64,000 bases of DNA from an uncultured Alistipes sp. (GTDB taxonomy: Bacteria; Bacteroidota; Bacteroidia; Bacteroidales; Rikenellaceae). The notes under the pieces are model-generated. The model ran no database searches. It was not told the origin of the DNA and worked only from the letters and a program-made list of their open reading frames with translations. The translations under genes were made by a program, and so were the position numbers. The stretch lies in the NCBI GenBank assembly GCA_944326035.1, contig CALVCS010000010.1, forward strand, positions 124,001 to 188,000, given 5' to 3'. Position 1 is the stretch's first letter; every line of letters begins with the position of its first letter. Positions 1-64,000 of this stretch are shown here, one piece after another.

Positions 1-477
1 GCGTTTCATGCCCATGACCCGGGACCGGATTCGTTTGAAGAGTGCCAGCCCCACCCCGATCAAAATCAGTAACAACAGGGCATCTTTGATGAGCGAGAAG
101 TTGAAGGCCCGTTCGAAAATGGGGTGGACGTAGTAAGAGAAAAAGATGTCGACGTACAACGGAACACCTTCGCCTTTGAAGTAGACGTAGGTTTCGATCC
201 AGCCTACGGTAATCAACAAGAACCACCCCAGGGCAAAACTCGTGTGCATGTAACCCAGCAGGGGGTTGGTGCGCCAGATTTTGCGGTGCAGCAGGGATTC
301 GTTGATGATTTCGAGGATGGATTTCCAGGTCGCCCGGGTAGGCAACGAGCGCCAGAAAAGCCGTTTTTGCTCCCGACTCAGCCCTACGAACCAGTAGATA
401 TACTTGAACAGCAGGGTGATCAGCAGGAAAATGGCTCCGGCATAGAACGGAAGCACGAACAGTCTGAAATGTTCCAT
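1..477 (-). CDS. HdrE/NarI-like membrane subunit of an Hdr-type complex (partial)
   Basis: The reading frame starts at an ATG at 477 and runs off the left edge without a stop, so only about 159 N-terminal residues are visible. They contain three clear hydrophobic segments: a first near residues 6-29, a second after the motif NPLLGYMHTSFALG near residue 80, and a third ending in LLLILIGVGLALFKR near residue 150. The pattern of several membrane helices with spaced histidines resembles the cytochrome b-like membrane subunits (NarI/HdrE/QmoC) that connect Hdr-type complexes to quinones. The TAATG junction with the upstream ferredoxin gene (1 base shared) indicates translational coupling. Whether a soluble iron-sulfur domain follows further left cannot be seen. 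Family assignment is by context and topology. Confidence 0.6.
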   Translation of the reverse strand, partial: MEHFRLFVLPFYAGAIFLLITLLFKYIYWFVGLSREQKRLFWRSLPTRATWKSILEIINESLLHRKIWRTNPLLGYMHTSFALGWFLLITVGWIETYVYFKGEGVPLYVDIFFSYYVHPIFERAFNFSLIKDALLLLILIGVGLALFKRIRSRVMGMKR

Positions 478-812
478 TATCGCGAACGATTAGCTAAATG
501 TTTTTTGATGGTCAGCACGATCTGGCGGGTGTTGATTCCGCGCGGACAGGCCAGCCGACATTTCCCGCACAGCATGCATTTTTCCAGCTCCTCGGCCATA
601 CCTTGATATTCGCCTCGCCGTACCAGCGTATGGACTTTGCGCAGGCTGAACGAGGTGAAGTTAGCGGCTGTACAGGCCGCCGTACAGTTGCCGCAGGCGA
701 TGCAGGTCTGCAACTCCGGATACTCGCGCAGGAGTTCCTTGGAGTAGCTCATGTCGTTGCGGTCGATATCGATCGACCGGGGACGACTGATCGAATATCC
801 CCAGGAGGTCAT
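477..812 (-). CDS. 4Fe-4S ferredoxin-type subunit (HdrC-like, small)
   Basis: 111 residues with two four-cysteine motifs: CIACGNCTAAC near residue 37 and CMLCGKCRLACPRG near residue 80, the arrangement of HdrC-type dicluster subunits. No signal peptide, so cytoplasmic. It overlaps the HdrA-like gene by four bases (ATGA) and the membrane-subunit gene by one base, so the three are translationally coupled. The second motif ends in CPRG rather than the classical CP, as in other HdrC proteins. It probably relays electrons between the flavoprotein and the membrane partner. An internal ATG (MSYSKELL, residue 21) would also be a plausible start because the first 20 residues look unlike the family. 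Confidence 0.75.
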   Translation of the reverse strand: MTSWGYSISRPRSIDIDRNDMSYSKELLREYPELQTCIACGNCTAACTAANFTSFSLRKVHTLVRRGEYQGMAEELEKCMLCGKCRLACPRGINTRQIVLTIKKHLANRSR

Positions 813-1831
813 GGGCGTTTGGAATTAAGGGTTCGGGCTACCTGATAGGCGGCGGCAATGCCTTCGTTGATCGACTCTCCGATATTTTTGGGGGCCGTGA
901 CGGTCCCGGCATAGAACAGCCGCGGAGAGGAGGAACGGACATTGCCGGCAAATTGATTCAGTGGACGCAGAAAACCGCTCGGATACAGCTCGATGTGACG
1001 ATTCTGGCTGAAGGCTTCGTTGCTGGCTCCGGCCTGCATGCCGACGGCCAGGATCAGCATGTCGACGCTCATGCGTAACGGACGGCCGATAAGCGTGTCT
1101 TCGGCTTTGATATGGATGCGGTGATCGATGGTCGGCGAGGCCTCCGAGATACGCCCCCGAATAAAATGGATGTTGTATTGTTGCTGGGCCTGGCGATACA
1201 GCTCTTCGTAGCCCGGCCCGAACATCCGCATGTCCATGTAGAAGCTGAAAATCTCGGCGTCGGGAATCTGTTGTTTGACTTCGATGGCCTGTTTGACCCC
1301 CGTGATGCAGCAGACGCGCGAACAGTGTCGCTGATTGACTTTTTCATCCCGGGAGCCTACGCAGTGCAGAAAAGCGACGGTTTTGGGGGTCTGGCCGTTG
1401 GCCATGCGGACCCCACCCTCGCGGAACATGCGTTCGACATCGACCGTGGTATAGACGTTGTCGTAGAGGCCGTAGCCGTACTCCTCTTTGCGTTCGGCCG
1501 GGAAAATGTCGAAACCGGAAGCAACCACTACGGCTTCGGCTTCCAGATGACGGCCGTCGGTGAGGGTGACGCCTCGGCCCTCTTCTTCGATGCCGGAGAC
1601 CGTCGTGGCGGTATGTACCTCGGTCGAGGTACTGCCCAGTCGGTTCCGTAAGTCGTCGAGTACTTCATGAGCGGGCGTCATGGTGGGGAAAAGCCGGTCC
1701 CAGCGGCATAACTTGCCGCCCAGCGACTCCTCTTTTTCGATGAGTACCGGTTTGAATCCCAATTCGTCCAGGGTGATGGCCGTCTGCATGCCGGCGACCC
1801 CGCCCCCGATAATGATTACGCGTCCTGTCAT
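809..1831 (-). CDS. HdrA-like FAD-dependent oxidoreductase subunit
   Basis: 340 residues. The N-terminus carries a dinucleotide-binding fold (VIIIGGGVAGMQTAITL). A cysteine-rich segment around residues 155-175 (LHCVGSRDEKVNQRHCSRVCC) is the signature of the HdrA/QmoA family and holds its [4Fe-4S] cluster. The protein is shorter than archaeal HdrA and lacks added ferredoxin domains at its C-terminus; here those are supplied by the separate downstream ferredoxin gene. It lies 21 bases after the HdrB-like gene in the same minus-strand operon. Expected role: flavin site of a soluble heterodisulfide-reductase-like electron-transfer complex. The physiological donor and acceptor are unknown; methanogen cofactors are not expected in this organism. 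Confidence 0.85.
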   Translation of the reverse strand: MTGRVIIIGGGVAGMQTAITLDELGFKPVLIEKEESLGGKLCRWDRLFPTMTPAHEVLDDLRNRLGSTSTEVHTATTVSGIEEEGRGVTLTDGRHLEAEAVVVASGFDIFPAERKEEYGYGLYDNVYTTVDVERMFREGGVRMANGQTPKTVAFLHCVGSRDEKVNQRHCSRVCCITGVKQAIEVKQQIPDAEIFSFYMDMRMFGPGYEELYRQAQQQYNIHFIRGRISEASPTIDHRIHIKAEDTLIGRPLRMSVDMLILAVGMQAGASNEAFSQNRHIELYPSGFLRPLNQFAGNVRSSSPRLFYAGTVTAPKNIGESINEGIAAAYQVARTLNSKRP

Positions 1832-1852
1832 AGGTTTGCTTCGTTGCGAAAG

Positions 1853-2911
1853 TTATTTCGTATAGCAGCCGATGAGCGAGTCTTCGGGCTTGCCGATGAA
1901 TTTTCCGTTTTTACCCAGGTATTTGGCTCCCGGGTCATATTCGATGCCCATTTTGTCGAGCAGCGGTTCGACGGCCACCTGGTGCAGCTGCATCCCCAGA
2001 TCCCAGGGATCGTAGCCCAGGACCAGACCGGCCATCTCTTCGTAGGTCAGGACCGGAATGCCGTGACCGTCCTGTCCGTAGAGGGTACCTTCCATTTCCG
2101 AAATGGCGTATTGCCAACGGTCGAGGAACATCGTACACCCCGGACAGTTGGCGACGATGAAATCGGGTTTATAGGGGGCCATCGACTCCAGTTTTTTCTT
2201 GGAGTTGGCGACCGGACAACCCCGGTTGGCCTGGACCAGATAGTTGCGGAAACCGAAACCGCAGCAGTGACGCCGTTCCGGATAGTCGATGCATTCGCCG
2301 CCCCAGGCTTCCACCATTCCCGAAAGAACGTACGGGAATTCCGATCCGCCGACCCCGACTTTCGGGAAGATCTTGGCGTAATGACAGCCGATGTGATCGA
2401 CGACCTTGAGCGGTTCTCCGGTCTGGACGTTGATCAGTTTGTGTTTGGCCTGCGCGGCGATCTGGTGGCGGTGATGAAAGATAATGTCGGATGTATGGGC
2501 CAGGTTTTTCGGCTTTTTGAACTCGCGGCCGGTCGCTTTGTAGAGATATTCGTGGGCTTTTTCCTCCTGTTCCGGGAATTCGTGCCACATCTCCAGCGCT
2601 TCGGAGTAGATCCCGAAGGAGGTGATACAGGAGGAGACGAAGTTTTCGTATCCGGCTTCGGTCATTAGGGCAAACTGACGGGCCACGACGGTCATGATCG
2701 TGTCCAACGGAACGATGTCGGAGTGGTAACCGATCCCGGTGCAGGAGGTGTGACGGGCATCGTCCAGAATGTCGCGTCCCAGATCATTCCCCAAAATGTG
2801 TAGAAAGGCCGCTTCGGACCCCGGGAAAAAGTTCTGGCGAATGCAACTGCGGGCATAATAGTAGTGGTCGTCCGCAATATCTTTCTGATATTCTTTCCAA
2901 GAGATTTTCAT
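1853..2911 (-). CDS. HdrB-like subunit with CCG cysteine-rich domains
   Basis: 352 residues. The C-terminal half has the full CCG signature: CHYAK, then CCGFGFR, then NCPGC, the ligand set of the noncubane [4Fe-4S] clusters described for HdrB. The N-terminal copy (HTSCTGIGYH) is degenerate, so possibly only one such cluster is bound. No membrane segment. It starts 9 bases after the HdrC-like gene ends and precedes the HdrA-like gene. In HdrABC this subunit reduces the disulfide substrate; in Bacteroidota the substrate is not known. Oddity: the C-terminal 60 residues after the second CCG domain (ending SLIGCYTK) form an extra tail that I do not recognise. Confidence 0.85.
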   Translation of the reverse strand: MKISWKEYQKDIADDHYYYARSCIRQNFFPGSEAAFLHILGNDLGRDILDDARHTSCTGIGYHSDIVPLDTIMTVVARQFALMTEAGYENFVSSCITSFGIYSEALEMWHEFPEQEEKAHEYLYKATGREFKKPKNLAHTSDIIFHHRHQIAAQAKHKLINVQTGEPLKVVDHIGCHYAKIFPKVGVGGSEFPYVLSGMVEAWGGECIDYPERRHCCGFGFRNYLVQANRGCPVANSKKKLESMAPYKPDFIVANCPGCTMFLDRWQYAISEMEGTLYGQDGHGIPVLTYEEMAGLVLGYDPWDLGMQLHQVAVEPLLDKMGIEYDPGAKYLGKNGKFIGKPEDSLIGCYTK

Positions 2912-2920
2912 GATGGTCGA

Positions 2921-3616
2921 TTATTGGTGGGACCCGTTGTCGGTCGTATAGATGTAGCGGAAATACTCTTCGTCCGCGCCGTTAAAACCCATTTCGATGG
3001 CTTTTTGCTCCGAACATTTTTCCAGGTTGTCGAAAAAGTCGTCGCAGCCGGTTACTTTCAGGATGTTGTGGAGTTCGGCCATGCTCTGGTCGTCGATCTT
3101 GCGGACGGCGCCCGGACCTTCCTGGCGGTAGTTGTCTCCGAAGCGTTCGAAGACATCCCGATCGTGTTCGTAGACCCATTTCCAGACGGGCCCCTGTTCC
3201 GGATGGAGTTCCGGGTCGATCAGCTTGGGCATGAGGCAGTAGCCCGTATTGAGGATGTTTTGGCCGATGGTGCGTTTCAAGGCCAGTTGTTGTCGGCCCT
3301 TCTCGCTGTACACGAAAAAGCCCAGCCGCTGAGAGAGGCTACGCAACGATTGGATGATATAGGCCGGCGTGTTGCCTCTCGGGCAGCGCGGACGGCAGGA
3401 CATGCATTCGCCGCAATACCAGATCGTATCGCTTTTGAGCAGCTCTTCGATGGCCCGATCGTCCTGGGTTTGTACCGTGTCGACGATCTGACGGGGGTCG
3501 TAATTGTAGAATTCGGCCGATGGGCACACCCCGGTGCAGATGCCGCAATTCATGCAGGCGGTCAGCCCCTCCTTCATGCGCACATCTTCCATCAGCATAT
3601 CGAAATATTTCCCCAT
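2921..3616 (-). CDS. HdrC-like 4Fe-4S dicluster subunit
   Basis: 231 residues from the ATG at 3616. Two cluster motifs, CMNCGICTGVCP and CGECMSCRPRCPRG, lie within the first 80 residues, followed by a helical C-terminal half of unknown role. First gene of the operon hdrC-hdrB-hdrA-ferredoxin-membrane subunit. A more upstream in-frame ATG at 3649 is rejected because it lies only a few bases from the -7 promoter box at 3652-3659, so it would be at or before the transcription start. The C-terminal tail (about 130 residues after the clusters) makes this longer than minimal HdrC proteins and may contact HdrB. Cytoplasmic. Confidence 0.85.
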   Translation of the reverse strand: MGKYFDMLMEDVRMKEGLTACMNCGICTGVCPSAEFYNYDPRQIVDTVQTQDDRAIEELLKSDTIWYCGECMSCRPRCPRGNTPAYIIQSLRSLSQRLGFFVYSEKGRQQLALKRTIGQNILNTGYCLMPKLIDPELHPEQGPVWKWVYEHDRDVFERFGDNYRQEGPGAVRKIDDQSMAELHNILKVTGCDDFFDNLEKCSEQKAIEMGFNGADEEYFRYIYTTDNGSHQ

Positions 3617-3651
3617 GATAGTTTCCTTAGTGGATACAGTTTTCAACATAA

Positions 3652-3659
3652 CAAATGTA
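3652..3659 (-). promoter_or_regulatory. Promoter -7 box of the Hdr-like operon
   Basis: Read on the minus strand the box is TACATTTG, a perfect TAnnTTTG, with TTTC about 16 bases upstream as a poor -33 element. It places the start of transcription near 3645 and gives a leader of about 30 bases, which supports the start codon at 3616. Confidence 0.7.
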
Positions 3660-3810
3660 CGGATCCCCGGGCACAGAAAGATACCGCGGAAAGCGTATTT
3701 TGGCTAAGTATAAATACGTATTCCCTTTAGGGCGGGGCTTTTAGCGATTGAGTGTCTGAAAAATAGATCCTCCAGGTCGGGCCCGGGGCGGGAATCTGAC
3801 GGGATTTGTT

Positions 3811-3818
3811 TACCTTTG
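3811..3818 (+). promoter_or_regulatory. Promoter -7 box of folE
   Basis: TACCTTTG matches the Bacteroidota TAnnTTTG consensus 20 bases before the folE ATG. No TTTG at the right distance for -33 is visible. Confidence 0.6.
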
Positions 3819-3837
3819 TCTTCTCAAGCTGTCTATC

Positions 3838-4434
3838 ATGGAATCGAATTACGAGCTTTGTGAACGTTACGACGCGGAAAAAATCGCCCGTCTGTCGGAA
3901 CACTATCGGGAAATCTTGAAGCTGTTGGGCGAAGACCCGACGCGCGAAGGGTTGTTGAAAACCCCGGAACGGATGGCCAAATCGATGTGTTTTCTGACGC
4001 AGGGGTATGAACAGAATCCGGTCGATATTCTTTTGTCCGCCAAATTTACCGAAGAGTATAAACAGATGGTCTTGGTCAAAGACATCGAACTCTATTCGAT
4101 GTGTGAGCATCATCTGCTTCCGTTTTACGGTAAGGCCCATGTGGCGTATGTGCCCAACGGATACATCACGGGATTGTCGAAGATCGCCCGGGTGGTGGAA
4201 GCCTTTGCGCGCCGGCTGCAGGTACAGGAACGGCTGACCGTACAGATTCGGGATTGCATTCAGGAGGCACTCAACCCGCTGGGGGTGGCCGTTGTGATTG
4301 AAGCCAACCACATGTGCATGCAGATGCGGGGGGTTCAAAAACAACATTCCGTGACGACCACTTCGGCCTTTACCGGGATCTTCCTCTCTCAGATCCAGAC
4401 GAGGCAGGAGTTTATGCACCTGATCGGCCAGTAA
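3838..4434 (+). CDS. folE: GTP cyclohydrolase I
   Basis: 198 residues, full length. Converts GTP to 7,8-dihydroneopterin triphosphate, the first step of tetrahydrofolate (and pterin) synthesis. The motif MCEHHLLPF (C89, H91, H92) and C160 in NHMCMQMRG are the zinc ligands and active-site residues of the FolE type I family; the segments [15 protein letters not shown] and RLQVQERLT are also characteristic. It is a single-gene unit transcribed away from the Hdr-like operon, with its own -7 box and a short leader. Cytoplasmic decamer by family knowledge. Confidence 0.97.
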
Positions 4435-4470
4435 GTCCCTGCGGGACGTGAGGAGCAGGCGGCTCCCCAT

Positions 4471-4771
4471 CGGAAGAGGAACTGAGAACAGGGCCGTTCA
4501 GTCGGAAGTTGCGGTTTTTTTCAGTTGGGAGATGCGGGCCGAGCTGTTGGGTCGGGAGATGTGGACTGGGTGTTTTAGTCAAGAGATGTGGGCCGGTCTT
4601 TGGGTTCGGGCGGTTGAATTGGATGATGCGTATCGGGTGGTTCAAGTGGGCGAAGTCGTGAACCAGGGGTCTTTCGTACGGGAAAAAGAGAGAAAGGTCG
4701 GACGGTTCAATCAGAAGAATACAGGGCGAGCTTGTTAATCGGAAGAGGAACTGAGAATTGGGCGATTTAGT
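4471..4771. repeat. Direct repeat pair, 18 bases exact
   Basis: CGGAAGAGGAACTGAGAA occurs at 4471-4488 and again at 4740-4757. The match extends imperfectly for another 20 bases or so into a segment with GGGC, TT and AGTCG spaced alike. The two copies flank the 27-base tandem array. Confidence 0.8.
4527..4660. repeat. Degenerate tandem array, 27-base period
   Basis: Units begin at 4527, 4554, 4581 and 4608, exactly 27 bases apart, and a shorter unit begins at 4635. Each begins GGGAGATG or a variant (AAGAGATG, GGGCGGTT) and ends in GTC, TTC or ATC. Only the period and unit ends are well kept, so the array is old or under weak constraint. Confidence 0.7.
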
Positions 4772-4900
4772 CGCAATGTTGTGAGAGGTAGACCGTATGG
4801 TCCATTTGGATGTCGGACACAGAGATCGCTCGTAGTCGCGCAGCGCATTCCGGATGTACTTGGAGTAACGCAGGCTCTCCCTCTGCGGGGGTGAATAATA

Positions 4901-4933
4901 AAAGAGGAAGTCTCTCAAGGAGACTTCCTCTTT
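4901..4933 (-). terminator. Terminator of the ompA-pyrH-frr operon
   Basis: A 14-base-pair stem (4901-4914 with 4920-4933, loop TCAAG) lies 31 bases after the frr stop; on the minus strand it is followed by TTTATTATT. Confidence 0.85.
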
Positions 4934-4963
4934 CTTTGATGGGACATAAAAAGAGGTCCCTAA

Positions 4964-5524
4964 TTAGACGGTCATGATCTCTTTTTCCTTTTCGGCGAGC
5001 AGTTCTTCGACTTTTTTGGCGTATTTGTCGGTCAGCTTCTGGGTGGAATCTTCCCCATCCTTCGAAACGTCTTCCGGCATCCCCTCTTTTTGCGCTTTTT
5101 TAAAGGCTTCTACCGCGTCGCGACGAATGCTGCGCAAGCTGATACGGGCAGTTTCGGCGCTGGCTTTGATCTGTTTGACCAGATCTTTACGGCGTTCTTC
5201 GGTCAGCGGCGGAATGTTCAGCCGAATGTGTTCCCCGTTGTTGGAGGGGGTCAGACCGATGTTGGCCACCAAAATGGCTTTCTCGATCAGCGGAATCATT
5301 TTCTTTTCCCAGGGTTGTACCAGAACGGTACGGGCGTCCGGAACGGTGACACTGGCAACTTGCGACACCGGCGTCTCACTGCCGTAATAATCTACGGTAA
5401 TGCCGTTCAAAATATTGACGCTGGCTTTGCCGGCGCGAACCGAGGCCAACTCTTCAGCCAAGTGGTCGATGGTTTTGTCCATTTTTGCCTTGGCGGCATC
5501 TAATATGGTCTTGGATTCTATCAT
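4964..5524 (-). CDS. frr: Ribosome recycling factor
   Basis: 186 residues from the ATG at 5524, the normal length for RRF. With EF-G it splits the post-termination ribosome. Family hallmarks are the N-terminal helix with RAGKASVNILNGITVDYYG, the segment NIPPLTEERRKDLVKQ, and RRDAVEAFKKAQKEG in the long C-terminal helix. A longer frame starting at 5563 is rejected because its extra 13 residues are absent from the family. Third gene of the minus-strand operon ompA-pyrH-frr; pyrH-frr adjacency is widespread in bacteria. It ends just before a strong hairpin terminator. Confidence 0.97.
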   Translation of the reverse strand: MIESKTILDAAKAKMDKTIDHLAEELASVRAGKASVNILNGITVDYYGSETPVSQVASVTVPDARTVLVQPWEKKMIPLIEKAILVANIGLTPSNNGEHIRLNIPPLTEERRKDLVKQIKASAETARISLRSIRRDAVEAFKKAQKEGMPEDVSKDGEDSTQKLTDKYAKKVEELLAEKEKEIMTV

Positions 5525-5606
5525 ATGAAGTAAGGTTTTGTTATGGCTTGATGGAAAAATCACCCGAAAAGGGTTGAATGTCTGCGGTCCATTGGAACGG
5601 GAACGA

Positions 5607-6317
5607 TTACTCGTTGACCAGCGTGCCGATCGGTTTCCCGGCCACGACCTGGGCCAGGTTGCCCGGCGTGTCCATGTCGAAAACTACGATGGGCAGACCG
5701 TTCTCTTTGCAGAGGGTAAAGGCCGTGAGATCCATGACTTTGAGCTGACGGCGATACACCTCGTCGAAAGAAATGCGGTCGAATTTGGTGGCGGTAGGAT
5801 CTTTTTCCGGGTCGGCCGTATAGACCCCGTCCACCCGGGTTCCCTTGAGCAGCACATCGGCTTCGATTTCCACGCCGCGCAGAGCAGCTGCGGTATCGGT
5901 CGTGAAATAGGGGTTTCCGGTGCCGCCGGCGATGATGACGATCACCCCTGATGCCATCAGTTCCAGCGCTTTGGCTTTGCTGTACAGCTCGCCGACAGGT
6001 TCCATGCGAATCGAGGTGAGAACGCGGGCGCGGGCGCCTTCGCTTTCCAGGGCGGTTTGCAGGGCCAGGGAGTTGATGACCGTGGCCAGCATCCCCATCT
6101 GATCCCCCTTGACGCGGTCGAAACCGCGTTTTACGCCGCTCAGCCCGCGGAAAATGTTGCCGCCGCCGATGACGATCCCGATCTCAACGCCGCTTTCGGC
6201 AGCTGCCTTGATCTGGGTGGCATATTGGGTCAATACGTCGGTCGAAAGACCATATTTTTGAGCGCCCATGAGCGATTCCCCGCTCAGTTTTAATAGAATA
6301 CGTTTATAGGCCGGCAT
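5607..6317 (-). CDS. pyrH: UMP kinase
   Basis: 236 residues. Phosphorylates UMP to UDP with ATP and belongs to the amino-acid-kinase fold. Diagnostic segments are KRILLKLSGESL at the N-terminus, IVIGGGNIFRG (nucleotide loop), GTGNPYFTTDTAAALR (UMP/ATP site) and GVYTADPEKDP. It lies 27 bases after the OmpA-like gene and 82 bases before frr, in one minus-strand unit. Cytoplasmic hexamer by family knowledge. Nothing unusual in length or key residues. Confidence 0.97.
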   Translation of the reverse strand: MPAYKRILLKLSGESLMGAQKYGLSTDVLTQYATQIKAAAESGVEIGIVIGGGNIFRGLSGVKRGFDRVKGDQMGMLATVINSLALQTALESEGARARVLTSIRMEPVGELYSKAKALELMASGVIVIIAGGTGNPYFTTDTAAALRGVEIEADVLLKGTRVDGVYTADPEKDPTATKFDRISFDEVYRRQLKVMDLTAFTLCKENGLPIVVFDMDTPGNLAQVVAGKPIGTLVNE

Positions 6318-6344
6318 GGTGTGAGTGTGTATATCGGTGAAAAT

Positions 6345-7199
6345 TTATTTGGTGTTTTCCATGATTTGCATCAGTTCATCCAGCTTGGGCGTGAGGATGA
6401 TATCCGTACGGCGGTTTTTGGCGCGGGCTTCGGCGGTTTTGGCCGGGTCTACCGGCAGCGATTCCCCCCGACCGGCCGCGATGATCCGACTGGGCTGGAT
6501 GGCCTTGTTTTCCAACAACAGGCGCACAACGGTCGTCGCCCGTTTGGCACTCAGGTCGAGATTATCCTGCAGTTGGCCGTTGGGACGATAGGGAACATCG
6601 TCGGTGTGACCTTCCACCATCACGTTGATATCGGGGTTCTGGGCCAGCACCGTCGACAGATCGCGAACGGCCCGGGCTCCATTGGGGTCGATGGCAAAGC
6701 TCCCCGAACGGAACAACAATTTGTCCTCCATGGAGACATACACATTGCCGTTCTTGATCGAAATCGACAACCCTTTGCCTTCGAAACCGGTCAGGGCGTC
6801 GGCTACTTTGCGGCGGATATTGTTGATCGCCTCTTCACGGCTACGCAACATGGCTTCCAGCTCGTTGACCCGACGAGAGCGTTCGTTCAGCTCCAGTTGG
6901 TTGTTTTCCAGCTCCTTGAGCATGCGTGCCGCCTCGGCCGATCCGTCGGCCAGCAGTTTTTGATAACGTTGCTGCAGCGCCACATAGTTGTTGTGCAACC
7001 GAACGGTGTCGGCAACCAGACGCTGTTTTTCCAACGTCAGAGCATCGTTACGTTCGGCCAACTCCTCGTTGCGTTGCTGAGCCGAGGCCAATTCGCTATC
7101 CAAACGCAGGGCTTCGGCCTTCATCGAGTTGAACTTCTTGGTCGAGACGCAGCCGCTCAGAATCAGAACGGTGAATATGGCGAAAACCGTTTTTCTCAT
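6345..7199 (-). CDS. OmpA-family outer-membrane lipoprotein
   Basis: 284 residues. A lipoprotein signal peptide ends in LILSGC with the lipidated cysteine at residue 17. Residues about 25-140 form a long charged heptad-rich coiled coil (many ELAERND- and LERS-like blocks). The C-terminal 120 residues are an OmpA peptidoglycan-binding domain with VEGHTDDVPY and AKRATTVVRLLL. It should tether the outer membrane to the cell wall. It is the first gene of the unit with pyrH and frr, an unusual partner for these two translation/nucleotide genes. A possible -7 box, TATCTTCG, is at 7231-7238. Confidence 0.88.
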   Translation of the reverse strand: MRKTVFAIFTVLILSGCVSTKKFNSMKAEALRLDSELASAQQRNEELAERNDALTLEKQRLVADTVRLHNNYVALQQRYQKLLADGSAEAARMLKELENNQLELNERSRRVNELEAMLRSREEAINNIRRKVADALTGFEGKGLSISIKNGNVYVSMEDKLLFRSGSFAIDPNGARAVRDLSTVLAQNPDINVMVEGHTDDVPYRPNGQLQDNLDLSAKRATTVVRLLLENKAIQPSRIIAAGRGESLPVDPAKTAEARAKNRRTDIILTPKLDELMQIMENTK

Positions 7200-7230
7200 G
7201 TCTATCGAATTTAGGAGAGATTCTTTGCCA

Positions 7231-7238
7231 CGAAGATA
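7231..7238 (-). promoter_or_regulatory. Possible -7 box of the ompA-pyrH-frr unit
   Basis: Read on the minus strand the box is TATCTTCG, one base off TAnnTTTG, 31 bases before the ATG. No clear -33 element. Confidence 0.4.
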
Positions 7239-7302
7239 CGAAAAAGTTTTGGGATTCCCGGTATGTGCCTCAGTTTCGGGAGGGTTTCTGACGATCTTTT
7301 CC

Positions 7303-7310
7303 TATCTTTG
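7303..7310 (+). promoter_or_regulatory. Promoter -7 box of dxs
   Basis: TATCTTTG, a perfect TAnnTTTG, 18 bases before the dxs ATG, implying a leader of only about 12 bases. TTTC at 7285 is the nearest upstream half-match. Confidence 0.65.
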
Positions 7311-7328
7311 TACGTTTAACACAGGGAA

Positions 7329-9206
7329 ATGATTTCTTCGTCACCCAAATATCTGTTCAAAGTCAACTCTCCGGACGACCTTAAGAAATTGTCGGTCAGT
7401 GAACTGAAAATTTACTGCGAGGAGTTGCGGGCTTATATTATCGATCAACTTTCGGCCAATCCCGGCCATCTGGGATCGAGCCTCGGCGTGGTGGAACTGA
7501 CCGTTGCGCTGCATTATGTCTACCAAACCCCGAATGACAAGTTGATCTGGGATGTGGGACATCAGGCCTATGCCCATAAAATTATTACCGGTCGCCGCGA
7601 TCGCTTCCCGACCAACCGTAAACTTGGCGGACTGAGCGGCTTCCCGAAAATGAGCGAAAGTCCCTACGATGCCTTTGGTACGGGGCACTCTTCGACGTCG
7701 ATTTCGGCGGCCTTGGGTATTGCGACGGCCTCGGCTTTACGGGGCGAATCGCGTCAGGTGGTGGCCGTGATCGGGGACGGTGCGATGACCGGTGGCTTGG
7801 CCTTCGAAGGGCTCAACAACGCCGGCGCCTCCCATACCGACCTGTTGGTCGTGTTGAACGATAACCGCATGTCGATCGATCCCAACGTCGGGGCCCTCAA
7901 GGAGTATCTGCTCAAACTGACGACGTCGAAACACTATAACCTCTTTAAAAACCATACGTGGGCCCATTTGGAACGTTTCCCACGCTTGCGACGCTTGATT
8001 CAGCATGCCGGCAATATGTTGAAACTGACCTTCCTGCGGCAGAGTAACCTGTTCGAAAGTTTGAACTTCCGGTATTTCGGACCGGTGGACGGGCACAATG
8101 TGGAACAGTTGGTGAAGGTGTTTAGCGACTTGAGACAGATTCCGGGCCCGAAACTGCTGCATGTGCTGACGGTGAAGGGGAAAGGGTATAAACCGGCCGA
8201 AGAGCATCAGCGGATCTGGCATGCCCCCGGACTGTTCGATCCCGATACCGGAACCCGGATGAGTAAGCGGAAACCGGGAGAACCGCCGCTGTATCAGGAG
8301 GTGTTTGGGGAAAGTCTCTTGGAGTTGGCCCGGGAAAACGATCGCATCGTGGGGATTACGCCGGCGATGCCCACGGGGTCGTCGCTCAATATCATGATGG
8401 AGGCGATGCCGGAGCGGTGTTTCGATGTGGGCATCGCCGAAGGACATGCCGTGACCTTTTCGGCCGGCCTGGCGGCACAGGGGATGATCCCGTTCTGCAA
8501 CATCTACTCCTCGTTTATGCAGCGGGCCTACGACAATGTGATTCATGATGTGGCCTTGCAACATCTTCCGGTGGTGATGTGTCTCGATCGGGCGGGCCTG
8601 GTCGGAGAGGATGGACCGACCCATCACGGGGTCTTCGATTTGGCGTGTCTGTTGCCGGTTCCCGACCTGACGATCGCCTCGCCGATGAATGAAATCGAAC
8701 TGAGAAACCTGATGTATACCGCCTCGCTAGGCAAAGGAGCGTTTGTGATCCGCTATCCGCGGGGGGCCGGAGTAACCCCCGATTGGCACCGTCCGTTCGA
8801 AGCGTTGCCGGTTGGTCGAGGACGAGTGGTTCACGAAGGGCATGACGTTGCATTGTTGACGCTGGGTCCGGTAGGCAATGACGCTGAAGAGGCGGTCGCC
8901 CGGGCCGAAGCCGAGGGAATATCGGTGCTGCACATCGACTTACGATATGCCAAACCGTTGGATGAAGAGCTGTTGGATCGGGTGGGTCGAACGTTCACCC
9001 GCGTGGTCACCGTCGAAGACGGAGTGATTCGGGGTGGTGTGGGCAGCGCGGTGCTCGCCTTTATGAATGAACGGGGATATACCCCCCATGTGCAGATGTT
9101 AGGGGTGGGCGACGAGTTCGTGACGCACGGACGACAGGGAGAATTGCATCATTTATGCGGGTACGATACAGAAGGTATCCTCCAGACGTTGCGCCTCCCG
9201 AAATGA
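7329..9206 (+). CDS. dxs: 1-deoxy-D-xylulose-5-phosphate synthase
   Basis: 625 residues, full length. Condenses pyruvate and glyceraldehyde 3-phosphate to DXP, the entry step of the non-mevalonate isoprenoid pathway, using thiamine diphosphate. Seen in order: NPGHLGSSLGVVELTVALHY and the WDVGHQAYAHKI loop near the N-terminus, the ThDP/Mg motif GDGAMTGG...NDN near residues 150-180, then the transketolase pyrimidine-binding domain with CLDRAGLVGEDGPTHHG. The pathway partner ispH lies further right at 24.7 kb, so the pathway is not clustered. leuS follows 79 bases downstream on the same strand with no obvious terminator between them. Confidence 0.97.
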   Translation: MISSSPKYLFKVNSPDDLKKLSVSELKIYCEELRAYIIDQLSANPGHLGSSLGVVELTVALHYVYQTPNDKLIWDVGHQAYAHKIITGRRDRFPTNRKLGGLSGFPKMSESPYDAFGTGHSSTSISAALGIATASALRGESRQVVAVIGDGAMTGGLAFEGLNNAGASHTDLLVVLNDNRMSIDPNVGALKEYLLKLTTSKHYNLFKNHTWAHLERFPRLRRLIQHAGNMLKLTFLRQSNLFESLNFRYFGPVDGHNVEQLVKVFSDLRQIPGPKLLHVLTVKGKGYKPAEEHQRIWHAPGLFDPDTGTRMSKRKPGEPPLYQEVFGESLLELARENDRIVGITPAMPTGSSLNIMMEAMPERCFDVGIAEGHAVTFSAGLAAQGMIPFCNIYSSFMQRAYDNVIHDVALQHLPVVMCLDRAGLVGEDGPTHHGVFDLACLLPVPDLTIASPMNEIELRNLMYTASLGKGAFVIRYPRGAGVTPDWHRPFEALPVGRGRVVHEGHDVALLTLGPVGNDAEEAVARAEAEGISVLHIDLRYAKPLDEELLDRVGRTFTRVVTVEDGVIRGGVGSAVLAFMNERGYTPHVQMLGVGDEFVTHGRQGELHHLCGYDTEGILQTLRLPK

Positions 9207-9285
9207 ACCGACCCTGCCCGGATAAGGAAGAAGACGACGAGGGATCCGGGTCCCTCCATAAACGAGTAATTAATCGCTAAACGAT

Positions 9286-12048
9286 ATGGAATACGATTTT
9301 AAGGCTATCGAGCAAAAGTGGCAAAGCCGTTGGGCGGCTGATAAAATCTATCACGTGGAGGTGGACGAAAGTCGGCCTAAATTCTACGTTTTGGATATGT
9401 TTCCCTACCCTTCGGGGGCCGGATTGCATGTAGGGCATCCGCTGGGGTATATCGCTTCGGATATTTATACGCGCTATAAACGACTTAAGGGATTCAATGT
9501 CTTGCACCCGATGGGGTATGACGCTTTTGGGCTGCCAGCTGAACAATATGCCATCCAGACCGGTCAACATCCGGCCGTGACGACCGAACAGAATATCAAC
9601 CGGTATCGGGAACAGATGGATAAGCTGGGGTTCAGCTACGACTGGGATCGGGAGATCCGTACCTGTGACCCGTCCTATTATCACTGGACGCAGTGGGCGT
9701 TTCTGAAGATGTTCGCCAGCTATTATGATTATGAGGCCCAAAAGGCACGACCGATTGCCGACCTGATCTGGGCTTTCGAACAGTCCGGGACCGAAGGGTT
9801 GAATGTGGCCTGCACCACTCCGATGCATTTTACGGCGGCTGAATGGGGGGCCATGGATGAACGGGCTCGGGAAGAGGTGTTGCAGAACTACCGTCTGGCC
9901 TATCGGGCCGATACGTTGGTGAACTGGTGCCCGGCCTTGGGAACCGTACTGGCCAATGACGAAGTCAAGGACGGTCTGTCGGAACGGGGCGGTCACCCGG
10001 TGGAACAAAAACGGATGAAACAGTGGTCGTTGCGGATTACGGCCTATGCCGAACGGTTGCTGGAAGGGTTGAACGATTTGCAGTGGAGCGAGTCGCTTAA
10101 AGAGATCCAACGCAACTGGATCGGTCGGAGCGAAGGGGCACAGGTCTTTTTCGGCATCAAAGGGTCGGAGGAAAAACTGGAAGTCTTCACGACCCGTCCC
10201 GATACGATTTTTGGGGTGACCTTCATGGTACTGGCTCCGGAACATGAATATGTGTCGTGGTTGGCCACGCCCGAATACCGACAGGCCGTGGAAGACTATC
10301 AGGCTCAGGCCAAAAAACGCTCCGAACGGGAACGTATGGCCGATACCAAACGGGTGAGCGGACAGTTTACTGGCAGTTACGCCATCAATCCGTTCACCGG
10401 GACGGAGATTCCGATCTATATCAGCGACTATGTGCTGGCCGGTTATGGAACCGGGGCCATCATGGCCGTTCCGGCCCACGATAGCCGGGACTACGCGTTT
10501 GCCAAACATTTCGATTTGCCGATCATTCCGGTGGTCGAGGGGGGCGATCTGAGCGAAAGTTCCTATGATGCCAAAGCCGGAAAGATGATCAATTCGGATT
10601 TTCTCAATGGACTGGATGTCAAGGAGGCCATTCCGATGATGTTCGCCGAGGTGGAAAAACGGGGTATCGGTAAACGGCGTATCAATTACCGTTTGCGCGA
10701 TGCGATTTTCAGTCGTCAGCGTTATTGGGGCGAACCGTTCCCGATCTATTATAAGGACGGCATCGCTTACCCCCTGCGCGAAGATCAGCTGCCGCTGACC
10801 CTGCCTCCGATCGACGATTTTGGTCCGACGGAACAGGGCGAACCGCCGTTGGCACGGGTGAAAAACTGGAAAACAGCGGAAGGGTACCCTCTGGAAACGA
10901 GTACGATGCCGGGTTTTGCCGGGTCGTCGGCCTACTACCTGCGTTACATGGATCCGCACAACGATCAGGCGCTGGTGGGCAAGAAAGCCGATGAATATTG
11001 GCGCAATGTGGACCTGTATGTGGGCGGGATCGAACACGCGACGGGTCACCTGATGTACTCTCGTTTCTGGAATATGTTCCTGTATGACCTGGGGTATGTC
11101 TGCGAAAAGGAACCGTTCAAAAAGCTGGTCAACCAGGGAATGATTCAAGGGCGCTCCAATTTCGTGTATCGGGTGGTAGGGACCAATCAGTTCGTGTCGC
11201 TGGGACTGAAAGATCAGTATCAAACCCAGGAGATTCACGTAGATGTGAACATCGTTAAGAACGATGTGCTCGATCTGGAGGCCTTCCGGGCCTGGAGACC
11301 CGAGTTTGCGACGGCGGAATTTATTCTCGAAGACGGGAAATATATCTGCGGGTGGGCCGTGGAAAAGATGTCCAAATCGATGTTCAATGTGGTGAATCCC
11401 GATTACATCGTCGAACAGTATGGGGCCGATACCCTGCGGATGTACGAAATGTTCCTCGGGCCGCTCGAACAGAGCAAACCCTGGGATACGAACGGGATCG
11501 ATGGGGTACATAAGTTTTTGCGTCGGTTCTGGCGTCTGTTCTTCGACCGGGACGGTCGTTTGATCGTGACGAATGATCCGGCTACCCCCGCCGAACTGAA
11601 AATCCTCCACAAAACTATCAAAAAGGTGAACGAAGATGTGGAAAACTTCTCGTTCAACACGTCGGTGAGTGCATTCATGATCTGTCTGAACGAACTCAGC
11701 GACCTGCAGTGTCATAAACGGGAGGTTTTGGAACCGCTGGTGATTCTGATCGCGCCGTTTGCGCCCCATCTGGCTGAAGAGATCTGGTCGCAGTTGGGCC
11801 ACCAGAAGACGATTTTCGATGCCGCCTATCCGCAGTATGACGATCGCTACCTGGTGGAATCGGAAATCGCCTACCCGATCTCTTTCAACGGAAAGGTGCG
11901 CTTCAAGAAGAGTCTGCCGGCAGGTTTGTCGCCGAAAGAGATCGAAGCGGCCGTCTTGGCCGACGCGATGACCGGGAAATACCTCGAAGGGAAAACTCCG
12001 AAGAAGGTGATTGTGGTCCCGGGTAAGATTGTCAATGTCGTGTTGTAA
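9286..12048 (+). CDS. leuS: Leucyl-tRNA synthetase
   Basis: 920 residues, normal for bacterial LeuRS. Class I signatures: the HIGH-type motif in [16 protein letters not shown] (near residue 50) and KMSKS at residues 694-698. The CP1 editing domain spans roughly residues 230-420. It may be cotranscribed with dxs, 79 bases upstream. No T-box-like leader is visible, as expected for Bacteroidota. A strong hairpin terminator follows 22 bases after the stop. The antisense strand carries a very long open frame across this gene, which I treat as a codon-bias artefact. Confidence 0.97.
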
Positions 12049-12069
12049 GCGAGACGATCCTACAATGAT

Positions 12070-12109
12070 AAAAATCGGGCGGCTTTTGGTAGGCCGCCCG
12101 ATTTTTTTT
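12070..12109. terminator. Bidirectional terminator between leuS and upp
   Basis: AAAATCGGGCGGC (12071-12083) pairs with GCCGCCCGATTTT (12093-12105). T-runs flank the stem on both strands, so it can serve the convergent leuS and upp genes. Confidence 0.9.
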
Positions 12110-12142
12110 ATGGCAAGTTCGGTCGAAAGAGAGTCGGAGAAC

Positions 12143-12796
12143 TTACATCTTTTCGCCGTACGCCAAATCGCCGACATCCCCCAATCCGGGAACGATGTAG
12201 GATTTGACCGTCATTTCAGCATCCACCGTTCCACACCAGATCGAGGTGTTTTGGGCCGAGAAGTGCTTGCGGGCATATTCGAGGCCTTCCTGGCTGGCGA
12301 TGATCGTCGCAATATGGGTATAGCTCGGCATGCCGGCTTTCTCGATCAACGCCTGGTGGGTGAGCACCAGCGAAGAGCCCGTTGCCAACATCGGGTCGAC
12401 AATGAGCAGGGTCTTGCCGCTCAGCTCACAGGTCGAGATATATTCGACTTTGATATTGAAGCTGTTGTCTTTGCTGTATTTCCGATAGGCCGATACGAAG
12501 GCGTTCTGGGCGTTGTCGAAATAGTTCAGAAAACCTTGGTGAAAGGGTAGACCGGCTCGCAGAATCGTGGCGATGACGATCTCCTCGTCCGGTAACATGA
12601 CTTCGGCTTCGCCCAGCGGGGTTTCGACACGGGTCTGTTTGTAGTGCATGGTCTTGCTGATCTCGTAGGCCATGATCTCGCCCACTCGTTCCAAGTTGCG
12701 GCGGAAGCGCATGCTGTCTCCTTGGATATTTACATCGCGCATCTGGGCGATGAAACGGTTCATCAGGGTGTTTTGACGATCGAAAATAGTAACCAT
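12143..12796 (-). CDS. upp: Uracil phosphoribosyltransferase
   Basis: 217 residues. Salvages uracil to UMP using PRPP. The PRPP loop is VDPMLATGSS near residue 140, and the uracil-binding end has IVPGLGDVGDLAYG. ATILRAGLPFHQGFLNYF is typical of the Bacteroidota form. It is convergent with leuS and shares its terminator. The sequence between upp and hflX (82 bases) shows no clear promoter match. Cytoplasmic. Confidence 0.95.
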   Translation of the reverse strand: MVTIFDRQNTLMNRFIAQMRDVNIQGDSMRFRRNLERVGEIMAYEISKTMHYKQTRVETPLGEAEVMLPDEEIVIATILRAGLPFHQGFLNYFDNAQNAFVSAYRKYSKDNSFNIKVEYISTCELSGKTLLIVDPMLATGSSLVLTHQALIEKAGMPSYTHIATIIASQEGLEYARKHFSAQNTSIWCGTVDAEMTVKSYIVPGLGDVGDLAYGEKM

Positions 12797-12878
12797 CGGC
12801 AGGAAATTTCTAACAAAATACGGTTTATTTTCCGTTTATGCAAGTGTAAGCGCCGTCCCGAGGGGGTAAGAGCCCGAA

Positions 12879-14075
12879 TCAATATAAAAAGTTATTGAAC
12901 GGATAGCGGCCGGCATGAATCTCCCGCACCATGCCGTAAAGATCCTTGCGCAGCTTGTCGATGCCGATCCGTTCCTTGGCCGAGATGAAAATACAAGGGG
13001 TATTCGCTCTGGCGATCCAACTGTGTTTGAGCTCCTCCAGCGAACGGTTTTCCCGGGTAGCCGGCGTCAGGTCGTCGGCCTCTTTGGGAATATGGGTGTA
13101 GGCGTCGATCTTGTTGAAGATCAAAAAGACAGGTTTGTCTCCGGCTCCGATCTCCTGCAGCGTCTCCTTGACGACATTGATCTGATCCTCGAAACCCGGA
13201 TGCGAAATATCCACCACATGCAGCAACAGATCGGCTTCGCGCACTTCATCCAGGGTGGATTTGAACGATTCGACCAGTTGATGAGGCAGTTTGCGGATAA
13301 ATCCGACCGTGTCCGATAACAAAAACGGCAGATTGTCCAGCACGACTTTGCGCACCGTCGTATCCAGTGTCGCGAAGAGTTTGTTCTCGGCAAAGACGTC
13401 GCTCTTGGCAATGAGATTCATCAGGGTCGATTTGCCGACGTTGGTATAGCCCACGAGAGCGACCCGAACCAATTGTCCCCGGTTGCTGCGTTGAACCGCC
13501 ATCTGACGGTCGATTTTCTGCAACTGTTCTTTCAGGCGGCTGATGCGTTGACGTACGATGCGTCGGTCGGTTTCGATTTCGCGTTCCCCGGCCCCTCCAC
13601 GTGTTCCGGTACCCCCACGCTGTCGTTCGAGGTGGGTCCACATCCCCGTCAACCGCGGTAACAGATATTGACAATGTGCCAGTTCGACTTGGGTTTTCGC
13701 ATAGGCGGTCGCAGCCCGCTGCATGAAAATCTCGAGAATCAGGCTGGTCCGGTCATAGATCTTGCGTGAAAACACTTTGTCCAGATTCCGCAATTGGGAG
13801 GGCGTCAGCTCATCGTCGAAAATCACGAAGTCGATCTCATGTTCTTCGACATAGGCCGCAATTTCATGCAGCTTCCCTTCGCCGACATAGGTGCGACTCT
13901 GCGGAGCCGGCAGACGTTGCGTGAAGCGTTTGACGCTGCGAACCCCGGCCGTCTCGGCCAGAAACTCCAATTCGTCCAGGTACTCCTTGACTTGGGCTTC
14001 GGTTTGGGTGTCGCGGATCACGGCAATCAGAATGGCGGTTTGTGTAGGAGAGTAGGAAGGTGTTTCTGTTTTCAT
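12879..14075 (-). CDS. hflX: Ribosome-associated GTPase HflX
   Basis: 398 residues. The N-terminal HflX domain (about residues 1-190, with RTYVGEGKLHEIAAYV and FDDELTPSQLRNL) is followed by a glycine-rich linker (RGGTGTRGGAGE) and the G domain: G1 GYTNVGKSTLMN, G3 DTVGFIRKLP, G4 NKID. It splits stalled or stress-arrested 70S ribosomes in characterised homologues. It is a single gene between tonB and upp. The C-terminus is compact and ends soon after the G5 region (ISAKERIGIDKL). Confidence 0.95.
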   Translation of the reverse strand: MKTETPSYSPTQTAILIAVIRDTQTEAQVKEYLDELEFLAETAGVRSVKRFTQRLPAPQSRTYVGEGKLHEIAAYVEEHEIDFVIFDDELTPSQLRNLDKVFSRKIYDRTSLILEIFMQRAATAYAKTQVELAHCQYLLPRLTGMWTHLERQRGGTGTRGGAGEREIETDRRIVRQRISRLKEQLQKIDRQMAVQRSNRGQLVRVALVGYTNVGKSTLMNLIAKSDVFAENKLFATLDTTVRKVVLDNLPFLLSDTVGFIRKLPHQLVESFKSTLDEVREADLLLHVVDISHPGFEDQINVVKETLQEIGAGDKPVFLIFNKIDAYTHIPKEADDLTPATRENRSLEELKHSWIARANTPCIFISAKERIGIDKLRKDLYGMVREIHAGRYPFNNFLY

Positions 14076-14175
14076 AAGGTATAAGGTTCTGAGGCGCGGT
14101 CTCTCAAGCCGCGGAAATCTCGTAACGATTCGGGCAACGTGCGGTAGATCGCGCAGTCTTCGAATGGGGCCGGAT

Positions 14176-14208
14176 AAAAAAAGGTGCTAGCCGATGGCAG
14201 CACCTTTT
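14176..14208 (-). terminator. Terminator of tonB
   Basis: AAAAGGTGCT (14179-14188) pairs with AGCACCTTTT (14199-14208). On the minus strand the stem is followed by a run of seven T. Confidence 0.9.
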
Positions 14209-14227
14209 ATAGAAGAAACGGGTCCGA

Positions 14228-14914
14228 TTATTGGATCTTGAATTCAACCGGGAGGTTGAAACGGATCTGTACAGGGTTGCCACGTTGTTTACCCGGGGTC
14301 CATTTGGGTGAGCTTTCGATCACGCGAACGGCTTCGTCACTCAGCGATTTATCGGGGCTGGCCAATACTTGAACACGGCCGACACTCCCATCTTTCCCTA
14401 CGACGAACGTCACAACGACACGTCCTTGGATGTTGTTTTCCTGAGCAACAACCGGGTATTTCAAACGTTCCTGTACCCATTTACGGAAGGTATTCAGGTC
14501 GCCACCTTCGAAGGTAGGCATGGTTTCAGCGATCAGGAAGATTTCTTCTTCTTCCACGACTTCTTCTTCTACCGGAGCAGCAGCAGCGGCAACTTCTACG
14601 GCGAGGTCATCGCTAAATTCGGTGAAGTCGATGTTGGTCGTGATCTTCGCATCGTCTTTTACCACACGCAGAATATCGGCCGAAACCGAAATGGTCTTTG
14701 CTTGGGGCGCTTTGGGCGGTTCTTCCTGACGGGTGATTTCTACGATTTCCTGTTCGACAATAGCCACATCGTCAGTCATGGTAACCACGACCTTTTCTTT
14801 TTGGCTCAAGCTGAACATCAGGATGCATAAGCTCAATGAGATGATCAGACCGATCTCCAGGAAAAGACCCTTCTTGTTTTCAAGATTGGCTTTTGGAGTT
14901 TTCTTGATTTCCAT
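14228..14914 (-). CDS. Energy transducer TonB
   Basis: 228 residues. One membrane anchor near residues 18-37 (GLIISLSLCILMF), then a periplasmic linker with a proline stretch (EEPPKAPQA) and a long acidic block (VEEEVVEEEEIF), then the C-terminal TonB domain from about residue 138 (MPTFEGGDLNTFRKWVQ, GRVVVTFVVGKDGSV). The FEGGD start of the domain is typical of Bacteroidota TonB proteins. ExbB/ExbD are not next to it. It would power TonB-dependent outer-membrane transporters such as SusC-type porins. The linker is short and acidic rather than proline-lysine-rich. Confidence 0.92.
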   Translation of the reverse strand: MEIKKTPKANLENKKGLFLEIGLIISLSLCILMFSLSQKEKVVVTMTDDVAIVEQEIVEITRQEEPPKAPQAKTISVSADILRVVKDDAKITTNIDFTEFSDDLAVEVAAAAAPVEEEVVEEEEIFLIAETMPTFEGGDLNTFRKWVQERLKYPVVAQENNIQGRVVVTFVVGKDGSVGRVQVLASPDKSLSDEAVRVIESSPKWTPGKQRGNPVQIRFNLPVEFKIQ

Positions 14915-15226
14915 GTTGTGTTAGTATTTTATTCGGTTATTTATATAGTCACCTTCTATGTTCCGTGCGATGCTTGCGTCAGCGCTCCATCTCTTCTTCC
15001 TCTTTCTTCGTCAGCGCCCCATCATTTTCTTCGTCAATGCCCCCTCTCTCCTTCGTCAACGGTCGATCTCCTTTTTTCTCCTCCCCCTCTCTTTTACCTT
15101 CTCGGGATTTTCGCCACACCGGCGGGAGTGACTTCCAGGCTCGCTTAGAATACGACAAAGTTAAGAAAGAAATTTTCAAAACAAAATAATCCTCGGCGAA
15201 AAAATGGAAAGATGAACGGGAAAAAT
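14915..15226. other. Intergenic region upstream of tRNA-Ala, with C/T-rich repeats
   Basis: The 355-base gap between tonB and tRNA-Ala contains no credible gene. A pyrimidine-rich stretch at about 14977-15110 contains four copies of a CGTCAGCG-type unit. The rest is AT-rich and ends in the tRNA promoter. Confidence 0.6.
14977..15075. repeat. Degenerate tandem repeat, CGTCAGCGCCCCATC type
   Basis: Units start at 14977, 15009, 15032 and 15054 with CGTCAGCGC, CGTCAGCGC, CGTCAATGC and CGTCAACGG. Each continues with a CCATC/CCCTC block and a CTTCTT-type tail. The spacing (32, 23, 22) varies because the pyrimidine tail varies. Confidence 0.65.
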
Positions 15227-15256
15227 TTTGTATCCCAAAAATTTTTTATACATTTG
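15227..15256 (+). promoter_or_regulatory. Promoter of tRNA-Ala
   Basis: TTTG at 15227-15230, 18 bases, then TACATTTG at 15249-15256. This is a full two-part Bacteroidota promoter 13 bases before the tRNA. Confidence 0.85.
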
Positions 15257-15269
15257 CATCCACAAACAA

Positions 15270-15343
<74 letters not shown>

Positions 15344-15351
15344 CTGAAGAG

Positions 15352-15378
15352 AAGGGCTGTTCAGAACAGCCCTTTTTT
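15352..15378 (+). terminator. Terminator of the tRNA-Ala unit
   Basis: GGGCTGTTC pairs with GAACAGCCC, followed by TTTTTT, 9 bases after the tRNA. Confidence 0.85.
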
Positions 15379-15403
15379 GTTGAAAATCCGTTTGTTCGAA
15401 CCT

Positions 15404-16438
15404 ATGGAAGAGCCTCTGAAACTTTGGTTGTTCGGCTTGACGCTCGCTCAATTGAGCGATGTGGCCACGGAATTGGGAATGCCTCGTTACGCCGCACCCC
15501 AACTGGCGACGTGGTTATATGCCCGCTCGGCAACCTCCCTGGAGGAGATGACCAACCTTTCTAAACGGCATCGGGCGGCCTTGGCCGAACGTTATCAGGT
15601 GGGAGGTTTCGCCTTCGCCGGCGTACAGTGCTCCTCGGACGGAACCAAAAAATATCTCTTCCCTACCCTCAAAGGTGCTTACATCGAATCGGCCTATATT
15701 CCCGATAAGGATCGGGCGACATTGTGCGTCTCTTCTCAATCGGGGTGCCGTATGGGATGTCGTTTCTGCATGACCGCCCGGCAGGGATTCTCCCATAACC
15801 TCACCAGCGGAGAAATCCTGAATCAGATGCGTTCCATTCCTGAGGGGGCCTCCCTGACCAATATGGTCTATATGGGCATGGGCGAACCGCTGGACAACTG
15901 GACCCAGGTGGCCCATTCGCTGGAGATCCTGACGGCTCCCTGGGGGTATGGTTGGAGTCCGACCCGGATTACGCTCTCGACTGTCGGCGTGATCCCTTTT
16001 CTGGAAAAATTTTTGTCGCAGAGTAAGGTGCATTTGGCGGTCAGCCTGCATAATCCCGTGAGTGAGCAACGTCGGGAATTGATGCCGGTGGAGAACAAAT
16101 ATCCCATTGCCGAGGTGGTGAAAACGTTGCGCAAATACGATTTTACCCATCAACGTCGCGTAAGTTTCGAATATATTATGTTCCGCGGTTGGAACGACAC
16201 CCCCGCACATGTTCAGGCGTTGAGTCGTTTGCTCAATGGGTTGAAATGCCGGGTCAACCTGATTCGCTTCCATGCGATCCCCGATGCGCCGTTGGAGGGT
16301 TCGGATGAGGCGACGATGATTCGCTTCCGGGATGACCTGACCCGTAAGGGCATTATAACGACCATTCGGGCTTCTCGGGGAGAGGATATTCAAGCGGCAT
16401 GCGGTTTGCTGTCTACTTTGGAACAGCAAAAACGATAA
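15404..16438 (+). CDS. rlmN: 23S rRNA (adenine-2503-C2)-methyltransferase
   Basis: 344 residues from the ATG at 15404. A radical SAM enzyme that methylates A2503 of 23S rRNA and A37 of some tRNAs. The cluster motif is C115-x3-C119-x2-C122 (GCRMGCRFCMT). GEPLDNW and the C-terminal C333 (methyl-carrying cysteine in the family, in DIQAACGLL) are also present. A longer frame beginning inside the tRNA gene at 15302 is rejected. It sits 60 bases after tRNA-Ala with a terminator between them and no separate promoter that I can recognise, so it may depend on readthrough. Confidence 0.95.
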   Translation: MEEPLKLWLFGLTLAQLSDVATELGMPRYAAPQLATWLYARSATSLEEMTNLSKRHRAALAERYQVGGFAFAGVQCSSDGTKKYLFPTLKGAYIESAYIPDKDRATLCVSSQSGCRMGCRFCMTARQGFSHNLTSGEILNQMRSIPEGASLTNMVYMGMGEPLDNWTQVAHSLEILTAPWGYGWSPTRITLSTVGVIPFLEKFLSQSKVHLAVSLHNPVSEQRRELMPVENKYPIAEVVKTLRKYDFTHQRRVSFEYIMFRGWNDTPAHVQALSRLLNGLKCRVNLIRFHAIPDAPLEGSDEATMIRFRDDLTRKGIITTIRASRGEDIQAACGLLSTLEQQKR

Positions 16439-16564
16439 AAACGACCGGAAACCAGAACCGGTGGAAAATAAAGCCCCGATTCGGTCCGTTCTATACAGGA
16501 GATCCGTTCGGTATGCTTCGAATGGGTCGTCAGGGAAGTTATTCATTAGGTAAAACGAAGTGAG

Positions 16565-16987
16565 ATGAAAAAATTGATGATGATGGCTCTGTTGGCGTTG
16601 TTTGCCACCACCACCCTTTCGGCTCAGAATAAAGGGGTTGACTTTCAGCAAGGAACCTTCAAAGAGTTGTTGGCCAAGGCCGGAGACGAAAATAAATACC
16701 TGTTTGTGGATGTGTATGCCACCTGGTGCGGACCGTGCAAGTATATGAGTGGACGCGTGTTTACGCAGGAAAAGGTGGGCGATTATTTTAACAAGACCTT
16801 TGTCAACGCCAAATTCGATGCCGAACGGGGCGAAGGAATCGAAATCGCCCGGAAATATAAAGTGCAGGGTTATCCGACCTTCCTGATTCTGAATGCAGAG
16901 GGCAAAGAGCTCGGCCGGATTGTCGGGGGCGATGATGCAGATGCCTTTATTCAGAAGGTCCAGGAGGTGGTCTCCAAGATTCAGTAA
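16565..16987 (+). CDS. Secreted thioredoxin-fold protein
   Basis: 140 residues. A signal peptide (MKKLMMMALLALFATTTLSA) is followed by a thioredoxin domain with the active site WCGPC (C55 and C58) and the cis-proline segment GYPTF. It should be periplasmic and act in disulfide reduction or isomerisation, like other short Bacteroidota thioredoxin-like proteins. No lipobox, so it is probably soluble. Single gene, followed by its own terminator at 17011. Confidence 0.9.
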   Translation: MKKLMMMALLALFATTTLSAQNKGVDFQQGTFKELLAKAGDENKYLFVDVYATWCGPCKYMSGRVFTQEKVGDYFNKTFVNAKFDAERGEGIEIARKYKVQGYPTFLILNAEGKELGRIVGGDDADAFIQKVQEVVSKIQ

Positions 16988-17010
16988 AGAATTTCGGGGA
17001 TCAACGAGAT

Positions 17011-17039
17011 AAACGCGGAGCTTGGCTTCGCGTTTTTTT
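17011..17039 (+). terminator. Terminator of the thioredoxin gene
   Basis: AAACGCG-G-AGC pairs with GCT-T-CGCGTTT, followed by TTTTTTT. Confidence 0.85.
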
Positions 17040-17404
17040 GTGGAGGGAGGCAACGGCGGACAAGGTAGAAGTCGGGTTGGAGGGGTGGCCCATCAAAACG
17101 GGAACGAGAAACCCGCGGCATTGGGGGTGGATCTTCTCGCTATTTCATCCTGCACGAGGGGAAAGATCTCCTTGCTGTTCCATCCTGCACGAGGGGAAAG
17201 ATCGTAGGGCCGAGAGAACGCCGTTCGAAAGAGAGTGGCGAATCGGGATCGTGTGCCGCGTCCCAAGATTGTCTGTGGCAGAAAAGCGCGTCGGGAAAGC
17301 TCGGAGCGGCCCAGGAAACGGAGGCAGGAGTGGATGGGAGGAGGAGAAAAGATGCAGTGTGGATCAGAAAGAGCCGTGCGGTGAGGTAGCCGTATCGTTA
17401 GGTA
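17040..17404. other. Intergenic region between thioredoxin gene and asnA
   Basis: About 400 bases with no gene that I can support. The short open frames on the plus strand have biased composition and no homologue that I recognise. The only clear structure is the two-copy 35-base repeat at 17130-17199. Confidence 0.6.
17130..17199. repeat. Two-copy tandem repeat, 35-base unit
   Basis: Two adjacent 35-base units (17130-17164 and 17165-17199) both start GATCT. Their shared 3' part, CATCCTGCACGAGGGGAAA, is exact, and the match runs on into GATC of the next position. Differences are confined to the first 16 bases. Confidence 0.85.
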
Positions 17405-17441
17405 TAAAACAAGTCAGGCCGATCTTGGAGACCAGCCTGAC
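17405..17441 (-). terminator. Terminator of the folC-tyrS-asnA region
   Basis: On the minus strand GTCAGGC (17441-17435) pairs with GCCTGAC (17419-17413), followed by TTGTTTTA. It lies 25 bases past the asnA stop. Confidence 0.8.
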
Positions 17442-17466
17442 GGATTAAGTGCTTGATGGAGAGAGT

Positions 17467-18504
17467 TTATACCAACTCGATGCCGGCTTCGTGGCACTCC
17501 TGATACATGCTTTCGGGCCAAATGCTGCTCTGGATCTCTCCGATATGGGCTTTGCGCAACAGATACATGCACAGCCGCGATTGTCCGATCCCGCCTCCGA
17601 TGGTGTAGGGCAACTCTCCGGCCAGTAGGCGACGGTGAAAGTAAAGGTCGCGTTTATAGGCTTGGTTTCGCATGTCGAGTTGGAGCTGCAGGGCCGTTTC
17701 GTCGACGCGAATGCCCATGCTCGACACTTCGAAAGCGCTTTCGAGCAGGGGATTCCATAGCAGAATGTCTCCGTTGAGTCCGTGGTAACCATCGCTGTTG
17801 ATCGTGCTCCAGTCGTCGTAGTCGGCGGCACGTCCGTCATGTAACTCCCCATTCGACAGCGGATACCCAATGCCGATCACGAACACAGCCCCATACTCTT
17901 TGACAATAGCGTTTTCACGCTGTTTGGGGGGCAGATCGGGATATAGATCCAACAGCTGCTGGGCATGGATAAAGTGAATCTCTTCCGGCAACATCGGCAC
18001 GATTTGCGGAAATTCGACGTAGAGTTTGTTTTCGGTTACCTTGATCGCTTCGTAGATGCGGCGAACGGTTCGTTTCAGAAAATCGAGGTTGCGATCCTCT
18101 TTGGCAATCACCTTCTCCCAGTCCCATTGATCGACATAGATCGAGTGGAGGTTGTCCAATTCTTCGTCCGGGCGTAACGCATTCATATCCGTGTAGATAC
18201 CCCGGCCGACCGGAACCCCCATCTCGCCTAATTTGAGGCGTTTCCATTTGGCCAGCGAATGCACGACTTCGGCCTTCCGTTCGCCCATGGCCCGGATGGG
18301 AAAGGTGACGGGACGTTCGGTGCCGTTCAGATCGTCGTTAATCCCGGTGCCCGTGAGCACGACCATCGGCGCGGTTACCCGCAACAGCGCCAACTGGGCC
18401 GACAAATTGTCCTGAAACATGTCTTTGACATGCTTGATGGCCTTTTCGGTGTTTTCGACGGTGCCGAGCAGGTTGCGATAGCCGGCGGGTTTGATGAGGG
18501 GCAT
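17467..18504 (-). CDS. asnA: Aspartate-ammonia ligase (asparagine synthetase A)
   Basis: 345 residues, full length. Makes asparagine from aspartate, ammonia and ATP; related to class II aminoacyl-tRNA synthetases. Family segments: GTGINDDLNGTERPV, RPDEELDNLHSIYVDQWDWE, and the C-terminal GGGIGQSRLCMYLLRK (class II motif 3-like). It starts 12 bases after tyrS on the same strand, so it is cotranscribed with it. Confidence 0.95.
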   Translation of the reverse strand: MPLIKPAGYRNLLGTVENTEKAIKHVKDMFQDNLSAQLALLRVTAPMVVLTGTGINDDLNGTERPVTFPIRAMGERKAEVVHSLAKWKRLKLGEMGVPVGRGIYTDMNALRPDEELDNLHSIYVDQWDWEKVIAKEDRNLDFLKRTVRRIYEAIKVTENKLYVEFPQIVPMLPEEIHFIHAQQLLDLYPDLPPKQRENAIVKEYGAVFVIGIGYPLSNGELHDGRAADYDDWSTINSDGYHGLNGDILLWNPLLESAFEVSSMGIRVDETALQLQLDMRNQAYKRDLYFHRRLLAGELPYTIGGGIGQSRLCMYLLRKAHIGEIQSSIWPESMYQECHEAGIELV

Positions 18505-18516
18505 GGGCGCAAACGT

Positions 18517-19806
18517 TTATTGAACGGTGATCAGGAAATAGTTCTTTTTGCCTTTTTGAACCAGCAGGTGTTTGCCGGAGATCAGATCCGAGGTCGTTAC
18601 CATGGCATCGATTCCGGTCACCTTCTCTTTGTTGAGCGAGACTCCACCGCCTTGGATCAGTTTCCGGGCTTCGCCTTTGGAGGGGAAGATGGCGGCTTGT
18701 TCCGTGCAGAGATTCACGAACGAGAGGCCCCCTTCCAACACCGAGGCGGGTACCTCGAAATGGGGAACGCCTTCGAATACCTGCAGGAAGGTCTGTTCGT
18801 CCAACCCGCGCAGGGCGTCTGCTGTCGCATTCCCGAACAGAATCCCCGATGCGGCCACTGCTTTTTCATATTCGGCTTCGCTGTGGATCATGCAGGTCAG
18901 CTCTTTGGCCAAGGTCTTTTGCAACAGACGCAGGTGAGGCGCCTGACGGTGCTCGGTGATCAGTTGTTCGATCGTCGGCTGGTCGAGCAGGGTGAAGATC
19001 TTGATGTAGCGTTCGGCGTCTTCATCGCTGACGTTCAACCAGAACTGATAAAATTTATAGGGCGAGGTGTAGCGGGCATCGAGCCATACGTTGCCCGATT
19101 CGGTTTTGCCGAATTTCGTGCCGTCCGCTTTTTTGATGAGCGGGCAGGTCAGACCGAAAGCTTCGCCACCCGTTTTGCGGCGAATCAGTTCGGTACCGGT
19201 CGTGATGTTGCCCCACTGGTCGGAACCCCCCATCTGCAGTTTGCAGTTCTTGTGCTGATACAGGTGCAGGAAGTCGCATCCTTGAACCAACTGGTAGGTG
19301 AACTCGGTGAACGACATGCCGTCGCCTTCGCCGTTGAACCGCTTCTTGACCGAATCCTTCGCCATCATATAGTTGACGGTGATGTGTTTGCCGATATCGC
19401 GGATGAAGGAGAGAAACGAATAATTTTTCATCCAGTCGTAGTTGTTCACCAGTTCGGCCGCATTGGGGGCTTCGGAGGTGAAGTCGACCAGATGCATCAA
19501 TTGGGCTTTGATGCCTTCCTGATTCCGACGGAGAGTCTCTTCGTCCAGCAGGTTGCGTTCGAGCGATTTGCCCGAAGGGTCGCCGATCATCCCGGTGGCC
19601 CCCCCGATCAGAAAAATAGGCTTATGGCCGCAGCGCTGAAAGTGCTTCAGGATCATAATGCTGACCAGATGGCCGATGTGCAACGAGTCAGCCGTGGGGT
19701 CGATACCCACGTAAGCGGTGGTCATCTCTTTGGCCAGTTGTTCTTCGGTTCCGGGCACCATGTCCTGGATCATGCCCCGCCATTTGAGTTCTTCGATAAA
19801 GTTCAT
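18517..19806 (-). CDS. tyrS: Tyrosyl-tRNA synthetase
   Basis: 429 residues. Class I synthetase: HIGH at residues 43-46 (SLHIGHLV), KFGKT as the KMSKS equivalent, and a C-terminal S4 RNA-binding domain from about residue 360 ([18 protein letters not shown]). The segment [12 protein letters not shown] binds tyrosine. It has its own promoter box (TACCTTTG, 19874-19881) and drives tyrS-asnA; folC lies upstream on the same strand. Confidence 0.97.
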
Positions 19807-19873
19807 CGGATGCGAGTTTGTTTTTTAGGTTCGGGGCTGACGGCTCTCTCGGCGTGCAAGCCTCCGTAACGCG

Positions 19874-19881
19874 CAAAGGTA
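19874..19881 (-). promoter_or_regulatory. Promoter -7 box of tyrS-asnA
   Basis: Read on the minus strand the box is TACCTTTG. It lies between the folC stop and the tyrS ATG, so tyrS-asnA can be transcribed independently of folC. No matching -33 element. Confidence 0.6.
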
Positions 19882-19895
19882 GTCAATAAAACGTT

Positions 19896-21185
19896 TTATC
19901 CCAATTCCGCCACCACAAAAGTGCTGCCTCCCACATAGATCATATCTTCCGGTCCGGCCAGTTCCCGGGCCCGGGCGAAAGCCTGGCGAACCTGCGGGAT
20001 GATTTCGCCGTGCAGACCGTAGGCCGCAGCCCGTTGGCTTAACGTTTGAGCCGGCATGGCACGTTCGATCGCGGCCTGGGTGAAAAGATAATGGGCGTCG
20101 CGGGGCATCATCGGCAAGACCCGATCGATCTCCTTGTCGGCCACGAAGCCCAGTACCATGTACAGGTTTCGATAGTGCTGGCGGCCGATCTGTGCCAACG
20201 TTTCGTGCAAGCCCCCCTCGTTGTGGCCGGTGTCGCAGACCGTCAGCGGCTGTCGGTCGAGAATCTGCCATCGGCCGCGCAAGCCGGTCGAACGGGCCGC
20301 CTGGGCCAGTCCTTGACGGACGGCGTCTTGGGAAATTGGCAACCCGCCGGCGCCGTTGAGCACATCCAGGGTTGCCAGTACCGTGAGCAGATTGAGCCGT
20401 TGGTAATCACCCTGCAGGTCCAGCTCCAGCGTGAAGGTCTCGCCGTCCATACGGCTGCGGACGGTGAATTGCTGGCAGGTGTCTCGATGAATCTGTTCGG
20501 TGACTTCGTAGAGTTGGTCGGCGAACAGAATCGGGGCGTGTAGCTCTTTGGCCCGGCTGATAAAGACCATTTGCGTCTCGAGCTGGCTTTCGCCAATTAC
20601 GACCGGGGTGTCTTCCTTGATGATTCCGGCCTTTTCGGCGGCGATTTCCGGGAGGGTGTTCCCCAGAAATTGGGCGTGGTCCCGGCTGATGTTGGTGATG
20701 ACGCTCACCCGGGGACGGATCAGGTTGGTCGAGTCGAGTCGGCCTCCCATCCCGACCTCGATGACGGCAACGTCGACCCCTTCGCGGGCGAAATGGTCGA
20801 ACGCCATGGCCGTGGTCGCCTCGAAAAACGAAGGCCCGATGCGATCGATGGCGTCCCGATGTTGTTCCACAAAACGGATGACCTCCTCTTTCGGGATCAT
20901 TTCGCCGTTGATGCGGATCCGTTCACGGAAGTCTTGCAGGTGGGGGGAGGTAAACAGGCCGGTGCGGTACCCGGCGGCTTGCAGAACGGCGGCAACCATA
21001 TGGGAGACAGACCCTTTCCCGTTGGTGCCGGCCACATGAACGCTGGCAAAACGACGGTGTGGATCGCCCAGTTCGGCTTCCAGGCTCCGAATATTATCCA
21101 GTCCTGCTTTATAGGCGGTGCCGCCGATGTGCTGAAAAACGGGTAACGAATGATAGAGAAAATCGAGTGTTTCAGAATAAGTCAT
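19896..21185 (-). CDS. folC: Folylpolyglutamate synthase / dihydrofolate synthase
   Basis: 429 residues from the ATG at 21185; a frame two codons longer would need a TTG start. Adds glutamate to dihydropteroate and folates. Seen: P-loop GTNGKGSVSHM, the Mur-ligase-like segment GMGGRLDSTNLI, and ITNISRDHAQFLGNTLPEIAAEKAGIIK. The GHNEGG motif in the C-terminal domain is present (CDTGHNEGGLHETL). It belongs to the same pathway as folE at 3.8 kb but is not linked to it. Confidence 0.95.
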   Translation of the reverse strand: MTYSETLDFLYHSLPVFQHIGGTAYKAGLDNIRSLEAELGDPHRRFASVHVAGTNGKGSVSHMVAAVLQAAGYRTGLFTSPHLQDFRERIRINGEMIPKEEVIRFVEQHRDAIDRIGPSFFEATTAMAFDHFAREGVDVAVIEVGMGGRLDSTNLIRPRVSVITNISRDHAQFLGNTLPEIAAEKAGIIKEDTPVVIGESQLETQMVFISRAKELHAPILFADQLYEVTEQIHRDTCQQFTVRSRMDGETFTLELDLQGDYQRLNLLTVLATLDVLNGAGGLPISQDAVRQGLAQAARSTGLRGRWQILDRQPLTVCDTGHNEGGLHETLAQIGRQHYRNLYMVLGFVADKEIDRVLPMMPRDAHYLFTQAAIERAMPAQTLSQRAAAYGLHGEIIPQVRQAFARARELAGPEDMIYVGGSTFVVAELG

Positions 21186-21358
21186 GATCAAATAAAACTA
21201 AATTCCCGTTACGGGGAGATCGATGGGCTTTGTGGGTTGAGGTCGATTGCGGGTCGTTCGACGAATGCCGTGATTTCGGATGGAGGGCGATGACGACAGC
21301 CTGCCGGGCGTATTGGCCGAGAGATGTGGTCTCGCTGAACGTCGAACGACAGGGCGGC

Positions 21359-22942
21359 TTAATCGACGATATGGAATTTTTTGCGGACCCGATAAGCCAT
21401 GAAGTACAACAATCCCAGTCCAAAAACATAGACACACAGACGGGCGATTTGATCCCCGTAACGGACATAATAAGTCAAGGTATCTTGTAGCGGGGCCTCT
21501 CCGGAGAGGGTGCCACGGACATCCCAGCCTAAGGTCTGTCCCACGTCGCCCCGGGGGGAGATAAAGCCCGAAATCCCGGTATTGGCACTGCGGACAATGC
21601 TGCGGCGGGTTTCGATGGCCCGCAGACGTGCATAGTCGAAATGGTTGCGGTAACCCGGCGTGTCGCCCCACCAACCGTCGTTGGTGATGACAAACATCAG
21701 TTGGGCCCCGTGCCGAATGAATCGGGTGAAATAGGCCCCGTAGATCGATTCGTAGCAGATGGCGGTCCCGTAACGGATGCCTTTCGAGGTGGTCTGTACT
21801 TTACCGGGCGTCCCTTCGCCCAGTTGGCCCGAGATGCCTCCCAGCTCGACGATCAGAAAGTCGAGGTGTTTGAGCAGCTGGTAATAGGGCATCTTCTCGG
21901 CCCCGGTCACCAAAATGGCTTTGTGATGAACGCCAATCGAATCGGTGGTGTCGATGCTCAGGGCGCTGTTGAAGTAGTCAAACCAATAGCTGCCGTCTTC
22001 ACTTGGACGGGCGGTCGGCGTGGCGGTGGCTTTCGAGGGGTAGATGCGATAGGTCGAGGCCCCATACACCAAGGTACTGCCCGGTGAGTGGGTGCGCAGA
22101 TAGCTTTGCAACGACCGAATCGAAGGCGAGAGTTGCCACATCCCCTCTCGCGGATAATCGGGCAGGGCTGTTTCCGGGGCCACGATAAAATCGATATCGC
22201 GAGGCGCTTCGGCCGTGAGCCGGAGCAAGAGCGCATCGATCTGCCGATCGCTCAGGGTGAATTTTTCGTGATAGGGGTCGAGGTTGGGTTGCAGCACGGT
22301 TACGCCGGCTGTTTGTGTCGACGGCTCGTACTGGCGGTACAGGATGCCCGACCAGAGCGCGGGAACGACGATCCACAGGGCGGGAGCGATCCAGCTGAGC
22401 CAGCGTTTGCGCTGTTTGAACGCTTCGAAAATCAGTAAATTGCAGACCATAATCCACAACGAACCGCCGAACACCCCGGTATATTCATACCATTGGATCC
22501 AGTGGACGTTGTGGGCGAAGCCGTTGCCCAGCGTCAGCCACGGGAACGAGATCTCCCCGATGGTATATAAGTACTCATAGCCGACCCATCCGCTGACCAA
22601 CACGGTGTAGGCCAGCGGCCGTTTGGCCCGTTTCCACACGGCGTGATAGATCAACCAGACGGCGGTCGTGAGTACGGTGCCGATGATGACGGCCGCTACA
22701 ATGCCGATCCAGGCGGCATAACCCACCCAGAACGTCGTTGCCAACCACCACAACGAGAACGTAAGAACCAAATAGGGCCATAATCGTCGCGGTTTCCCTT
22801 TCGGACCGATTTGACCTTCGAGCTCTTGTTGCAGCCGCAACAAGGGCACAAAAGCCACCCATAAGGTCATCCCGGGACCGCCCCACCAGGGAATCGATAA
22901 TAGCAGGGTGCTTAAAAGTGCATATAGAATACGTCGCGCCAT
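21359..22942 (-). CDS. lnt: Apolipoprotein N-acyltransferase
   Basis: 527 residues from the ATG at 22942. Eight or so hydrophobic segments in the N-terminal half, then a nitrilase-fold domain, then one C-terminal membrane segment. The catalytic triad by family alignment is E257 (VAPETALPD), K350 (GAEKMPYY) and C396 (AICYESIYG). It adds the third acyl chain to lipoproteins at the inner membrane. An in-frame ATG at 22966 is rejected since it lies inside the -7 promoter box. Divergent from the LysE-type gene. Confidence 0.93.
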   Translation of the reverse strand: MARRILYALLSTLLLSIPWWGGPGMTLWVAFVPLLRLQQELEGQIGPKGKPRRLWPYLVLTFSLWWLATTFWVGYAAWIGIVAAVIIGTVLTTAVWLIYHAVWKRAKRPLAYTVLVSGWVGYEYLYTIGEISFPWLTLGNGFAHNVHWIQWYEYTGVFGGSLWIMVCNLLIFEAFKQRKRWLSWIAPALWIVVPALWSGILYRQYEPSTQTAGVTVLQPNLDPYHEKFTLSDRQIDALLLRLTAEAPRDIDFIVAPETALPDYPREGMWQLSPSIRSLQSYLRTHSPGSTLVYGASTYRIYPSKATATPTARPSEDGSYWFDYFNSALSIDTTDSIGVHHKAILVTGAEKMPYYQLLKHLDFLIVELGGISGQLGEGTPGKVQTTSKGIRYGTAICYESIYGAYFTRFIRHGAQLMFVITNDGWWGDTPGYRNHFDYARLRAIETRRSIVRSANTGISGFISPRGDVGQTLGWDVRGTLSGEAPLQDTLTYYVRYGDQIARLCVYVFGLGLLYFMAYRVRKKFHIVD

Positions 22943-22963
22943 AATTTGAAGCATTCGTTCCCG

Positions 22964-22971
22964 CAAAGATA
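22964..22971 (-). promoter_or_regulatory. Promoter -7 box of lnt
   Basis: Read on the minus strand the box is TATCTTTG. It is 12 bases from the oppositely directed box of the LysE-type gene, so the two promoters overlap and probably compete for polymerase. Confidence 0.7.
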
Positions 22972-22983
22972 AATTATAATTGT

Positions 22984-22991
22984 TACTTTTG
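22984..22991 (+). promoter_or_regulatory. Promoter -7 box of the LysE-type gene and cmk
   Basis: TACTTTTG, a perfect TAnnTTTG, 37 bases before the ATG. Divergent from and overlapping the lnt promoter. Confidence 0.65.
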
Positions 22992-23028
22992 CCCCATACA
23001 ACGTTATATAAACCGATCGTTCGTTCCC

Positions 23029-23682
23029 ATGGGTTTTTTCTATCTCATTAAAGGTATTCTGATTGGATTCGTGGCCTCGATTCCCTTGGGCCCTGTGGGG
23101 GTGATGTGTATCCAGCGCACCTTGTGCAATAGTCGACGTTCGGGATTTGCTTCGGGGCTGGGGGCCGCCTTGGCGGATTCGATTTTTGCGACGGCCGCCT
23201 TTTTCTCTCTCTCCTTCGTGATGGGATTTGTGGAAAGCAATCTGGTGATTGTTAAGGTAGTGGGAGGAATAACGGTCATTATGGTCGGGATGGTGATCTT
23301 CCTGAAAAATCCCGTGGTGCAGATCCGCCGAAACCGTGCCGGAAAAGGAAGCCTCTGGAGTGACTTTCTTTCACTGTTTTTCGTGACCTTGGCCAATCCG
23401 GCCTTTATTTTGATTTTTGTCGCGCTGTTCGCTGCCGTCGGGGTCAGCTCGGTGGGCATGCCGCGGGGACAAGGAGCCCTGATGATCCTGGGCGTATTTT
23501 GTGGCGCGGCCTTCTGGTGGTTCCTGCTCTCCTTCCTAATCAGCCTGTTCCGCCATAAAATACGGCCTCGCCATCTGTTGTGGATCAACCGCATATCGGG
23601 CGCGCTGATCGTCCTGCTCGGCGCAACGGCCATTCTCTCGATCTTTATTCAATATCCTGTCATTCATGTCTTGCCAGCCTAA
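23029..23682 (+). CDS. LysE-family membrane transporter
   Basis: 217 residues with six hydrophobic segments. The N-terminus GILIGFVASIPLGPVGVMCIQRTL holds the conserved proline/glycine-rich LysE/RhtB motif. It probably exports amino acids or small metabolites; the substrate cannot be read from sequence. Its 3' end overlaps the start of cmk by 17 bases, so the two are translationally coupled, although no functional link is known. Confidence 0.85.
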   Translation: MGFFYLIKGILIGFVASIPLGPVGVMCIQRTLCNSRRSGFASGLGAALADSIFATAAFFSLSFVMGFVESNLVIVKVVGGITVIMVGMVIFLKNPVVQIRRNRAGKGSLWSDFLSLFFVTLANPAFILIFVALFAAVGVSSVGMPRGQGALMILGVFCGAAFWWFLLSFLISLFRHKIRPRHLLWINRISGALIVLLGATAILSIFIQYPVIHVLPA

Positions 23683-24364
23683 AAAAATTATTATCGCCAT
23701 TGATGGCTATTCCGCCTGCGGGAAAAGTACGTTCGCCCGCGAAATCGCAGCACGTCTCGGGTATATCTTTATCGATACGGGGGCGATGTATCGGGCCGTG
23801 ACTCTCTATGGATTGCGCCACGGAGCGCTTCATGACGGTCAGGTGGATGAGGCCGCCTTGGTGGCGCTTTTGCCCGAGGTACAGATCTCCTTCGCTTTCA
23901 ATCCGGAACGAGGGGCTAGTGATGTGATCCTCAATGGCGAAAATGTGGAACGCCAGATTCGGAGCCTCGAAGTGAGCGAGTATGTCAGTCGGGTCAGTCA
24001 GATCGCGGCCGTCCGCGAAAAATTGGTCGATATGCAACAGCGGATGGGCGAACAGAAAGGCGTCGTGATGGATGGTCGGGATATCGGGACGGTGGTCTTT
24101 CCGAAGGCCGAGTTGAAAATCTTTATGACGGCCGATCCGGCTGTTCGGGCCCAACGTCGGTATGCCGAGTTGCAGGCGAAAGGACAACCCTCCAGTCTCG
24201 AAGAGATTGCAGCCAATTTGCGGGAGCGGGATGCGGCTGATGAACATCGGGCGATCAGTCCGTTGCGTAAGGCTCCGGATGCCCGGGTGCTGGATAACAG
24301 CCATATGAGTGTGGCGCAGCAGATGGAGTGGGTGATGGGCCTCATCGACGAGCTGTGCCGCTAA
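23666..24364 (+). CDS. cmk: Cytidylate kinase
   Basis: 232 residues. Phosphorylates CMP and dCMP. P-loop GYSACGKSTFAREIA, then FIDTGAMYRAVTLYGL, then GRDIGTVVFPKAELKIFMTADP, all standard for Cmk. The start at 23666 lies inside the end of the LysE-type gene, in a different frame. No terminator was recognised after it. Confidence 0.95.
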   Translation: MSCQPKKIIIAIDGYSACGKSTFAREIAARLGYIFIDTGAMYRAVTLYGLRHGALHDGQVDEAALVALLPEVQISFAFNPERGASDVILNGENVERQIRSLEVSEYVSRVSQIAAVREKLVDMQQRMGEQKGVVMDGRDIGTVVFPKAELKIFMTADPAVRAQRRYAELQAKGQPSSLEEIAANLRERDAADEHRAISPLRKAPDARVLDNSHMSVAQQMEWVMGLIDELCR

Positions 24365-24747
24365 CTCCGTCACGATCTACCTCGGGGAAAAATCTTCTAG
24401 AGCGCACGACGGGCGCTGGGCGACGGGCGTTATTGACGTCTGCGCTGTTCAAATAATCTACCTCCGGAAAATCGTCCGAAAGCGCCAACTGGACAGACGA
24501 TGGAATGTTCGGCCAAACGAGGGGGACGGCTTGACGGAGGGGAAGAAGTGGCGGGGACTATCGACTGGGCGGAAGTTCGGCGGACCGATGGAAACGAGTC
24601 GGAAGGTTTGAAGAACAGTCCGGGTTCCACTGAGTCGAAAGGAAAGAAAATGCCGGTTTAAGCGGAACGGTTTCAGTTGGTTTGGGCGTATGGCTCTCAA
24701 GAATGGGAGGCTGTCCGTTCGAGTTGGGACGTAAATCCAAAAGATAT
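24365..24747. other. Intergenic region with imperfect repeats, cmk to ispH
   Basis: 383 bases without a credible gene. A roughly 30-base imperfect repeat starting ATCTACCTC occurs at 24375 and 24455 (80 bases apart), and CGACGGGCG occurs at 24407 and 24421. The right half is rich in CGGAA and GGTTT blocks resembling pieces of the array near 4.5 kb. Confidence 0.55.
24375..24484. repeat. Imperfect direct repeat, ATCTACCTC type
   Basis: Copies begin at 24375 and 24455. Shared blocks are ATCTACCTC, GGAAAA, ATC and AGCGC in the same order, with small insertions. Confidence 0.6.
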
Positions 24748-25671
24748 ATGTATATCGAGATCGATGATCAATCAGGATTCTGCTTTGGGGTGGTGAAAGC
24801 CATCACTAAAGCCGAAGAGTCGCTTCAAGCGGGGGAAAAAGTCTACTCGTTGGGCGATATCGTACACAACCGGGTCGAGGTACAACGCTTGGAAGGCTTG
24901 GGGCTCGAAACGATTTCACACGCTCGTTTCCCGGAACTGAAAGGGTGTACGGTGTTGATTCGAGCACATGGAGAACCGCCCTCGACCTATCGGATGGCCG
25001 AGGAACAGGGCACTCGGGTCATCGATGCGACCTGTCCAGTTGTGGCCAAGTTGCAACGGCTGGTGGTCAAAGCCCATCAGCAGATGAAGGCTTGTGGCGG
25101 ACAGGTGGTGATTCTGGGCAAGCGAGGCCATGCCGAAGTGGTGGGACTGACCGGACAGGTCGACTCCGACGCCTTGGTCGTGGAAAATCTCGACGACCTC
25201 GATGCCCTGGATTTTACCCGACCGATCTATCTGCTGTCGCAAACGACGCAGAGTCTGGCCTTGTTCGAATCGGTTAAACAGGCCATTTTGGCGCGGGCGG
25301 TCGATCCGACTCAGGTGACGGTCCATGACACCATTTGTCGACAGGTTTCCAATCGGAATCCGCATTTGAAAGCCTTTGCCGCTCGGTTCGATGTGGTCAT
25401 CTTCGTGTCGGGGAAAAAGAGTTCGAACGGGAAGGTGCTCTATCGCAGTTGTCTGGAGGCCAATCCCCGTAGTTATAACATCGAGGACGAACAAGAGTTG
25501 GATCCGGCGTGGTTTGAACAGGGCCACTCAGTGGGGATCTGCGGGGCGACTTCGACGCCGAAGTGGTTGATGCAGCGAGTCGCCGCTTGCATCGAACAGA
25601 TGACTCGATCCGATGGGTCCGATGCCTCGAAAACTGTCCCCGATGCCTCGAAAACCGCCTCACGGGAATAG
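24748..25671 (+). CDS. ispH: 4-hydroxy-3-methylbut-2-enyl diphosphate reductase
   Basis: 307 residues from the ATG at 24748. Last enzyme of the non-mevalonate isoprenoid pathway. The three [4Fe-4S] cysteines are C12 (GFCFGV), C96 (DATCPVV) and C197 (HDTICRQ). HGEPP and GATSTPKW are present. The last 20 residues contain a small duplication (DASKTVPDASKT) and look like a species-specific tail. A longer frame from 24682 would add 22 unrelated residues and is rejected. Confidence 0.95.
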   Translation: MYIEIDDQSGFCFGVVKAITKAEESLQAGEKVYSLGDIVHNRVEVQRLEGLGLETISHARFPELKGCTVLIRAHGEPPSTYRMAEEQGTRVIDATCPVVAKLQRLVVKAHQQMKACGGQVVILGKRGHAEVVGLTGQVDSDALVVENLDDLDALDFTRPIYLLSQTTQSLALFESVKQAILARAVDPTQVTVHDTICRQVSNRNPHLKAFAARFDVVIFVSGKKSSNGKVLYRSCLEANPRSYNIEDEQELDPAWFEQGHSVGICGATSTPKWLMQRVAACIEQMTRSDGSDASKTVPDASKTASRE

Positions 25672-25703
25672 CTACGAAATCCAAAAGCTACCGTCCAGAA
25701 CAT

Positions 25704-25740
25704 AAAAAAAGCCACCTTGCGAGAGAAGGTGGCTTTTTTA
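25704..25740. terminator. Bidirectional terminator between ispH and rpoD
   Basis: AAAAGCCACCTT pairs with AAGGTGGCTTTT around loop GCGAGAG, with T-runs on both strands. Confidence 0.92.
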
Positions 25741-25758
25741 TATAGCTGTTTTGAGGGG

Positions 25759-26619
25759 TTACCCCAAGTATGATTTCAGCAGTTTGCTTCGCGAACTGTG
25801 ACGCAGACGACGGATCGCTTTTTCTTTGATCTGGCGGACACGTTCACGGGTCAACCCGAACTTTTCGCCGATCTCTTCCAAGGTCATTTCCGTCCCGCCG
25901 ATCCCGAAGAAATATTTGATGATGTCGCGTTCGCGATCAGTCAGCGTAGCCAGGGCCCGTTCGACTTCGGTGCCCAACGATTCGTTGATCAGACCGCGAT
26001 CGGCGATGGGGGAGTCGTTGTTGACCAAGACATCCAGCAGCGAGTTGTCTTCCCCTTCCGAAAACGGCGCGTCCACCGAAACATGACGCCCCGATACCCG
26101 CAACGTATCGGTCACTTTCTCTTTCGGAATATCCAATTCCTGCGCCAGCTCTTCCGGAGACGGGGTCCGTTCGTGTTCCTGTTCGAACCGGGCGTAGGCC
26201 TTGTTGATCTTGTTGAGCGAACCGACCTGGTTGAGCGGCAGACGGACGATACGGCTCTGTTCGGCCAACGCTTGCAGAATCGACTGACGAATCCACCATA
26301 CGGCATAGGAGATGAATTTGAACCCACGGGTTTCATCGAATTTTTCGGCCGCCTTGATCAAGCCGAGATTCCCTTCGTTGATTAAGTCCGGCAACGACAA
26401 CCCCTGGTTTTGGTACTGTTTGGCCACGGAAACCACGAAACGCAGATTGGCTCGAGTCAGCTTTTCCAACGCTTCTTTGTCGCCCTTTTTGATCCGCTGG
26501 GCCAAATCTACTTCTTCCTCTACCGTAATCAAGTCTTCCTTACCGATCTCCTGGAGGTATTTGTCCAGCGAGGCACTCTCACGGTTGGTGATCGACTTGG
26601 TGATTTTTAGTTGTCTCAT
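25759..26619 (-). CDS. rpoD: Primary RNA polymerase sigma factor (RpoD/SigA)
   Basis: 286 residues, the short Bacteroidota form: region 1.1 is absent and the protein begins close to region 1.2 ([11 protein letters not shown]). Region 2 is clear ([35 protein letters not shown]), and region 4 ends the protein ([20 protein letters not shown]). It should recognise the TTTG / TAnnTTTG promoters seen in this window. Convergent with ispH, sharing a terminator. No clear promoter box of its own. Confidence 0.95.
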
Positions 26620-26660
26620 CGTATTTTTCTCAATTTATCCATTGTTTCTGCGTAAGGAAA

Positions 26661-26684
26661 GCGGAACGGGAGATCCCGTTCCGC
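26661..26684 (-). terminator. Hairpin after the htrA gene
   Basis: GCGGAACGGG (26661-26670) pairs with CCCGTTCCGC (26675-26684). On the minus strand it is followed by TTTCCTT, a weak T-tract. Confidence 0.6.
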
Positions 26685-26724
26685 CCTTCCGTCTGGTGGC
26701 GGGCGACAAGCCTGTCGCTCGGCT

Positions 26725-28215
26725 TTATTTCACGATCGAATAGCTGACCACCCGTCCGTCGGGATAAACCCCGTCGATGTATTCGATGGGCGTGGTGATG
26801 CGGTTCAGGTCGCTGATCGACCGCACGGGGCGATCGTTGATGTGGGTAATGATGTACCCTCTGCGAACCCGGGCCTGTGCCAGAATCCCTCCGTCGTTGA
26901 TGGAAAGTACCTGTACACCGCCGTCGATCTTGAACTCTTTCTTGGCTCTGTCGTTGATCTCACCGAACTGTCCGCCCAGCGCATCATAGGCTGAAACGAT
27001 CTCTTGCTTAACAATATCGGTGTTCCCAGCTTTATTACGCAAAGTGACTTCGATTTGTTTCGTTTGACCGTCTCTTTTTACCGTCAAGGTCACTTTGTCG
27101 TTCGGACGATGGCGGGCAACCTCTTCGAGCAACTGGCTCGATTTGTCGATCTTGATGCCCTGAATGTGGGTGATGACATCGCCCTCTTTGATGCCGGCGG
27201 CATGGGCGCCACCATCCGGTTCGACACTGGCTACGTATACCCCTCCGACCTCTTTAATGCCGGTTTCTTTGCCGCGTTGTTCGAGGAAGACATCGTTGAT
27301 CTCTTGGATCTGAACACCCAGCAAGGCCCGTTGTACGACGCCGAATTCCTTGATATCCATGACCACTTTCTTGACGATCGAGGTCGGTACGGCAAATGAA
27401 TATCCAGCGAAACTACCCGTCGGCGACTGAATCAGGGTATTGATACCGACCAATTCGCCTTTGGTATTGACCAGCGCGCCCCCACTGTTGCCCGGGTTGA
27501 CGGCCGCATCGGTTTGGATGAACGATTCGATCCCGAACTGATTGGGAATGGCCCCCAGGTTACGCGCTTTGGCGCTGATGATCCCGGCGGTGATGGTGCT
27601 TTGCAGACCGTACGGACTCCCGATGGCCAGTACCCATTCGCCCAGCCGCAGATCGTCCGAGTTCCCGAACGGAATGCTCGGCAGATCGGTGGCATCGACC
27701 TTGATCAGAGCGATATCGGTCGTGGGATCGGTGCCGATCACTTTGGCCGGGAAACTACGGTTGTCGGCCAGGGTGACCTTCAGGTCCGTGGCATTTTCCA
27801 CCACGTGGTTATTGGTGACGATGTAACCGTCGGGGCTGATGATCACCCCTGAACCTCCGCTACGACGTTCTTGGGGTTGTTGCTGATAGTTTCCGCCCTG
27901 CGGAATCCCGAAAAATTCGAAAAACGGATCGAAGCCTCCGCGGCCTTGACTCGACGAACTCGGAATCTCCTGACGCACTTCGATATTGACGACGCCTTTG
28001 ACGGCGTTTTCGGCCGCATAGGTCAGATCCGGATATTTCCCTTCTTCATAGGAGGTGAAATGGTTGCCGGCCTGCGAGGAGAATACCCCCGTCGTGGAGG
28101 GCGTATAAGTCGAAGGTTGATCCTTCTGAGTGATTCGGGTGATGGTGTAGGCGGAAACGCCGCCTGCCAGCAGGGCCGCTGCAACGACTCCTGCAAATAA
28201 TGAAACCTTTTTCAT
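26725..28215 (-). CDS. Periplasmic serine protease DegP/HtrA
   Basis: 496 residues from the ATG at 28215. An N-terminal signal or anchor helix (VSLFAGVVAAALLAGGV) is followed by a trypsin-like domain with triad H137 (TNNHVVE), D167 (TTDIALI) and S244 (GNSGGAL), then two PDZ domains (about residues 280-375 and 400-490). A Gly/Gln-rich stretch (about 103-122) precedes the protease core. It degrades or refolds misfolded envelope proteins. A frame six codons longer is possible but MKKVSLF is the natural signal-peptide start. Confidence 0.93.
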   Translation of the reverse strand: MKKVSLFAGVVAAALLAGGVSAYTITRITQKDQPSTYTPSTTGVFSSQAGNHFTSYEEGKYPDLTYAAENAVKGVVNIEVRQEIPSSSSQGRGGFDPFFEFFGIPQGGNYQQQPQERRSGGSGVIISPDGYIVTNNHVVENATDLKVTLADNRSFPAKVIGTDPTTDIALIKVDATDLPSIPFGNSDDLRLGEWVLAIGSPYGLQSTITAGIISAKARNLGAIPNQFGIESFIQTDAAVNPGNSGGALVNTKGELVGINTLIQSPTGSFAGYSFAVPTSIVKKVVMDIKEFGVVQRALLGVQIQEINDVFLEQRGKETGIKEVGGVYVASVEPDGGAHAAGIKEGDVITHIQGIKIDKSSQLLEEVARHRPNDKVTLTVKRDGQTKQIEVTLRNKAGNTDIVKQEIVSAYDALGGQFGEINDRAKKEFKIDGGVQVLSINDGGILAQARVRRGYIITHINDRPVRSISDLNRITTPIEYIDGVYPDGRVVSYSIVK

Positions 28216-28451
28216 AGAATAATAGTTAAACAAATTTTTTAATCGATGTAAAAGGTCAAATTATCTCATGCAATTTTCTTTCAATTAATTCGTATTTCAT
28301 TCGTGTGCCTTTCTCCCGGTGGATTCCCCCGGAAGGGGAAGCGGATGAAAGCGCTCGATGGACGTCTCGTTTCCGAGCGGGTGGCACATCAATCAAACGC
28401 TTTCAAACTTTCCAATATTGTATACGAAAAAATAAAAAGATTGTTTCGTCT

Positions 28452-29744
28452 CTATGCCAGGCCGAACGCTTTCCGGAGTTTGTCGACGGCATCGAGCTTT
28501 TCCCAGGCGAAGAATTCTACCTCTTTGGTGACTTTATGGCCGTTTTCGATCACCTCTACCGGCGCCGTATAGGGACGACCCCCGAAGTGGCCGTACGAGG
28601 CGGTAGCTTCGAAAATGGGGTTGCGTAGCCCGAACTGCGAGACGATCTTCCCGGGACGCAGGTCGAACAGCTGTCCGATCCGGCGGGCGATTTCCCCTTC
28701 GCTGATCGTCAGGTGGTTGGTTCCTTTGGTGTCGACGTAGATGCTCAGCGGGTCGGCAATGCCGATCGCGTAGGAGAGCTGCACCAATACCTCGTCGGCA
28801 ATGCCGGCGGCCACCATGTTTTTGGCGATGTAACGGGCGGCATAGGCGGCGCTGCGATCTACCTTCGAGCAATCTTTGCCGGAGAAGGCTCCGCCCCCAT
28901 GGGCTCCGCGACCCCCATACGTGTCGACGATGATTTTGCGGCCGGTGACGCCGGTGTCTCCATGCGGGCCTCCGATGACGAACTTGCCCGTTGGGTTGAC
29001 ATGCAGGATGTAGTCGTTGCCGATCAGATCGGCCAGTTGATCCCCTGCCCGCTGCAGACGCGCTTTGGTTCTGGGAATCAGAATCGTGCGGACATCTTCT
29101 TTGATCTGTTCGCCCATGCGTCGTTCGGCTTCCTGTTCGCTGATCCCTTCGCCCGGACGGATGAAGTCGTCGTGTTGAGTCGACACCACGATGGTATGTA
29201 CCCGCAAAGGCTTGCCGTGATCGTCATATTCAATGGTGACCTGACTCTTGGCGTCGGGACGCAGGTAGGTCATGACCTGGCCTTCGCGGCGGATAACGGC
29301 CAGCTCCTTGAGAATGACATGAGCCAGAATCAAGGTGGCGGGCATGAACTCTTTGGTTTCGTTGCAGGCGTAACCGAACATGATGCCCTGATCGCCGGCG
29401 CCTTGGGTCTCTTCGCTGTCGCGTACGACGCCCCGGTTGATGTCGGGCGACTGTTCGTGGATGGCCGACAGCACGCCACAAGAGTTGGCGTCGAACATAT
29501 ATTCGCCTTTGGTGTAGCCGATGCGTTCGATGACGCGGCGGACCACTTGTTGAACGTCTACATAGGCTTCAGAGCGGACCTCGCCGGCGACTACCACCAA
29601 ACCGGTGGTACAGAGTGTTTCACAAGCGACTTTCGAATGGCTGTCCTGGCGCAGAAATTCGTCGAGAATGGCGTCGGAAATCTGATCCGATACCTTGTCG
29701 GGGTGCCCTTCGGACACCGATTCGGACGTAAATAAATATCCCAT
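28452..29744 (-). CDS. metK: S-adenosylmethionine synthase
   Basis: 430 residues. Makes SAM from methionine and ATP. Conserved segments: [21 protein letters not shown] at the N-terminus, [33 protein letters not shown] and GGGAFSGKD. Its 185-base leader contains a SAM-II-type aptamer (29865-29915), so the gene is probably repressed by its own product. The 3' gap to htrA (236 bases) holds nested inverted repeats such as GAAAGCG (28347) with CGCTTTC (28398) but no gene. Confidence 0.96.
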
Positions 29745-29864
29745 TTTACTTCTTTTTTAGGGTCGATTCCGCGTTGTACACACCGGGTGTCTCCGCAGAA
29801 ACCGGCCGAATGAATAAAATAGGGAAAAACTTAGCTGTTGTGGGGGAGAACCAAATACTAGAGC

Positions 29865-29915
29865 AATTTTAGCATTTTTTTGAGTGGTTGCAAGCGGCCA
29901 AATCTTTCCACGGTA
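29865..29915 (-). promoter_or_regulatory. SAM-II (SAM-alpha) riboswitch aptamer of metK
   Basis: On the minus strand the leader reads, in order, CGTGG, AGATTTGGCC, GCTTGCAACCAC, an A-rich run, then GCTAAA. This matches the SAM-II consensus: stem P1 (GTGG with CCAC), the GATTTG loop, TTGCA, the A-rich stretch, and the GCTAAA strand that forms the pseudoknot. It lies directly after the promoter and ahead of the SAM synthase gene, the expected target. I see no clear intrinsic terminator downstream, so control of translation initiation is likelier. The basis is my recollection of the consensus. Confidence 0.82.
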
Positions 29916-29929
29916 ACGATATGTCGGGG

Positions 29930-29937
29930 CAAAGATA
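29930..29937 (-). promoter_or_regulatory. Promoter -7 box of metK
   Basis: Read on the minus strand the box is TATCTTTG. It gives a leader of about 180 bases that begins just before the riboswitch. Confidence 0.7.
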
Positions 29938-30056
29938 CGATTTTTTCCGTACGTGGTGCATTTTTTTGAAAGAACCGGGGGAAAACTTCGGGGCATTCGC
30001 GCTCTGTCCCGGGGATGATTGAAACGGGGCGGGTGGGGTATTTATTGTTATCCCAT

Positions 30057-30085
30057 GAAAAATCCCCGGTCTGAAGGGACCGGGG
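30057..30085 (-). terminator. Terminator of the GH106-like gene
   Basis: CCCCGGTC (30064-30071) pairs with GACCGGGG (30078-30085); on the minus strand ATTTTT follows. It lies past the 12-base repeat array. Confidence 0.75.
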
Positions 30086-30144
30086 AGTAGATTCTGGAAT
30101 AGGCCAACTACATAGTCTTAAACTACATATAATTGCTGGACCTC

Positions 30145-30245
30145 CGTTCGGAAGCACGTTTGGGCTTACGTTCGAGTCACGTTTGGGTCCACGTCCGGGC
30201 CCACATTCAGGGGCACGTTTACGTTCGGAATCATGTTCGGCTCGA
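30145..30245. repeat. Degenerate 12-base tandem repeat next to the GH106-like gene
   Basis: About eight or nine units of a CGTTCGGGNCCA-like 12-mer run without gaps: starts at 30145, 30157, 30169 (11 bases), 30180, 30192, 30204, 30216 (6 bases), 30222 and 30234. It lies just beyond the stop codon of the GH106-like gene, between that stop and the terminator, so it is probably transcribed as 3' untranslated RNA. Confidence 0.8.
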
Positions 30246-30257
30246 TCCCGCGGGGGG

Positions 30258-32483
30258 TTATTCGGCAGGGGTCCCGATGATAAACGTAGCGTGTACGGCC
30301 GGCATGTGCAGGTCGAAGCGGGTATAGTCGGTGCCGTGACGCTGTACATAGCTCGGTGTCGTCAGGTCGCGGATCGCGCCGGTATAAGGATCCCACTCCT
30401 GCAGCTTCCAGCGGCCGCGCAGTTCCACCGGGGTGGTGAAGGTATCGTCGGTCGAATTGGAAAAGAAGTAGATCTCTTTGCCGTTTTTTTGTTTGTGGAT
30501 ATAGTTGAATACCCCTTTCCCGCTATGGCGGGGTGTGGAGTCCAACGTATAGAGATCGGCTTCGATCTCCAGTTTGTCGAGCGCCTCCCGTAATGTGGCT
30601 TCGGTCGGTTCGGGAACGAAGAGCGTCATGCCGCCTGCCGCACTGCGATGGATCGTCCCCTCATCGCGGTGTTTGGCCGGACCGAAAAGTTCGGTAATCA
30701 GGGCCTGGACCAACGAGTCGCGTCCATATTCCGCCGACTTTTCGGGGAGCATTGTGGTGGCCAGGATTTTCCCGCCCTGATCGTAATAGTCTTTGATCTG
30801 CAGCAAGGTCTCGGCCGAGAGCACTTTGCCGCCCGGCAGGATCAGCAGATCGTATTCCTGGTGGTTGACTTTGTTGAGCAGACGCAGTTGACCGTTCTGG
30901 TGGGTGATGCGGCCGTTGACCAGCGATTCGGGATGCACGAAGGTGAAATCCCTTCGTAACGAATTGCTCAACAGGTCGCTCAACCGATGGAAATCGGCTT
31001 CCGGCGGGACATATTCGCCCCAGGGTCGGTAGACGGCAATGTCGAATTTGTGATGGGCTTGTAACGAGGTGATCGGATAGAGCATCGCGATCTTCGATAC
31101 GCGGCGTCCCCCCTGCAACAAAAAGCAGCTGCGGGCGACGAAGTCGCTGTAACGGGGCAGGGTCGCCGCCAGACGAGGATTATAGGGGGAGATCACGGGC
31201 GGAATGTACACCTTGTCGGGCCGGTTGTCGTACCACATGCCATGGGGAATCAGAAAGTTGATGCCGCGGGCAAACATGTCCATCGCCACCCGGTAGAGCA
31301 TTAGCGAATCCATATCAGCCGGGAAGGCCCCGTTGACTTCGGCCCCCACCATCGGGCGGTCGTAGAGGTCGGCTGCCGAACTGACCTGTTTGTGACCGTT
31401 GCGTCCGTACCCATAATAGAAGATGTAGTCGGCCAACGGAATCTGGGTGTGGCGGTAGAACTTCAAGACGTCGCCGTGCAGTTCGGTGGTGTTCATGGTG
31501 TAGTTGCCGGGCGGGTGACCGATGCTTTGTACTCCGTGCTGTGCACACCATCGAGCCACCAGACGGGGATAACCCTCCGCCATCAATTCGCTGCGAAGCG
31601 TGTGGAACGCCACACGGGTGGCTTCGGTTTCGGGCCCGATGTCGTAGAACAGGGCCGGATAGTAGAGAGCCGCATTTTTGCCGGTTTTTTGTTCGAACAG
31701 GTCGGTGATGGCGGCGGTCCAGGTCTTTTCCATGCCGTTGAAGCCGATGTCGTCATAAAAAACGCGTTGAATGACATTCCCGAAATAGGGCGCGAAGCGA
31801 CGACCGTACTCGTCGTAATTCAGCTCGATGAACTTATTCACGGCCACGGTATCCATATAGTCCACTACGGGACGGGCATTGGGTTGCAGCCCGATGAACA
31901 TCACGCGCCAGGCTCCCAAAGGCACTTCCCAGGTGAGGATGCTGTCCTGGACCCGGTCGCGCAGGTCGAACATCTCGTACGTATTGATGTTCATGGCCGT
32001 AATGGTCATGACGCTTTGGGCCTCGGCGTTGGGTAGTTTCTGGACGAAGGTGGCCGGACCCGTAATGACGTATTCATCCTTGCGCAGCACCTTGCGCGTC
32101 AGTTCGGGGTACTCTTTGAGGATTTTGCCGCCGGCCCAGCCGCTGGGGAAGTCGACGTCGTCGTACAGAATCAACTCCATGCGGTTGCGGCGCGAAAACT
32201 CCAACATGTCGCGATAACGTTCGAAATAGGCCTCGCTCAGGTAGGCCGGGCTCATGCTCGACACCGGCAAAATGGAGATGCCGCCGAATCGGGCCTCGTG
32301 TTTGGCGCGATACATCTGGCGGATGATCGTATCCTTATTGAGGGGACCGTTGAGGTGCCAGAAGGGCATGGGGCGATATTCGTTGGAGGGTTTACGGAAA
32401 CCGGAGACGTCCGGGTCGGCCGCGTGCAGCATGCCGGAAAGTCCTATCCCAATGAAAAAGAGCAGAAAACGGGTTACGTGCAT
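30258..32483 (-). CDS. Secreted GH106-like glycoside hydrolase (putative alpha-L-rhamnosidase)
   Basis: 741 residues from the ATG at 32483. A signal peptide (MHVTRFLLFFIGIGLSGMLHA) precedes the GH106-type opening FRKPSNEYRPMPFWHLNGPL and GGISILPVS. The core looks like a (beta/alpha)8 domain (YDDVDFPSGWAGG, FYDDIGFNGMEKTW, GHPPGNYTMNTTE, GAEVNGAFP). It is shorter than characterised GH106 rhamnosidases (above 1000 residues) and lacks their C-terminal beta domains, so substrate could differ. A Rossmann-like segment follows (DLLILPGGKVLS, GGKILATTM), as in related Bacteroidota enzymes. Single gene with its own promoter. Confidence 0.7.
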   Translation of the reverse strand: MHVTRFLLFFIGIGLSGMLHAADPDVSGFRKPSNEYRPMPFWHLNGPLNKDTIIRQMYRAKHEARFGGISILPVSSMSPAYLSEAYFERYRDMLEFSRRNRMELILYDDVDFPSGWAGGKILKEYPELTRKVLRKDEYVITGPATFVQKLPNAEAQSVMTITAMNINTYEMFDLRDRVQDSILTWEVPLGAWRVMFIGLQPNARPVVDYMDTVAVNKFIELNYDEYGRRFAPYFGNVIQRVFYDDIGFNGMEKTWTAAITDLFEQKTGKNAALYYPALFYDIGPETEATRVAFHTLRSELMAEGYPRLVARWCAQHGVQSIGHPPGNYTMNTTELHGDVLKFYRHTQIPLADYIFYYGYGRNGHKQVSSAADLYDRPMVGAEVNGAFPADMDSLMLYRVAMDMFARGINFLIPHGMWYDNRPDKVYIPPVISPYNPRLAATLPRYSDFVARSCFLLQGGRRVSKIAMLYPITSLQAHHKFDIAVYRPWGEYVPPEADFHRLSDLLSNSLRRDFTFVHPESLVNGRITHQNGQLRLLNKVNHQEYDLLILPGGKVLSAETLLQIKDYYDQGGKILATTMLPEKSAEYGRDSLVQALITELFGPAKHRDEGTIHRSAAGGMTLFVPEPTEATLREALDKLEIEADLYTLDSTPRHSGKGVFNYIHKQKNGKEIYFFSNSTDDTFTTPVELRGRWKLQEWDPYTGAIRDLTTPSYVQRHGTDYTRFDLHMPAVHATFIIGTPAE

Positions 32484-32550
32484 ACAGTTTGGATTCTGGG
32501 TTCGTTCGATGGACCGTAGCGGATCCTTGGGGTGTGGCTCAAAGGTGTTT

Positions 32551-32573
32551 TTGCGGAAGCGGGGCCTCCGCAA
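32551..32573 (-). promoter_or_regulatory. 5'-end stem-loop of the GH106-like mRNA
   Basis: TTGCGGA (32551-32557) pairs with TCCGCAA (32567-32573). It lies a few bases after the predicted transcription start and about 70 bases before the ATG; no T-run follows, so it is not a terminator. Confidence 0.5.
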
Positions 32574-32584
32574 AGCCGTTGGGA

Positions 32585-32592
32585 CAAAAATA
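32585..32592 (-). promoter_or_regulatory. Promoter -7 box of the GH106-like gene
   Basis: Read on the minus strand the box is TATTTTTG (TAnnTTTG), about 100 bases before the ATG. Confidence 0.5.
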
Positions 32593-32676
32593 ATATTTTC
32601 TGGGGAAAAGCCACCGGCAGCGAACCGGTTCTTGCAGAAAAAGAGGAGACAAAAGGTGGAACCTCCCGGGCCGAAA

Positions 32677-32716
32677 ATAAAAAATCCGCCAACGTATCAA
32701 AACGTTGGCGGATTTT
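32677..32716 (-). terminator. Terminator of the tRNA-Leu operon
   Basis: On the minus strand AAAATCCGCCAACGTT pairs with ACGTTGGCGGATTTT, followed by TTATTTT, 3 bases after the last tRNA. Confidence 0.92.
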
Positions 32717-32719
32717 CAG

Positions 32720-32803
32720 TGCCCAGGAAAGGACTCGAACCTTCATGGCATCACTGCCACTCGCCCCTGAAACGAGCGCGTCTACCGATTTCGCCACCTG
32801 GGC
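32720..32803 (-). tRNA. tRNA-Leu (anticodon CAG)
   Basis: 84 bases on the minus strand. Acceptor GCCCAGG pairs with CCTGGGC; the anticodon stem CTCGT/GCGAG has loop TTCAGGG, anticodon CAG; a long variable arm (TGGCAGTGATGCCA) marks a class II tRNA; the T loop is TTCGAGT. CCA is not encoded. Confidence 0.95.
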
Positions 32804-32870
32804 CTTTTATCGAAGCTTTCCGAAGAAAGACCTTAGTCAGAATAATAAGATCAGAACCTCAGTTCAGTGG

Positions 32871-32955
32871 TGCCCAGAACAAGACTCGAACTTGCACGCC
32901 GTAAACCGGCACTACCCCCTCAAAGTAGCGTGTCTACCAATTTCACCATCTGGGC
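32871..32955 (-). tRNA. tRNA-Leu (anticodon GAG)
   Basis: 85 bases on the minus strand, first tRNA of the operon. Acceptor GCCCAGA pairs with TCTGGGC; the anticodon stem CTACT/GGTAG has loop TTGAGGG, anticodon GAG; a long variable arm (TGCCGGTTTACGGCG) is present. CCA is not encoded. It is 67 bases before tRNA-Leu(CAG). Confidence 0.95.
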
Positions 32956-33000
32956 TCGATTATGTATCTATGCTGCAACGGGGAAAGCTCTTGTTTTGGA

Positions 33001-33099
33001 TTCAAAGGAAACCTGCAGATCGGAATCGGGTCCGCCTCTACAGAGTCTTCCTTCTACTAACCTAAAACTAAACCACTAACCTAAATGAACCTAAAATTT
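33001..33099 (-). ncRNA. Structured leader RNA of the tRNA-Leu operon (copy B)
   Basis: Transcribed from the promoter at 33105-33136. It opens with three TTTAGGTT-type repeats (TTAGGTTCAT, TTTAGGTTAGT, TTTTAGGTTAGTAG), then a hairpin: AAGGAA (33053-33048) with TTTCCTT (33011-33005), CTGTAGA (33043-33037) with TCTGCAG (33019-33013), CGGA (33034-33031) with TCCG (33024-33021), loop CCCGAT. The same element exists at 43138-43230 with a different but still paired distal stem. tRNA-Leu(GAG) begins 45 bases later. Possible roles: antitermination or processing signal for stable RNA, or release of a small RNA. Confidence 0.7.
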
Positions 33100-33104
33100 C
33101 GTTG

Positions 33105-33136
33105 CAAATATAGGACTTAATCTTGAACTCTCCAAA
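33105..33136 (-). promoter_or_regulatory. Promoter of the leader RNA / tRNA-Leu operon
   Basis: On the minus strand TTTG (33136-33133), 20 bases, then TATATTTG (33112-33105): a complete two-part promoter. Confidence 0.85.
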
Positions 33137-33160
33137 CGCGTTTCGAAAAAATTTTAATTT

Positions 33161-33311
33161 CGTCGGTCGGGCAGGGCGTTTGCCGGTCTGTTGCCGGGCT
33201 CCAGAGCTCTGCCTCTTGCGGCTGTCTGCGGTTCCGGTTTCCTGACTGGCTTTGGTGTCATTTGTCGGCCCTGTTTCCTTGTCCGGCCCCGGTGTTACTC
33301 GTCGGCCCGCT
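33161..33311. repeat. Degenerate CGGCCC/CGGTC repeat upstream of rplY
   Basis: A G/C/T-rich stretch with recurring blocks (TCGTCGGTCGGG, TTGTCGGCCC, TTGTCCGGCCCC, TCGTCGGCCCGC) spaced about 20 bases apart near its right end. No gene is visible between the tRNA promoter and rplY. Unit boundaries are uncertain. Confidence 0.45.
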
Positions 33312-33429
33312 GGAGAGAAGAACGCCTTTCCTTGGCGGAAAGTGGTGCAAAGGTAACGAATTTTGCTGAACTGCAAAACTATCGATGGATATTTTTTGAA
33401 CGTTTTTTCGTTTTCTTGCCGAATAATGC

Positions 33430-33437
33430 TATCTTTG
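33430..33437 (+). promoter_or_regulatory. Promoter -7 box of rplY-pth
   Basis: TATCTTTG, about 120 bases before the rplY ATG, giving a long leader with GC-rich segments that could hold a regulatory structure. Confidence 0.65.
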
Positions 33438-33558
33438 CCCCCTGAAACGACGCAATGGGGCAACGGGCGGTGGTTCCCCCTCCCAAAAGATGGGTAACCC
33501 CTACGCTCTTCCCGCCGCTGAGTAGCGTCATGATAGAAACCTTTAATAATTAAAATGT

Positions 33559-34143
33559 ATGGAAACCATTAAGATCGCTGCTGTAAAACGTGGCACTTTT
33601 GGCAAAAAAGAGAGCAAAGCAATTCGTAAACAAGGTCTGGTGCCCTGCACCATCTACGGCAAAGGCGAAACCATCCACTTCAGCGTGGACGCAAAAGCCC
33701 TCAAACCGTTGATCTATACGCCTCAATCTTACCTGGTCGAATTCGACATCGAAGGAAATAAAGAAGTGGGCGTTATGCGTGAAGTACAGTATCATCCCGT
33801 TACGGACAACATACTGCATGTCGATTTCTATCACGTCATTCCTGGTAAACCGATCGCTATCGATATTCCGGTGAAACTGGTGGGTAACTCCGAAGGGGTA
33901 AAACAAGGGGGTAAATTGATCCTCAGCAAACGTAAACTGCGTGTGAGCGCCGATATGGAACACCTGCCCGATACCCTCGACGTGGATGTAACCTCGCTGG
34001 GCCTGGGTAAGAGCATCTTTGTCGGAGATCTGAAGTTCGACCACCTTACCCTGCTGACGCCGGCTACGACGGCTGTATGCGCCGTGAAGATGACGCGTGC
34101 CGCTCGTGGTGCCGCTGCTGCCGCTGCCGCTGAAGGGAAATAA
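33559..34143 (+). CDS. rplY: 50S ribosomal protein L25 (general stress protein Ctc type)
   Basis: 194 residues. N-terminal L25 domain ([21 protein letters not shown]; binds 5S rRNA) followed by the longer beta-rich TL5/Ctc domain (about residues 95-180), then an alanine-rich tail ([12 protein letters not shown]). pth follows 11 bases later, a pairing seen in many bacteria, and an S4-domain gene after that. Likely one translation-related operon. Confidence 0.95.
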
Positions 34144-34154
34144 TCCGAAGCTGT

Positions 34155-34802
34155 ATGTGGGGGTTTCTGCGAGGACTCTTTCGAAAACACACCCGAACGG
34201 GTGCCCCGTCTGAAACACCAGAAAATTCGACCGAAGTGAAATATCTGATCGTGGGTTTGGGAAATATCGGCGCCGAATATGCCGATACCCGCCACAATAT
34301 AGGTTTTAAGGTATTGGACGCTTTTGCACAGGCGTCCAATACTTCTTTTTCGGCCGGCCGTTACGGGTCGATTGCCGAGGTTCGTTTGCGGGGGCACAGC
34401 GTGTTGTTGCTGAAGCCCTCTACGTATATGAACCTGAGCGGAAAAGCCGTTCGCTATTGGATGCAGACCGAAAAAATCCCGCGGGAAAACCTGTTTGTCG
34501 TGGTGGATGATATTGCGTTGCCGTTCGGAACCCTGCGCTTGCGGGCCAAGGGCAGCGATGGCGGACACAACGGGTTGAAAAATATCAATGAGATGATCGG
34601 CTCGAATGAATATGCCCGCTTGCGATTTGGTATCGGAGGCGATTTTCCCAAAGGCCATCAGGTCGATTATGTGCTGGGAACGTGGACGCCCGAGGAACGG
34701 GCACAGTTGCCGGAACGTGTTCGGCATGCGGCGGAAGCCATTCCGTCGTTTGTGACGGTGGGCATCGAACGAACCATGAATCAATTCAATACACGTTCAT
34801 AA
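34155..34802 (+). CDS. pth: Peptidyl-tRNA hydrolase
   Basis: 215 residues. Recycles peptidyl-tRNAs released from ribosomes. The fold begins at [23 protein letters not shown] with the catalytic histidine in [13 protein letters not shown] and [11 protein letters not shown] are further landmarks. An extension of about 27 residues ([16 protein letters not shown] and onward) precedes the usual start; a GTG at 34236 would remove it, but ATG starts dominate here, so I keep the ATG. Confidence 0.94.
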
Positions 34803-34827
34803 CAACCCTCTAAACCGAAACAGACTG

Positions 34828-35247
34828 ATGGGTGTAACCGTAGAAAATAGCGTACGAATCGATAAATGGCTGTGGGCAGTGCGGATTTTCAAAACCCGTA
34901 GCGATGCGGCCGAAGCCTGTCGGACCAATCGGGTCACCCTCGCGGGAAGCTATACCAAGCCGTCGCGGGAGGTGAAGGCGGGGGATGTGGTGACGGTTCG
35001 TAAAACGATCGTGACCTATACCTATCGGGTGTTGGCTCCGGTATCGAGTCGGGTAGGCGCCAAGTTGGTGCCGGAATATGCCGAAGATTTGACGCCTCAG
35101 TCGGAACGTGATAAGTTGAACATCCCGAAGGAGACGATTTTCATTCAGCGAGATCGGGGAACGGGGCGTCCGACCAAACGGGAACGACGTCAGATCGATA
35201 CATTGATGGAGGAGTTTTACGACGCTGAGGAGGATATGGATGAGTAA
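34828..35247 (+). CDS. S4-domain RNA-binding protein (HslR-like)
   Basis: 139 residues. An S4 domain spans residues 8-70 (VRIDKWLWAVRIFKTRSDAAEACRT), followed by a basic then acidic tail (RGTGRPTKRERRQ, EDMDE). Homologues such as HslR/Hsp15 bind 50S subunits carrying stalled nascent chains. Third gene of the rplY-pth unit, 25 bases after pth. A strong terminator follows. Confidence 0.88.
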   Translation: MGVTVENSVRIDKWLWAVRIFKTRSDAAEACRTNRVTLAGSYTKPSREVKAGDVVTVRKTIVTYTYRVLAPVSSRVGAKLVPEYAEDLTPQSERDKLNIPKETIFIQRDRGTGRPTKRERRQIDTLMEEFYDAEEDMDE

Positions 35248-35304
35248 GCCGGTTCGGGCGTCGGCGATCCGCAACCTGAACAGGGGGGCGACAAAATAGA
35301 AGGG

Positions 35305-35350
35305 AAAAAAGAGAAGGTTTTCCGTCGCAGAAAACCTTCTCTTTTATTTT
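35305..35350 (+). terminator. Terminator of rplY-pth-S4 unit
   Basis: AAAAGAGAAGGTTTTC pairs with GAAAACCTTCTCTTTT, followed by ATTTTTT. Confidence 0.93.
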
Positions 35351-35424
35351 TTCGCCCTATTTTTATATTTTCAGCGAAATGGGTATCTTTCTTTCTCCTT
35401 GATCGGGAGGCAAAATCAGGGCGT

Positions 35425-36567
35425 ATGAAACAATCGGACGGATGGCAACGCTGGAGACGACTACTCGGAGGGTGGTTGCACGCTTCGATCCGGGAGCGGC
35501 AACGTATTTTGTGGCTGTTGCCGATGCTGGTGTTGTTGTGTTTGTTGTTTCTGTGGCAGGGAAAGCCACGTTTCGAGCGCAGTTTTACCCTCTACAGCGA
35601 TGCGGTGATCGAACAACGCGACCTGGAGCGGAACCGTATGTCAGCGCATCGTTCGAAAACGAACGCCTCCGAGACCAGCCTCGCAAGAGGTGACTCCACC
35701 GGGAGAACAACAGGCCAGCGCGGGACGATGACAGGCAGAGAGCGTCGGTATGAACTTTTCGTCTTCGATCCCAATACGATCGACCTCGAGGGTTTGGTTC
35801 GCCTGGGATTTTCCCCGAAACAGGCCCAGGTGATTCTGAATTACCGTAAAGCGGGCGCGGTATTTCGTCGGCCGGCCGATTTCGCGCGTTGTTACACGGT
35901 ATCGGCCTGGAAATATGCTGAATTGGAGCCTTATATTCGTATCGGAGCGGAATATCGGGTCGAATCGGCCGCTGTCGGTCGACCTGTATCCACAAAAGAA
36001 GAACGTGTAACGAGGAGCGAAGACGATGGCGGGCAACTGGAGTCCGAAGGCGGCTGGCGGAAAGATTCGTCAGCCGTGGCTTTGAAAACGTCGGCCGATC
36101 GCAGAAACGAGCCATCTGTCGAAAGATTAGCCTCAAATGATGAACGTCACTCTCGCCTGCTTGAACTCAATACGGCCGATTCGGCGGCCTTGGTCGAGAT
36201 TCGAGGAATCGGACCGTTGAGCGCCGGACGCATTGTGCGCTATCGAAATCGTTTGGGCGGATTTGTCCGGGTGGAGCAGTTGCGGGAGGTCCGGGGCGTG
36301 TTGGAAGAAAATTATCGCCTGATTTTAACACAAATTTGGGTCGATAGTAGTAAAATTCAAAAAATTGATATTAACTTTGCAACCCCTGAGCAGCTGGCGG
36401 GACATCCCTATCTGCCGCCCAGGGTGTTGGATAAGATTCTTAAGTATAGACAATTGAAAGGGGGTTGGAGAAACGCCGAAGAATTTGTGAAACAACATAT
36501 TTTATCTCGAGAGCAAGCCGTGAGGTTAGCTCCCTATCTGCGTTTTAGGACGCAAAACTCTCTTTGA
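35425..36567 (+). CDS. Membrane-anchored helix-hairpin-helix protein (ComEA-like)
   Basis: 380 residues. One membrane segment near residues 29-43 (LWLLPMLVLLCLLFLW). Three ComEA-type helix-hairpin-helix repeats: about 115-155 (FDPNTIDLEGLVRLGFS), 245-300 (LELNTADSAALVEIRGIGPL) and 312-370 (IDINFATPEQLAGHPYLP). The linker between repeats 1 and 2 is about 70 residues of polar, low-complexity sequence. By analogy it may bind DNA outside the inner membrane, but Bacteroidota natural competence is poorly characterised, and HhH proteins of this kind occur widely in the phylum without known roles. Confidence 0.8.
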   Translation: MKQSDGWQRWRRLLGGWLHASIRERQRILWLLPMLVLLCLLFLWQGKPRFERSFTLYSDAVIEQRDLERNRMSAHRSKTNASETSLARGDSTGRTTGQRGTMTGRERRYELFVFDPNTIDLEGLVRLGFSPKQAQVILNYRKAGAVFRRPADFARCYTVSAWKYAELEPYIRIGAEYRVESAAVGRPVSTKEERVTRSEDDGGQLESEGGWRKDSSAVALKTSADRRNEPSVERLASNDERHSRLLELNTADSAALVEIRGIGPLSAGRIVRYRNRLGGFVRVEQLREVRGVLEENYRLILTQIWVDSSKIQKIDINFATPEQLAGHPYLPPRVLDKILKYRQLKGGWRNAEEFVKQHILSREQAVRLAPYLRFRTQNSL

Positions 36568-36604
36568 AACCCATTTAATTGTCAAACAGTATAAATTTAT
36601 TACC

Positions 36605-36796
36605 ATGATCGTAATGCCTGTAAAAGAGGGAGAAAACATCGAAAGAGCCCTCAAGAAATTCAAACGGAAATATGAAAGAACCGGTGTGCTGAAAGAACTG
36701 CGTCGTCGTCAGTACTTTACCAAACCTTCCGTAGTGGCTCGCGAACAGAAATTGCATGCCATCTACGTGGAACATATGGATAAAGGGGACGAATAG
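36605..36796 (+). CDS. rpsU: 30S ribosomal protein S21
   Basis: 63 residues, standard length. MIVMPVKEGENIERALKKFKRKYERTGVLKELRRRQ is split here by a typical S21 arrangement: an acidic start, then basic helices with KRKYERTG and RRRQYF. In Bacteroidota S21 takes part in sequestering the anti-Shine-Dalgarno region, which fits the lack of obvious ribosome binding sites in this window. Followed by its own terminator. Confidence 0.95.
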   Translation: MIVMPVKEGENIERALKKFKRKYERTGVLKELRRRQYFTKPSVVAREQKLHAIYVEHMDKGDE

Positions 36797-36849
36797 TCCC
36801 GAATCGATGATCCTCTTCGCCACGAAGAGAACCGGATCGATCGACATAC

Positions 36850-36893
36850 GAAAAGCCTGCTGAAATTTTGGTTAATTTTAGCAGGCTTTTTAT
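36850..36893 (+). terminator. Terminator of rpsU
   Basis: AAAAGCCTGCT pairs with AGCAGGCTTTT, extended by an A/T-rich upper stem around loop TTGGTT, followed by TTTTTATA. Confidence 0.9.
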
Positions 36894-36986
36894 ATTGGAT
36901 CGGGCGGAAGCTACGTTATACCTCAGCGAGCGTCGTTGCCGCCGACGGAGGTCGACCTCAACGGACCCTTCAAACAGAATCATCCG

Positions 36987-37967
36987 ATGCGGGAACTGGA
37001 GGCTTTTTTGAACTACCTGGCAGCCGAGAAACGGTACTCGGCTTTGACGGTGCGTGCTTATGGCGACGATATCCGCCAATTTATGCGCTTTTGCCTGTCG
37101 GAAACGTCGCGTCAGCCGTCGGATCCTGATGATTCGTCCGAGGGGGCGCCTTTAGCGGAAGATCCTGTGGAACGGTTCGATCCGACTTTGGTCGAAACGA
37201 ACGATCTGCGGGCCTGGATCATGAACCTTACCGGCGATGAACATCGGCGGGCAACAACCGTCAATCGGAAAATATCGTCCGTCAAGGCCTTTTATCGCTA
37301 TCTGCGGGCCAAGGGGGTGATCCAGGACGATCCCTTTCTGTTGGTCTCGACCTTGCGGACGCCCAAACGGCTGCCGTCGTTCGTGGAACAGAGCCGCATG
37401 AAACGCCTGACCGCCTCGCTGATGTATCCCTCCGAGGTGTTCGAAACGGAACGTGATGCGTTGGTGATTCTGCTCTTTTATGCGACGGGCATTCGATTGG
37501 CCGAACTGCGGGATATTCGGGTCGACGATTTCTCGGATCATTTTACTCGTCTGAAAGTCAGAGGAAAAGGCGATAAAGAGAGGGTGATCCCCGTCATCGC
37601 GCCGGTGGCGGCGAAAATAGCGGCCTATCTGCAGCTAATTCGGGAGCAAAACATTTGTAAAAGTGACATAAATTTCCTATTTTTAACAAGCGAGGGGAAG
37701 CAGATCAGCCGTAGCGAAATCTACCGGATCGTGCACCGTATCTTGCGGGCGGCCGGGGTACAGGGCAAGAGTAGCCCCCACGTGCTGAGACATACTTTCG
37801 CCACGCACCTGCTGGATGCCGGAGTCGATATCCGGGCGATCCAGGAGCTGTTGGGACACTCCAGCCTGGGAGCTACCCAGGTCTATACCCACAACAGTAT
37901 CGAACAGTTGAAACGAGTTTACAATCAGGCCCATCCCCGGGCCAAAAAATCGAATGAGGAGGAATGA
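36987..37967 (+). CDS. XerC/XerD-type tyrosine recombinase
   Basis: 326 residues from the ATG at 36987. Catalytic residues R170 (ATGIRLAEL), K194 (RGKGDKER), H265 and R268 (HVLRHTFATHLL), H291 (LLGHSS) and Y300 (TQVYTH) are all present. The N-terminal SAM-like domain has an acidic insertion (about residues 40-66, with SDPDDSSEGAP) not usual in XerC/D. The pairing with a ribosome hibernation factor is common in Bacteroidota and argues for the chromosomal dimer-resolution enzyme rather than a mobile-element integrase. Confidence 0.92.
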   Translation: MRELEAFLNYLAAEKRYSALTVRAYGDDIRQFMRFCLSETSRQPSDPDDSSEGAPLAEDPVERFDPTLVETNDLRAWIMNLTGDEHRRATTVNRKISSVKAFYRYLRAKGVIQDDPFLLVSTLRTPKRLPSFVEQSRMKRLTASLMYPSEVFETERDALVILLFYATGIRLAELRDIRVDDFSDHFTRLKVRGKGDKERVIPVIAPVAAKIAAYLQLIREQNICKSDINFLFLTSEGKQISRSEIYRIVHRILRAAGVQGKSSPHVLRHTFATHLLDAGVDIRAIQELLGHSSLGATQVYTHNSIEQLKRVYNQAHPRAKKSNEEE

Positions 37968-37969
37968 TT

Positions 37970-38263
37970 ATGCAAGTGAAGATTCAATCCGTTAAGTTTG
38001 ATGCCGACAAAAAACTTGTCGATTTCATCCAGGCGAAAGTGGACAAAATGGAACGGTTTATCGAGCGGGCTATCTCTGCGGATGTCATCTTGAAACTCGA
38101 TAAAGATCATGAACAAGGTAATAAGGTAGCCACCGTGAAGTTCGATGTACCGGGCGCCGATCTGGTCGCTGAACGTCGGAGTAAGAGTTTCGAGGAATCG
38201 ATCGATTTGTGTTTGGACGCGATTAAAAAACAGGTGGAAAAACTGAAAGATAAATATAAATAG
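37970..38263 (+). CDS. hpf: Short-form ribosome hibernation promoting factor (HPF/RaiA)
   Basis: 97 residues. MQVKIQSVKFDADKKLVDFI opens the HPF/YfiA fold, and RRSKSFEESIDLCLDAIKKQ ends it. The ATG at 37970 is preferred over one six bases upstream because GGAGG (37957-37962) is 7 bases before it, an unusually good ribosome binding site for this window. It nearly abuts the Xer gene stop. Binds the 30S subunit in stationary phase. Confidence 0.93.
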   Translation: MQVKIQSVKFDADKKLVDFIQAKVDKMERFIERAISADVILKLDKDHEQGNKVATVKFDVPGADLVAERRSKSFEESIDLCLDAIKKQVEKLKDKYK

Positions 38264-38310
38264 AGTTCCGGACTCCTTCGAACCGGAGACTCCGAAATAG
38301 AATAGTATGG

Positions 38311-38337
38311 AAAGGGATGCTGAGGCATCCCTTTTTT
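38311..38337 (+). terminator. Terminator of the xer-hpf unit
   Basis: AAAGGGATGC pairs with GCATCCCTTT around TGAG, followed by TTT. Confidence 0.9.
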
Positions 38338-38449
38338 GTGGAAGAGTGGCCCCTGTTTTGAGGGAAGCCCAAGCGTGGGAAAGCGGGGTGCGAGCTGCGG
38401 GATCTTTTGACCCCGCTCCATAGAGGCAGTAAAGGAAAGCATATTAAAT

Positions 38450-38480
38450 AAGCCCGAATCTTTGAACAAGATTCGGGCTT
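38450..38480. terminator. Terminator after the GH78 gene
   Basis: AAGCCCGAATC (38450-38460) pairs with GATTCGGGCTT (38470-38480). It lies 41 bases past the GH78 stop; on the minus strand ATTTAATAT follows. Confidence 0.7.
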
Positions 38481-38520
38481 TGTCGGTACGGTTCGAGCGT
38501 AGGGGCATGCGGCCGGACGA

Positions 38521-40719
38521 TTATCGTCCTTTGAGGGTGTGGGTGCCGGCGCAGAGGGATACGCATCGTCCGGAGGGGAAGCAGATCTCGGCGGAGGTGC
38601 CTTCGGGAACGGTCACGGTGAGGGTCAGTACCCTCCCTTGGCGCACAATCGAAGCGTGAATGGAGCCGTAATGGCTCGGTACCGTAGCCGACACTTCAGT
38701 GAGTGGACCCAATTGCGGGGCAATACGGAAGGTCCGAAAACCGGGCGAGGTCGGCGCGATGCCACAGACATATTGACTGAGCAGCATCAAGGGACCGCCA
38801 CTCCAGGCGTGGTTATTGCTGTTGCCATCGGTCGGTGTCGCTTTGAATTGCCACACTTCGAAGAGCGTGCTGTAATCGTATTGCAGCATGTTGGCATAAC
38901 GCTTGTGCATACGTTGCAGCGCCAAATCGGGTTGATTCATGCGGAACAAGGCTTCCAAAATGAATCGTTCCATGTAGGGGCCGGCATGGTATTCCTGGGA
39001 GAGCACTTCCGTGAGGGCTGGATATTTGTCTTCGGAGGCTAACCCACTTAGTACGGCTAGAGCCTGCGCTCGGTCATCCGTATCCAAGGTGTAATCGGGG
39101 GAGCGATAGGCCGTACCGGTCCAAAATTGTCGGTCGAAGTTTTGTTCGATCAGCGTCATGCGGGCATCGATCGCTTCGAGATCTGTCGTTTTTCCCAGTT
39201 GGCGGGCGAACTCCCGTTCGGCTTTCAGGGCCAGATAGTACCAGCCGTTGGTCAGCACCTCCATGTCCTGATTGGGCCCCGAGTCCCCCCAATTCCAGTC
39301 GCTGGAGCGAAAGAGGACCAATCCGTCGTCGCCCATCTGCCAGACTTCATGGAGGTAGCGATGGAGACGGTCATAGATCAGGGGAAGAAAGCTGTCGTCT
39401 CCGCTAAAAAAAGATTGAGTGTAAAATCCGTACCATCCTACGGCGGCCAGCATCTGTAACGGCAGCTCTCGAGTCCATCCGCCGGCCGGGACCGGAGAGA
39501 AAATGACGCCATCGTTGCGTTGCCAGTTCATCAACTCCAGGATACCTTTGCGAGCCAATTGTTGGCCCCGCGGATCGAGGGCGTAAAAGGCCTGTCCGAG
39601 CTCGTTGACCACATCTCCCCACCATTGCGCCCGTTCCCGTTCCGGACAGTCGAAATAGGTGTCGCGCATGTTGACATAGAGCGTGCGTGCTGCCCGTTTC
39701 CAAAGTTCGTTCAGGAAGGGATCGTTGCATCGGAACGAGCCGGCGATATCGGCATCGTATCCGGTTTCACGGTATTTGACCGCTTTGACCGTCACACCCT
39801 TCGGAAGGATATATTTCATGATATGCCCGCTCATCCAACCCAGGTTTTCATACGTTTGTTCGCCGGCTCGGGTGATGTACTCCGCCCGTACGGAATAGGC
39901 GGTTCCGTTTCCGGTCGTGTAATTGTCGGTGATCATCCGGAGGGTGTCGCCAGCACGAACCGTTTCGATCTGGAACCAGGGGGTAAATTGGGCATTATAG
40001 GGCAGTTTGCAGAAGAGTGTATCGCCGATGCGTTCGACGGAGACGTAGTCTTGTAGACCGGAATTTCTCCACTGGGGGATGGGACGTTTGACCAGTCGAC
40101 CGTGCGGAGGTCGATTGACATCGGCGGCCATCATGGCCCCTCCTGTGATTTTGTCAACCCCGGGGAGATACCACCCCTCAAGGGCCAGACGTGCATCGAA
40201 CCGGATATTGCTTTCCGAGAGCCTGTAGTTCGGATGAGGTGCGTCGGTATTTTGATAGGCTTCGTAGGTGATGCACTTCCATCGATTGTCGCTGAGAATT
40301 TCTACGCCAGGGGCCTGGCAGTCGAACAGAAAGGCGGCCTGTCCGCTGCTGGCGTGCGAGAAACCGTTTTTGCCGAAATACCATACTAGTGCTGCGATCG
40401 TGTTTTCGCCCCTTTGGAGAAAGGGAGCGATATCGACTTCGTCGTAATAGCTGGCTCCAGGGGCCGGTCCCCGTTTGAGCCCGCCTTCGAAAACGACCAT
40501 CTGACCGTTGATCCATAACCAATATTTGCTGTCGGCTGCGATGCGTGCTATCGCTTGTGAGGGGATCTGATCGATGGAAGTTGTGGTTTTCAGGCAGAGC
40601 CATTGATTCGGAAGGCTCTGACACCCTTCATGAGAGATCCATACGGCTTTCCAGGGCGGTTCGGCCTGGGTACAGAGGAATCCTAGGATCGAGAAGAGCA
40701 GAAGCAGCGTTTTTTTCAT
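38521..40719 (-). CDS. Secreted GH78 alpha-L-rhamnosidase
   Basis: 732 residues. Signal peptide (MKKTLLLLFSILGFLCTQA), N-terminal beta-sandwich domains (about 20-330, with YDEVDIAPFLQRGENTIAALVW), then an (alpha/alpha)6 barrel with the GH78 landmarks YFDCPERERAQWWGD and SDWNWGDSG, and a C-terminal beta domain with HAWSGGP. Releases terminal alpha-L-rhamnose from glycans or glycosides; the exact linkage cannot be read. Divergent from a GH65-like lipoprotein, with which it shares a 188-base intergenic region. Confidence 0.88.
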   Translation of the reverse strand: MKKTLLLLFSILGFLCTQAEPPWKAVWISHEGCQSLPNQWLCLKTTTSIDQIPSQAIARIAADSKYWLWINGQMVVFEGGLKRGPAPGASYYDEVDIAPFLQRGENTIAALVWYFGKNGFSHASSGQAAFLFDCQAPGVEILSDNRWKCITYEAYQNTDAPHPNYRLSESNIRFDARLALEGWYLPGVDKITGGAMMAADVNRPPHGRLVKRPIPQWRNSGLQDYVSVERIGDTLFCKLPYNAQFTPWFQIETVRAGDTLRMITDNYTTGNGTAYSVRAEYITRAGEQTYENLGWMSGHIMKYILPKGVTVKAVKYRETGYDADIAGSFRCNDPFLNELWKRAARTLYVNMRDTYFDCPERERAQWWGDVVNELGQAFYALDPRGQQLARKGILELMNWQRNDGVIFSPVPAGGWTRELPLQMLAAVGWYGFYTQSFFSGDDSFLPLIYDRLHRYLHEVWQMGDDGLVLFRSSDWNWGDSGPNQDMEVLTNGWYYLALKAEREFARQLGKTTDLEAIDARMTLIEQNFDRQFWTGTAYRSPDYTLDTDDRAQALAVLSGLASEDKYPALTEVLSQEYHAGPYMERFILEALFRMNQPDLALQRMHKRYANMLQYDYSTLFEVWQFKATPTDGNSNNHAWSGGPLMLLSQYVCGIAPTSPGFRTFRIAPQLGPLTEVSATVPSHYGSIHASIVRQGRVLTLTVTVPEGTSAEICFPSGRCVSLCAGTHTLKGR

Positions 40720-40746
40720 GGGTTCGAAACGTTTGGTAGGCTTTCT

Positions 40747-40764
40747 TCGGGGAAAGGTCCCCGA
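40747..40764 (-). promoter_or_regulatory. Inverted repeat at the GH78 transcription start
   Basis: TCGGGGA (40747-40753), spacer AAGG, TCCCCGA (40758-40764). It begins a few bases after the predicted start of the GH78 transcript, so it may be an operator or a 5'-end mRNA hairpin. Confidence 0.55.
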
Positions 40765-40773
40765 TGTGGTTAA

Positions 40774-40802
40774 CCAAGATACGCATAATCTGTCAGAGCA
40801 AA
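40774..40802 (-). promoter_or_regulatory. Promoter of the GH78 gene
   Basis: On the minus strand TTTG (40802-40799), 17 bases, then TATCTTGG (40781-40774). The -7 box deviates at one base and is identical to that of the divergent gene. Confidence 0.55.
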
Positions 40803-40842
40803 AAATGCGGGGGTGTTAATTTGTCGTTTGCCGGCTTTTGTT

Positions 40843-40874
40843 TTTGGTAAGCCCTGTCTTTTTTATTATCTTGG
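40843..40874 (+). promoter_or_regulatory. Promoter of the GH65-like lipoprotein gene
   Basis: TTTG (40843-40846), 20 bases, then TATCTTGG (40867-40874), the same -7 variant as the divergent GH78 promoter. Confidence 0.6.
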
Positions 40875-40907
40875 CACAGCGTTAAAACCAAACTAAAAAA
40901 TACATTT

Positions 40908-43031
40908 ATGAAACATGCGTTATGTGCCGGTATGCTGACTGCGTCGCTCGTCGTGTTATTGAGTGCGTGTCACTCGACTTCGAGCACCGGGACCATCGAT
41001 CGTCGGGCGGTGGTCGATCGACACAAAGTAGTGACAACCCAAACCAATCCGAAAAGTCCGGCCCAGGTGGGCAATGGTGAATTTGCTATGGGGGTAGATA
41101 TTACGGGTTTACAGACCTTCGTGCCCTTCAATACGCTTTCCAATTGGAGCTGGCATACGTTCCCCCTACCGAAAGGGGCTCGCATCGAAGATTATCAGGG
41201 CGTTGCTTTCGATACCCATGGAAAACCGATCCGCTACGAGGTGTTCGATGAGACTCATCCTGAGATTTCTCGCTGGTTACAGGCAAACCCTCATCGTTTT
41301 ACCTTGGGGCAACTGGGCTTTGAAATTTTGAAAGCCGACGGACAACCGGCTCAAGAATCCGATTTACAGAATACGCGTCAGGAAATCGATCTGTGGAGTG
41401 GTATTATCACCAGTACCTTTTCGCTGGATGGCGAACCGGTGACGGTGCGTACGGCCTGTCATCCGAATCAGGATGCCGTCGGGGTGACGGTGGAATCACC
41501 TTTGGTCGGGGAAGGACGGATTTCGGTGTTTTTGGATTTTCCGTATCCTACGACGAAACAGTTCGCCGATTACTTAGGGGATTATACCAAACCGGAGCTG
41601 CATTCGGCCGAGATTGTCGATCAGACGCCTGGGTCGGTTGTCATTGAACGGATGTTGGATACCACGCAATATTTTACGGCCGTGAAATGGACCTCTGATG
41701 GACAGTTTGCTCAGGCTGGGGTTGATTCCATGCCTCATCGCTTCTATTTCCGCCCGGAGAAAACGGACAAAATAGCGTTGACCTGTACTTTCTCGAAAGC
41801 TCGCCCTCAAGGCGAATTGGCGGTAGCGGCCGATGTTTTTGTCAAGAGCAGTGAAGCGTGGGTCGATTATTGGAACTCCGGCGCAGCCATCGATTTGTCT
41901 GGCAGTAAGGATCCCCGATGGAAGGAGTTGGAACGTCGTATCGTATTGTCCCAGTATGTGATGCGGGTTAATGAAGCGGGGAGTCTTCCGCCTCAAGAGA
42001 GTGGGCTGGTCAATAACGGTTGGTATGGACGTTTCCATTTCGAGATGATTTGGTGGCATGGCATTCATTATGCCTTGTGGAACCGTTGGCCGCTGTTCGA
42101 TAAGAGCCTGCATATTTACCCGGATTTTCTGCCTACGTCCATCGCTCGGGCACAGCGGATGGGTCGCAGTGGAGCCAAATGGCCCAAATGTACGGCCGAT
42201 TTCGACCGGGAATGGCCTTGCTGGGCCCATGGATTTTTGATTTGGCAACAGCCTCATCCGATCTATTTTGCCGAACAGGATTATCTGATGCATCCGACCC
42301 AGGAGACGCTCGATAAATGGAAAGATGTCGTCTTTGCCACGGCCGATTATATGGCGGACTATGCCTATTACGATGATAAGAAGGGCGAATATGTGTTAGG
42401 ACCTCCGGTGGTGATTGTATCGGAAAACACGGACGCGTTGGTGACGACCAATCCGATTTTCGAACTGGGGTATTTCCGTTACGGCCTGCGGACAGCCCAA
42501 AAGTGGCGGGAACGTCTCGGGATGCCTCAAAACGAAAAATGGGCGGATGTATATACGAAGTTAGCGCCGCTTCCGGTTCAAGACAGTGTTTATGTAACCT
42601 ACGAAGGCATTCCTGAGATGTGGACGAAATATACGTATGAACACCCGGCCTTGACGGGGGTATTGGGAATGCTTCCCGGCGATGGCGTCGATACGACCAC
42701 CTTTGTTCGTACCTTAAATAAGGTGATGAACGAGTGGCAGTTCGATAAGATTTGGGGGTGGGATTTCCCGATGATGGCCATGGCGGCCGCACGAACCGGA
42801 CAACCGGCCTTGGCGGTCGATCTGTTGCTGCACGATTCGAAACAGTTCCAATTCGACGAACATGGGTTAGCCACGGGAGGTCCGTTCCCCTATTTCCCGT
42901 CGAACGGGGGGTTATTGACGGCCGTAGCGATGATGGCACAAGGATGGGCCGGTTCGGAAGGCGAAGCTCCGGGCTTCCCCAAAGATGGAAGTTGGAGCGT
43001 TCGGTATGAAAATTTCGTTCCTATGCAGTAA
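40908..43031 (+). CDS. GH65-like glycoside hydrolase lipoprotein
   Basis: 707 residues. Lipoprotein signal peptide ending LLSAC with the lipidated cysteine at 21. The (alpha/alpha)6-type region carries RWKELERRIVLSQYVMRV, LPPQESGLVNNGWYGRFHFE and MIWWHGIHYALWNRWPL, the pattern of GH65-related hydrolases, which resemble protein-glucosylgalactosyl-hydroxylysine glucosidase. The N-terminal domain is a beta-sandwich (VGNGEFAMGVDITGLQTF). Hydrolase versus phosphorylase activity, and the sugar, cannot be settled from sequence. Probably faces the periplasm or cell surface and works with GH78. Confidence 0.72.
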   Translation: MKHALCAGMLTASLVVLLSACHSTSSTGTIDRRAVVDRHKVVTTQTNPKSPAQVGNGEFAMGVDITGLQTFVPFNTLSNWSWHTFPLPKGARIEDYQGVAFDTHGKPIRYEVFDETHPEISRWLQANPHRFTLGQLGFEILKADGQPAQESDLQNTRQEIDLWSGIITSTFSLDGEPVTVRTACHPNQDAVGVTVESPLVGEGRISVFLDFPYPTTKQFADYLGDYTKPELHSAEIVDQTPGSVVIERMLDTTQYFTAVKWTSDGQFAQAGVDSMPHRFYFRPEKTDKIALTCTFSKARPQGELAVAADVFVKSSEAWVDYWNSGAAIDLSGSKDPRWKELERRIVLSQYVMRVNEAGSLPPQESGLVNNGWYGRFHFEMIWWHGIHYALWNRWPLFDKSLHIYPDFLPTSIARAQRMGRSGAKWPKCTADFDREWPCWAHGFLIWQQPHPIYFAEQDYLMHPTQETLDKWKDVVFATADYMADYAYYDDKKGEYVLGPPVVIVSENTDALVTTNPIFELGYFRYGLRTAQKWRERLGMPQNEKWADVYTKLAPLPVQDSVYVTYEGIPEMWTKYTYEHPALTGVLGMLPGDGVDTTTFVRTLNKVMNEWQFDKIWGWDFPMMAMAAARTGQPALAVDLLLHDSKQFQFDEHGLATGGPFPYFPSNGGLLTAVAMMAQGWAGSEGEAPGFPKDGSWSVRYENFVPMQ

Positions 43032-43099
43032 TCTAGGTGTCCTAAACTGAGCGAGATAGGAGGCTTGTTATTAAATTTTTTTAAGAAATTTTTAAAAAA

Positions 43100-43132
43100 T
43101 TTGGAGAAATACCATTTTTGTCTTTATCTTTG
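43100..43132 (+). promoter_or_regulatory. Promoter of the free-standing leader-type RNA
   Basis: TTTG (43100-43103), 21 bases, then TATCTTTG (43125-43132): a complete two-part promoter with no following open reading frame on this strand. Confidence 0.8.
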
Positions 43133-43137
43133 CGGAG

Positions 43138-43295
43138 AAGTTTAGGTTCATTTAGGTTAGTAGTTTTAGGTTAGTAAAAGGAAAGACGGTAGGAGAGACG
43201 CTCAGTCTCTCTCTGCTGTTTTCCTTTGAAATTGAATCAATGCATTTTGCTACGCGATACAAAGGGAACACAATCAATGTGTTCCCTTTTTTTTT
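43138..43295 (+). ncRNA. Putative small structured RNA (copy A of the tRNA-Leu leader element)
   Basis: About 155 bases between a full promoter and a strong terminator, with no coding frame. It opens with three repeats (TTTAGGTTCA at 43141, TTTAGGTTAGT at 43151, TTTTAGGTTAGT at 43164), then a long hairpin: AAAGGAAA (43177-43184) with TTTTCCTTT (43219-43227), GTAG (43189-43192) with CTGC (43213-43216), GAGAGAC (43193-43199) with GTCTCTC (43205-43211). The first 95 bases match copy B at 33.0 kb, but no tRNA follows; about 30 unpaired bases lead into the terminator. Function unknown; a trans-acting RNA or decoy is possible. Confidence 0.72.
43261..43295. terminator. Terminator of the small RNA and of the phage-derived operon
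   Basis: AAAGGGAACACA (43261-43272) pairs with TGTGTTCCCTTT (43278-43289) around ATCAA, followed by T-run to 43295 on plus. On minus the same stem, 8 bases past the last phage gene, is followed by TTTGTA. Confidence 0.9.
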
Positions 43296-43302
43296 GTGCT
43301 TT

Positions 43303-43791
43303 TCAGGATTTGGAAACGGCTTTTAACACGAGGCCGCCCTGCATACGGATTTTGTGTCGGATATTCCGATGGGGGTCGTATTCCGGGAACAGAGTTGGGT
43401 TTGCTTCGATATATTCGATGGACTGTTCCAGCAGCAGGTCGGCTTGATGTCGAGCTTCTTTTCGCAGGAGGTGCAGTTGGCGGATAGAGATGGGTGCGGC
43501 ATAGTCGGTTTTTCCCTCCAGGATGCCCAGACTTCCGACCGATGCACTCATCAGGCTCAACGCCAGGCTTTTGACATAATAAGCCAAAGGCTTTTTGAGG
43601 AATTGGGTGACGAAACTTTCTTGACGGCTTTCCCCTAAGGTGTCGTACAGGGGGCCCAATACCGGTTTAAGATATCGAAGCTGGGCCGTTTCGATCAGGG
43701 TTTCATTGATCTGGTCATCGGGGCCGTTTGCGTTGGGCGGGAAGGCAATTTCCCAGACTTCTACAGGCGTAACGAGTAAAGGCGCACTCAT
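43303..43791 (-). CDS. Phage-derived protein of unknown function, last gene of operon
   Basis: 162 residues from the ATG at 43791, two bases after the portal stop. No motif that I recognise. Predicted largely alpha-helical, starting with PLLVTPVEVWEIAFPP and containing QLRYLKPVLGPLYDTLGE and LLRKEARHQADLLLEQSIEYI. Position directly after portal and its small size suggest a head-completion or head-tail connector protein, but this is inference from gene order. A frame with a longer N-terminus reading back through the portal gene is rejected. Confidence 0.6.
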   Translation of the reverse strand: MSAPLLVTPVEVWEIAFPPNANGPDDQINETLIETAQLRYLKPVLGPLYDTLGESRQESFVTQFLKKPLAYYVKSLALSLMSASVGSLGILEGKTDYAAPISIRQLHLLRKEARHQADLLLEQSIEYIEANPTLFPEYDPHRNIRHKIRMQGGLVLKAVSKS

Positions 43792-43793
43792 AA

Positions 43794-45035
43794 TCAGTCG
43801 ATATTTTTCAAAGCGTATTTTGTAATTTGAGCCAGGAAGAGGTTCTGTTGAGGATCGGTGGGGTCGTAGTCCAGACCGTCGTTTTTGCGCGCTTCCCACA
43901 CTTTCATATAGAGGGGCTTTGAGCGAGTGGGCGGTCGGTTGACGACCTGTAGGGAGGATGCATCGCAATTGAGGATCGTGGAGATGGCATTTCGGATCGG
44001 TTCCAACAGCTCCTGTTGTTCTCCCAGAATCAGGGTATTCAAGGCGATTTCATATTCATGCAGGATGCGTTCCGAGTTGAAACCGGTCGAATAATCCAGT
44101 CCGCTGAGCGATCGGAACCAGGAGTGAGCGACCACGATATCGGAGGTAGCCTGTTCATGGAGAAGTTTCCAATCTCCTTCATTGTCCGAAGCGATGGGGA
44201 CGAATTTCGAGTTATCGGCTTCTTCGGAGTTTTTGATCATGAACATCACTTGTCCGGGTTTTCCGGCGAAGCGTTTTTCGGCGGTTTGGATAATTTGGTG
44301 GGCATCGAGTTCGTTGTCCACTTCACCGTCCAGCACCATGATGCCGGAGAGTTGGAAGGAGTTGTCCAATCGGCTGATGTTCCATTTGTCAGTTTTATAC
44401 GCGATGGCCGACACGTTCATTCCGGCGATGTAGGCGGGTACGCCATAGTGTTCGAACATCGGTTCATAATCTTTGTAGTGGAAGATCGATCGGAGGGTTC
44501 CATCCGGAGCCGGTTCGAATCGAGGGTATAGGGGGAGCGATCGACATTGACTGAGTTTGAAATCGCTCCAGTTATGATGCAACAGGATGGCTTGATTGTC
44601 TTTGGCGACGCGGCATTTGGAGGCATCTTGATGGAATAGCGAGAGGAAGGAGTGTTCCGGGTCGGTCACGATCTCCAGGAAGGCATTTCCGAACAGTGAT
44701 TTATCGAAAGCCAGTTTATTGAGAACCTGTCGCAGGCTTTCGCCGGTTCCGTTAGCCCGTTGGGAGAAGGCTTCGAGTTGTCGGTTGTTGGGGTCGAACG
44801 AGAACCCTTTTCCAGAGATATAGTCGGCCTTGTCGTTGATAATTCGACGGTGGGTGGTAGAACGTCTGGACATCAGGGCCAAGGCGTAGGGGAAGAGGTT
44901 ATCGTTTCCCCAGCTCCAGAAAGGTCGTTTATGGTTGGCATAGGAGGGTGGCGTGAACATAAAGGGATCCACTCGGTTTTGCGGCAGGTATAGTTTTGGG
45001 GGCGCCGATTTAGGCGCAGACGGTTTCTGCATCAT
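43794..45035 (-). CDS. Phage portal protein
   Basis: 413 residues. DNLFPYALALMSRRSTTHRRIINDKADYISGKG is broken here by landmark segments: WGNDNLFPYALALM, HRRIINDKADYISGKGF and LAFDKSLFGNAFLEIV, which follow the pattern of PBSX/HK97-type portals. The C-terminal part holds SGLDYSTGFNSERILHEYE and the long helix typical of the family. A portal forms the dodecameric DNA gate of a capsid and binds the terminase; no terminase gene is visible in this window. Frame intact and well-coded, so it does not look like decay. Confidence 0.82.
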   Translation of the reverse strand: MMQKPSAPKSAPPKLYLPQNRVDPFMFTPPSYANHKRPFWSWGNDNLFPYALALMSRRSTTHRRIINDKADYISGKGFSFDPNNRQLEAFSQRANGTGESLRQVLNKLAFDKSLFGNAFLEIVTDPEHSFLSLFHQDASKCRVAKDNQAILLHHNWSDFKLSQCRSLPLYPRFEPAPDGTLRSIFHYKDYEPMFEHYGVPAYIAGMNVSAIAYKTDKWNISRLDNSFQLSGIMVLDGEVDNELDAHQIIQTAEKRFAGKPGQVMFMIKNSEEADNSKFVPIASDNEGDWKLLHEQATSDIVVAHSWFRSLSGLDYSTGFNSERILHEYEIALNTLILGEQQELLEPIRNAISTILNCDASSLQVVNRPPTRSKPLYMKVWEARKNDGLDYDPTDPQQNLFLAQITKYALKNID

Positions 45036-45044
45036 CTGGGGTGA

Positions 45045-45578
45045 TTAGTTATTCAATAGATCATCGATATTCATCATGAGGTTGTACGCTTTGGAGGTAT
45101 CCGTACTTTGCAGGACGACGATTTCCGAGCCAGGTTCCGTAAACCGTTTTCCGGTGGTGCTGCTGGTTTGCACGACGTGGAGGGGGCGTTGTTTTCCGAA
45201 TTCCGGAGAGTAACCGATCAGGTACGTTTCGTTGGCAAAGGTTTGGATGATGGCGATGAAGCCTCGGAACGAGCTGTCTATCAGTTCGGAGACGGCGATG
45301 GCCGTGGCGTTGCACATTCGATCGAGGAGGAAGGACAGTTCGTGGGTTACGACGGTGGTTCCTTGTGTGATTTCGGTTTTTTCTTGATATTCCGCTTCGT
45401 CTTCGCGGAATTCATACACGATGAAGTGTTGATTGAGTTGCAGCTCGAGGTTTGTATAGGCTCGTGCTTCGACATCGTATTCGGCATTGAGCACGTCGCT
45501 ACTCAGGATGAGGGCGAGTTTTTGGATGCCGCCATTACGTAGAGCTTTATAGGGTTTAGTGAATCCGGATAAGGCCAT
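45045..45578 (-). CDS. Phage-derived protein of unknown function between capsid and portal genes
   Basis: 177 residues. Begins MALSGFTKPYKALRNGGIQ and contains IVYEFREDEAEYQEKTEITQGTTVVTHELSFLLDRM, of which the EDEAEYQEKTEITQG block and LDRMCNATAIAVSELI look like a tail-tube or structural-protein fold, but I recognise no family. 9 bases separate it from the portal gene, 81 from the capsid gene. No membrane segment or signal peptide. Virion structural role is inferred from position only. Confidence 0.6.
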   Translation of the reverse strand: MALSGFTKPYKALRNGGIQKLALILSSDVLNAEYDVEARAYTNLELQLNQHFIVYEFREDEAEYQEKTEITQGTTVVTHELSFLLDRMCNATAIAVSELIDSSFRGFIAIIQTFANETYLIGYSPEFGKQRPLHVVQTSSTTGKRFTEPGSEIVVLQSTDTSKAYNLMMNIDDLLNN

Positions 45579-45659
45579 AAGGATGAGGGTTTAAAGGTTA
45601 AAAGGCGAGTTGGAAGAAATTCGGGCCCTACGAGGAGGGCCCGAAAGAGGGGATCTCCG

Positions 45660-46667
45660 TTAGGGTTCCGTTTGGACAGCGGAAGCGGCAAAGGAGATGA
45701 GTTCCGGAAGCAGGTAATCGCAACCGGCCATAAAGACTGCGCGTTGACGATTTTCCATCAGATCGGGGTTATACCACATCCGGATTTCGGCGCCGGGAAA
45801 ATCAGCCGTATTGACGGCCAGAGCCAGGTTTCGCCGGTCTGTCAGGATGGCGAAAGATTTCGGCATATCGGTCAGGGCCTCCAGGTAGGAGGAGAGTTCC
45901 ACGTCGATCACCGGGATTCCGCGGTAAGAGAGTCTTTCGCGACCATTTTGTTTGGCGAGGTAAGCGGCTTCCAGGCTGGCGCTATCGAGTTCTTCTTCAT
46001 ATTTGGTATAGATGTCGGAGGTGACCAGATAGACCAGATTCCCTTGCGATTTGCAAGCTTTCAGGGTATCCGAGGCGGAGTCCCACAGGCTTTTCAGCAG
46101 GTTTTCCCCTGCGTTGGGATCGCTGCCATCGGAGAAGCTGGCGGGGATATCGATTTTGTGGATATTGTTGGTGCCGCTACCGGCGTCTTCGGTCAGTCGT
46201 TTGATAAAGCCGTCGAACGTATTGTGACTTCCGGAGCGATTGGTATCTCCCAGCCACATGGTGGTTCGAATACTTTCTGCGATTGCTTCACGGAACAGTG
46301 CGGTTTCGGCCTCTTCGAGTTCGGTTCCGGAGAGGTCTTCCATGTTGACATCCGGGCGGTTTGTAATCAGTTCGAAGACGGTGCTGAAGTAGTCGGCGGC
46401 GCTGTATCCGATTTCGGCTTTCACTTTGAAGAGGGCGATGCTTTTTTGGAACTTACTGGAGCTGGTGGTTCCGCTCCAACCGCCGGCCGTAAATTTTTGT
46501 AAGATGTCGCCGGACCGTTTCCAGAATTGCAAGGTTGTGGGGACGGGCATGTTATACATAACTTTGATTCCCAGGTCGATGGCATTGGGGCCACTAAGCA
46601 TCGGGCGGAAGAAGATTTTTTCCAGCATTTGGCCGGAATAGGTTTTGGTACTTTCGATTTTTGCCAT
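45660..46667 (-). CDS. Phage major capsid protein (HK97-fold candidate)
   Basis: 335 residues. N-terminal arm with KTYSGQMLEKIFFRPML, then a core with VYLVTSDIYTKYEEELDS and, diagnostic of HK97-type capsid proteins, RERLSYRGIPVIDVELSSYL followed by DMPKSFAILTDRRNLALAV. It directly follows the ClpP-type protease gene, the usual order of prohead protease then capsid protein. The delta (scaffold) domain is not at its own N-terminus, so the protease's long C-terminal tail may serve as scaffold. Composition is like neighbouring host genes. Confidence 0.78.
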   Translation of the reverse strand: MAKIESTKTYSGQMLEKIFFRPMLSGPNAIDLGIKVMYNMPVPTTLQFWKRSGDILQKFTAGGWSGTTSSSKFQKSIALFKVKAEIGYSAADYFSTVFELITNRPDVNMEDLSGTELEEAETALFREAIAESIRTTMWLGDTNRSGSHNTFDGFIKRLTEDAGSGTNNIHKIDIPASFSDGSDPNAGENLLKSLWDSASDTLKACKSQGNLVYLVTSDIYTKYEEELDSASLEAAYLAKQNGRERLSYRGIPVIDVELSSYLEALTDMPKSFAILTDRRNLALAVNTADFPGAEIRMWYNPDLMENRQRAVFMAGCDYLLPELISFAASAVQTEP

Positions 46668-46696
46668 AGCGATAAATTTGAAAAAGGGTTAAGGGG

Positions 46697-47680
46697 TTAT
46701 AGCGAGAATTGTGCAGCATCTTGTTGATAGGATCGAGCATTGGAAGAGGCCGGGAAGTCATCTTGTCCGGGGTCTTCTTTGCTTTCGGTGGAGGTTGCCA
46801 GCGCCAGGGCACGGAGGGGAGGATCTTGGATTTTTTGGGGGGGTGTTTGGTTGAGGAGTGCAGATGGAGAGGCGTTCGGAGGGTCGAGGGGAAGTTCCTG
46901 TTGGGGGACGACAGCCGGCGATGGGGGCGTATTTGTAGAGGGTGTCGGATCGGTTTGTTTTTCAGATAACCGGGTCATGGTATCTTGCAGGAGGGAGAAG
47001 GCTGCTTTTAACAGGGTTTTCGAAGTTTCACAGGAGTCTTCGGGGGGAGCCGGCAGGTTGAGTTGTTGAACGAGTTGTCGGGTTTGGTTATCCATGTTGT
47101 GCGCGGGGATGATTCGGTCGATCAATCCGGCCGTTTTAGCCTCTCGGGCCGACAACCACTTGCCATTACCGTGATTAAGGGCCATCAGTTGGATAAAATG
47201 GTCGATGGATTTTCCAGAACGGGCGGCGTATAGTTCGGCAATTCGTCGATCGGTCTGGTTGAGCAGGTCGACGGTTTGTTCCAGGGCTCCGGCATTTCCG
47301 GCGCTGCTACTGATGGACTGATGGATGAGGTAGAGGCTGTTAGCCGACATTTCACGTCGTCCTTTCGAGGCGGCTTGGGCGATGAGGGTTGCGGCGGAGG
47401 CGACGTATCCATAGCAACGGGTTGTGATCTGTTTTTTGGATTCGCACAAGAGGTCGTGGATCAGGAGGGCGTCATTGACATTTCCGCCGGCCGATCGGAT
47501 ATTGACAATGATTTCAGGGGTTGAGATTTGTCGGATGGCTTCGATTTGTTTTTGGAACATATCCATACTTTCCGTACGGTTTTCACCGGGGCTTTCTTCG
47601 GAAAGACCGATGATACCGTCGATATTGAGTTCGGTGATTTGTTCCGAGCGTTTTACGACAACGATGGTTCCGGTTAACAT
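46697..47680 (-). CDS. ClpP-type prohead protease with scaffold-like tail
   Basis: 327 residues. Residues 1-195 are a ClpP/S14 fold with the nucleophile S95 (GYVASAAT) and H120 (LYLIHQS). The aspartate usually found just before the WLSA-type motif is missing; the sequence there reads HGNGKWLSA (residues 170-178), so the triad may be incomplete or use another residue. Residues about 225-327 are Pro/Ser/Gln-rich and disordered (PSTNTPPSPAV), fitting a scaffold or assembly tail removed during maturation. Located just before the capsid gene. Confidence 0.78.
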   Translation of the reverse strand: MLTGTIVVVKRSEQITELNIDGIIGLSEESPGENRTESMDMFQKQIEAIRQISTPEIIVNIRSAGGNVNDALLIHDLLCESKKQITTRCYGYVASAATLIAQAASKGRREMSANSLYLIHQSISSSAGNAGALEQTVDLLNQTDRRIAELYAARSGKSIDHFIQLMALNHGNGKWLSAREAKTAGLIDRIIPAHNMDNQTRQLVQQLNLPAPPEDSCETSKTLLKAAFSLLQDTMTRLSEKQTDPTPSTNTPPSPAVVPQQELPLDPPNASPSALLNQTPPQKIQDPPLRALALATSTESKEDPGQDDFPASSNARSYQQDAAQFSL

Positions 47681-47701
47681 AGGGGCAGGGTAGATTTTGG
47701 G

Positions 47702-47974
47702 TTAATGAGAGAAATGGACATCTTGATAGTAGTACATACATTTTCGGACGTATTCGTACGAGCAGGCGAAATATTCTGCGGCTTTCCACATGGCGTCGAT
47801 TTTTTTCTCACCGTGTTTGACGAGTTGTTCCACCCAGTTTTTTACGGCGAGGATTTTGCAACGCGAGAAATCGATCACGCCCATATCCATTAATTTTTGC
47901 ATCAGTCGGGCGGTTGACAGATGGGGGTATCGTTGTTCTACCTGCCAGATGAGTTCTTTTTCGTAAGTGGTCAT
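47702..47974 (-). CDS. Small helical protein, possible DNA-binding, phage-derived operon
   Basis: 90 residues, not recognised. All-helical in appearance, with aromatic residues concentrated at the C-terminus (CSYEYVRKCMYYYQDVHF). The segment AAEYFACSYEYVRKCMYY resembles the second half of a helix-turn-helix as in some small terminase or transposase-like proteins. Its position between virion genes, before the protease, would suit a small packaging protein. This is a guess from shape only. Confidence 0.5.
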   Translation of the reverse strand: MTTYEKELIWQVEQRYPHLSTARLMQKLMDMGVIDFSRCKILAVKNWVEQLVKHGEKKIDAMWKAAEYFACSYEYVRKCMYYYQDVHFSH

Positions 47975-47992
47975 ATGCTAATGGGTTAAGAG

Positions 47993-48436
47993 TTAGAAGG
48001 AGGCCAATTCCACGATGCTTTTAACGGCTTGCTGCGCTTGCGTGATGTCTGATTCCAGGACGTAGATTTTCAGGCCTTGGATGGTTTCATCGATCATTTG
48101 TCGGACTTCGGCGCGAGTCAGGGTTACGGGATTGGTTTCTGCTTGGGCGAAGGAGGGGATGAAGGGGTTGTTTGCTGGAGAGGGTGAGAAGGTCTCGGTG
48201 GTGCTGACGCGAGAGGTTGAGGCGGGGAGGTCGAGGGCTGTAGGATAAAGCGTTGTGAGTAGCGGGGTAGGTTCAGAGCCTTCGGGGGTCAGTCGGGAGA
48301 AATGGTTCGGGACGGTGGTCATGGTAGCGTTCGGAAGACCGGTGGTTGAGGAGGGGGGTGTGGAAGGACGCAGATTTTCGGGTTGTTCTGGCGTTGGATC
48401 GAGGGTTTCAAGGAGAATTCGGTATCGGATAGACAT
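47993..48436 (-). CDS. Pro/Ser/Thr-rich virion-like protein with conserved C-terminal motif
   Basis: 147 residues. Residues 12-105 are low-complexity and rich in Pro, Ser and Thr. The C-terminal 40 residues (LTRAEVRQMIDETIQGLK then IYVLESDITQAQQAV) are ordered. A closing VLES-DIT-xxQ-type motif is, to my recollection, common at the ends of Bacteroidota phage virion proteins, but I could not check this. It is probably a tail or head accessory protein with a flexible linker. Confidence 0.5.
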   Translation of the reverse strand: MSIRYRILLETLDPTPEQPENLRPSTPPSSTTGLPNATMTTVPNHFSRLTPEGSEPTPLLTTLYPTALDLPASTSRVSTTETFSPSPANNPFIPSFAQAETNPVTLTRAEVRQMIDETIQGLKIYVLESDITQAQQAVKSIVELASF

Positions 48437-48448
48437 AGGCGTAGGAGA

Positions 48449-50854
48449 TCAAGCGGTTTTCAGGAAAGTACATCGGGTGGATTGATTGAGATCGGGGTTA
48501 TAGTCGGTGATTTCTTCCAGCCGGCAGATAATCTCTTCTCCATGAATCCGGAGTTTGAATCGGGCCCGGAAGTCGTGTTGCAAATCATTGGGGATGATAA
48601 ACGGTTCGATTTCATGGGGTTTCAGATGGAGGTAGAGGGTAATTTTCAGGCCCTGATTATAGGTTTGGATGGTTTGGTCATAGTATTGATGTAATCCGGG
48701 CTGTTCGTTCCGATCTTCGAAGCAGAGGGAGGGGGTACGACCTAAGTTGTCGTGAAAAGCGATCAGCGGGTATTGTTTTCCGTAGGCAGGCCAGCCCCAG
48801 TATTGTTCGTCAGGGAGGGTTTGCAGGCCGGCGTAACTCACGATTTTAGGGGGGAAGTTCAGATTTTCGATGCCTGGATTCTCTCCGTTGCTATCGCGGT
48901 CTCCGGCTTGGACGATGGAGGCATCGGGGGCATCGGGGTAGCTATCTTGTTGATTCAGCGAGGCGGTGAAGAGGGGATTTTCATACGATTTTTCCTGTTC
49001 TTGGGGGAATTGATTTTTGATTTCGGCACTCCAAGCGCCGAATACTTGACGGTTTGCCCGGTTCCATCGGGTCACGGCTCCATCTCCCGTTTGATATTTC
49101 AGGGTAAATCGGGCGCCCATATTTTCGCCTAATTCTTCGACATAGATGGGCTGATTCAGGTCGATTTTGTCGGACCAATCGATCAATGTGGATCCATAGA
49201 AGCTTTCTCGGGGTTCGATGTAGATGATTTTACTTCGGGTGTCGGTGTAGAAGAAGAGGTTGAACATCTGTTTGACCGCATTCACCAGATCGATCTGATG
49301 GATTTCGTGGGCGGCGATTTGCGCGAAGTCGATGGTATTTCCCTCGCCGGGGTGGGAGACGAAGATCGGTTTGAGGGTCACTTTGTCGGACAAGGTGAGG
49401 CTCATGTCGGGTTCAGCGCCTCCGAAATAGATTTGGTCGAAATACTGGGGTTTCGAGGGGGAGATTTCGCGGGCCGTACTACGGGCGGTAATTGCGATAT
49501 CGATCTGTCCGGTTTCCGTAACGTATCCGTCATAGAGGGCCCAGTCTTGGGTATAGGGTTGGTAGGTGCCATCGGCGTTTCGGATCCAGAGGCAAGGGTT
49601 GGTAAGGGTTCCTCCGGCGGGGACGGTAATATTGACGCACCGTTCGGTGAAGGTTTTCAGGGTGAGGGTGGTATAGTCCGAAGGTTGGAGGTTTTGGGGG
49701 TCGGCATTCGGATTGGTGATTTGGTCGTAGGTAAAGCGGTAGGCATCGCCATCGTAGTGGTTGAACACGATGAGGGTATAGCTCCAGTTGTCGTGGAATT
49801 CAGCTCTTCGGTCGATTTGACGATTGATGACTTTGTACTGTCGTTCATAACCGTCGTCCAGGCGCAGGGAGTTGAAGCAGCAGAGTTCGTCCCGGCTTTT
49901 GATACGGTAGTCGCTGCGGTATTGGAGGGCGTATTCGAATCCGACGACGACCGTTTCAACCGGGAAGAAACCGATTCGTTGTCCATCGATTCGGAACGCC
50001 TCATTGTGGTTATAGAGATCGGGGAGTGTTTTCCCATTTTGGGTTTCGTAGGGGTCTGCGGTTTCGACGAGGTTTCCCAGGGAGGAGAGGGTTGTCAAGG
50101 GGTCGGCATAGACTCTTCCCAGGTGGTCGGCGTTAGCGGAGACGTCGGTGAATCGTCCGGCGAGGAAACCCATTCGTTCTTTGAGCAGTTCGCTATCCCG
50201 TTCGGTATATTTTCCGCTGAGGTAGAGGGAGTCGAAGAAGGGGCTATTCAAGAAATTCGACTGGATGACATATCCGCTTTGGGCGGCGATTTGCGTCAGG
50301 AGGGAATGGACGTGCAGGAAGGGGTGATAATCCTCGAAGGTAAGGACCCTGACACCGGGTTGGAGGGTATTAGAGGGGAGGGTAAATCGGTCGCGTTGTA
50401 CGGGGAAGAATCGCAGGGGTTTATCCCAGTTCCAGCTTTGCAGGACATTACTGGCATTGAGGGTGGTTTCGCAGTTGATTTCGAGTTCATTGAACATGCG
50501 TTCGGAGGCGGCCTGCACCCAATTTTTGCCGGCTCCGATGATATTCAGGTGGTACCAACCCGAGCCGTCCGGATTTTCTTCCCGTTTGGTCAGCATGGGG
50601 GTTCCTTCCATAACGATACAACCCTCCTTTTCGATGCGAGCGGTATGTGGGGTTTGGTTGAATCGTTGCGGGGAGAGGATCTCTCCGGCATCGCCCATGA
50701 TGGCTCGATTTCGGGTGGTGATAGGCAGTTTCAGGGTTTTGCTGTAACCGGTTCGGCCGGTTTCGATTTGAGAGATCGAGGCGATGGAGAGGGTGATAGC
50801 GATGCTTTGAGAGGGATCGGTTTCGGTTTCTCGGTTATCGATGAAGCATTTCAT
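48449..50854 (-). CDS. Large phage baseplate/tail-tip-like protein
   Basis: 801 residues, largest product of the operon. The N-terminus SIASISQIETGRTGYSKTLK with LPITTRNRAIMG is a beta-domain opening that I associate with baseplate hub-like proteins of Bacteroidota phages. The middle is beta-rich (LWIRNADGTYQPYTQDWAL), and near residue 530 QIDLVNAVKQMFNLFFYTDT is a helical element. No coiled coil long enough to be a tape measure. It could be a gp27-like hub or a tail adhesin. Assignment is from general features, not a confirmed domain. Confidence 0.55.
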   Translation of the reverse strand: MKCFIDNRETETDPSQSIAITLSIASISQIETGRTGYSKTLKLPITTRNRAIMGDAGEILSPQRFNQTPHTARIEKEGCIVMEGTPMLTKREENPDGSGWYHLNIIGAGKNWVQAASERMFNELEINCETTLNASNVLQSWNWDKPLRFFPVQRDRFTLPSNTLQPGVRVLTFEDYHPFLHVHSLLTQIAAQSGYVIQSNFLNSPFFDSLYLSGKYTERDSELLKERMGFLAGRFTDVSANADHLGRVYADPLTTLSSLGNLVETADPYETQNGKTLPDLYNHNEAFRIDGQRIGFFPVETVVVGFEYALQYRSDYRIKSRDELCCFNSLRLDDGYERQYKVINRQIDRRAEFHDNWSYTLIVFNHYDGDAYRFTYDQITNPNADPQNLQPSDYTTLTLKTFTERCVNITVPAGGTLTNPCLWIRNADGTYQPYTQDWALYDGYVTETGQIDIAITARSTAREISPSKPQYFDQIYFGGAEPDMSLTLSDKVTLKPIFVSHPGEGNTIDFAQIAAHEIHQIDLVNAVKQMFNLFFYTDTRSKIIYIEPRESFYGSTLIDWSDKIDLNQPIYVEELGENMGARFTLKYQTGDGAVTRWNRANRQVFGAWSAEIKNQFPQEQEKSYENPLFTASLNQQDSYPDAPDASIVQAGDRDSNGENPGIENLNFPPKIVSYAGLQTLPDEQYWGWPAYGKQYPLIAFHDNLGRTPSLCFEDRNEQPGLHQYYDQTIQTYNQGLKITLYLHLKPHEIEPFIIPNDLQHDFRARFKLRIHGEEIICRLEEITDYNPDLNQSTRCTFLKTA

Positions 50855-50857
50855 GGC

Positions 50858-51862
50858 TTAGAGGTGCTGGTAAAAGGATTTCAGGCTGGGGGCGATACTG
50901 AGTTGGAGTCGGGCGAGCTGATTTCCGCCGGTCATGATTTGTTGGGTAAGGATTTCGATAGGGATGAATTCGGTTCCGTTATCGATCCATACTTTGGGTG
51001 AGGCGGCGATTTCCTGGATCCAGTTCATATTTTCCTGGTTCAGGTAGTCCGAGACCAGTTCATAGCGGGATTCGGTTTGGCATCCGGTTGTTTTGTATCC
51101 CTGATCGGTATAGATACGTTGTTTATCGATCAGGAGGGAGGTTTGGGCGATTTTGAAGGAGTAGTAGTCGATTTGTCCGAAGTAGTTCCACCAGCACAAT
51201 CGCAGTTTATTTTCCGTCAAGGGTTCGATACGGTATTTACGGCTGCATATCAGTTCGTCGTATTCTGTTGTAATTTGCAGTTCCAGGAGGTGATATTGAT
51301 CGATGGGTTCCCATTGGTTTTGGGTAATTTGTCGGACGACATGGGGCATGTGGAAGTAGAGGGCGCAGAGACCGGTTTGTTTATTTTTCTCGGCCAATCG
51401 GATTTTCCGGGTACTGGAGGAGGAGCTCAGGATGACGTCTGCATAGAGGGCGGAGTCGTCGGTATAGAGGGCGATTTCGTCGCTTTGATCCGGGGAGATG
51501 ACGAGGGAGTCGGGGGCTTTTGTCAGTTTTTCGAAAAACAAGATCTTTTGCAGGCCGCTGGTTAAGATCACGGAGCTTTTCACGTCACCGGCCTGGATTT
51601 GGATGGTAGTCATCCGTTTGGTGGGGTAATCGAAGACGGTTTCGTTGGCTCTGAGGGGGGTTACTTCGAGGAGTTGTTGGGCATAGTTACTGACATTGAT
51701 GGAGTAGGCGGTTTGTCCGGAGAGTTTTTTTTTGCCGAGTAGGAGGTTTTGTGTTTCCTCCCGGATATCCAGGTCGATTATTTCCGATTCAGCGGCCGAG
51801 AGGGTAAAGAGGGCCTCTTGGTAGGCGGACGATCGTTGAGCGGGGATTGCGGTGATTTCCAT
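50858..51862 (-). CDS. Phage-derived tail or baseplate protein of unknown function
   Basis: 334 residues. Mostly beta, with YSINVSNYAQQLLEVTPL early and YFGQIDYYSFKIAQTSLLID in the middle, and ending in a basic helix (LARLQLSIAPSLKSFYQHL). I recognise no family. It is coupled to the 801-residue gene (3-base gap), so both products probably belong to one sub-assembly. Confidence 0.55.
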   Translation of the reverse strand: MEITAIPAQRSSAYQEALFTLSAAESEIIDLDIREETQNLLLGKKKLSGQTAYSINVSNYAQQLLEVTPLRANETVFDYPTKRMTTIQIQAGDVKSSVILTSGLQKILFFEKLTKAPDSLVISPDQSDEIALYTDDSALYADVILSSSSSTRKIRLAEKNKQTGLCALYFHMPHVVRQITQNQWEPIDQYHLLELQITTEYDELICSRKYRIEPLTENKLRLCWWNYFGQIDYYSFKIAQTSLLIDKQRIYTDQGYKTTGCQTESRYELVSDYLNQENMNWIQEIAASPKVWIDNGTEFIPIEILTQQIMTGGNQLARLQLSIAPSLKSFYQHL

Positions 51863-51867
51863 GGTTT

Positions 51868-52317
51868 TTAGGGGTTAAGATCTTCGTCGGGAGGGTTTAG
51901 GCTATTTTCAAAGGGGAAGGCGCAGCAGATATCGAATTCGGTTTTCAGGGAGATTTCGCTGCGGTTTGTCAGGCTGAATTCGGCGGGGGCGCAAGCGAGG
52001 TGGTCGATGGAGAAGATTTCTGGTTGAGAGATCAGGTTATCGATCCACAGCAGGACTTGTTTCTCCAGTTTTTCCCATTGTTGTTCCTTTTCGGTTTCGG
52101 TTGATTTTTTCCCGGATGTCAGCAGGTGGAGGGTGATGTGGTAGGTGATCAATCCTTCTTTGCGTCCGTTCATCTGGGTGAGGACGGGGGGTTCCATCCA
52201 GAGGGCGGGGAAACGGAGGTCGGCACGGGAGATTCGGTAAACGAAACCGTTCTGGAAATCGTAACCGCTTTTGAGGGCTTCTTGATGGATTAATTGGAGG
52301 AGTCGGGTTCTATACAT
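51868..52317 (-). CDS. Phage-derived protein of unknown function (possible tail terminator)
   Basis: 149 residues, alpha/beta in appearance. Starts MYRTRLLQLIHQEALKSGYD and has LITYHITLHLLTSGKK in the core. Size and fold are compatible with a tail-completion or terminator protein, but I see no diagnostic motif. Its start overlaps the upstream 280-residue gene by 28 bases. Confidence 0.5.
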   Translation of the reverse strand: MYRTRLLQLIHQEALKSGYDFQNGFVYRISRADLRFPALWMEPPVLTQMNGRKEGLITYHITLHLLTSGKKSTETEKEQQWEKLEKQVLLWIDNLISQPEIFSIDHLACAPAEFSLTNRSEISLKTEFDICCAFPFENSLNPPDEDLNP

Positions 52318-53132
52318 GGGAGAGGATGGTTTGAGGGGGAGAGGGGATTGAGGCGTTTTCGGATTTTAGCGTCGACGATCCGCATGAATTCATAGCAGGG
52401 GAGATGTTCGGTTTGTTGGATAGCGGAGGGGAGATAATTTGCCAGCCAGAGGATGAGGTCGTTCCAGGTAGGGGGTGTTTGCGAAGATGAGGTGGATGTT
52501 TGGGCGGATAGAGGGCGATGATGATAGCAGGCCGGGAAGGCGTATTTCCACAGCTGGTGAGCTTGCAACAGTTCGTGAAAGAGTGGAATGAGCCGCCTCA
52601 TGGGTCGAGTTTTCATTTTTTCGGCCCGTTTGAGGATTTTGTCTTCGTCATAGCGCAGGGAGTGATGGGAGAGGATGGCGGCGATCAGCGGGGCATGTTC
52701 GACGAAGTTTTCGAGGTAGAGATCGGTGGCGTCACAGAGGGCTTGTGCGGAGAGTCGTTTTAATGGATATCGGGGCGAGGGTTGTTTTTTTCGAGGCCAT
52801 AAGCATCTCCACCTGGAGTGTTTGGCCGGTTCGGTTGCCGGGGGTTGTTTGGAGGAGGGGGGATATGTGAGTAACGTCGAACTTTGTTGGGCGATGTCGA
52901 GGCTCCAGTGGGACAGGAAAGCTTGCCGGTCAGGAGGGTCCATTTTTTGTAGAGGGGATGTTTTGCAGCCCAGTCTGTTTTTCAGCGGCAGCGAGCGTAG
53001 CAGGGCTGGTGGGATGTCGGGATTGGGCGGGTTTGAATGCAGCGAGAGTAAGGTTTGCCACGCTTGGAGGGAGAGTTCTTCCAGTTGATCGGGATAGCGA
53101 TAGGTTCTGTTGTTGATAACGACACGTTTCAT
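52290..53132 (-). CDS. Phage-derived helical protein of unknown function
   Basis: 280 residues. Begins VVINNRTYRYPDQLEELSLQ and ends with a helix (CYEFMRIVDAKIRKRL). The middle holds a basic and proline-rich stretch (RWRCLWPRKKQPSPRY) followed by a helical block. No membrane segment. One of the TTATCAACA nonamers lies inside its first codons (VVINN). It could be a tail-assembly chaperone given position ahead of the tail genes, but this is inference. Confidence 0.5.
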   Translation of the reverse strand: MKRVVINNRTYRYPDQLEELSLQAWQTLLSLHSNPPNPDIPPALLRSLPLKNRLGCKTSPLQKMDPPDRQAFLSHWSLDIAQQSSTLLTYPPSSKQPPATEPAKHSRWRCLWPRKKQPSPRYPLKRLSAQALCDATDLYLENFVEHAPLIAAILSHHSLRYDEDKILKRAEKMKTRPMRRLIPLFHELLQAHQLWKYAFPACYHHRPLSAQTSTSSSQTPPTWNDLILWLANYLPSAIQQTEHLPCYEFMRIVDAKIRKRLNPLSPSNHPLPCIEPDSSN

Positions 53133-53173
53133 ATGTTGATAAGGTCATTTAGACTGTTGATATATGTTGATAA
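53111..53173 (-). repeat. TTATCAACA nonamer cluster, proximal group
   Basis: On the minus strand TTATCAACA is exact at 53119-53111, 53142-53134 and 53173-53165; TATATCAACA overlaps at 53163-53155 as a one-base variant. All have the same orientation. The nonamer differs in one base from the DnaA box TTATCCACA. Confidence 0.85.
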
Positions 53174-53180
53174 CTTTCTT

Positions 53181-53471
53181 TTAACGATATCGGGTCATGA
53201 CCTTTAAAAGTTCTTTGAGTTCTCGGCCCACGTTTCGGATGGGTTGATCGGCGTATTTTTGTCGAAGACGTTCATGGGCCAGGGTTTCGATTTGTTGAAG
53301 GGCGAGGTGGAGGGTATCGAGGCAGGTTTGGGTGAGTTGTTCGATGGATTTCGCGGGGTTTTCTGCAGCTTCGAGGGTTTGGAGAGTTTGTTTCGGGGGT
53401 CTGCCCCGTTGTTTTTTAGGGGCGGGATTTTGGGATTCTGCCGTCATCATAAGGAAAAGATTTTGAAGCAT
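53181..53471 (-). CDS. Small AT-hook-type DNA-binding protein, first gene of the phage-derived operon
   Basis: 96 residues. A basic AT-hook-like motif (KKQRGRPPKQ) near residue 20 precedes a helical C-terminal half (LHLALQQIETLAHERLRQ). Start codon uncertain: MMTAES eight residues later is also plausible. As first gene of the operon it could be a regulator or the DNA-recognition half of a packaging machinery, since small terminase subunits are also short and basic; neither can be shown here. Confidence 0.5.
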   Translation of the reverse strand: MLQNLFLMMTAESQNPAPKKQRGRPPKQTLQTLEAAENPAKSIEQLTQTCLDTLHLALQQIETLAHERLRQKYADQPIRNVGRELKELLKVMTRYR

Positions 53472-53499
53472 TGAGAATGTTTGAGGGGAGAGCGGGGGC

Positions 53500-53543
53500 T
53501 GTTGATAACGAGATGTAATTGGCTGGTCTCGGAATGTTGATAA
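53500..53543 (-). repeat. TTATCAACA nonamer pair in the operon leader
   Basis: Exact copies at 53508-53500 and 53543-53535, same orientation as the proximal group, 35 bases apart, inside the leader before the first gene. Confidence 0.85.
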
Positions 53544-53597
53544 GTCCGAGGGAGGGCAAACGGCCCACAGGGATGTTTACAAGAAGAGGGAAAAATT

Positions 53598-53614
53598 TCG
53601 GAAAGAATTTCCGA
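53598..53614 (-). promoter_or_regulatory. Inverted repeat in the phage-operon leader
   Basis: TCGGAAA, spacer GAA, TTTCCGA: a perfect 7-base inverted repeat about 25-40 bases after the predicted start. Confidence 0.6.
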
Positions 53615-53624
53615 GTCATTGGAG

Positions 53625-53638
53625 GACGGGATCCCGTC
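53625..53638 (-). promoter_or_regulatory. Palindrome at the phage-operon transcription start
   Basis: GACGGGATCCCGTC is a perfect 14-base palindrome centred just after the predicted start site; a likely operator position. Confidence 0.6.
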
Positions 53639-53645
53639 GCTGGGA

Positions 53646-53678
53646 CAAATATACGATATCGGCTACCCCTTTGTCAAG
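53646..53678 (-). promoter_or_regulatory. Promoter of the phage-derived operon
   Basis: On the minus strand CTTG (53678-53675, one base off TTTG), 21 bases, then TATATTTG (53653-53646). An inverted repeat CGGCTACC (53660-53667) / GGTAGCCG (53680-53687) overlaps the -33 part and may also act as the rnhB terminator. Confidence 0.65.
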
Positions 53679-53726
53679 AGGTAGCCGCAAAAAATCCGAA
53701 AAAAGAGAAAATAAAAAGGGCGTATT

Positions 53727-54332
53727 TTATTTCAAGTCAAAGAGAGACAGCTGTTTGTCATTTTGATGAAACGAGCGTCGATGATAGGGAGAGAGGCCAT
53801 ATTTAGCAATGGCTTGTCGATGTTCTCTCGTTGGGTATCCTTTATTTCGTTTCCATCCGTATTGTGGGTACTCCAGATCGAGGCGTGTCATATAGAGGTC
53901 GCGTTCGGTTTTAGCCAGGACCGAAGCGGCGGCGATATTGGCATAGATTCCGTCTCCTTTGACGACACATTGGTAGGGGATATTTCCTTGGGTTCGGAAT
54001 CGATTCCCATCGATCAGCAGGAGCTGGGGGGTAATTTTGAGTTGTGCGACGGCCCGATTCATGGCTTCGAACGAGGCGTTCAGGATATTGATTTGGTCGA
54101 TTTCCTGCGGGGAGACCATTTCGATTGCCCAGGCCAGGGCCTCCTGTTGAATGATTTCGCGTAACAGGAATCGATTTTTCTCGCTCATTTTTTTGGAGTC
54201 GTTCAGCAGGGGGTGTTCCCATCGAGGGGGGAGGATTACGGCTGCGGCGCAAACGGGGCCCGCTAAGGGGCCCCGTCCGGCTTCATCGCAACCTGCTTCG
54301 ATGAGTTCGTATTGCGAACAGGTTTTAAGCAT
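53727..54332 (-). CDS. rnhB: Ribonuclease HII
   Basis: 201 residues. Cleaves RNA in RNA-DNA hybrids. Active-site acids D16 and E17 ([13 protein letters not shown]), D108 (LLIDGNR) and D127 ([18 protein letters not shown]). Its start overlaps the end of the DUF2723 gene by eight bases, so both are in one minus-strand unit. The unit ends at the inverted repeat that also overlaps the phage-operon promoter. Confidence 0.95.
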
Positions 54333-57300
54333 TGTCTTTCATCAGTCCTTGATCGACGAAGAATTTTTGGATTTGTTCGGCTTCGGCCGTTTGTTGGTAT
54401 TTGACGGCGATTTTGAACAATTCGTACAGCAGTCCGAGGTCGTTTCTCAGGCGATCGTCCACCACTTCGGCTTTCCGTCCGGAGAATTGGAGGAAGTAGG
54501 CGGTATTTTCTTCCAGGATTCGGGCATATTCATTGAGGAGGGCGTTTCCTTTATCGAATGCTTTGGCCCGGTAGTATCCTTCGATCATACCGAGGGAGTA
54601 GTAGTTGTGTCGGATTTGGCTGAAAGGCAGTTCTTCGGCCGAGCGGTCGAGGACAGCGATTGCGCGCAGGGTATCTCCTTCGGCCAGCAATTGGTCGGCC
54701 AGGCGGTTGAACTGGATCCGCACGCGGGAGGTTGTCATGATGTTTTGCACGAAGTAGTCGGCATAGACCCGGGGGTCTTTAAAGTTTCCGTAACGATACT
54801 CTTCCATCAATTTTTTGTAGAGGGATTCGGTATCGATTCGGCCGGCATTGAGCACGCTGTTCGAAGGGGTTTTGATCGGCACCAGCAGGTAGGAGAATCC
54901 TTCCAGTTGCAGGTAGTCGGTCAGGCCCAGCCCTTTGAGAGGTTCATAAGCGGTAAAGTAGATGGGTCGTTTCCAGTCGAAGTTAGCGAGCAGATCCAGC
55001 AGCATGAGTTCGCTACGATCGATATTATTTTGTTGGATGGTGATCGTAATCGAATCCAGGATCAGGTCGGCATCTTTTTCTTTGACGATTCCGGCGGCCA
55101 GCACATTCTGTTTATTGACGGGAATCACCAATTGTTTCGCGGGGATATAGTCGACGGTTCCGTCCCCCAGGGAGGCTTTTGTTCTGGGGTCATCGCTTTC
55201 GAAGAACTGGATAGCCTGTTTGATGGGGATCGGTTTATCGAAGAGGTTTTGTACCGGGATGAACTCATTGTTGTAGGTATATTTCCGACGGGGCAGGGAG
55301 AAGGGCACCGGGTCGGAGTTATTGCATTTGAGTTTCATCTGGTCGATATACCATTCGCCGCCGAGGTAGCTCATGTTCATGATACGGACATCGGTTCGTT
55401 CGCCTTCGACCTCTTGGGCATACCAGAGGGGGAAGGTATCGTTATCGCCGTAGTTCATGATAATTGCGTTAGGCAACAGGTCCAGGTAGTTATGTCCGAG
55501 GTCACGGGCGGTATATCGGTGCGAACGGTCATGGTCGTCCCAGTTTTGTGCGCCGAGCAGGGCGGGAACGACGGCACAGATCGCGGTAGCGATGAGGGCG
55601 GTTTTCACGTTTTCTTTTTTGAACCACCGTTGGAATGCGCGATAGAAGGCCAGCACCCCGAACCCGATCCAGATACAGAAGGCATAGAACGATCCGGCAT
55701 AGACATAGTCTCGTTCCCGGGGTTCTGCGGGGGGGGAGTTGAGGTAGACGGCGATGGCGACCCCGGTCATAATGAAGAGGGTCATCACGACCGTAAAGTT
55801 TTTACCGTCTCGGTTGAGTTGGAACACTAGTCCGATGATGCCCAGGATGAAGGGGAGGAAATAGTAGGTATTTCGACCCCGGTTATTTTTCATTTCCGAG
55901 GGCAGATTATCTTGGGGTCCGAGGAAGATAGCGTCGATGGGTTTAATACCGCTGAGCCAGTTTCCGTCGGTAATTTCGCCGGTCGATTGGACATCGCTTT
56001 GCCGGCCCACGAAGTTCCAGAGGAAGTAACGCCAGTACATGAAATTCAGCTGATAGGCGAAGAAGAATTTCATATTTTCGGCGAACGTGGGGACGTTGAT
56101 CATGCGGTCTTGGAATGGGATATTCCGACCTTTGATATCGACCCAGTTATGGTAAGCTGCGATATCCGACTCTTTCGAGGAGGACATTCTCGGGAAGAAG
56201 AATTCGAATTGAGGGGGATATTTCAGCCCTTTGATCACCGAGGCTTTGGTGTAGGTGCTGTCATCTCCGACGTAGTAGGTTGTTTTTTCTTCGTAGTCGA
56301 TCGGGGGAGACGAGTAGTAGGGTCCTTTGAACAGGGGTCTGGCGCCGTATTGGTCTCGATTCAGCAGGGAGAGGAGGCCATACGGGTTACTGGGGTTGTT
56401 GCTGTTCATGGGGGGTTGCACCGACGAGCGGATGATCACCGAGGCGTAGCTGCCATAGCCGAGGATAATGACGGTGGTGCAGAGTACGATGGTATTGGCG
56501 ATCACTTTTCCTTTCTTGTGGGTGTAGTAGACGCCCCAGGCCAGCAGAGCCAGCAGAGCGAAGGCATAGAAGGTGATCCCGCTGTTGATTGGCAACCCGA
56601 AGGAATTTACGAAGATGCGGTCGAAGAAGGCGCCGAGTTGGACGGTTCCGGGGATGATGATAAACATGGCGGCGATGAGGATGGCCGCAGCGACGCCGAG
56701 AGCTTTCAGGATCCCCCATTTGGTGACGACGGGATATTTTTTAAAGTAATAGATCAGGACGATCGACGGGATGATCAACAGGTTGAGCAGGTGCACGCCG
56801 ATTGCCAGTCCGGTCAGGTAGGCGATCAGGATGATCCATCGGTTGGCATGGGGTTGATCTGCAACGTTTTCCCATTTGAGGATAGCCCAGAAGACGACGG
56901 CGGTGAACATGGATGACAGGGCATACACTTCGCCTTCGACGGCCGAGAACCAGAAGGTATCGGTAAAGGTGTAGGCGGTTGCGCCGATGAGACCTGCGCC
57001 CATGATAGCGACGATCTGGGAGGTGGTCAGTTCCTCTTCGCGTTTACCCAAAGCTCTGCGTGCGAGGTGGGTAATGGACCAGAAGAGGAAGAGGATCGTG
57101 GCTGCGCTGGCGAGGGCCGACATTGCGTTGATCATCATGGCGACGCTTTGTGGGTTCGGAGCGAAGATGGCGAAGAGTCTGGAGATCATCATAAAGAGGG
57201 GGGCTCCAGGGGGGTGACCCACTTCGAGTTTGTATGAGGTAGCGATAAATTCGCTACAGTCCCACAAGCTGGCGGTGGGTTCGATTGTCAACAGGTAGAC

Positions 57301-57363
57301 CGTGGCTGCGAAGAAGAAGGAAAACCAGCCGACGATCAGGTTATACTTTTTGAAGGTATTCAT
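54325..57363 (-). CDS. DUF2723 (GT117-like) membrane glycosyltransferase
   Basis: 1012 residues. About ten N-terminal membrane helices with the DUF2723 signature [20 protein letters not shown] and [13 protein letters not shown] near residues 33-65, then a long soluble C-terminal half (from about residue 600) containing [17 protein letters not shown] and [15 protein letters not shown], and TPR-like helices at the end. The family includes animal TMEM260, an O-mannosyltransferase; in Bacteroidota these proteins are common, and a role in periplasmic protein O-glycosylation is a reasonable inference. It carries its own promoter. Confidence 0.85.
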
Positions 57364-57397
57364 GCCTGAACGGTTAAAGAATCGTAAGTTTAACGTA

Positions 57398-57405
57398 CAA
57401 AAGTA
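57398..57405 (-). promoter_or_regulatory. Promoter -7 box of the DUF2723-rnhB unit
   Basis: Read on the minus strand the box is TACTTTTG, with TTTG (57423-57420) upstream at a rather short 14-base spacing. Confidence 0.6.
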
Positions 57406-57487
57406 AAAAAATAACCTGACAAAGGCGGTAAAAAAACGAACATCCGAAGAAAGTTTGTAATTTTACGCTTTCAAAAGGCAAAAGAGT

Positions 57488-58954
57488 ATGGAATCGACGT
57501 TAACACTTTACAATACGCTTTCACGGCGCAAGGAACGTTTCGAGCCGTTACGGCCTCCGTTTGTGGGGTTATATGTTTGTGGACCGACGGTGTATGGGGA
57601 TCCCCATTTGGGACATGCTCGTCCGGCCATTACGTTTGACTTGTTGTTTCGGTATTTACGGGCGTTAGGGTATAAGGTGCGCTATGTCCGGAACATCACG
57701 GATGTCGGACATTTGGAACACGATGCGGACGAGGGCGAGGACAAAGTGTCGAAGAAGGCCCGGTTAGAGCAGTTGGAGCCGATGGAGGTTGCGCATTACT
57801 ATACGGAGCGTTACCACGATGCCATGCGGGCACTCAACGTTCTGTCGCCCAGCATTGAACCTCATGCGTCGGGGCATATCATCGAACAGATCGAGCTGGT
57901 TCGTCGGATTTTGGATCGAGGTTTTGCGTACGAGAGCAACGGGTCGGTCTACTTCGATGTGGAGGCCTATAATAAGAAGTATCACTACGGGAAGTTGTCC
58001 GGACGGGTTTTGGAGGATATGTTGTCCAATACGCGCGCATTGGATGGACAGAGCGACAAACACAATCCGTATGATTTTGCGTTGTGGAAGAAGGCTTCAC
58101 CGGAACATATTATGCGTTGGCCGTCTCCATGGAGCGATGGCTTTCCGGGCTGGCATTTGGAATGTTCGGCCATGAGTATGCGTTATTTGGGCGAGCAGTT
58201 CGACATTCACGGCGGGGGGATGGACCTGATGTTCCCGCATCACGAATGCGAGATTGCGCAGAGTACGGCGGCTTGTGGACATGATGCGGCGCGTTATTGG
58301 GTTCACAACAATATGATTACCATCAACGGCCAGAAGATGGGCAAGTCGTTGGGAAATTTCATCACCCTGGAACAGTTATTGACGGGGAATCATCCGTTGT
58401 TGGCCCAGGCCTACAGTGCGATGACGATTCGCTTTTTCGTGCTTCAGGCCCATTATCGCAGCACGCTCGATTTTTCGAACGAAGCGTTGCAGGCGGCCGA
58501 GAAGGGGTACGAACGTTTGATGAAAGCGGTGTCGACGCTGGACAAATTGAAACCGTCGGCGACCTCGTCGGTGGACATTCCCGGGATTGAGGGGCGTTGT
58601 CGGGCCGCCATGGACGACGATTTGAACTCTCCGGTAGTGATTGCCGAGTTGTTCGATTGCGTTCGGATCATCAATCAGGTTTATGATGGACACCAGACGC
58701 TTACCGAGAGTGACATTGCCGAGTTGAAGAGAGTAGTTCGGTTTTATGTTTTCGATGTCCTGGGGCTTCGCGACGATCTGGCTGGGGATAACAGTCGGAT
58801 GTTGAGTGAGGTGATCGATCTGGTGCTGGATATTCGGACCCAGGCCAAACAGTCGAAAGATTGGACGACCTCGGATCGGATTCGGGATGGTCTGGGGTCG
58901 ATCGGGATCAAGGTCAAGGACCGGAAGGACGGTTCAGATTGGGAGATCGAGTAA
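57488..58954 (+). CDS. cysS: Cysteinyl-tRNA synthetase
   Basis: 488 residues. Class I synthetase: [19 protein letters not shown] carries the first zinc cysteine and the HIGH-type motif, [14 protein letters not shown] and [10 protein letters not shown] carry further zinc ligands, and KMGKSLGNF is the KMSKS equivalent. Frame and length are normal. Divergent from the DUF2723 gene; a TACGCTTTC stretch 24 bases upstream is only a loose match to a -7 box. Confidence 0.96.
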
Positions 58955-58985
58955 GCGGGTCGAAGGATCTGTAAGAGGTATATGG

Positions 58986-59017
58986 AAACGGCGCTCAAGA
59001 TAGAGCGCCGTTTTTTT
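58986..59017 (+). terminator. Terminator of cysS
   Basis: AACGGCGCTC pairs with GAGCGCCGTT around AAGATA, followed by TTTTT. Confidence 0.92.
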
Positions 59018-59089
59018 ATCGGTCGAACGTAGACCTTTGAAAAATTCAATTTCAGGGAAACTACGATAGTTGACGGGTCCGGAAGGAGA

Positions 59090-59866
59090 CTACTTCCATT
59101 TCCACTGTTTCAGGGTTTGGAGTTGGCTGTAGTTGGTCAGGTCCACCTGAATCGGGACGATGGAGATATACCCGTTATTGAGGGCCCATTCGTCGGTATC
59201 GGTTGCATCGGTTTCGATGTTGTGGAAGCAGCCGGTCAGCCAATAGTAATCTCGGCCTCGGGGGTCTTGTCGGCGGTTGAATTCTTCCCGCCAATAGCCT
59301 CGGTTTTGGCGACAGGGGAGGATTCCTTTGATTTCGTCGCTTTTCAGGTAGGGGATATTGACGTTGATACAGAAGGGGCAGGCGGGTTTTTCGTCCAGGA
59401 CACGCCGGATAATTTGGGGCGCGAAAGTTTGCGCGGTGGAGAAATCGGCTTGGGGATCATGGCTGAGGATAGACAAGCCGATCGACGGGATATCGTAAAA
59501 ACTTCCTTCGATAGCGGCGGCCATGGTTCCGGAGTAGAGTACATTGATCGCGGAGTTCGAACCGTGGTTAATGCCGGAGAGGATCAGTTGAGGCATTTCG
59601 TGGGGGGCCATCAGGCTATCGAAGGCGATTTTTACGCAGTCGACGGGGGTTCCGCTACAGGCATAGATTTCCAGGTCGGGTTCTTCTTGGATTTTGGTCA
59701 GGAAGAGAGGTTGTGTCATGGTGATGGCATGCGACATACCGCTTTGCCCCTGTTCGGGAGCCACCACCAGCAGACGTCCGAGAGGGCGGACGACATCGAT
59801 CAGGCAACGGAGTCCTTTGGCCTGGACGCCGTCATCGTTTGTGATAAAGATAAGGGGTTTTCCCAT
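59090..59866 (-). CDS. surE: 5'/3'-nucleotidase SurE
   Basis: 258 residues from the ATG at 59866. The metal-site motif FITNDDG (D11, D12) is at the N-terminus, with VVAPEQGQSGMSHAIT and LILSGINHGSN further on. Dephosphorylates nucleoside monophosphates; linked to stress survival. A frame starting at 59893 is rejected because that ATG is inside the -7 box at 59891-59898. Confidence 0.95.
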   Translation of the reverse strand: MGKPLIFITNDDGVQAKGLRCLIDVVRPLGRLLVVAPEQGQSGMSHAITMTQPLFLTKIQEEPDLEIYACSGTPVDCVKIAFDSLMAPHEMPQLILSGINHGSNSAINVLYSGTMAAAIEGSFYDIPSIGLSILSHDPQADFSTAQTFAPQIIRRVLDEKPACPFCINVNIPYLKSDEIKGILPCRQNRGYWREEFNRRQDPRGRDYYWLTGCFHNIETDATDTDEWALNNGYISIVPIQVDLTNYSQLQTLKQWKWK

Positions 59867-59890
59867 AAATAAAGCAGTCGATTTTGGATA

Positions 59891-59898
59891 CAAAGGTA
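59891..59898 (-). promoter_or_regulatory. Promoter -7 box of surE
   Basis: Read on the minus strand the box is TACCTTTG. It fixes the surE start at 59866. Confidence 0.65.
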
Positions 59899-59960
59899 GT
59901 AAAAAGTCCCTGTAAAGTTTCGGGTTGCGTGGGGAGTAGAGGTGAGAATTAATGATTTAT

Positions 59961-59986
59961 TCTCGAAACGTGTTGTTTATTCGAGA
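59961..59986 (+). promoter_or_regulatory. Inverted repeat over the rplS promoter -33 region
   Basis: TCTCGAA (59961-59967) and TTCGAGA (59980-59986), separated by 12 bases, lie directly upstream of the -7 box, overlapping where -33 would be. A possible operator. Confidence 0.5.
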
Positions 59987-59994
59987 TAAAGCAT

Positions 59995-60002
59995 TAACTT
60001 TG
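59995..60002 (+). promoter_or_regulatory. Promoter -7 box of rplS
   Basis: TAACTTTG (TAnnTTTG), giving a leader of about 70 bases to the rplS ATG. Confidence 0.7.
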
Positions 60003-60079
60003 CGGTCCAAAGTGCAGGAATCTCTTATGAGGACGCAGGAGCCCGTAATATTCCCACTTCACCTTAACATTTGCAAAAG

Positions 60080-60442
60080 ATGGATAATTTAATCAAGATC
60101 GCAGAGGCATCGATGTGGCCTGCGAAGGAAGTTCCTTCGTTCAAGAGTGGCGATACGGTGACGGTATCGTACCGGATCGTGGAAGGGAACAAAGAACGTA
60201 TCCAGAGTTTCCGGGGTACGGTTATTCAGATCAAAGGTCGTGGAGTGACCAAGATGTTCACCATTCGTAAGATTTCGGATGGGATTGGGGTAGAACGTAT
60301 TTTCCCGTTGTACTCGCCTCACATCGACAAGATCGAAGTCAACAAAGTAGGGATTGTTCGTCGTTCGCGCATTTACTATCTGCGTGGTCTGACGGGTAAG
60401 AAAGCCCGTATTAAAGAAAAGAAAGCGGTTGCCGGCAAATAG
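60080..60442 (+). CDS. rplS: 50S ribosomal protein L19
   Basis: 120 residues from the ATG at 60080; a frame three codons longer would need a TTG start. Landmarks: FKSGDTVTVSYRIVEGNKER, IQSFRGTVIQIKGRG, TFTIRKIS-like block and GIGVERIFPLYSPHI, then RRSRIYYLRGLTGKKARI. Single-gene unit. The leader may hold autoregulatory structure but I cannot show one. Confidence 0.96.
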   Translation: MDNLIKIAEASMWPAKEVPSFKSGDTVTVSYRIVEGNKERIQSFRGTVIQIKGRGVTKMFTIRKISDGIGVERIFPLYSPHIDKIEVNKVGIVRRSRIYYLRGLTGKKARIKEKKAVAGK

Positions 60443-60464
60443 TTTTTGGCGATCTATTTTCCAT

Positions 60465-60504
60465 AAGAGCAGCTTCTCGCAGAGCGAGGAGCTGCTCTTG
60501 TTTT
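60465..60504 (+). terminator. Terminator of rplS
   Basis: AAGAGCAGCT-T-CTCGC pairs with GCGAG-G-AGCTGCTCTT, followed by GTTTT. Confidence 0.9.
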
Positions 60505-60629
60505 GGAAGGGGGATGGGGAAAGCAATGTTTGACTCGAGAGCGGGAATGAGGTCGACGAAATGTCTGCATGAGGGGTGAGCGGCGAAGGAGGGCAACGAG
60601 GAAAAAGTGCAGAGAAAGGTGAAATTTTT

Positions 60630-60637
60630 TATCTTTG
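60630..60637 (+). promoter_or_regulatory. Promoter -7 box of the GH127 gene
   Basis: TATCTTTG, about 57 bases before the GH127 ATG. The leader contains CTACTAACCTAA (60672-60683), complementary to the repeats of the two leader-type RNAs. Confidence 0.65.
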
Positions 60638-60693
60638 TTCAAGAGCCTCGGGGGGGATCGAGCCTCCTGATCTACTAACCTAAGTCTGTTTTT

Positions 60694-63153
60694 ATGAAAT
60701 TCATGCGATTTTTTGGAGGCCTTGTGTGGGGGATATGGGGGGCGACTCTGTTATGGGCCGCTCCGTTGAGTCCGGTTACGTTTGAGAAGGTTCGGTTGCA
60801 CGATCGTTTCTGGGCGCCTTGGCAGCAACGGCAACAAAAGGTGACGATACCGGTTCTTTTTTCGCATACGGTCTCTTCGGTAGAGAATTTGCGACGGACG
60901 GCCCATTATTTAGCGGGCATTCCCGATGCGAAGCCGGTTCCTCCGCCATTTTTGGCCTCCGATCTGTTTAAGTCGATGGAGAGTGCGGCCTATTCGCTGC
61001 GGGTGGCTCCGGATCCGGCTTTGGAGGCCCATCTGGACTCTTTGATCGATCTGATTGCGTCGGCCCAACAACCGGACGGGTATTTGTACGAGTGTCATAT
61101 CTGTAAGGTTCCGCAGGTTTCGCAGATGGGAGAGCATCCCTATTCCCATTTGGGAGCGAGTCATGAGTTGTACAACATGGGGCATCTGTACGAAGCGGCG
61201 GTCGCTTATTATCGGGCGACGGGGAAGACAAATCTGTTGCAGATAGCCGAAAAGAGTGCCCATCATATTCAGCGGGTATTTTTTGAAGGGGATCCGGCCT
61301 ATAATGGGGGAAAACCGATCAATTTACCTCCGGGACATCAGGAGATAGAGCTGGCTTTGTGTCAGCTGTTTGAGGTGACGGGCGATTCGCTCTATTTGCA
61401 GATGGCGCGACGGTTTCTCGATTTACGGGGGGTGGCTTTGGTGGAGGATCCCGATTATGGGTTGATCCAGGCACAGCAACATCAGCCATTGCGGGAGCAA
61501 CGCGAGCCGGCGGGTCATGCCGTTCGCGCTTGTTACATGTATACGGGGATGGCGGATGTGGATGCGCTCTATGGGACGGACGAATATGGGGAGGCGTTGG
61601 AATCGATCTGGGAGAATATGGTCTCGACCCGTATGGCCATTACGGGAGGCTTAGGGGCGATGCGGAGTTTTGAGGGTTTTGGGCCGGCCTATGTGTTACC
61701 CAACAAGGAGGCCTATAATGAGACCTGTGCATCGGTGGCGAATGTCTTTTTCAACGATCGAATGTTTCGCAACCGTCGGGACGGTCGTTATTACGATGTA
61801 CTGGAATGTGCCTTGTTCAACGGCGCTTTGGCGGGGATTAATCTGGCGGGGGATCGGTTTTTCTATGTCAATCCGTTGGAGGCCGATGGGGCTACACCGT
61901 TCAACCACGGACTGAAGGGACGGACCGAATGGTTTGGTTGTGCCTGTTGTCCGCCCAACATTTCGCGATTGATCATGAAAGCGGCGGGGTATCTCTATGC
62001 CCATACGGATCGGGACATTTACTGTACGTTGTATGCCAGCAGTTCGACGGAGATTCCTTTGGCGGGGGGAGAGGTACAGCTGGAACAACAGTCGGACTAT
62101 CCTTTTTCCGGGGAAGCGGAGATGGTTCTGCGACCTGATCGTCCGATGCGATTTGCGTTACGGTTGCGGATTCCCACGTGGGCTCGGAGCGAGGCGTTTT
62201 TGCCGGGCGGTCTGTATACGTATGCCGATGGAGCTCCGTCCACGGAGTGGCAGGTTTTTGTGAATGGAAAGAGAGTGAATGTTCCGTTGGAACAGGGATT
62301 TGCGGTGATTGACCGACGTTGGAAATCGGGAGATCGGGTCGAGTTGCGGTTGCCGATGGTTCCTCGGTATGTGCAGGCCCGTCCGGAGGTTGAGGCGGAC
62401 GTCGACCGTTTGGCAATTGTTCGGGGACCGTTGGTCTATTGTGCCGAAGGGGTGGACAATGGGTTGGTTCAGCGTTATTATTTGCCGGAGATGGCCTCCT
62501 TCCAGGTGGATACGATGACGGAGGGGCCTTTGCAGGGGATGGTTGCCTTGACGACCACGGCGGCGCTTCTCGATACCCCCTCCCGGAGGGCGATGCGATG
62601 GATTCCCTATTTTGCCTGGAACAATCGGGGGGAGACCTCCATGGTGGTTTGGGCTCCCCGTACGGAGACGTTGGCCCGGGAGTCGTTGCCGTTGACGGAG
62701 AAGAATAAAAGGTGGTTACGTTCGGTTCATTTTACCTGCCATGATGGTCAGTCCGAGCAGGAGGCGATTTTGGACGGAATGGCTCCGGCCCGATCCCATC
62801 ACATGGGGATGCCCTATTGGACGAGTCGGGGTTTCGAGGGGGCTCCTCAGACGGCGGAATTTATTTTTACCGGGCCTCAGGTGTTGGATGGGTTTTCGGT
62901 CTATTGGATCGACGATGCCCGCACGACGACGGCGATACCGGCCTCTTGGTCGTTGGAGTATTTGCAGGATGGAGAGTGGCATCCGTTTCATCTATACATG
63001 ACGGATCATTATGGCACCCAGGTCGATCAGTATAATCTGGTTCATGCAGCCGGAGGGGCGTTGACGTGCGACGGTTTACGGGTACGGATGCAGCCCCAGC
63101 CGGGCAAGAGTGTCGGGATGGCCGAGGTTCGATTCGACTGGGCCCGGGAGTGA
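60694..63153 (+). CDS. Secreted GH127 beta-L-arabinofuranosidase
   Basis: 819 residues. Signal peptide (FMRFFGGLVWGIWGATLLWA), then an (alpha/alpha)6 barrel (about 40-430). The catalytic/zinc set of GH127 is present: E343 and C345 (YNETCASV), and C418 and C419 in CACCPPN, matching the E-x-C and C-C of characterised HypBA1. Beta-sandwich domains follow (WQVFVNGKRVNVPL, VDRLAIVRGPLVYCAEG), and a C-terminal carbohydrate-binding-like domain (about 690-819) extends the usual length. Removes terminal beta-L-arabinofuranose from glycans. Confidence 0.9.
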   Translation: MKFMRFFGGLVWGIWGATLLWAAPLSPVTFEKVRLHDRFWAPWQQRQQKVTIPVLFSHTVSSVENLRRTAHYLAGIPDAKPVPPPFLASDLFKSMESAAYSLRVAPDPALEAHLDSLIDLIASAQQPDGYLYECHICKVPQVSQMGEHPYSHLGASHELYNMGHLYEAAVAYYRATGKTNLLQIAEKSAHHIQRVFFEGDPAYNGGKPINLPPGHQEIELALCQLFEVTGDSLYLQMARRFLDLRGVALVEDPDYGLIQAQQHQPLREQREPAGHAVRACYMYTGMADVDALYGTDEYGEALESIWENMVSTRMAITGGLGAMRSFEGFGPAYVLPNKEAYNETCASVANVFFNDRMFRNRRDGRYYDVLECALFNGALAGINLAGDRFFYVNPLEADGATPFNHGLKGRTEWFGCACCPPNISRLIMKAAGYLYAHTDRDIYCTLYASSSTEIPLAGGEVQLEQQSDYPFSGEAEMVLRPDRPMRFALRLRIPTWARSEAFLPGGLYTYADGAPSTEWQVFVNGKRVNVPLEQGFAVIDRRWKSGDRVELRLPMVPRYVQARPEVEADVDRLAIVRGPLVYCAEGVDNGLVQRYYLPEMASFQVDTMTEGPLQGMVALTTTAALLDTPSRRAMRWIPYFAWNNRGETSMVVWAPRTETLARESLPLTEKNKRWLRSVHFTCHDGQSEQEAILDGMAPARSHHMGMPYWTSRGFEGAPQTAEFIFTGPQVLDGFSVYWIDDARTTTAIPASWSLEYLQDGEWHPFHLYMTDHYGTQVDQYNLVHAAGGALTCDGLRVRMQPQPGKSVGMAEVRFDWARE

Positions 63154-63183
63154 GGGGGTAGCGGATAGCTCCGAAATTCTTTG

Positions 63184-63191
63184 TACCTTTG
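63184..63191 (+). promoter_or_regulatory. Promoter -7 box of the sensor kinase gene
   Basis: TACCTTTG, 36 bases before the ATG at 63228. Confidence 0.55.
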
Positions 63192-63227
63192 TAAGGTAAA
63201 CTCTATATACGGTTTGGCAGTTTGTCT

Positions 63228-64000
63228 ATGGTTCTTCAGATTCTTTTGATCATTTCGATTGTATTGCAGTTGAGTGCGGCTTCGGTAGCGATTGGACTGA
63301 CGCGTCAGACCAAGTATAATCTTTCCTGGATTCTATTCACGATAGCCCTGAGTTGCATGGCATTTATGCGTTTCGGGGAGTACATTCAGCAGACCTCGTG
63401 GTGGGAGTGGCGTTTACCGGCGGAGTTTTTCGTATGGATGGGTGTGGCCACCTCGCTCTGCTTTGCGGTCGGGATGTTGCTGGTCAAGCGGATTTTTAAA
63501 TATATTTACAGCGTGGAGCGTCAGCGTCGGATTTCGGAGCGTCGGATTCTCAATACGGTTTTACGGACGGAGGAGAAGGAGCGTCAACGTTTTTCGAAAG
63601 ATCTGCATGATGGCTTGGGTCCTTTGCTTTCGTCGGCGAAGATGTCGGTATCGGCCTTGTCGGAAGGGGAGTTGAGCGCGAAGAATCAGGAGATTATCCG
63701 TAATGCGCGTTATGTGATTGACGAAGCGATTCGGAGTTTGCGGGAGATTTCGGTCAATCTGAGTCCGCATGTTTTGAATGATTTTGGGTTGGCGCGTGCG
63801 GTTTCGAACTTTATCAATAAGCTGCCGCACAACGATATGCATATTATTTTTCGGACGAATCTCAAAAGCGAACGATTCGATACCGATGTAGAGGTTATTT
63901 TGTACCGGGTACTTTGTGAGTTTATCAACAATAGTCTCAAGCATTCGGGGGCATCCCTCATAGAGATCGAGTTGACCTATCAGGAAGGGGTTCTTCGGAT
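63228..64000 (+). CDS. Sensor histidine kinase, HisKA_3 type (partial)
   Basis: The first 257 residues are visible; the gene runs off the right edge. Two membrane segments (about 2-22, 65-85, with a possible middle one at 32-45) without a large sensor domain, then a short coiled coil and the dimerisation/phosphoacceptor helix with H127 in FSKDLHDGLGPLLSSAK. The start of the ATPase domain is visible (CEFINNSLKHSGA, N-box). This is the NarL/LuxR-partner type of kinase; a response regulator is expected just outside the window. Confidence 0.85.
   Translation, partial: MVLQILLIISIVLQLSAASVAIGLTRQTKYNLSWILFTIALSCMAFMRFGEYIQQTSWWEWRLPAEFFVWMGVATSLCFAVGMLLVKRIFKYIYSVERQRRISERRILNTVLRTEEKERQRFSKDLHDGLGPLLSSAKMSVSALSEGELSAKNQEIIRNARYVIDEAIRSLREISVNLSPHVLNDFGLARAVSNFINKLPHNDMHIIFRTNLKSERFDTDVEVILYRVLCEFINNSLKHSGASLIEIELTYQEGVLR

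Follow-up and report, generated by a model that had tools for sequence, protein, structure and literature searches.

Background

Post-transcriptional control in the Bacteroidota is known mainly from one genus, and the hub proteins on which it depends are known only in part. Among RNAs that might serve as models, the CsrB/RsmZ sponges carry tandem short motifs and bind CsrA through GGA hairpin loops. In E. coli, the 3' external spacer of leuZ is cut out of a tRNA transcript and serves as a regulatory RNA, and leaders of the T-box or attenuator kind precede synthetase or amino-acid genes. The closest described system is FopS of Bacteroides thetaiotaomicron, a small RNA of the Bacteroidaceae with 12-15 copies of about 65-70 nt and the RRM protein RbpB as its partner; in Bacteroides, FopS acts by antisense pairing at start codons (PMC11697453, as excerpted).

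Here we describe what is apparently an undescribed family of small RNAs headed by the same tandem repeats. It came to attention in the window, the whole 64,000-nucleotide stretch of DNA analysed here, as a structured leader in front of a pair of tRNA-Leu genes. The original prediction was aware of no description of such an element in the Bacteroidota, and our searches agree. Rfam 15 contains no family that matches at gathering or relaxed thresholds and cmscan gave no T-box match, the best sub-threshold score being that of Spot 42 (26.6 bits against a cut-off of 80). No description of the element was found in the open-licence literature, and the main text of PMC11109978 and of PMC8632094 makes no mention of Alistipes, Bacteroid- or Rikenella.

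Methods

Covariance model R1 was built from 12 copies out of other genera, and model R2 from the three-way-junction RNA of genus g22 with the 5' module excluded. Hairpin statistics were obtained from 69 of 94 R1 matches. The 25 matches left out were 17 three-way-junction copies, the weak other-family matches L114 and L115, the short-RNA match in L112 (the same place as L120), the short copy L128, L133 and L135 with another 3' body, a second partial match in L057, and the short-RNA match in L108, which was omitted by oversight and for no cause. Four linked copies located by tRNA position were added to the 69, giving a set of 73 copies. For RNAalifold, 39 of 40 copies were aligned with MAFFT, G029a being excluded as a three-way-junction RNA. 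All transcript ends were inferred from sequence.

Results

Read along the minus strand, the tRNA-linked copy consists of TTTG-N20-TATATTTG, TTTTAGGTTCATTTAGGTTAGTGGTTTAGTTTTAGGTTAGTAG, the AAGGAA/TTTCCTT hairpin, 49 nt of spacer, tRNA-Leu(GAG) and tRNA-Leu(CAG), the promoter following the Bacteroidota consensus TTTG / TAnnTTTG (PMC7366714, as excerpted). Promoter, three repeats and hairpin before the tRNA-Leu pair, together with a second copy at 43.1 kb, are all as first described (Table 1). No stable RNA gene follows the copy at 43.1 kb, which is succeeded by its own separate terminator instead, and there is no module near the remaining tRNA gene of the window, that for tRNA-Ala. Within the window, the 21-mer TTTAGGTTCATTTAGGTTAGT is found at exactly two sites (0 expected from 100 shuffles) and, with up to 3 mismatches allowed, in two places in the whole 2.31-Mb genome.

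Table 1. Positions of the two window copies and of examples of the three-way-junction RNA
Feature	Position	Strand	Basis or remark
tRNA-linked copy, -33 promoter element TTTG	33133-33136	minus	sequence; consensus TTTG / TAnnTTTG from PMC7366714 (as excerpted)
tRNA-linked copy, -7 promoter element TATATTTG	33105-33112	minus	sequence; TAnnTTTG in 71/73 copies
tRNA-linked copy, 5' module with three repeats of the TTTAGGTT type, no structure predicted	33054-33099	minus	
tRNA-linked copy, variable hairpin with AAGGAA/TTTCCTT as its closing stem; no U-run in the window's genus	33005-33053	minus	predicted fold
tRNA-Leu(GAG), 49 nt 3' of the hairpin, no -7-like promoter between	32868-32955	minus	
tRNA-Leu(CAG), second gene of the same unit	32719-32803	minus	
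Freestanding copy, -33 element TTTG	43100-43103	plus	sequence
Freestanding copy, -7 element TATCTTTG	43125-43132	plus	sequence
Freestanding copy, 5' module with three TTTAGGTT repeats	43137-43176	plus	
Freestanding copy, variable hairpin	43177-43227	plus	predicted fold
Freestanding copy, Rho-independent terminator AAAGGGAACACA..TGTGTTCCCTTT with U-run	43261-43296	plus	z -5.4
Three-way-junction RNA of genus g22, example in L120	1555-1762		
Three-way-junction RNA of genus g22, example in L122	1137-1345		
Three-way-junction RNA of genus g22, example in L119	1298-1502		

Two other features of the window were recorded in passing. A SAM-II riboswitch lies at 29859-29917 on the minus strand (59.4 bits, above the Rfam cut-off), and a phage-head-like cluster with DUF6712, portal-like, virion structural and head maturation protease genes adjoins the freestanding RNA (43303-47680, minus strand). 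Similar phage-head-like neighbours flank the copy in G003 (locus L039). Searches of phages, plasmids and viral contigs with a 201-bp stretch of the window, a 146-bp stretch of L046 and an exact 27-mer returned no match.

R1 recovers both window copies, at 56.5 and 42.0 bits. Of 200 genomes searched from the bacterial family to which the window belongs, 161 gave a match, a count that, like all R1 genome counts, is a lower bound because large scans use stricter filters. The covariance-model search thus showed that the copies are not unique to the strain. One genome scored empty by the R1 scan (G020, genus g13) yet carries a version with one repeat. In an order-wide sample, 6 of 294 genomes matched and four of these belong to the window's family; the two matches outside it (G356 and G487) are weak, with E about 4e-4, and stand without the usual promoter. 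A blastn search with the freestanding copy matched 31 of 61 relatives, including 9 of 9 genomes of the window's genus; most matches within the family are real, and the matches outside it are short and seem spurious. The family of small RNAs is therefore essentially absent elsewhere in the order and restricted to one Bacteroidales family, most likely the Rikenellaceae. In other Bacteroidota, TTAGTTTAGGTTAG repeats were seen just 5' of a terminator-like hairpin (L008 at about 7930-7912 and L009 at about 3337-3319, minus strand).

Across the 73 copies, TAnnTTTG lies just upstream in 71 and a TTTG-like -33 element in 67. The predicted RNA would begin with GAAG-UUUUAGGUUCA-UUUUAGGUUAGUAG-UUUUAGGUUAGU or variants of it. 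By eye, for which a regex count over the 73 copies is a rougher substitute, three repeats are usual, with one in G020, two in the 'b' copies of g1 and in g9, four in the linked copy of G004 and more in G024. A small 5'-terminal hairpin is suggested by GAA..UUC in most copies and, on inspection, by different yet still paired sequences in g9, g13 and g15; as it is missing in the 'b' copies, no conclusion here is built on it. A leader peptide was ruled out by inspection, as single-base changes in the T-runs shift the frame.

Most copies are freestanding and comprise promoter, module, variable hairpin and U-run, and a U-run is found 3' of the hairpin in most genera. The window's genus has UUUGAA in place of the U-run in linked copies and in four freestanding copies, so that the hairpin there would not be an obvious terminator; the U-run directly behind the hairpin is missing in both window copies, of which the freestanding one has a second, separate terminator. 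In genus g19, loci L133 (1255-1379) and L135 (1268-1354) combine the same 5' module with yet another 3' body, made of a different hairpin and terminator. The repeat unit, allowing up to 2 mismatches, was not found in 400-kb samples of two holder genomes (containing 2 and 5 tRNA genes), which argues against a general 5'UTR element.

In the predicted folds of the window copies, the outer AAGGAA/TTTCCTT stem, the GTAG/CTGC stem and both differing distal stems are all paired, which confirms the folds first proposed. The tRNA-linked hairpin folds at -23.0 kcal/mol (z -3.4 against shuffles) and the freestanding one at -30.2 kcal/mol (z -6.4), and the repeat region of the same copies has no structure (z about 0). 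The original prediction saw in the differing but paired distal stems a sign of selection on structure. That pair cannot carry the claim by itself, for the two distal stems are not alignable and show no compensatory changes. The wider copy set does support selection that keeps the hairpin while its sequence changes: 65 of 69 hairpins across the family have z < -2 against dinucleotide shuffles, despite a mean pairwise identity of 0.56, compared with 0.84 for the module and 0.47 for shuffled hairpins. Folding of each copy against shuffles was used because RNAalifold returned no pairs on the alignment of 39 copies, in which hairpins of unequal length do not align. An arm-swap test gave -23.2 kcal/mol for cognate and -14.3 kcal/mol for non-cognate arms, and is partly circular in that the arms were drawn from each copy's own fold.

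The element had been taken for one dedicated to stable RNA genes, and this view did not survive the wider comparison. A tRNA, always tRNA-Leu(GAG), follows 22 of the 73 copies, in 11 genera (g1, g3, g6, g7, g9, g12, g13, g16, g18, g19 and g20), and the remaining 51 copies, in 10 genera, have no tRNA-Leu(GAG) within about 330 nt, a few of these loci (e.g. L091) being cut by contig ends; the freestanding window copy, moreover, has its own terminator. From its sequence, the element would be a small-RNA family with one member inside a tRNA-Leu transcription unit.

In all 22 linked copies, no -7-like TAnnTTTG was found between hairpin and tRNA, and the spacer shrinks to 7-8 nt in g9 and g19. With no second recognisable promoter in these loci, the tRNA is apparently made only by read-through of the hairpin where the leader is present. 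A comparison of tRNA-Leu(GAG) loci, in which 32 were submitted and 31 rows obtained (L240 gave none), found the module at 8 loci and no module at 9 loci of other families and 14 of the same family, including G002 of the window's genus. The presence of the module at some loci and its absence at others suggest that the arrangement has been repeatedly gained or lost. Several of the leaderless loci, of the same and of other families, have a promoter directly before the tRNA.

Genus g22 holds an RNA of about 200 nt with the same promoter and module, followed by a three-way junction and two hairpins at the end. The stretches joining the junction are nearly invariant (GUUG, CUAAGA and GUCGAAUACC). 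RNAalifold finds 29 pairs, 12 of them changed on both sides; on an alignment that was fitted to the model and is hence biased towards it, 96.7% of cells in 32 distinct rows are paired (shuffles, 88.1%), and the covariation score of 0.359 (shuffles, 0.188) was reached by 0 of 500 shuffles. R2 matches 86 of 200 family genomes, all of them g22, and the module lies upstream in 30 of 30 loci fetched with R2, some of which come from genomes that R2 was built from. Many g22 genomes have the short RNA and the large one arranged in tandem. No Rfam family matches the large RNA. The three-way-junction model found no match in 393 order-wide genomes, a sample that included no known holder and so is not evidence of absence. 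This relative of the short RNA is a well-supported structured RNA, unnamed so far.

Discussion

We favour, with a probability of roughly 0.6, a paralogous small-RNA family that acts in trans and whose tRNA-Leu copy yields small RNA and tRNA from one transcript. Each gene of the family has a sigma-ABfr-type promoter and would give an RNA that opens with between one and at least four tandem UUUUAGGUUAGUAG-like repeats. This constant and unstructured module would precede a hairpin of free sequence, usually an intrinsic terminator and in g22 replaced by the three-way-junction domain. One family copy would have been placed, or retained, as the first element of the tRNA-Leu(GAG) unit. There, a single transcript would provide the small RNA and, through read-through of the hairpin, the tRNA, a dual output suggested by the lack of a second promoter match; an RNase P cut at the 5' end of the tRNA would release the leader. 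That the module alone is kept, that freestanding copies have promoter and terminator and that the 3' body is exchangeable all point to a trans-acting RNA of which the module is the working part. The RNA would most likely act in trans, with the repeats as docking sites for a protein or a short-seed partner, and our leading guess for the partner is a protein that reads the repeats.

An RRM protein like RbpB was considered for this part and is not supported, since the window's genome and six near-complete holders are without a detectable one. PF00076 has 0 matches in the window's genome (G000), no RRM protein was detected in G005, G011, G025, G026, G029 or G031, all near-complete holder genomes, and such a protein was found in 10 of 37 family genomes.

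That 11 genera have a copy linked to tRNA-Leu(GAG) might instead point to a role in cis. Module and hairpin would then control transcription of tRNA-Leu(GAG) as an attenuator, a factor bound to the repeats setting the passage of polymerase through the terminator-like hairpin. The missing second promoter match fits such control, as does the U-rich stretch behind a terminator-like hairpin in most genera outside g1. We nevertheless think it improbable, because the same module heads the 51 freestanding copies, the window's genus is without the U-run, single-sequence folding shows no mutually exclusive fold and Rfam offers no T-box match. Moreover, several of the 14 leaderless loci of the same family have their promoter directly before the tRNA, which suggests that the leader is dispensable for making it. 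Far less credible still is an element acting at the level of DNA, in which a regulator would bind the repeats close behind the promoter. The fixed position of the direct repeats beside the promoter and their lack of structure as RNA would suit it, but freestanding loci would then yield a hairpin alone, the spacing varies both in steps of one base within T-runs and in steps of whole repeats, and the hairpin structure is under selection.

Antisense pairing after the manner of FopS, in which the module would pair with translation starts, is unlikely, if somewhat less so than attenuation. The module contains GGUUCAUUUUAGGUUAG, the complement of CUAACCUAAAAUGAACC, and several non-self TAACCTAA(A)ATGA matches in holder genomes fall on real start codons (for instance L167, L169, L174, L176 and L177) of secreted or sugar-related genes, roles that were judged by eye from the reading frames. 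Against this, start regions in 400-kb samples are not enriched for complementarity to the module at k=7: in G110 it was found in 37 of 284 start regions, where shuffled modules average 58, and in G004 in 45 of 288, where they average 73. Start-region complementarity is thus, if anything, poorer than for shuffled modules, and a general start-codon antisense is not supported. Neither strand of these 400-kb samples holds a site that matches the repeat unit at 12 or more of 14 positions, the only two TAACCTAA..ATGA matches in the window's genome are the RNA loci themselves, and both g9 and the 'b' copies lack the anti-start piece. As an observation in its own right, L177 (G001 contig 4) and L167 (G005 contig 24) are candidate targets: their mRNA starts have two ACCTA(A) units in tandem, with CCTAAATGA at the end, and fit the module unusually well.

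More speculatively, the small-RNA family that we favour might be part of a lineage-wide 5' RNA tag. The constant UUUUAGGUUAGUAG run common to three otherwise unrelated kinds of RNA, the hairpin small RNAs, the three-way-junction RNA and the tRNA-Leu(GAG) precursor, would be the landing site of an RNA-binding hub in bacteria able to lack RRM proteins, and RNA dose would be tied to the supply of one leucine tRNA. We regard this as possible and hold it only tentatively. The repeat tag, present both where an RRM protein is detectable and where none is, offers a concrete bait for another hub, and the fusion to tRNA-Leu(GAG) makes a link between small-RNA and tRNA supply directly testable.

Among known systems, T-box and attenuator leaders resemble the element in their structured leader, terminator-like hairpin and, here, leucine context; the element differs in standing before a tRNA where those leaders have a synthetase or amino-acid gene, and for most copies the transcript includes no gene further downstream. 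Protein sponges of the CsrB/RsmZ type likewise have tandem copies of a short motif in variable number, but the repeats here are unstructured and U/A/G-rich, and GGA hairpin loops of the CsrA type were not seen in the folds. The leuZ spacer shares the cutting of a regulatory RNA from a tRNA transcript, as proposed here, whereas our element is a 5' leader, not a 3' spacer, and has freestanding paralogues with their own promoters.

By analogy, the paralogous FopS/GibS family would be the nearest known kind, as far as the excerpts of PMC11697453 describe it; we do not assign the element to it, since the test for an RRM partner failed and the two were compared by description. FopS has RbpB and 12-15 copies, whereas here no RRM protein was detected in the genome of the window and the listed genomes have 1-3 R1 matches each. 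From the same excerpts, the likeness lies in a sigma-ABfr promoter, a constant unstructured 5' part, a diverse downstream part, a terminator hairpin (here with a U-run in most genera, though not in the two window copies), more than one paralogous copy in a genome and short length, and what sets the present element apart, in a comparison by description rather than alignment, are its tandem repeats, its tRNA-linked copy and its alternative three-way-junction 3' domain.

Follow-up and report, generated by a model that had tools for sequence, protein, structure and literature searches.

The window, the whole 64,000-nucleotide stretch of DNA that was analysed, carries on its minus strand an operon of phage structural genes (43303-53471). 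The operon lies downstream of rnhB, is preceded by a promoter predicted from sequence, and contains repeats of the 9-mer TTATCAACA in its leader and around the junction of its first two genes. In the direction of transcription, the features are as follows:

53727-54332, minus strand: rnhB (RNase HII), the constant upstream neighbour of the operon in the window's genus
53660-53687, minus strand: hairpin CGGCTACCTC TTGACAAA GGGGTAGCCG, whose loop contains the -33 box and whose stem is kept by compensatory changes
53646-53677, minus strand: predicted operon promoter of the Bacteroidota type, TTGACA (53677-53672), an 18-bp spacer and TATATTTG (53653-53646)
53535-53543, minus strand: DnaA-type box 1, TTATCAACA, in the leader
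53500-53508, minus strand: DnaA-type box 2, TTATCAACA, in the leader
53181-53471, minus strand: gene 1, 96 aa (the start may be 53448), small, without a clear family
53165-53173, minus strand: DnaA-type box 3, TTATCAACA, at the gene 1-gene 2 junction
53155-53163, minus strand: weak box ATATCAACA, a one-base variant 10 bp from box 3
53134-53142, minus strand: DnaA-type box 4, TTATCAACA, directly 5' of the gene 2 start codon
52290-53132, minus strand: gene 2, 280 aa, fast evolving, without a clear family match
53111-53119, minus strand: DnaA-type box 5, TTATCAACA, within gene 2 (codons 5-8, V-I-N-N)
51868-52317, minus strand: gene 3, 149 aa, without a clear family match
50858-51862, minus strand: gene 4, 334 aa, without a clear family match
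48449-50854, minus strand: gene 5, 801 aa, predicted tail hub fold (Mu gp44/VgrG/PVC spike like) with a TNF/C1q-like insert
46697-47680, minus strand: head maturation protease, ClpP type
45660-46667, minus strand: major capsid protein
45045-45578, minus strand: 177-aa gene between capsid and portal, without a clear family match
43794-45035, minus strand: portal protein
43303-43968, minus strand: DUF6712 protein, the final operon gene

Beyond the protease, capsid, portal and DUF6712 proteins, no clear family matches were obtained for the remaining operon genes, and no replication protein or Rep gene was found among them. The predicted structure of gene 5 aligned with Mu gp44, the PVC spike and VgrG at VIA Z 11-13 over ~290 residues, with no Foldseek E-value <0.001; its inserted domain (model residues ~222-502) matched TNF/C1q-like folds at Z 8-9. 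A search of the window's genome with the large-terminase family phrog_2, which a diverged terminase could escape, gave nothing beyond a weak match to a 324-aa ATPase. When named genomes were scanned, 228 relatives were identified, and the 80 retained came from Alistipes, Tidjanibacter, Rikenella, Millionella and other Rikenellaceae, with one titled only Bacteroidales. Gene 2 was present in 8/8 same-genus genomes examined, and the operon follows rnhB wherever the contig extends far enough, as well as in several family relatives. Across the Rikenellaceae, the capsid is 52-89% and the portal 54-87% identical, a degree of conservation similar to that of rnhB. The free phage relatives found were limited to viral-collection contigs, all of them short, and to two scaffolds from human faeces, unannotated and titled 'Bacteriophage sp.'. 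The human faecal 'Bacteriophage sp.' record MT838736.1 contains relatives of both capsid and portal and is silent on a virus-like-particle source. Judged by its gene content, this is a domesticated phage operon (capsid, portal, protease and hub), and, judged by its distribution, it is old, vertically inherited and held at a fixed chromosomal place.

Transcription of the operon is predicted to start near 53640, and the same type of element, TTGACA-N16-20-TAnnTTTG, precedes the operon at 50 loci. The hairpin at 53660-53687, whose stem covaries in rnhB-adjacent relatives and which is missing from Alistipes-type loci, is probably the end-of-transcript terminator of rnhB, overlapping the operon promoter. 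In two genomes (G019 and G038), the hairpin is followed by TTTTT.

The first-pass annotation had listed five exact copies of TTATCAACA at 53111, 53134, 53165, 53500 and 53535, with a variant at 53155, and all of these coordinates are right. The five copies fall within 433 bases, the given strand reading TGTTGATAA; on the minus strand, where the operon is also encoded, they read TTATCAACA and thus run with transcription. The description of the repeats as standing at the head of the operon holds for the two sites upstream of the first gene, but the other three are at the gene 1/gene 2 junction, the one at 53111 being inside gene 2. Box spacings in the window are 35, 10, 21 and 23 bp. Such a cluster is indeed far from chance: dinucleotide shuffles gave an expectation of 0.30 copies in the window, 0/100 shuffles reached the six copies present (the sixth, at 63922 on the plus strand, is unrelated to the cluster), and, with the 15 other copies per 2.31 Mb taken as the genomic rate, the probability of five in 433 bp is ~1e-15. 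A high genome-wide density of TTATCAACA, which, according to the annotation, would remove the signal, was ruled out by pattern searches of the whole genome (2.31 Mb, 14 contigs), in which 20 copies were counted vs 18 for the reversed control; TTATCCACA occurs 14 times in the same genome, scattered. Coding constraint was also considered as the source of the repeats, and it fits only box 5, which is partly accounted for by the conserved I-N-N peptide of gene 2.

The leader was also compared across relatives, as the earlier annotation had proposed. Between the window's genome and its nearest relative (G003), 45/45 box bases are identical, with ~66% identity elsewhere from the leader to gene 2; the box spacings of the two are nearly equal, and the weak sixth site (53155-53163) reads CTATCCACA in the relative. 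The boxes are likewise kept in many Alistipes. In distant genomes, in which gene 2 is only ~30% identical, the leader and junction contain TTATTAACA, TTATCGACA, TTATGAACA, TTATAAACA and TTATCCACA, and at equivalent leader positions different species have TTATCAACA, TTATCGACA or the classical DnaA box TTATCCACA. The invariant part of the box across relatives is TTAT..ACA, and inverted copies are present in several of them. On the other hand, in a clade that comprises most Tidjanibacter and some others the leaders lack the boxes, with the operon and a similar promoter kept; box-based control, as read from these leaders, is therefore not universal in the family.

DnaA initiates replication and is also known to regulate a limited number of host genes, and the box that it is expected to recognize in this lineage can be read from the chromosome origin. 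GC skew, a criterion separate from the boxes, placed the origin in the Mrp-nadA intergenic region. The cumulative skew of the window's genome reaches its minimum at C12:64,704, within a few hundred bases of the Mrp-nadA gap (~C12:63,794-64,442); in a second genome (G004), the skew flips between 1,835,000 and 1,837,500, with nadA at 1,835,925; and in two complete relatives (G006 and G008), the skew changes sign near Mrp-nadA, the placement being coarse in resolution outside the first two genomes. The gap is AT-rich, carries DnaA-type boxes and is probably the chromosome origin of the Rikenellaceae.

All gapped words of the form XXXXNNXXX, none of them preselected, were counted in the operon leaders (the first 180 nt after the promoter, 50 loci) and in the oriC regions of 15 family genomes. 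The same word, TTATNNACA, ranks first in both sets, with 54 observed vs 0.98 expected in the leaders (29/50 loci) and 46 observed vs 2.02 expected in the oriC regions (14/15 loci); the species compared are related, so these counts are non-independent and P values are indicative only. Among individual forms, the operon 9-mer TTATCAACA is the commonest oriC box in the family (9), followed by TTATTCACA (7) and TTATCCACA (6). The oriC of the window's genome has TTATTCACA, TTATAAACA and TTATCCACA and no TTATCAACA, and that of its nearest relative has TTATCAACA twice. Close same-strand pairs of TTATNNACA occur in the window's genome only at the operon (three) and at oriC (one). Since A, C, G and T all occur at position 6 of the family oriC boxes, the DnaA box of the Rikenellaceae lineage, as read from these regions, is TTATNNACA, with any base tolerated at that position. 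The five window boxes, all with A at position 6, do not match TTWTNCACA, but this is the consensus of E. coli, and the family oriC also has A, G and T there. The earlier remark that the repeat is one base from the DnaA box undersells the resemblance, and the DnaA reading that accompanied it gains support from the first rank of this motif at the oriC of the lineage.

Among the proteins of the window's genome, the Bac_DnaA_C domain was found in DnaA alone. A TTAT[CT]TACA element, likely an autoregulatory box, is conserved 35-50 nt ahead of dnaA in most of the genomes inspected. In G006, two further DnaA DNA-binding domain matches were seen in short open frames (95 and 102 aa) at C1:167596-167778 and 1617578-1617775, the former ~1.7 kb from a large-terminase match. 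A third same-strand TTATNNACA cluster, without a promoter, occupies the convergent uvrA-SDR gap (17 boxes vs 0 in the control, 11 genomes), for example in G006 and at ~132.4 kb of C11 in the window's genome. By analogy, it may be a datA- or DARS-like site; as a candidate for the oriC of G006 it was ruled out, the skew flip being at Mrp-nadA.

The arrangement of the boxes relative to the promoter is also regular. Twelve leaders, nearly all of them Alistipes-type, have a first box that begins 37-38 nt downstream of the -7 element, with a median flank identity of 35%. Later boxes, where present in Alistipes-type leaders, are often at 92-94 and 115-116. The window's genus has a looser first-box distance from the promoter (54-110 nt). 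Over the 50 leaders, 48 boxes are oriented with transcription and 6 against it, and the distances between boxes cluster at 10-11, 22-23, 31-33, 44-46 and 53-56, with a period of 11.1 bp. At Alistipes loci, the leader often lies directly before gene 4 or gene 3, and many Alistipes operons that retain the boxes are missing gene 1. Where the operon context changes, the boxes track the promoter, not the neighbouring genes. Because Alistipes leaders keep the boxes without gene 1, the boxes are best assigned to the promoter, to which, on this comparison, they belong rather than to gene 1 or gene 2. The motif, its identity with the oriC motif, its conservation, spacing and phase, and its position relative to the promoter-like element are all direct observations. 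Given that the same top motif is found at oriC, that it alternates with TTATCCACA, and that orientation, phase and promoter distance are shared, the repeats are very probably host DnaA boxes.

Two readings in which the repeats would not be DnaA sites can be weighed against these data: (i) The repeats may serve a protein encoded by the element, either the gene 1 product or a Rep, as its operator or iterons, with a fortuitous resemblance to the DnaA box. Direct repeats do head the operon, and the window's gene 1 includes an RGRPPK stretch. However, the boxes persist in Alistipes leaders that lack the first gene (no ORF of at least 70 aa before gene 4), there is no Rep gene among the operon genes, 9-bp units at mixed distances are atypical for iterons, and the same word tops oriC; this explanation appears very unlikely. 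(ii) The repeats may act at the RNA level as UUAUCAACA in the leader, for example as a site for an RNA-binding repressor or in translation start, in keeping with their location in the transcribed leader and with the one site directly 5' of the gene 2 start codon. Against such a signal stand the inverted copies in several relatives, the 11-bp phase, which is that of DNA, the occurrence of the motif at oriC and the lack of any Rfam family at threshold, and we regard it as the least probable of the explanations considered.

If the repeats are DnaA sites, they could still serve replication rather than the operon. A titration or DnaA-conversion site (datA/DARS like) might lie in the leader by chance and contribute to replication control; the number of boxes rivals that at oriC, and the promoterless uvrA-SDR cluster indicates that such sites exist in the family. 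Nevertheless, the distance to the operon promoter is fixed in 12 leaders with unrelated flanks, and the boxes go with the promoter, not with the neighbours, when the operon context changes; we consider this reading unlikely. A replication origin of the element, whether a phage remnant or one still firing locally to amplify the region, would explain an oriC-like box array inside a phage-derived locus; run-off replication has reportedly been described for the Bartonella GTA, which offers a comparison for local amplification. The composition of the leaders speaks against it, with an AT content of 0.47-0.55 (window 0.49), no AT-rich unwinding element and a maximum 30-nt AT of 0.63-0.83 vs 0.83-0.93 at oriC (0.70 in the window vs 0.93). 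The operon is also without a replication gene, and in G006, at 140-kb sampling, the GC skew does not change sign near the operon but is negative on both sides (1.26-1.54 Mb). An origin at this place is very unlikely. Among the meanings offered in the first-pass annotation, then, regulation through DnaA fits best because of the fixed promoter distance, the strand shared with transcription and the 11-bp phase; titration is possible, an origin is poorly matched by the data, and iterons or an operator for the first gene product lack support as a general explanation.

We consider it likely that the repeats are DnaA sites, forming same-strand, phased arrays downstream of the promoter, and that DnaA controls transcription of the domesticated phage operon. 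From these arrangements, we infer DnaA binding, an effect on transcription and its sign, and a physiological signal. DnaA would assemble on the leader, probably cooperatively, so that control of the operon would depend on the DnaA level or its ATP state. Repression is the preferred sign because transcription runs through the boxes, which in the window's genus appear a second time where gene 1 meets gene 2. A DnaA filament on the leader would block RNA polymerase, in the window's genus a second filament at the junction would do the same, and expression of the operon would require free DnaA to be scarce or titrated away. It is also possible, if more doubtful, that DnaA activates the operon from its downstream sites, so that the particle genes would be on when DnaA is abundant or ATP-bound. 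The positional evidence is compatible with either sign, activation is as well documented as repression for DnaA in leaders elsewhere, DnaA bound in the 5' UTR of Borrelia dnaX-ebfC regulates these genes with activation reported (PMC9879097), and DnaA boxes occur downstream of lambda pO (PMC3985674). However, repeated same-strand boxes in a transcribed leader, and again 330 bp on in the window's genus, resemble blocks more than polymerase contacts. For the more specific proposal that DnaA itself, through an oriC-like array, directly regulates the phage-particle operon and thereby ties the making of a virus-like particle to replication status, we see the balance as even.

DnaA boxes and DnaA-regulated genes are already known kinds, and the window cluster can be compared with several of them. 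As in bacterial oriC and low-affinity arrays, it consists of a TTAT..ACA 9-mer in one orientation and with an 11-bp phase, and TTATCCACA is found at the same places in relatives; unlike those arrays, it sits in a phage-derived leader away from oriC. E. coli DnaA favours box pairs 2-3 bp apart, which equal 11-12-bp units (PMC11317965), and low-affinity oriC arrays have 2-bp gaps (PMC6727663), whereas the window array is looser. The free position 6 of the Rikenellaceae box (A, C, G or T) also differs from E. coli and resembles TT(T/A)TCAACA, the proposed DnaA box of mollicutes (PMC3322544). On the linear chromosome of Cyanothece, DnaA domain IV binds an oriC in which the 9-mer TTATCAACA itself has been predicted as a box (PMC4674748). 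With DnaA-regulated leaders and promoters (E. coli dnaA and mioC; Borrelia dnaX-ebfC), the locus shares boxes near or downstream of a chromosomal promoter, but here the apparent target is a domesticated capsid, portal and hub operon, and in many species the boxes keep their positions, at a fixed distance from the promoter. With datA and DARS it shares a DnaA-box cluster outside oriC, and it differs from them in being tied to a promoter at a fixed distance.

The nearest parallel is GafA, the activator of alphaproteobacterial GTAs, which has a DnaA-like DNA-binding domain (PMC6363796). Control of GTAs by GafA or GafYZ (Rhodobacter, Caulobacter) similarly places a chromosomal phage-derived structural operon under host control. 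In contrast, the sites described here fit DnaA itself, no second Bac_DnaA_C protein having been found in the genome, and the phrog_2 search recognised no terminase for the window operon, so that a GTA that packages DNA would be at most a possibility here. In the literature searched, there was no paper on DnaA control of an Alistipes phage operon or on this operon, nor did that literature contain a case of a DnaA array that precedes a domesticated phage-particle operon and is retained in much of a family.

As a by-product, the analysis provides a probable location for oriC and a form of the DnaA box in the Rikenellaceae. If the proposed control is correct, Alistipes and its relatives, which are common in the gut, would have a virus-like particle linked to their replication cycle, and this link would provide a handle for switching the particle on.
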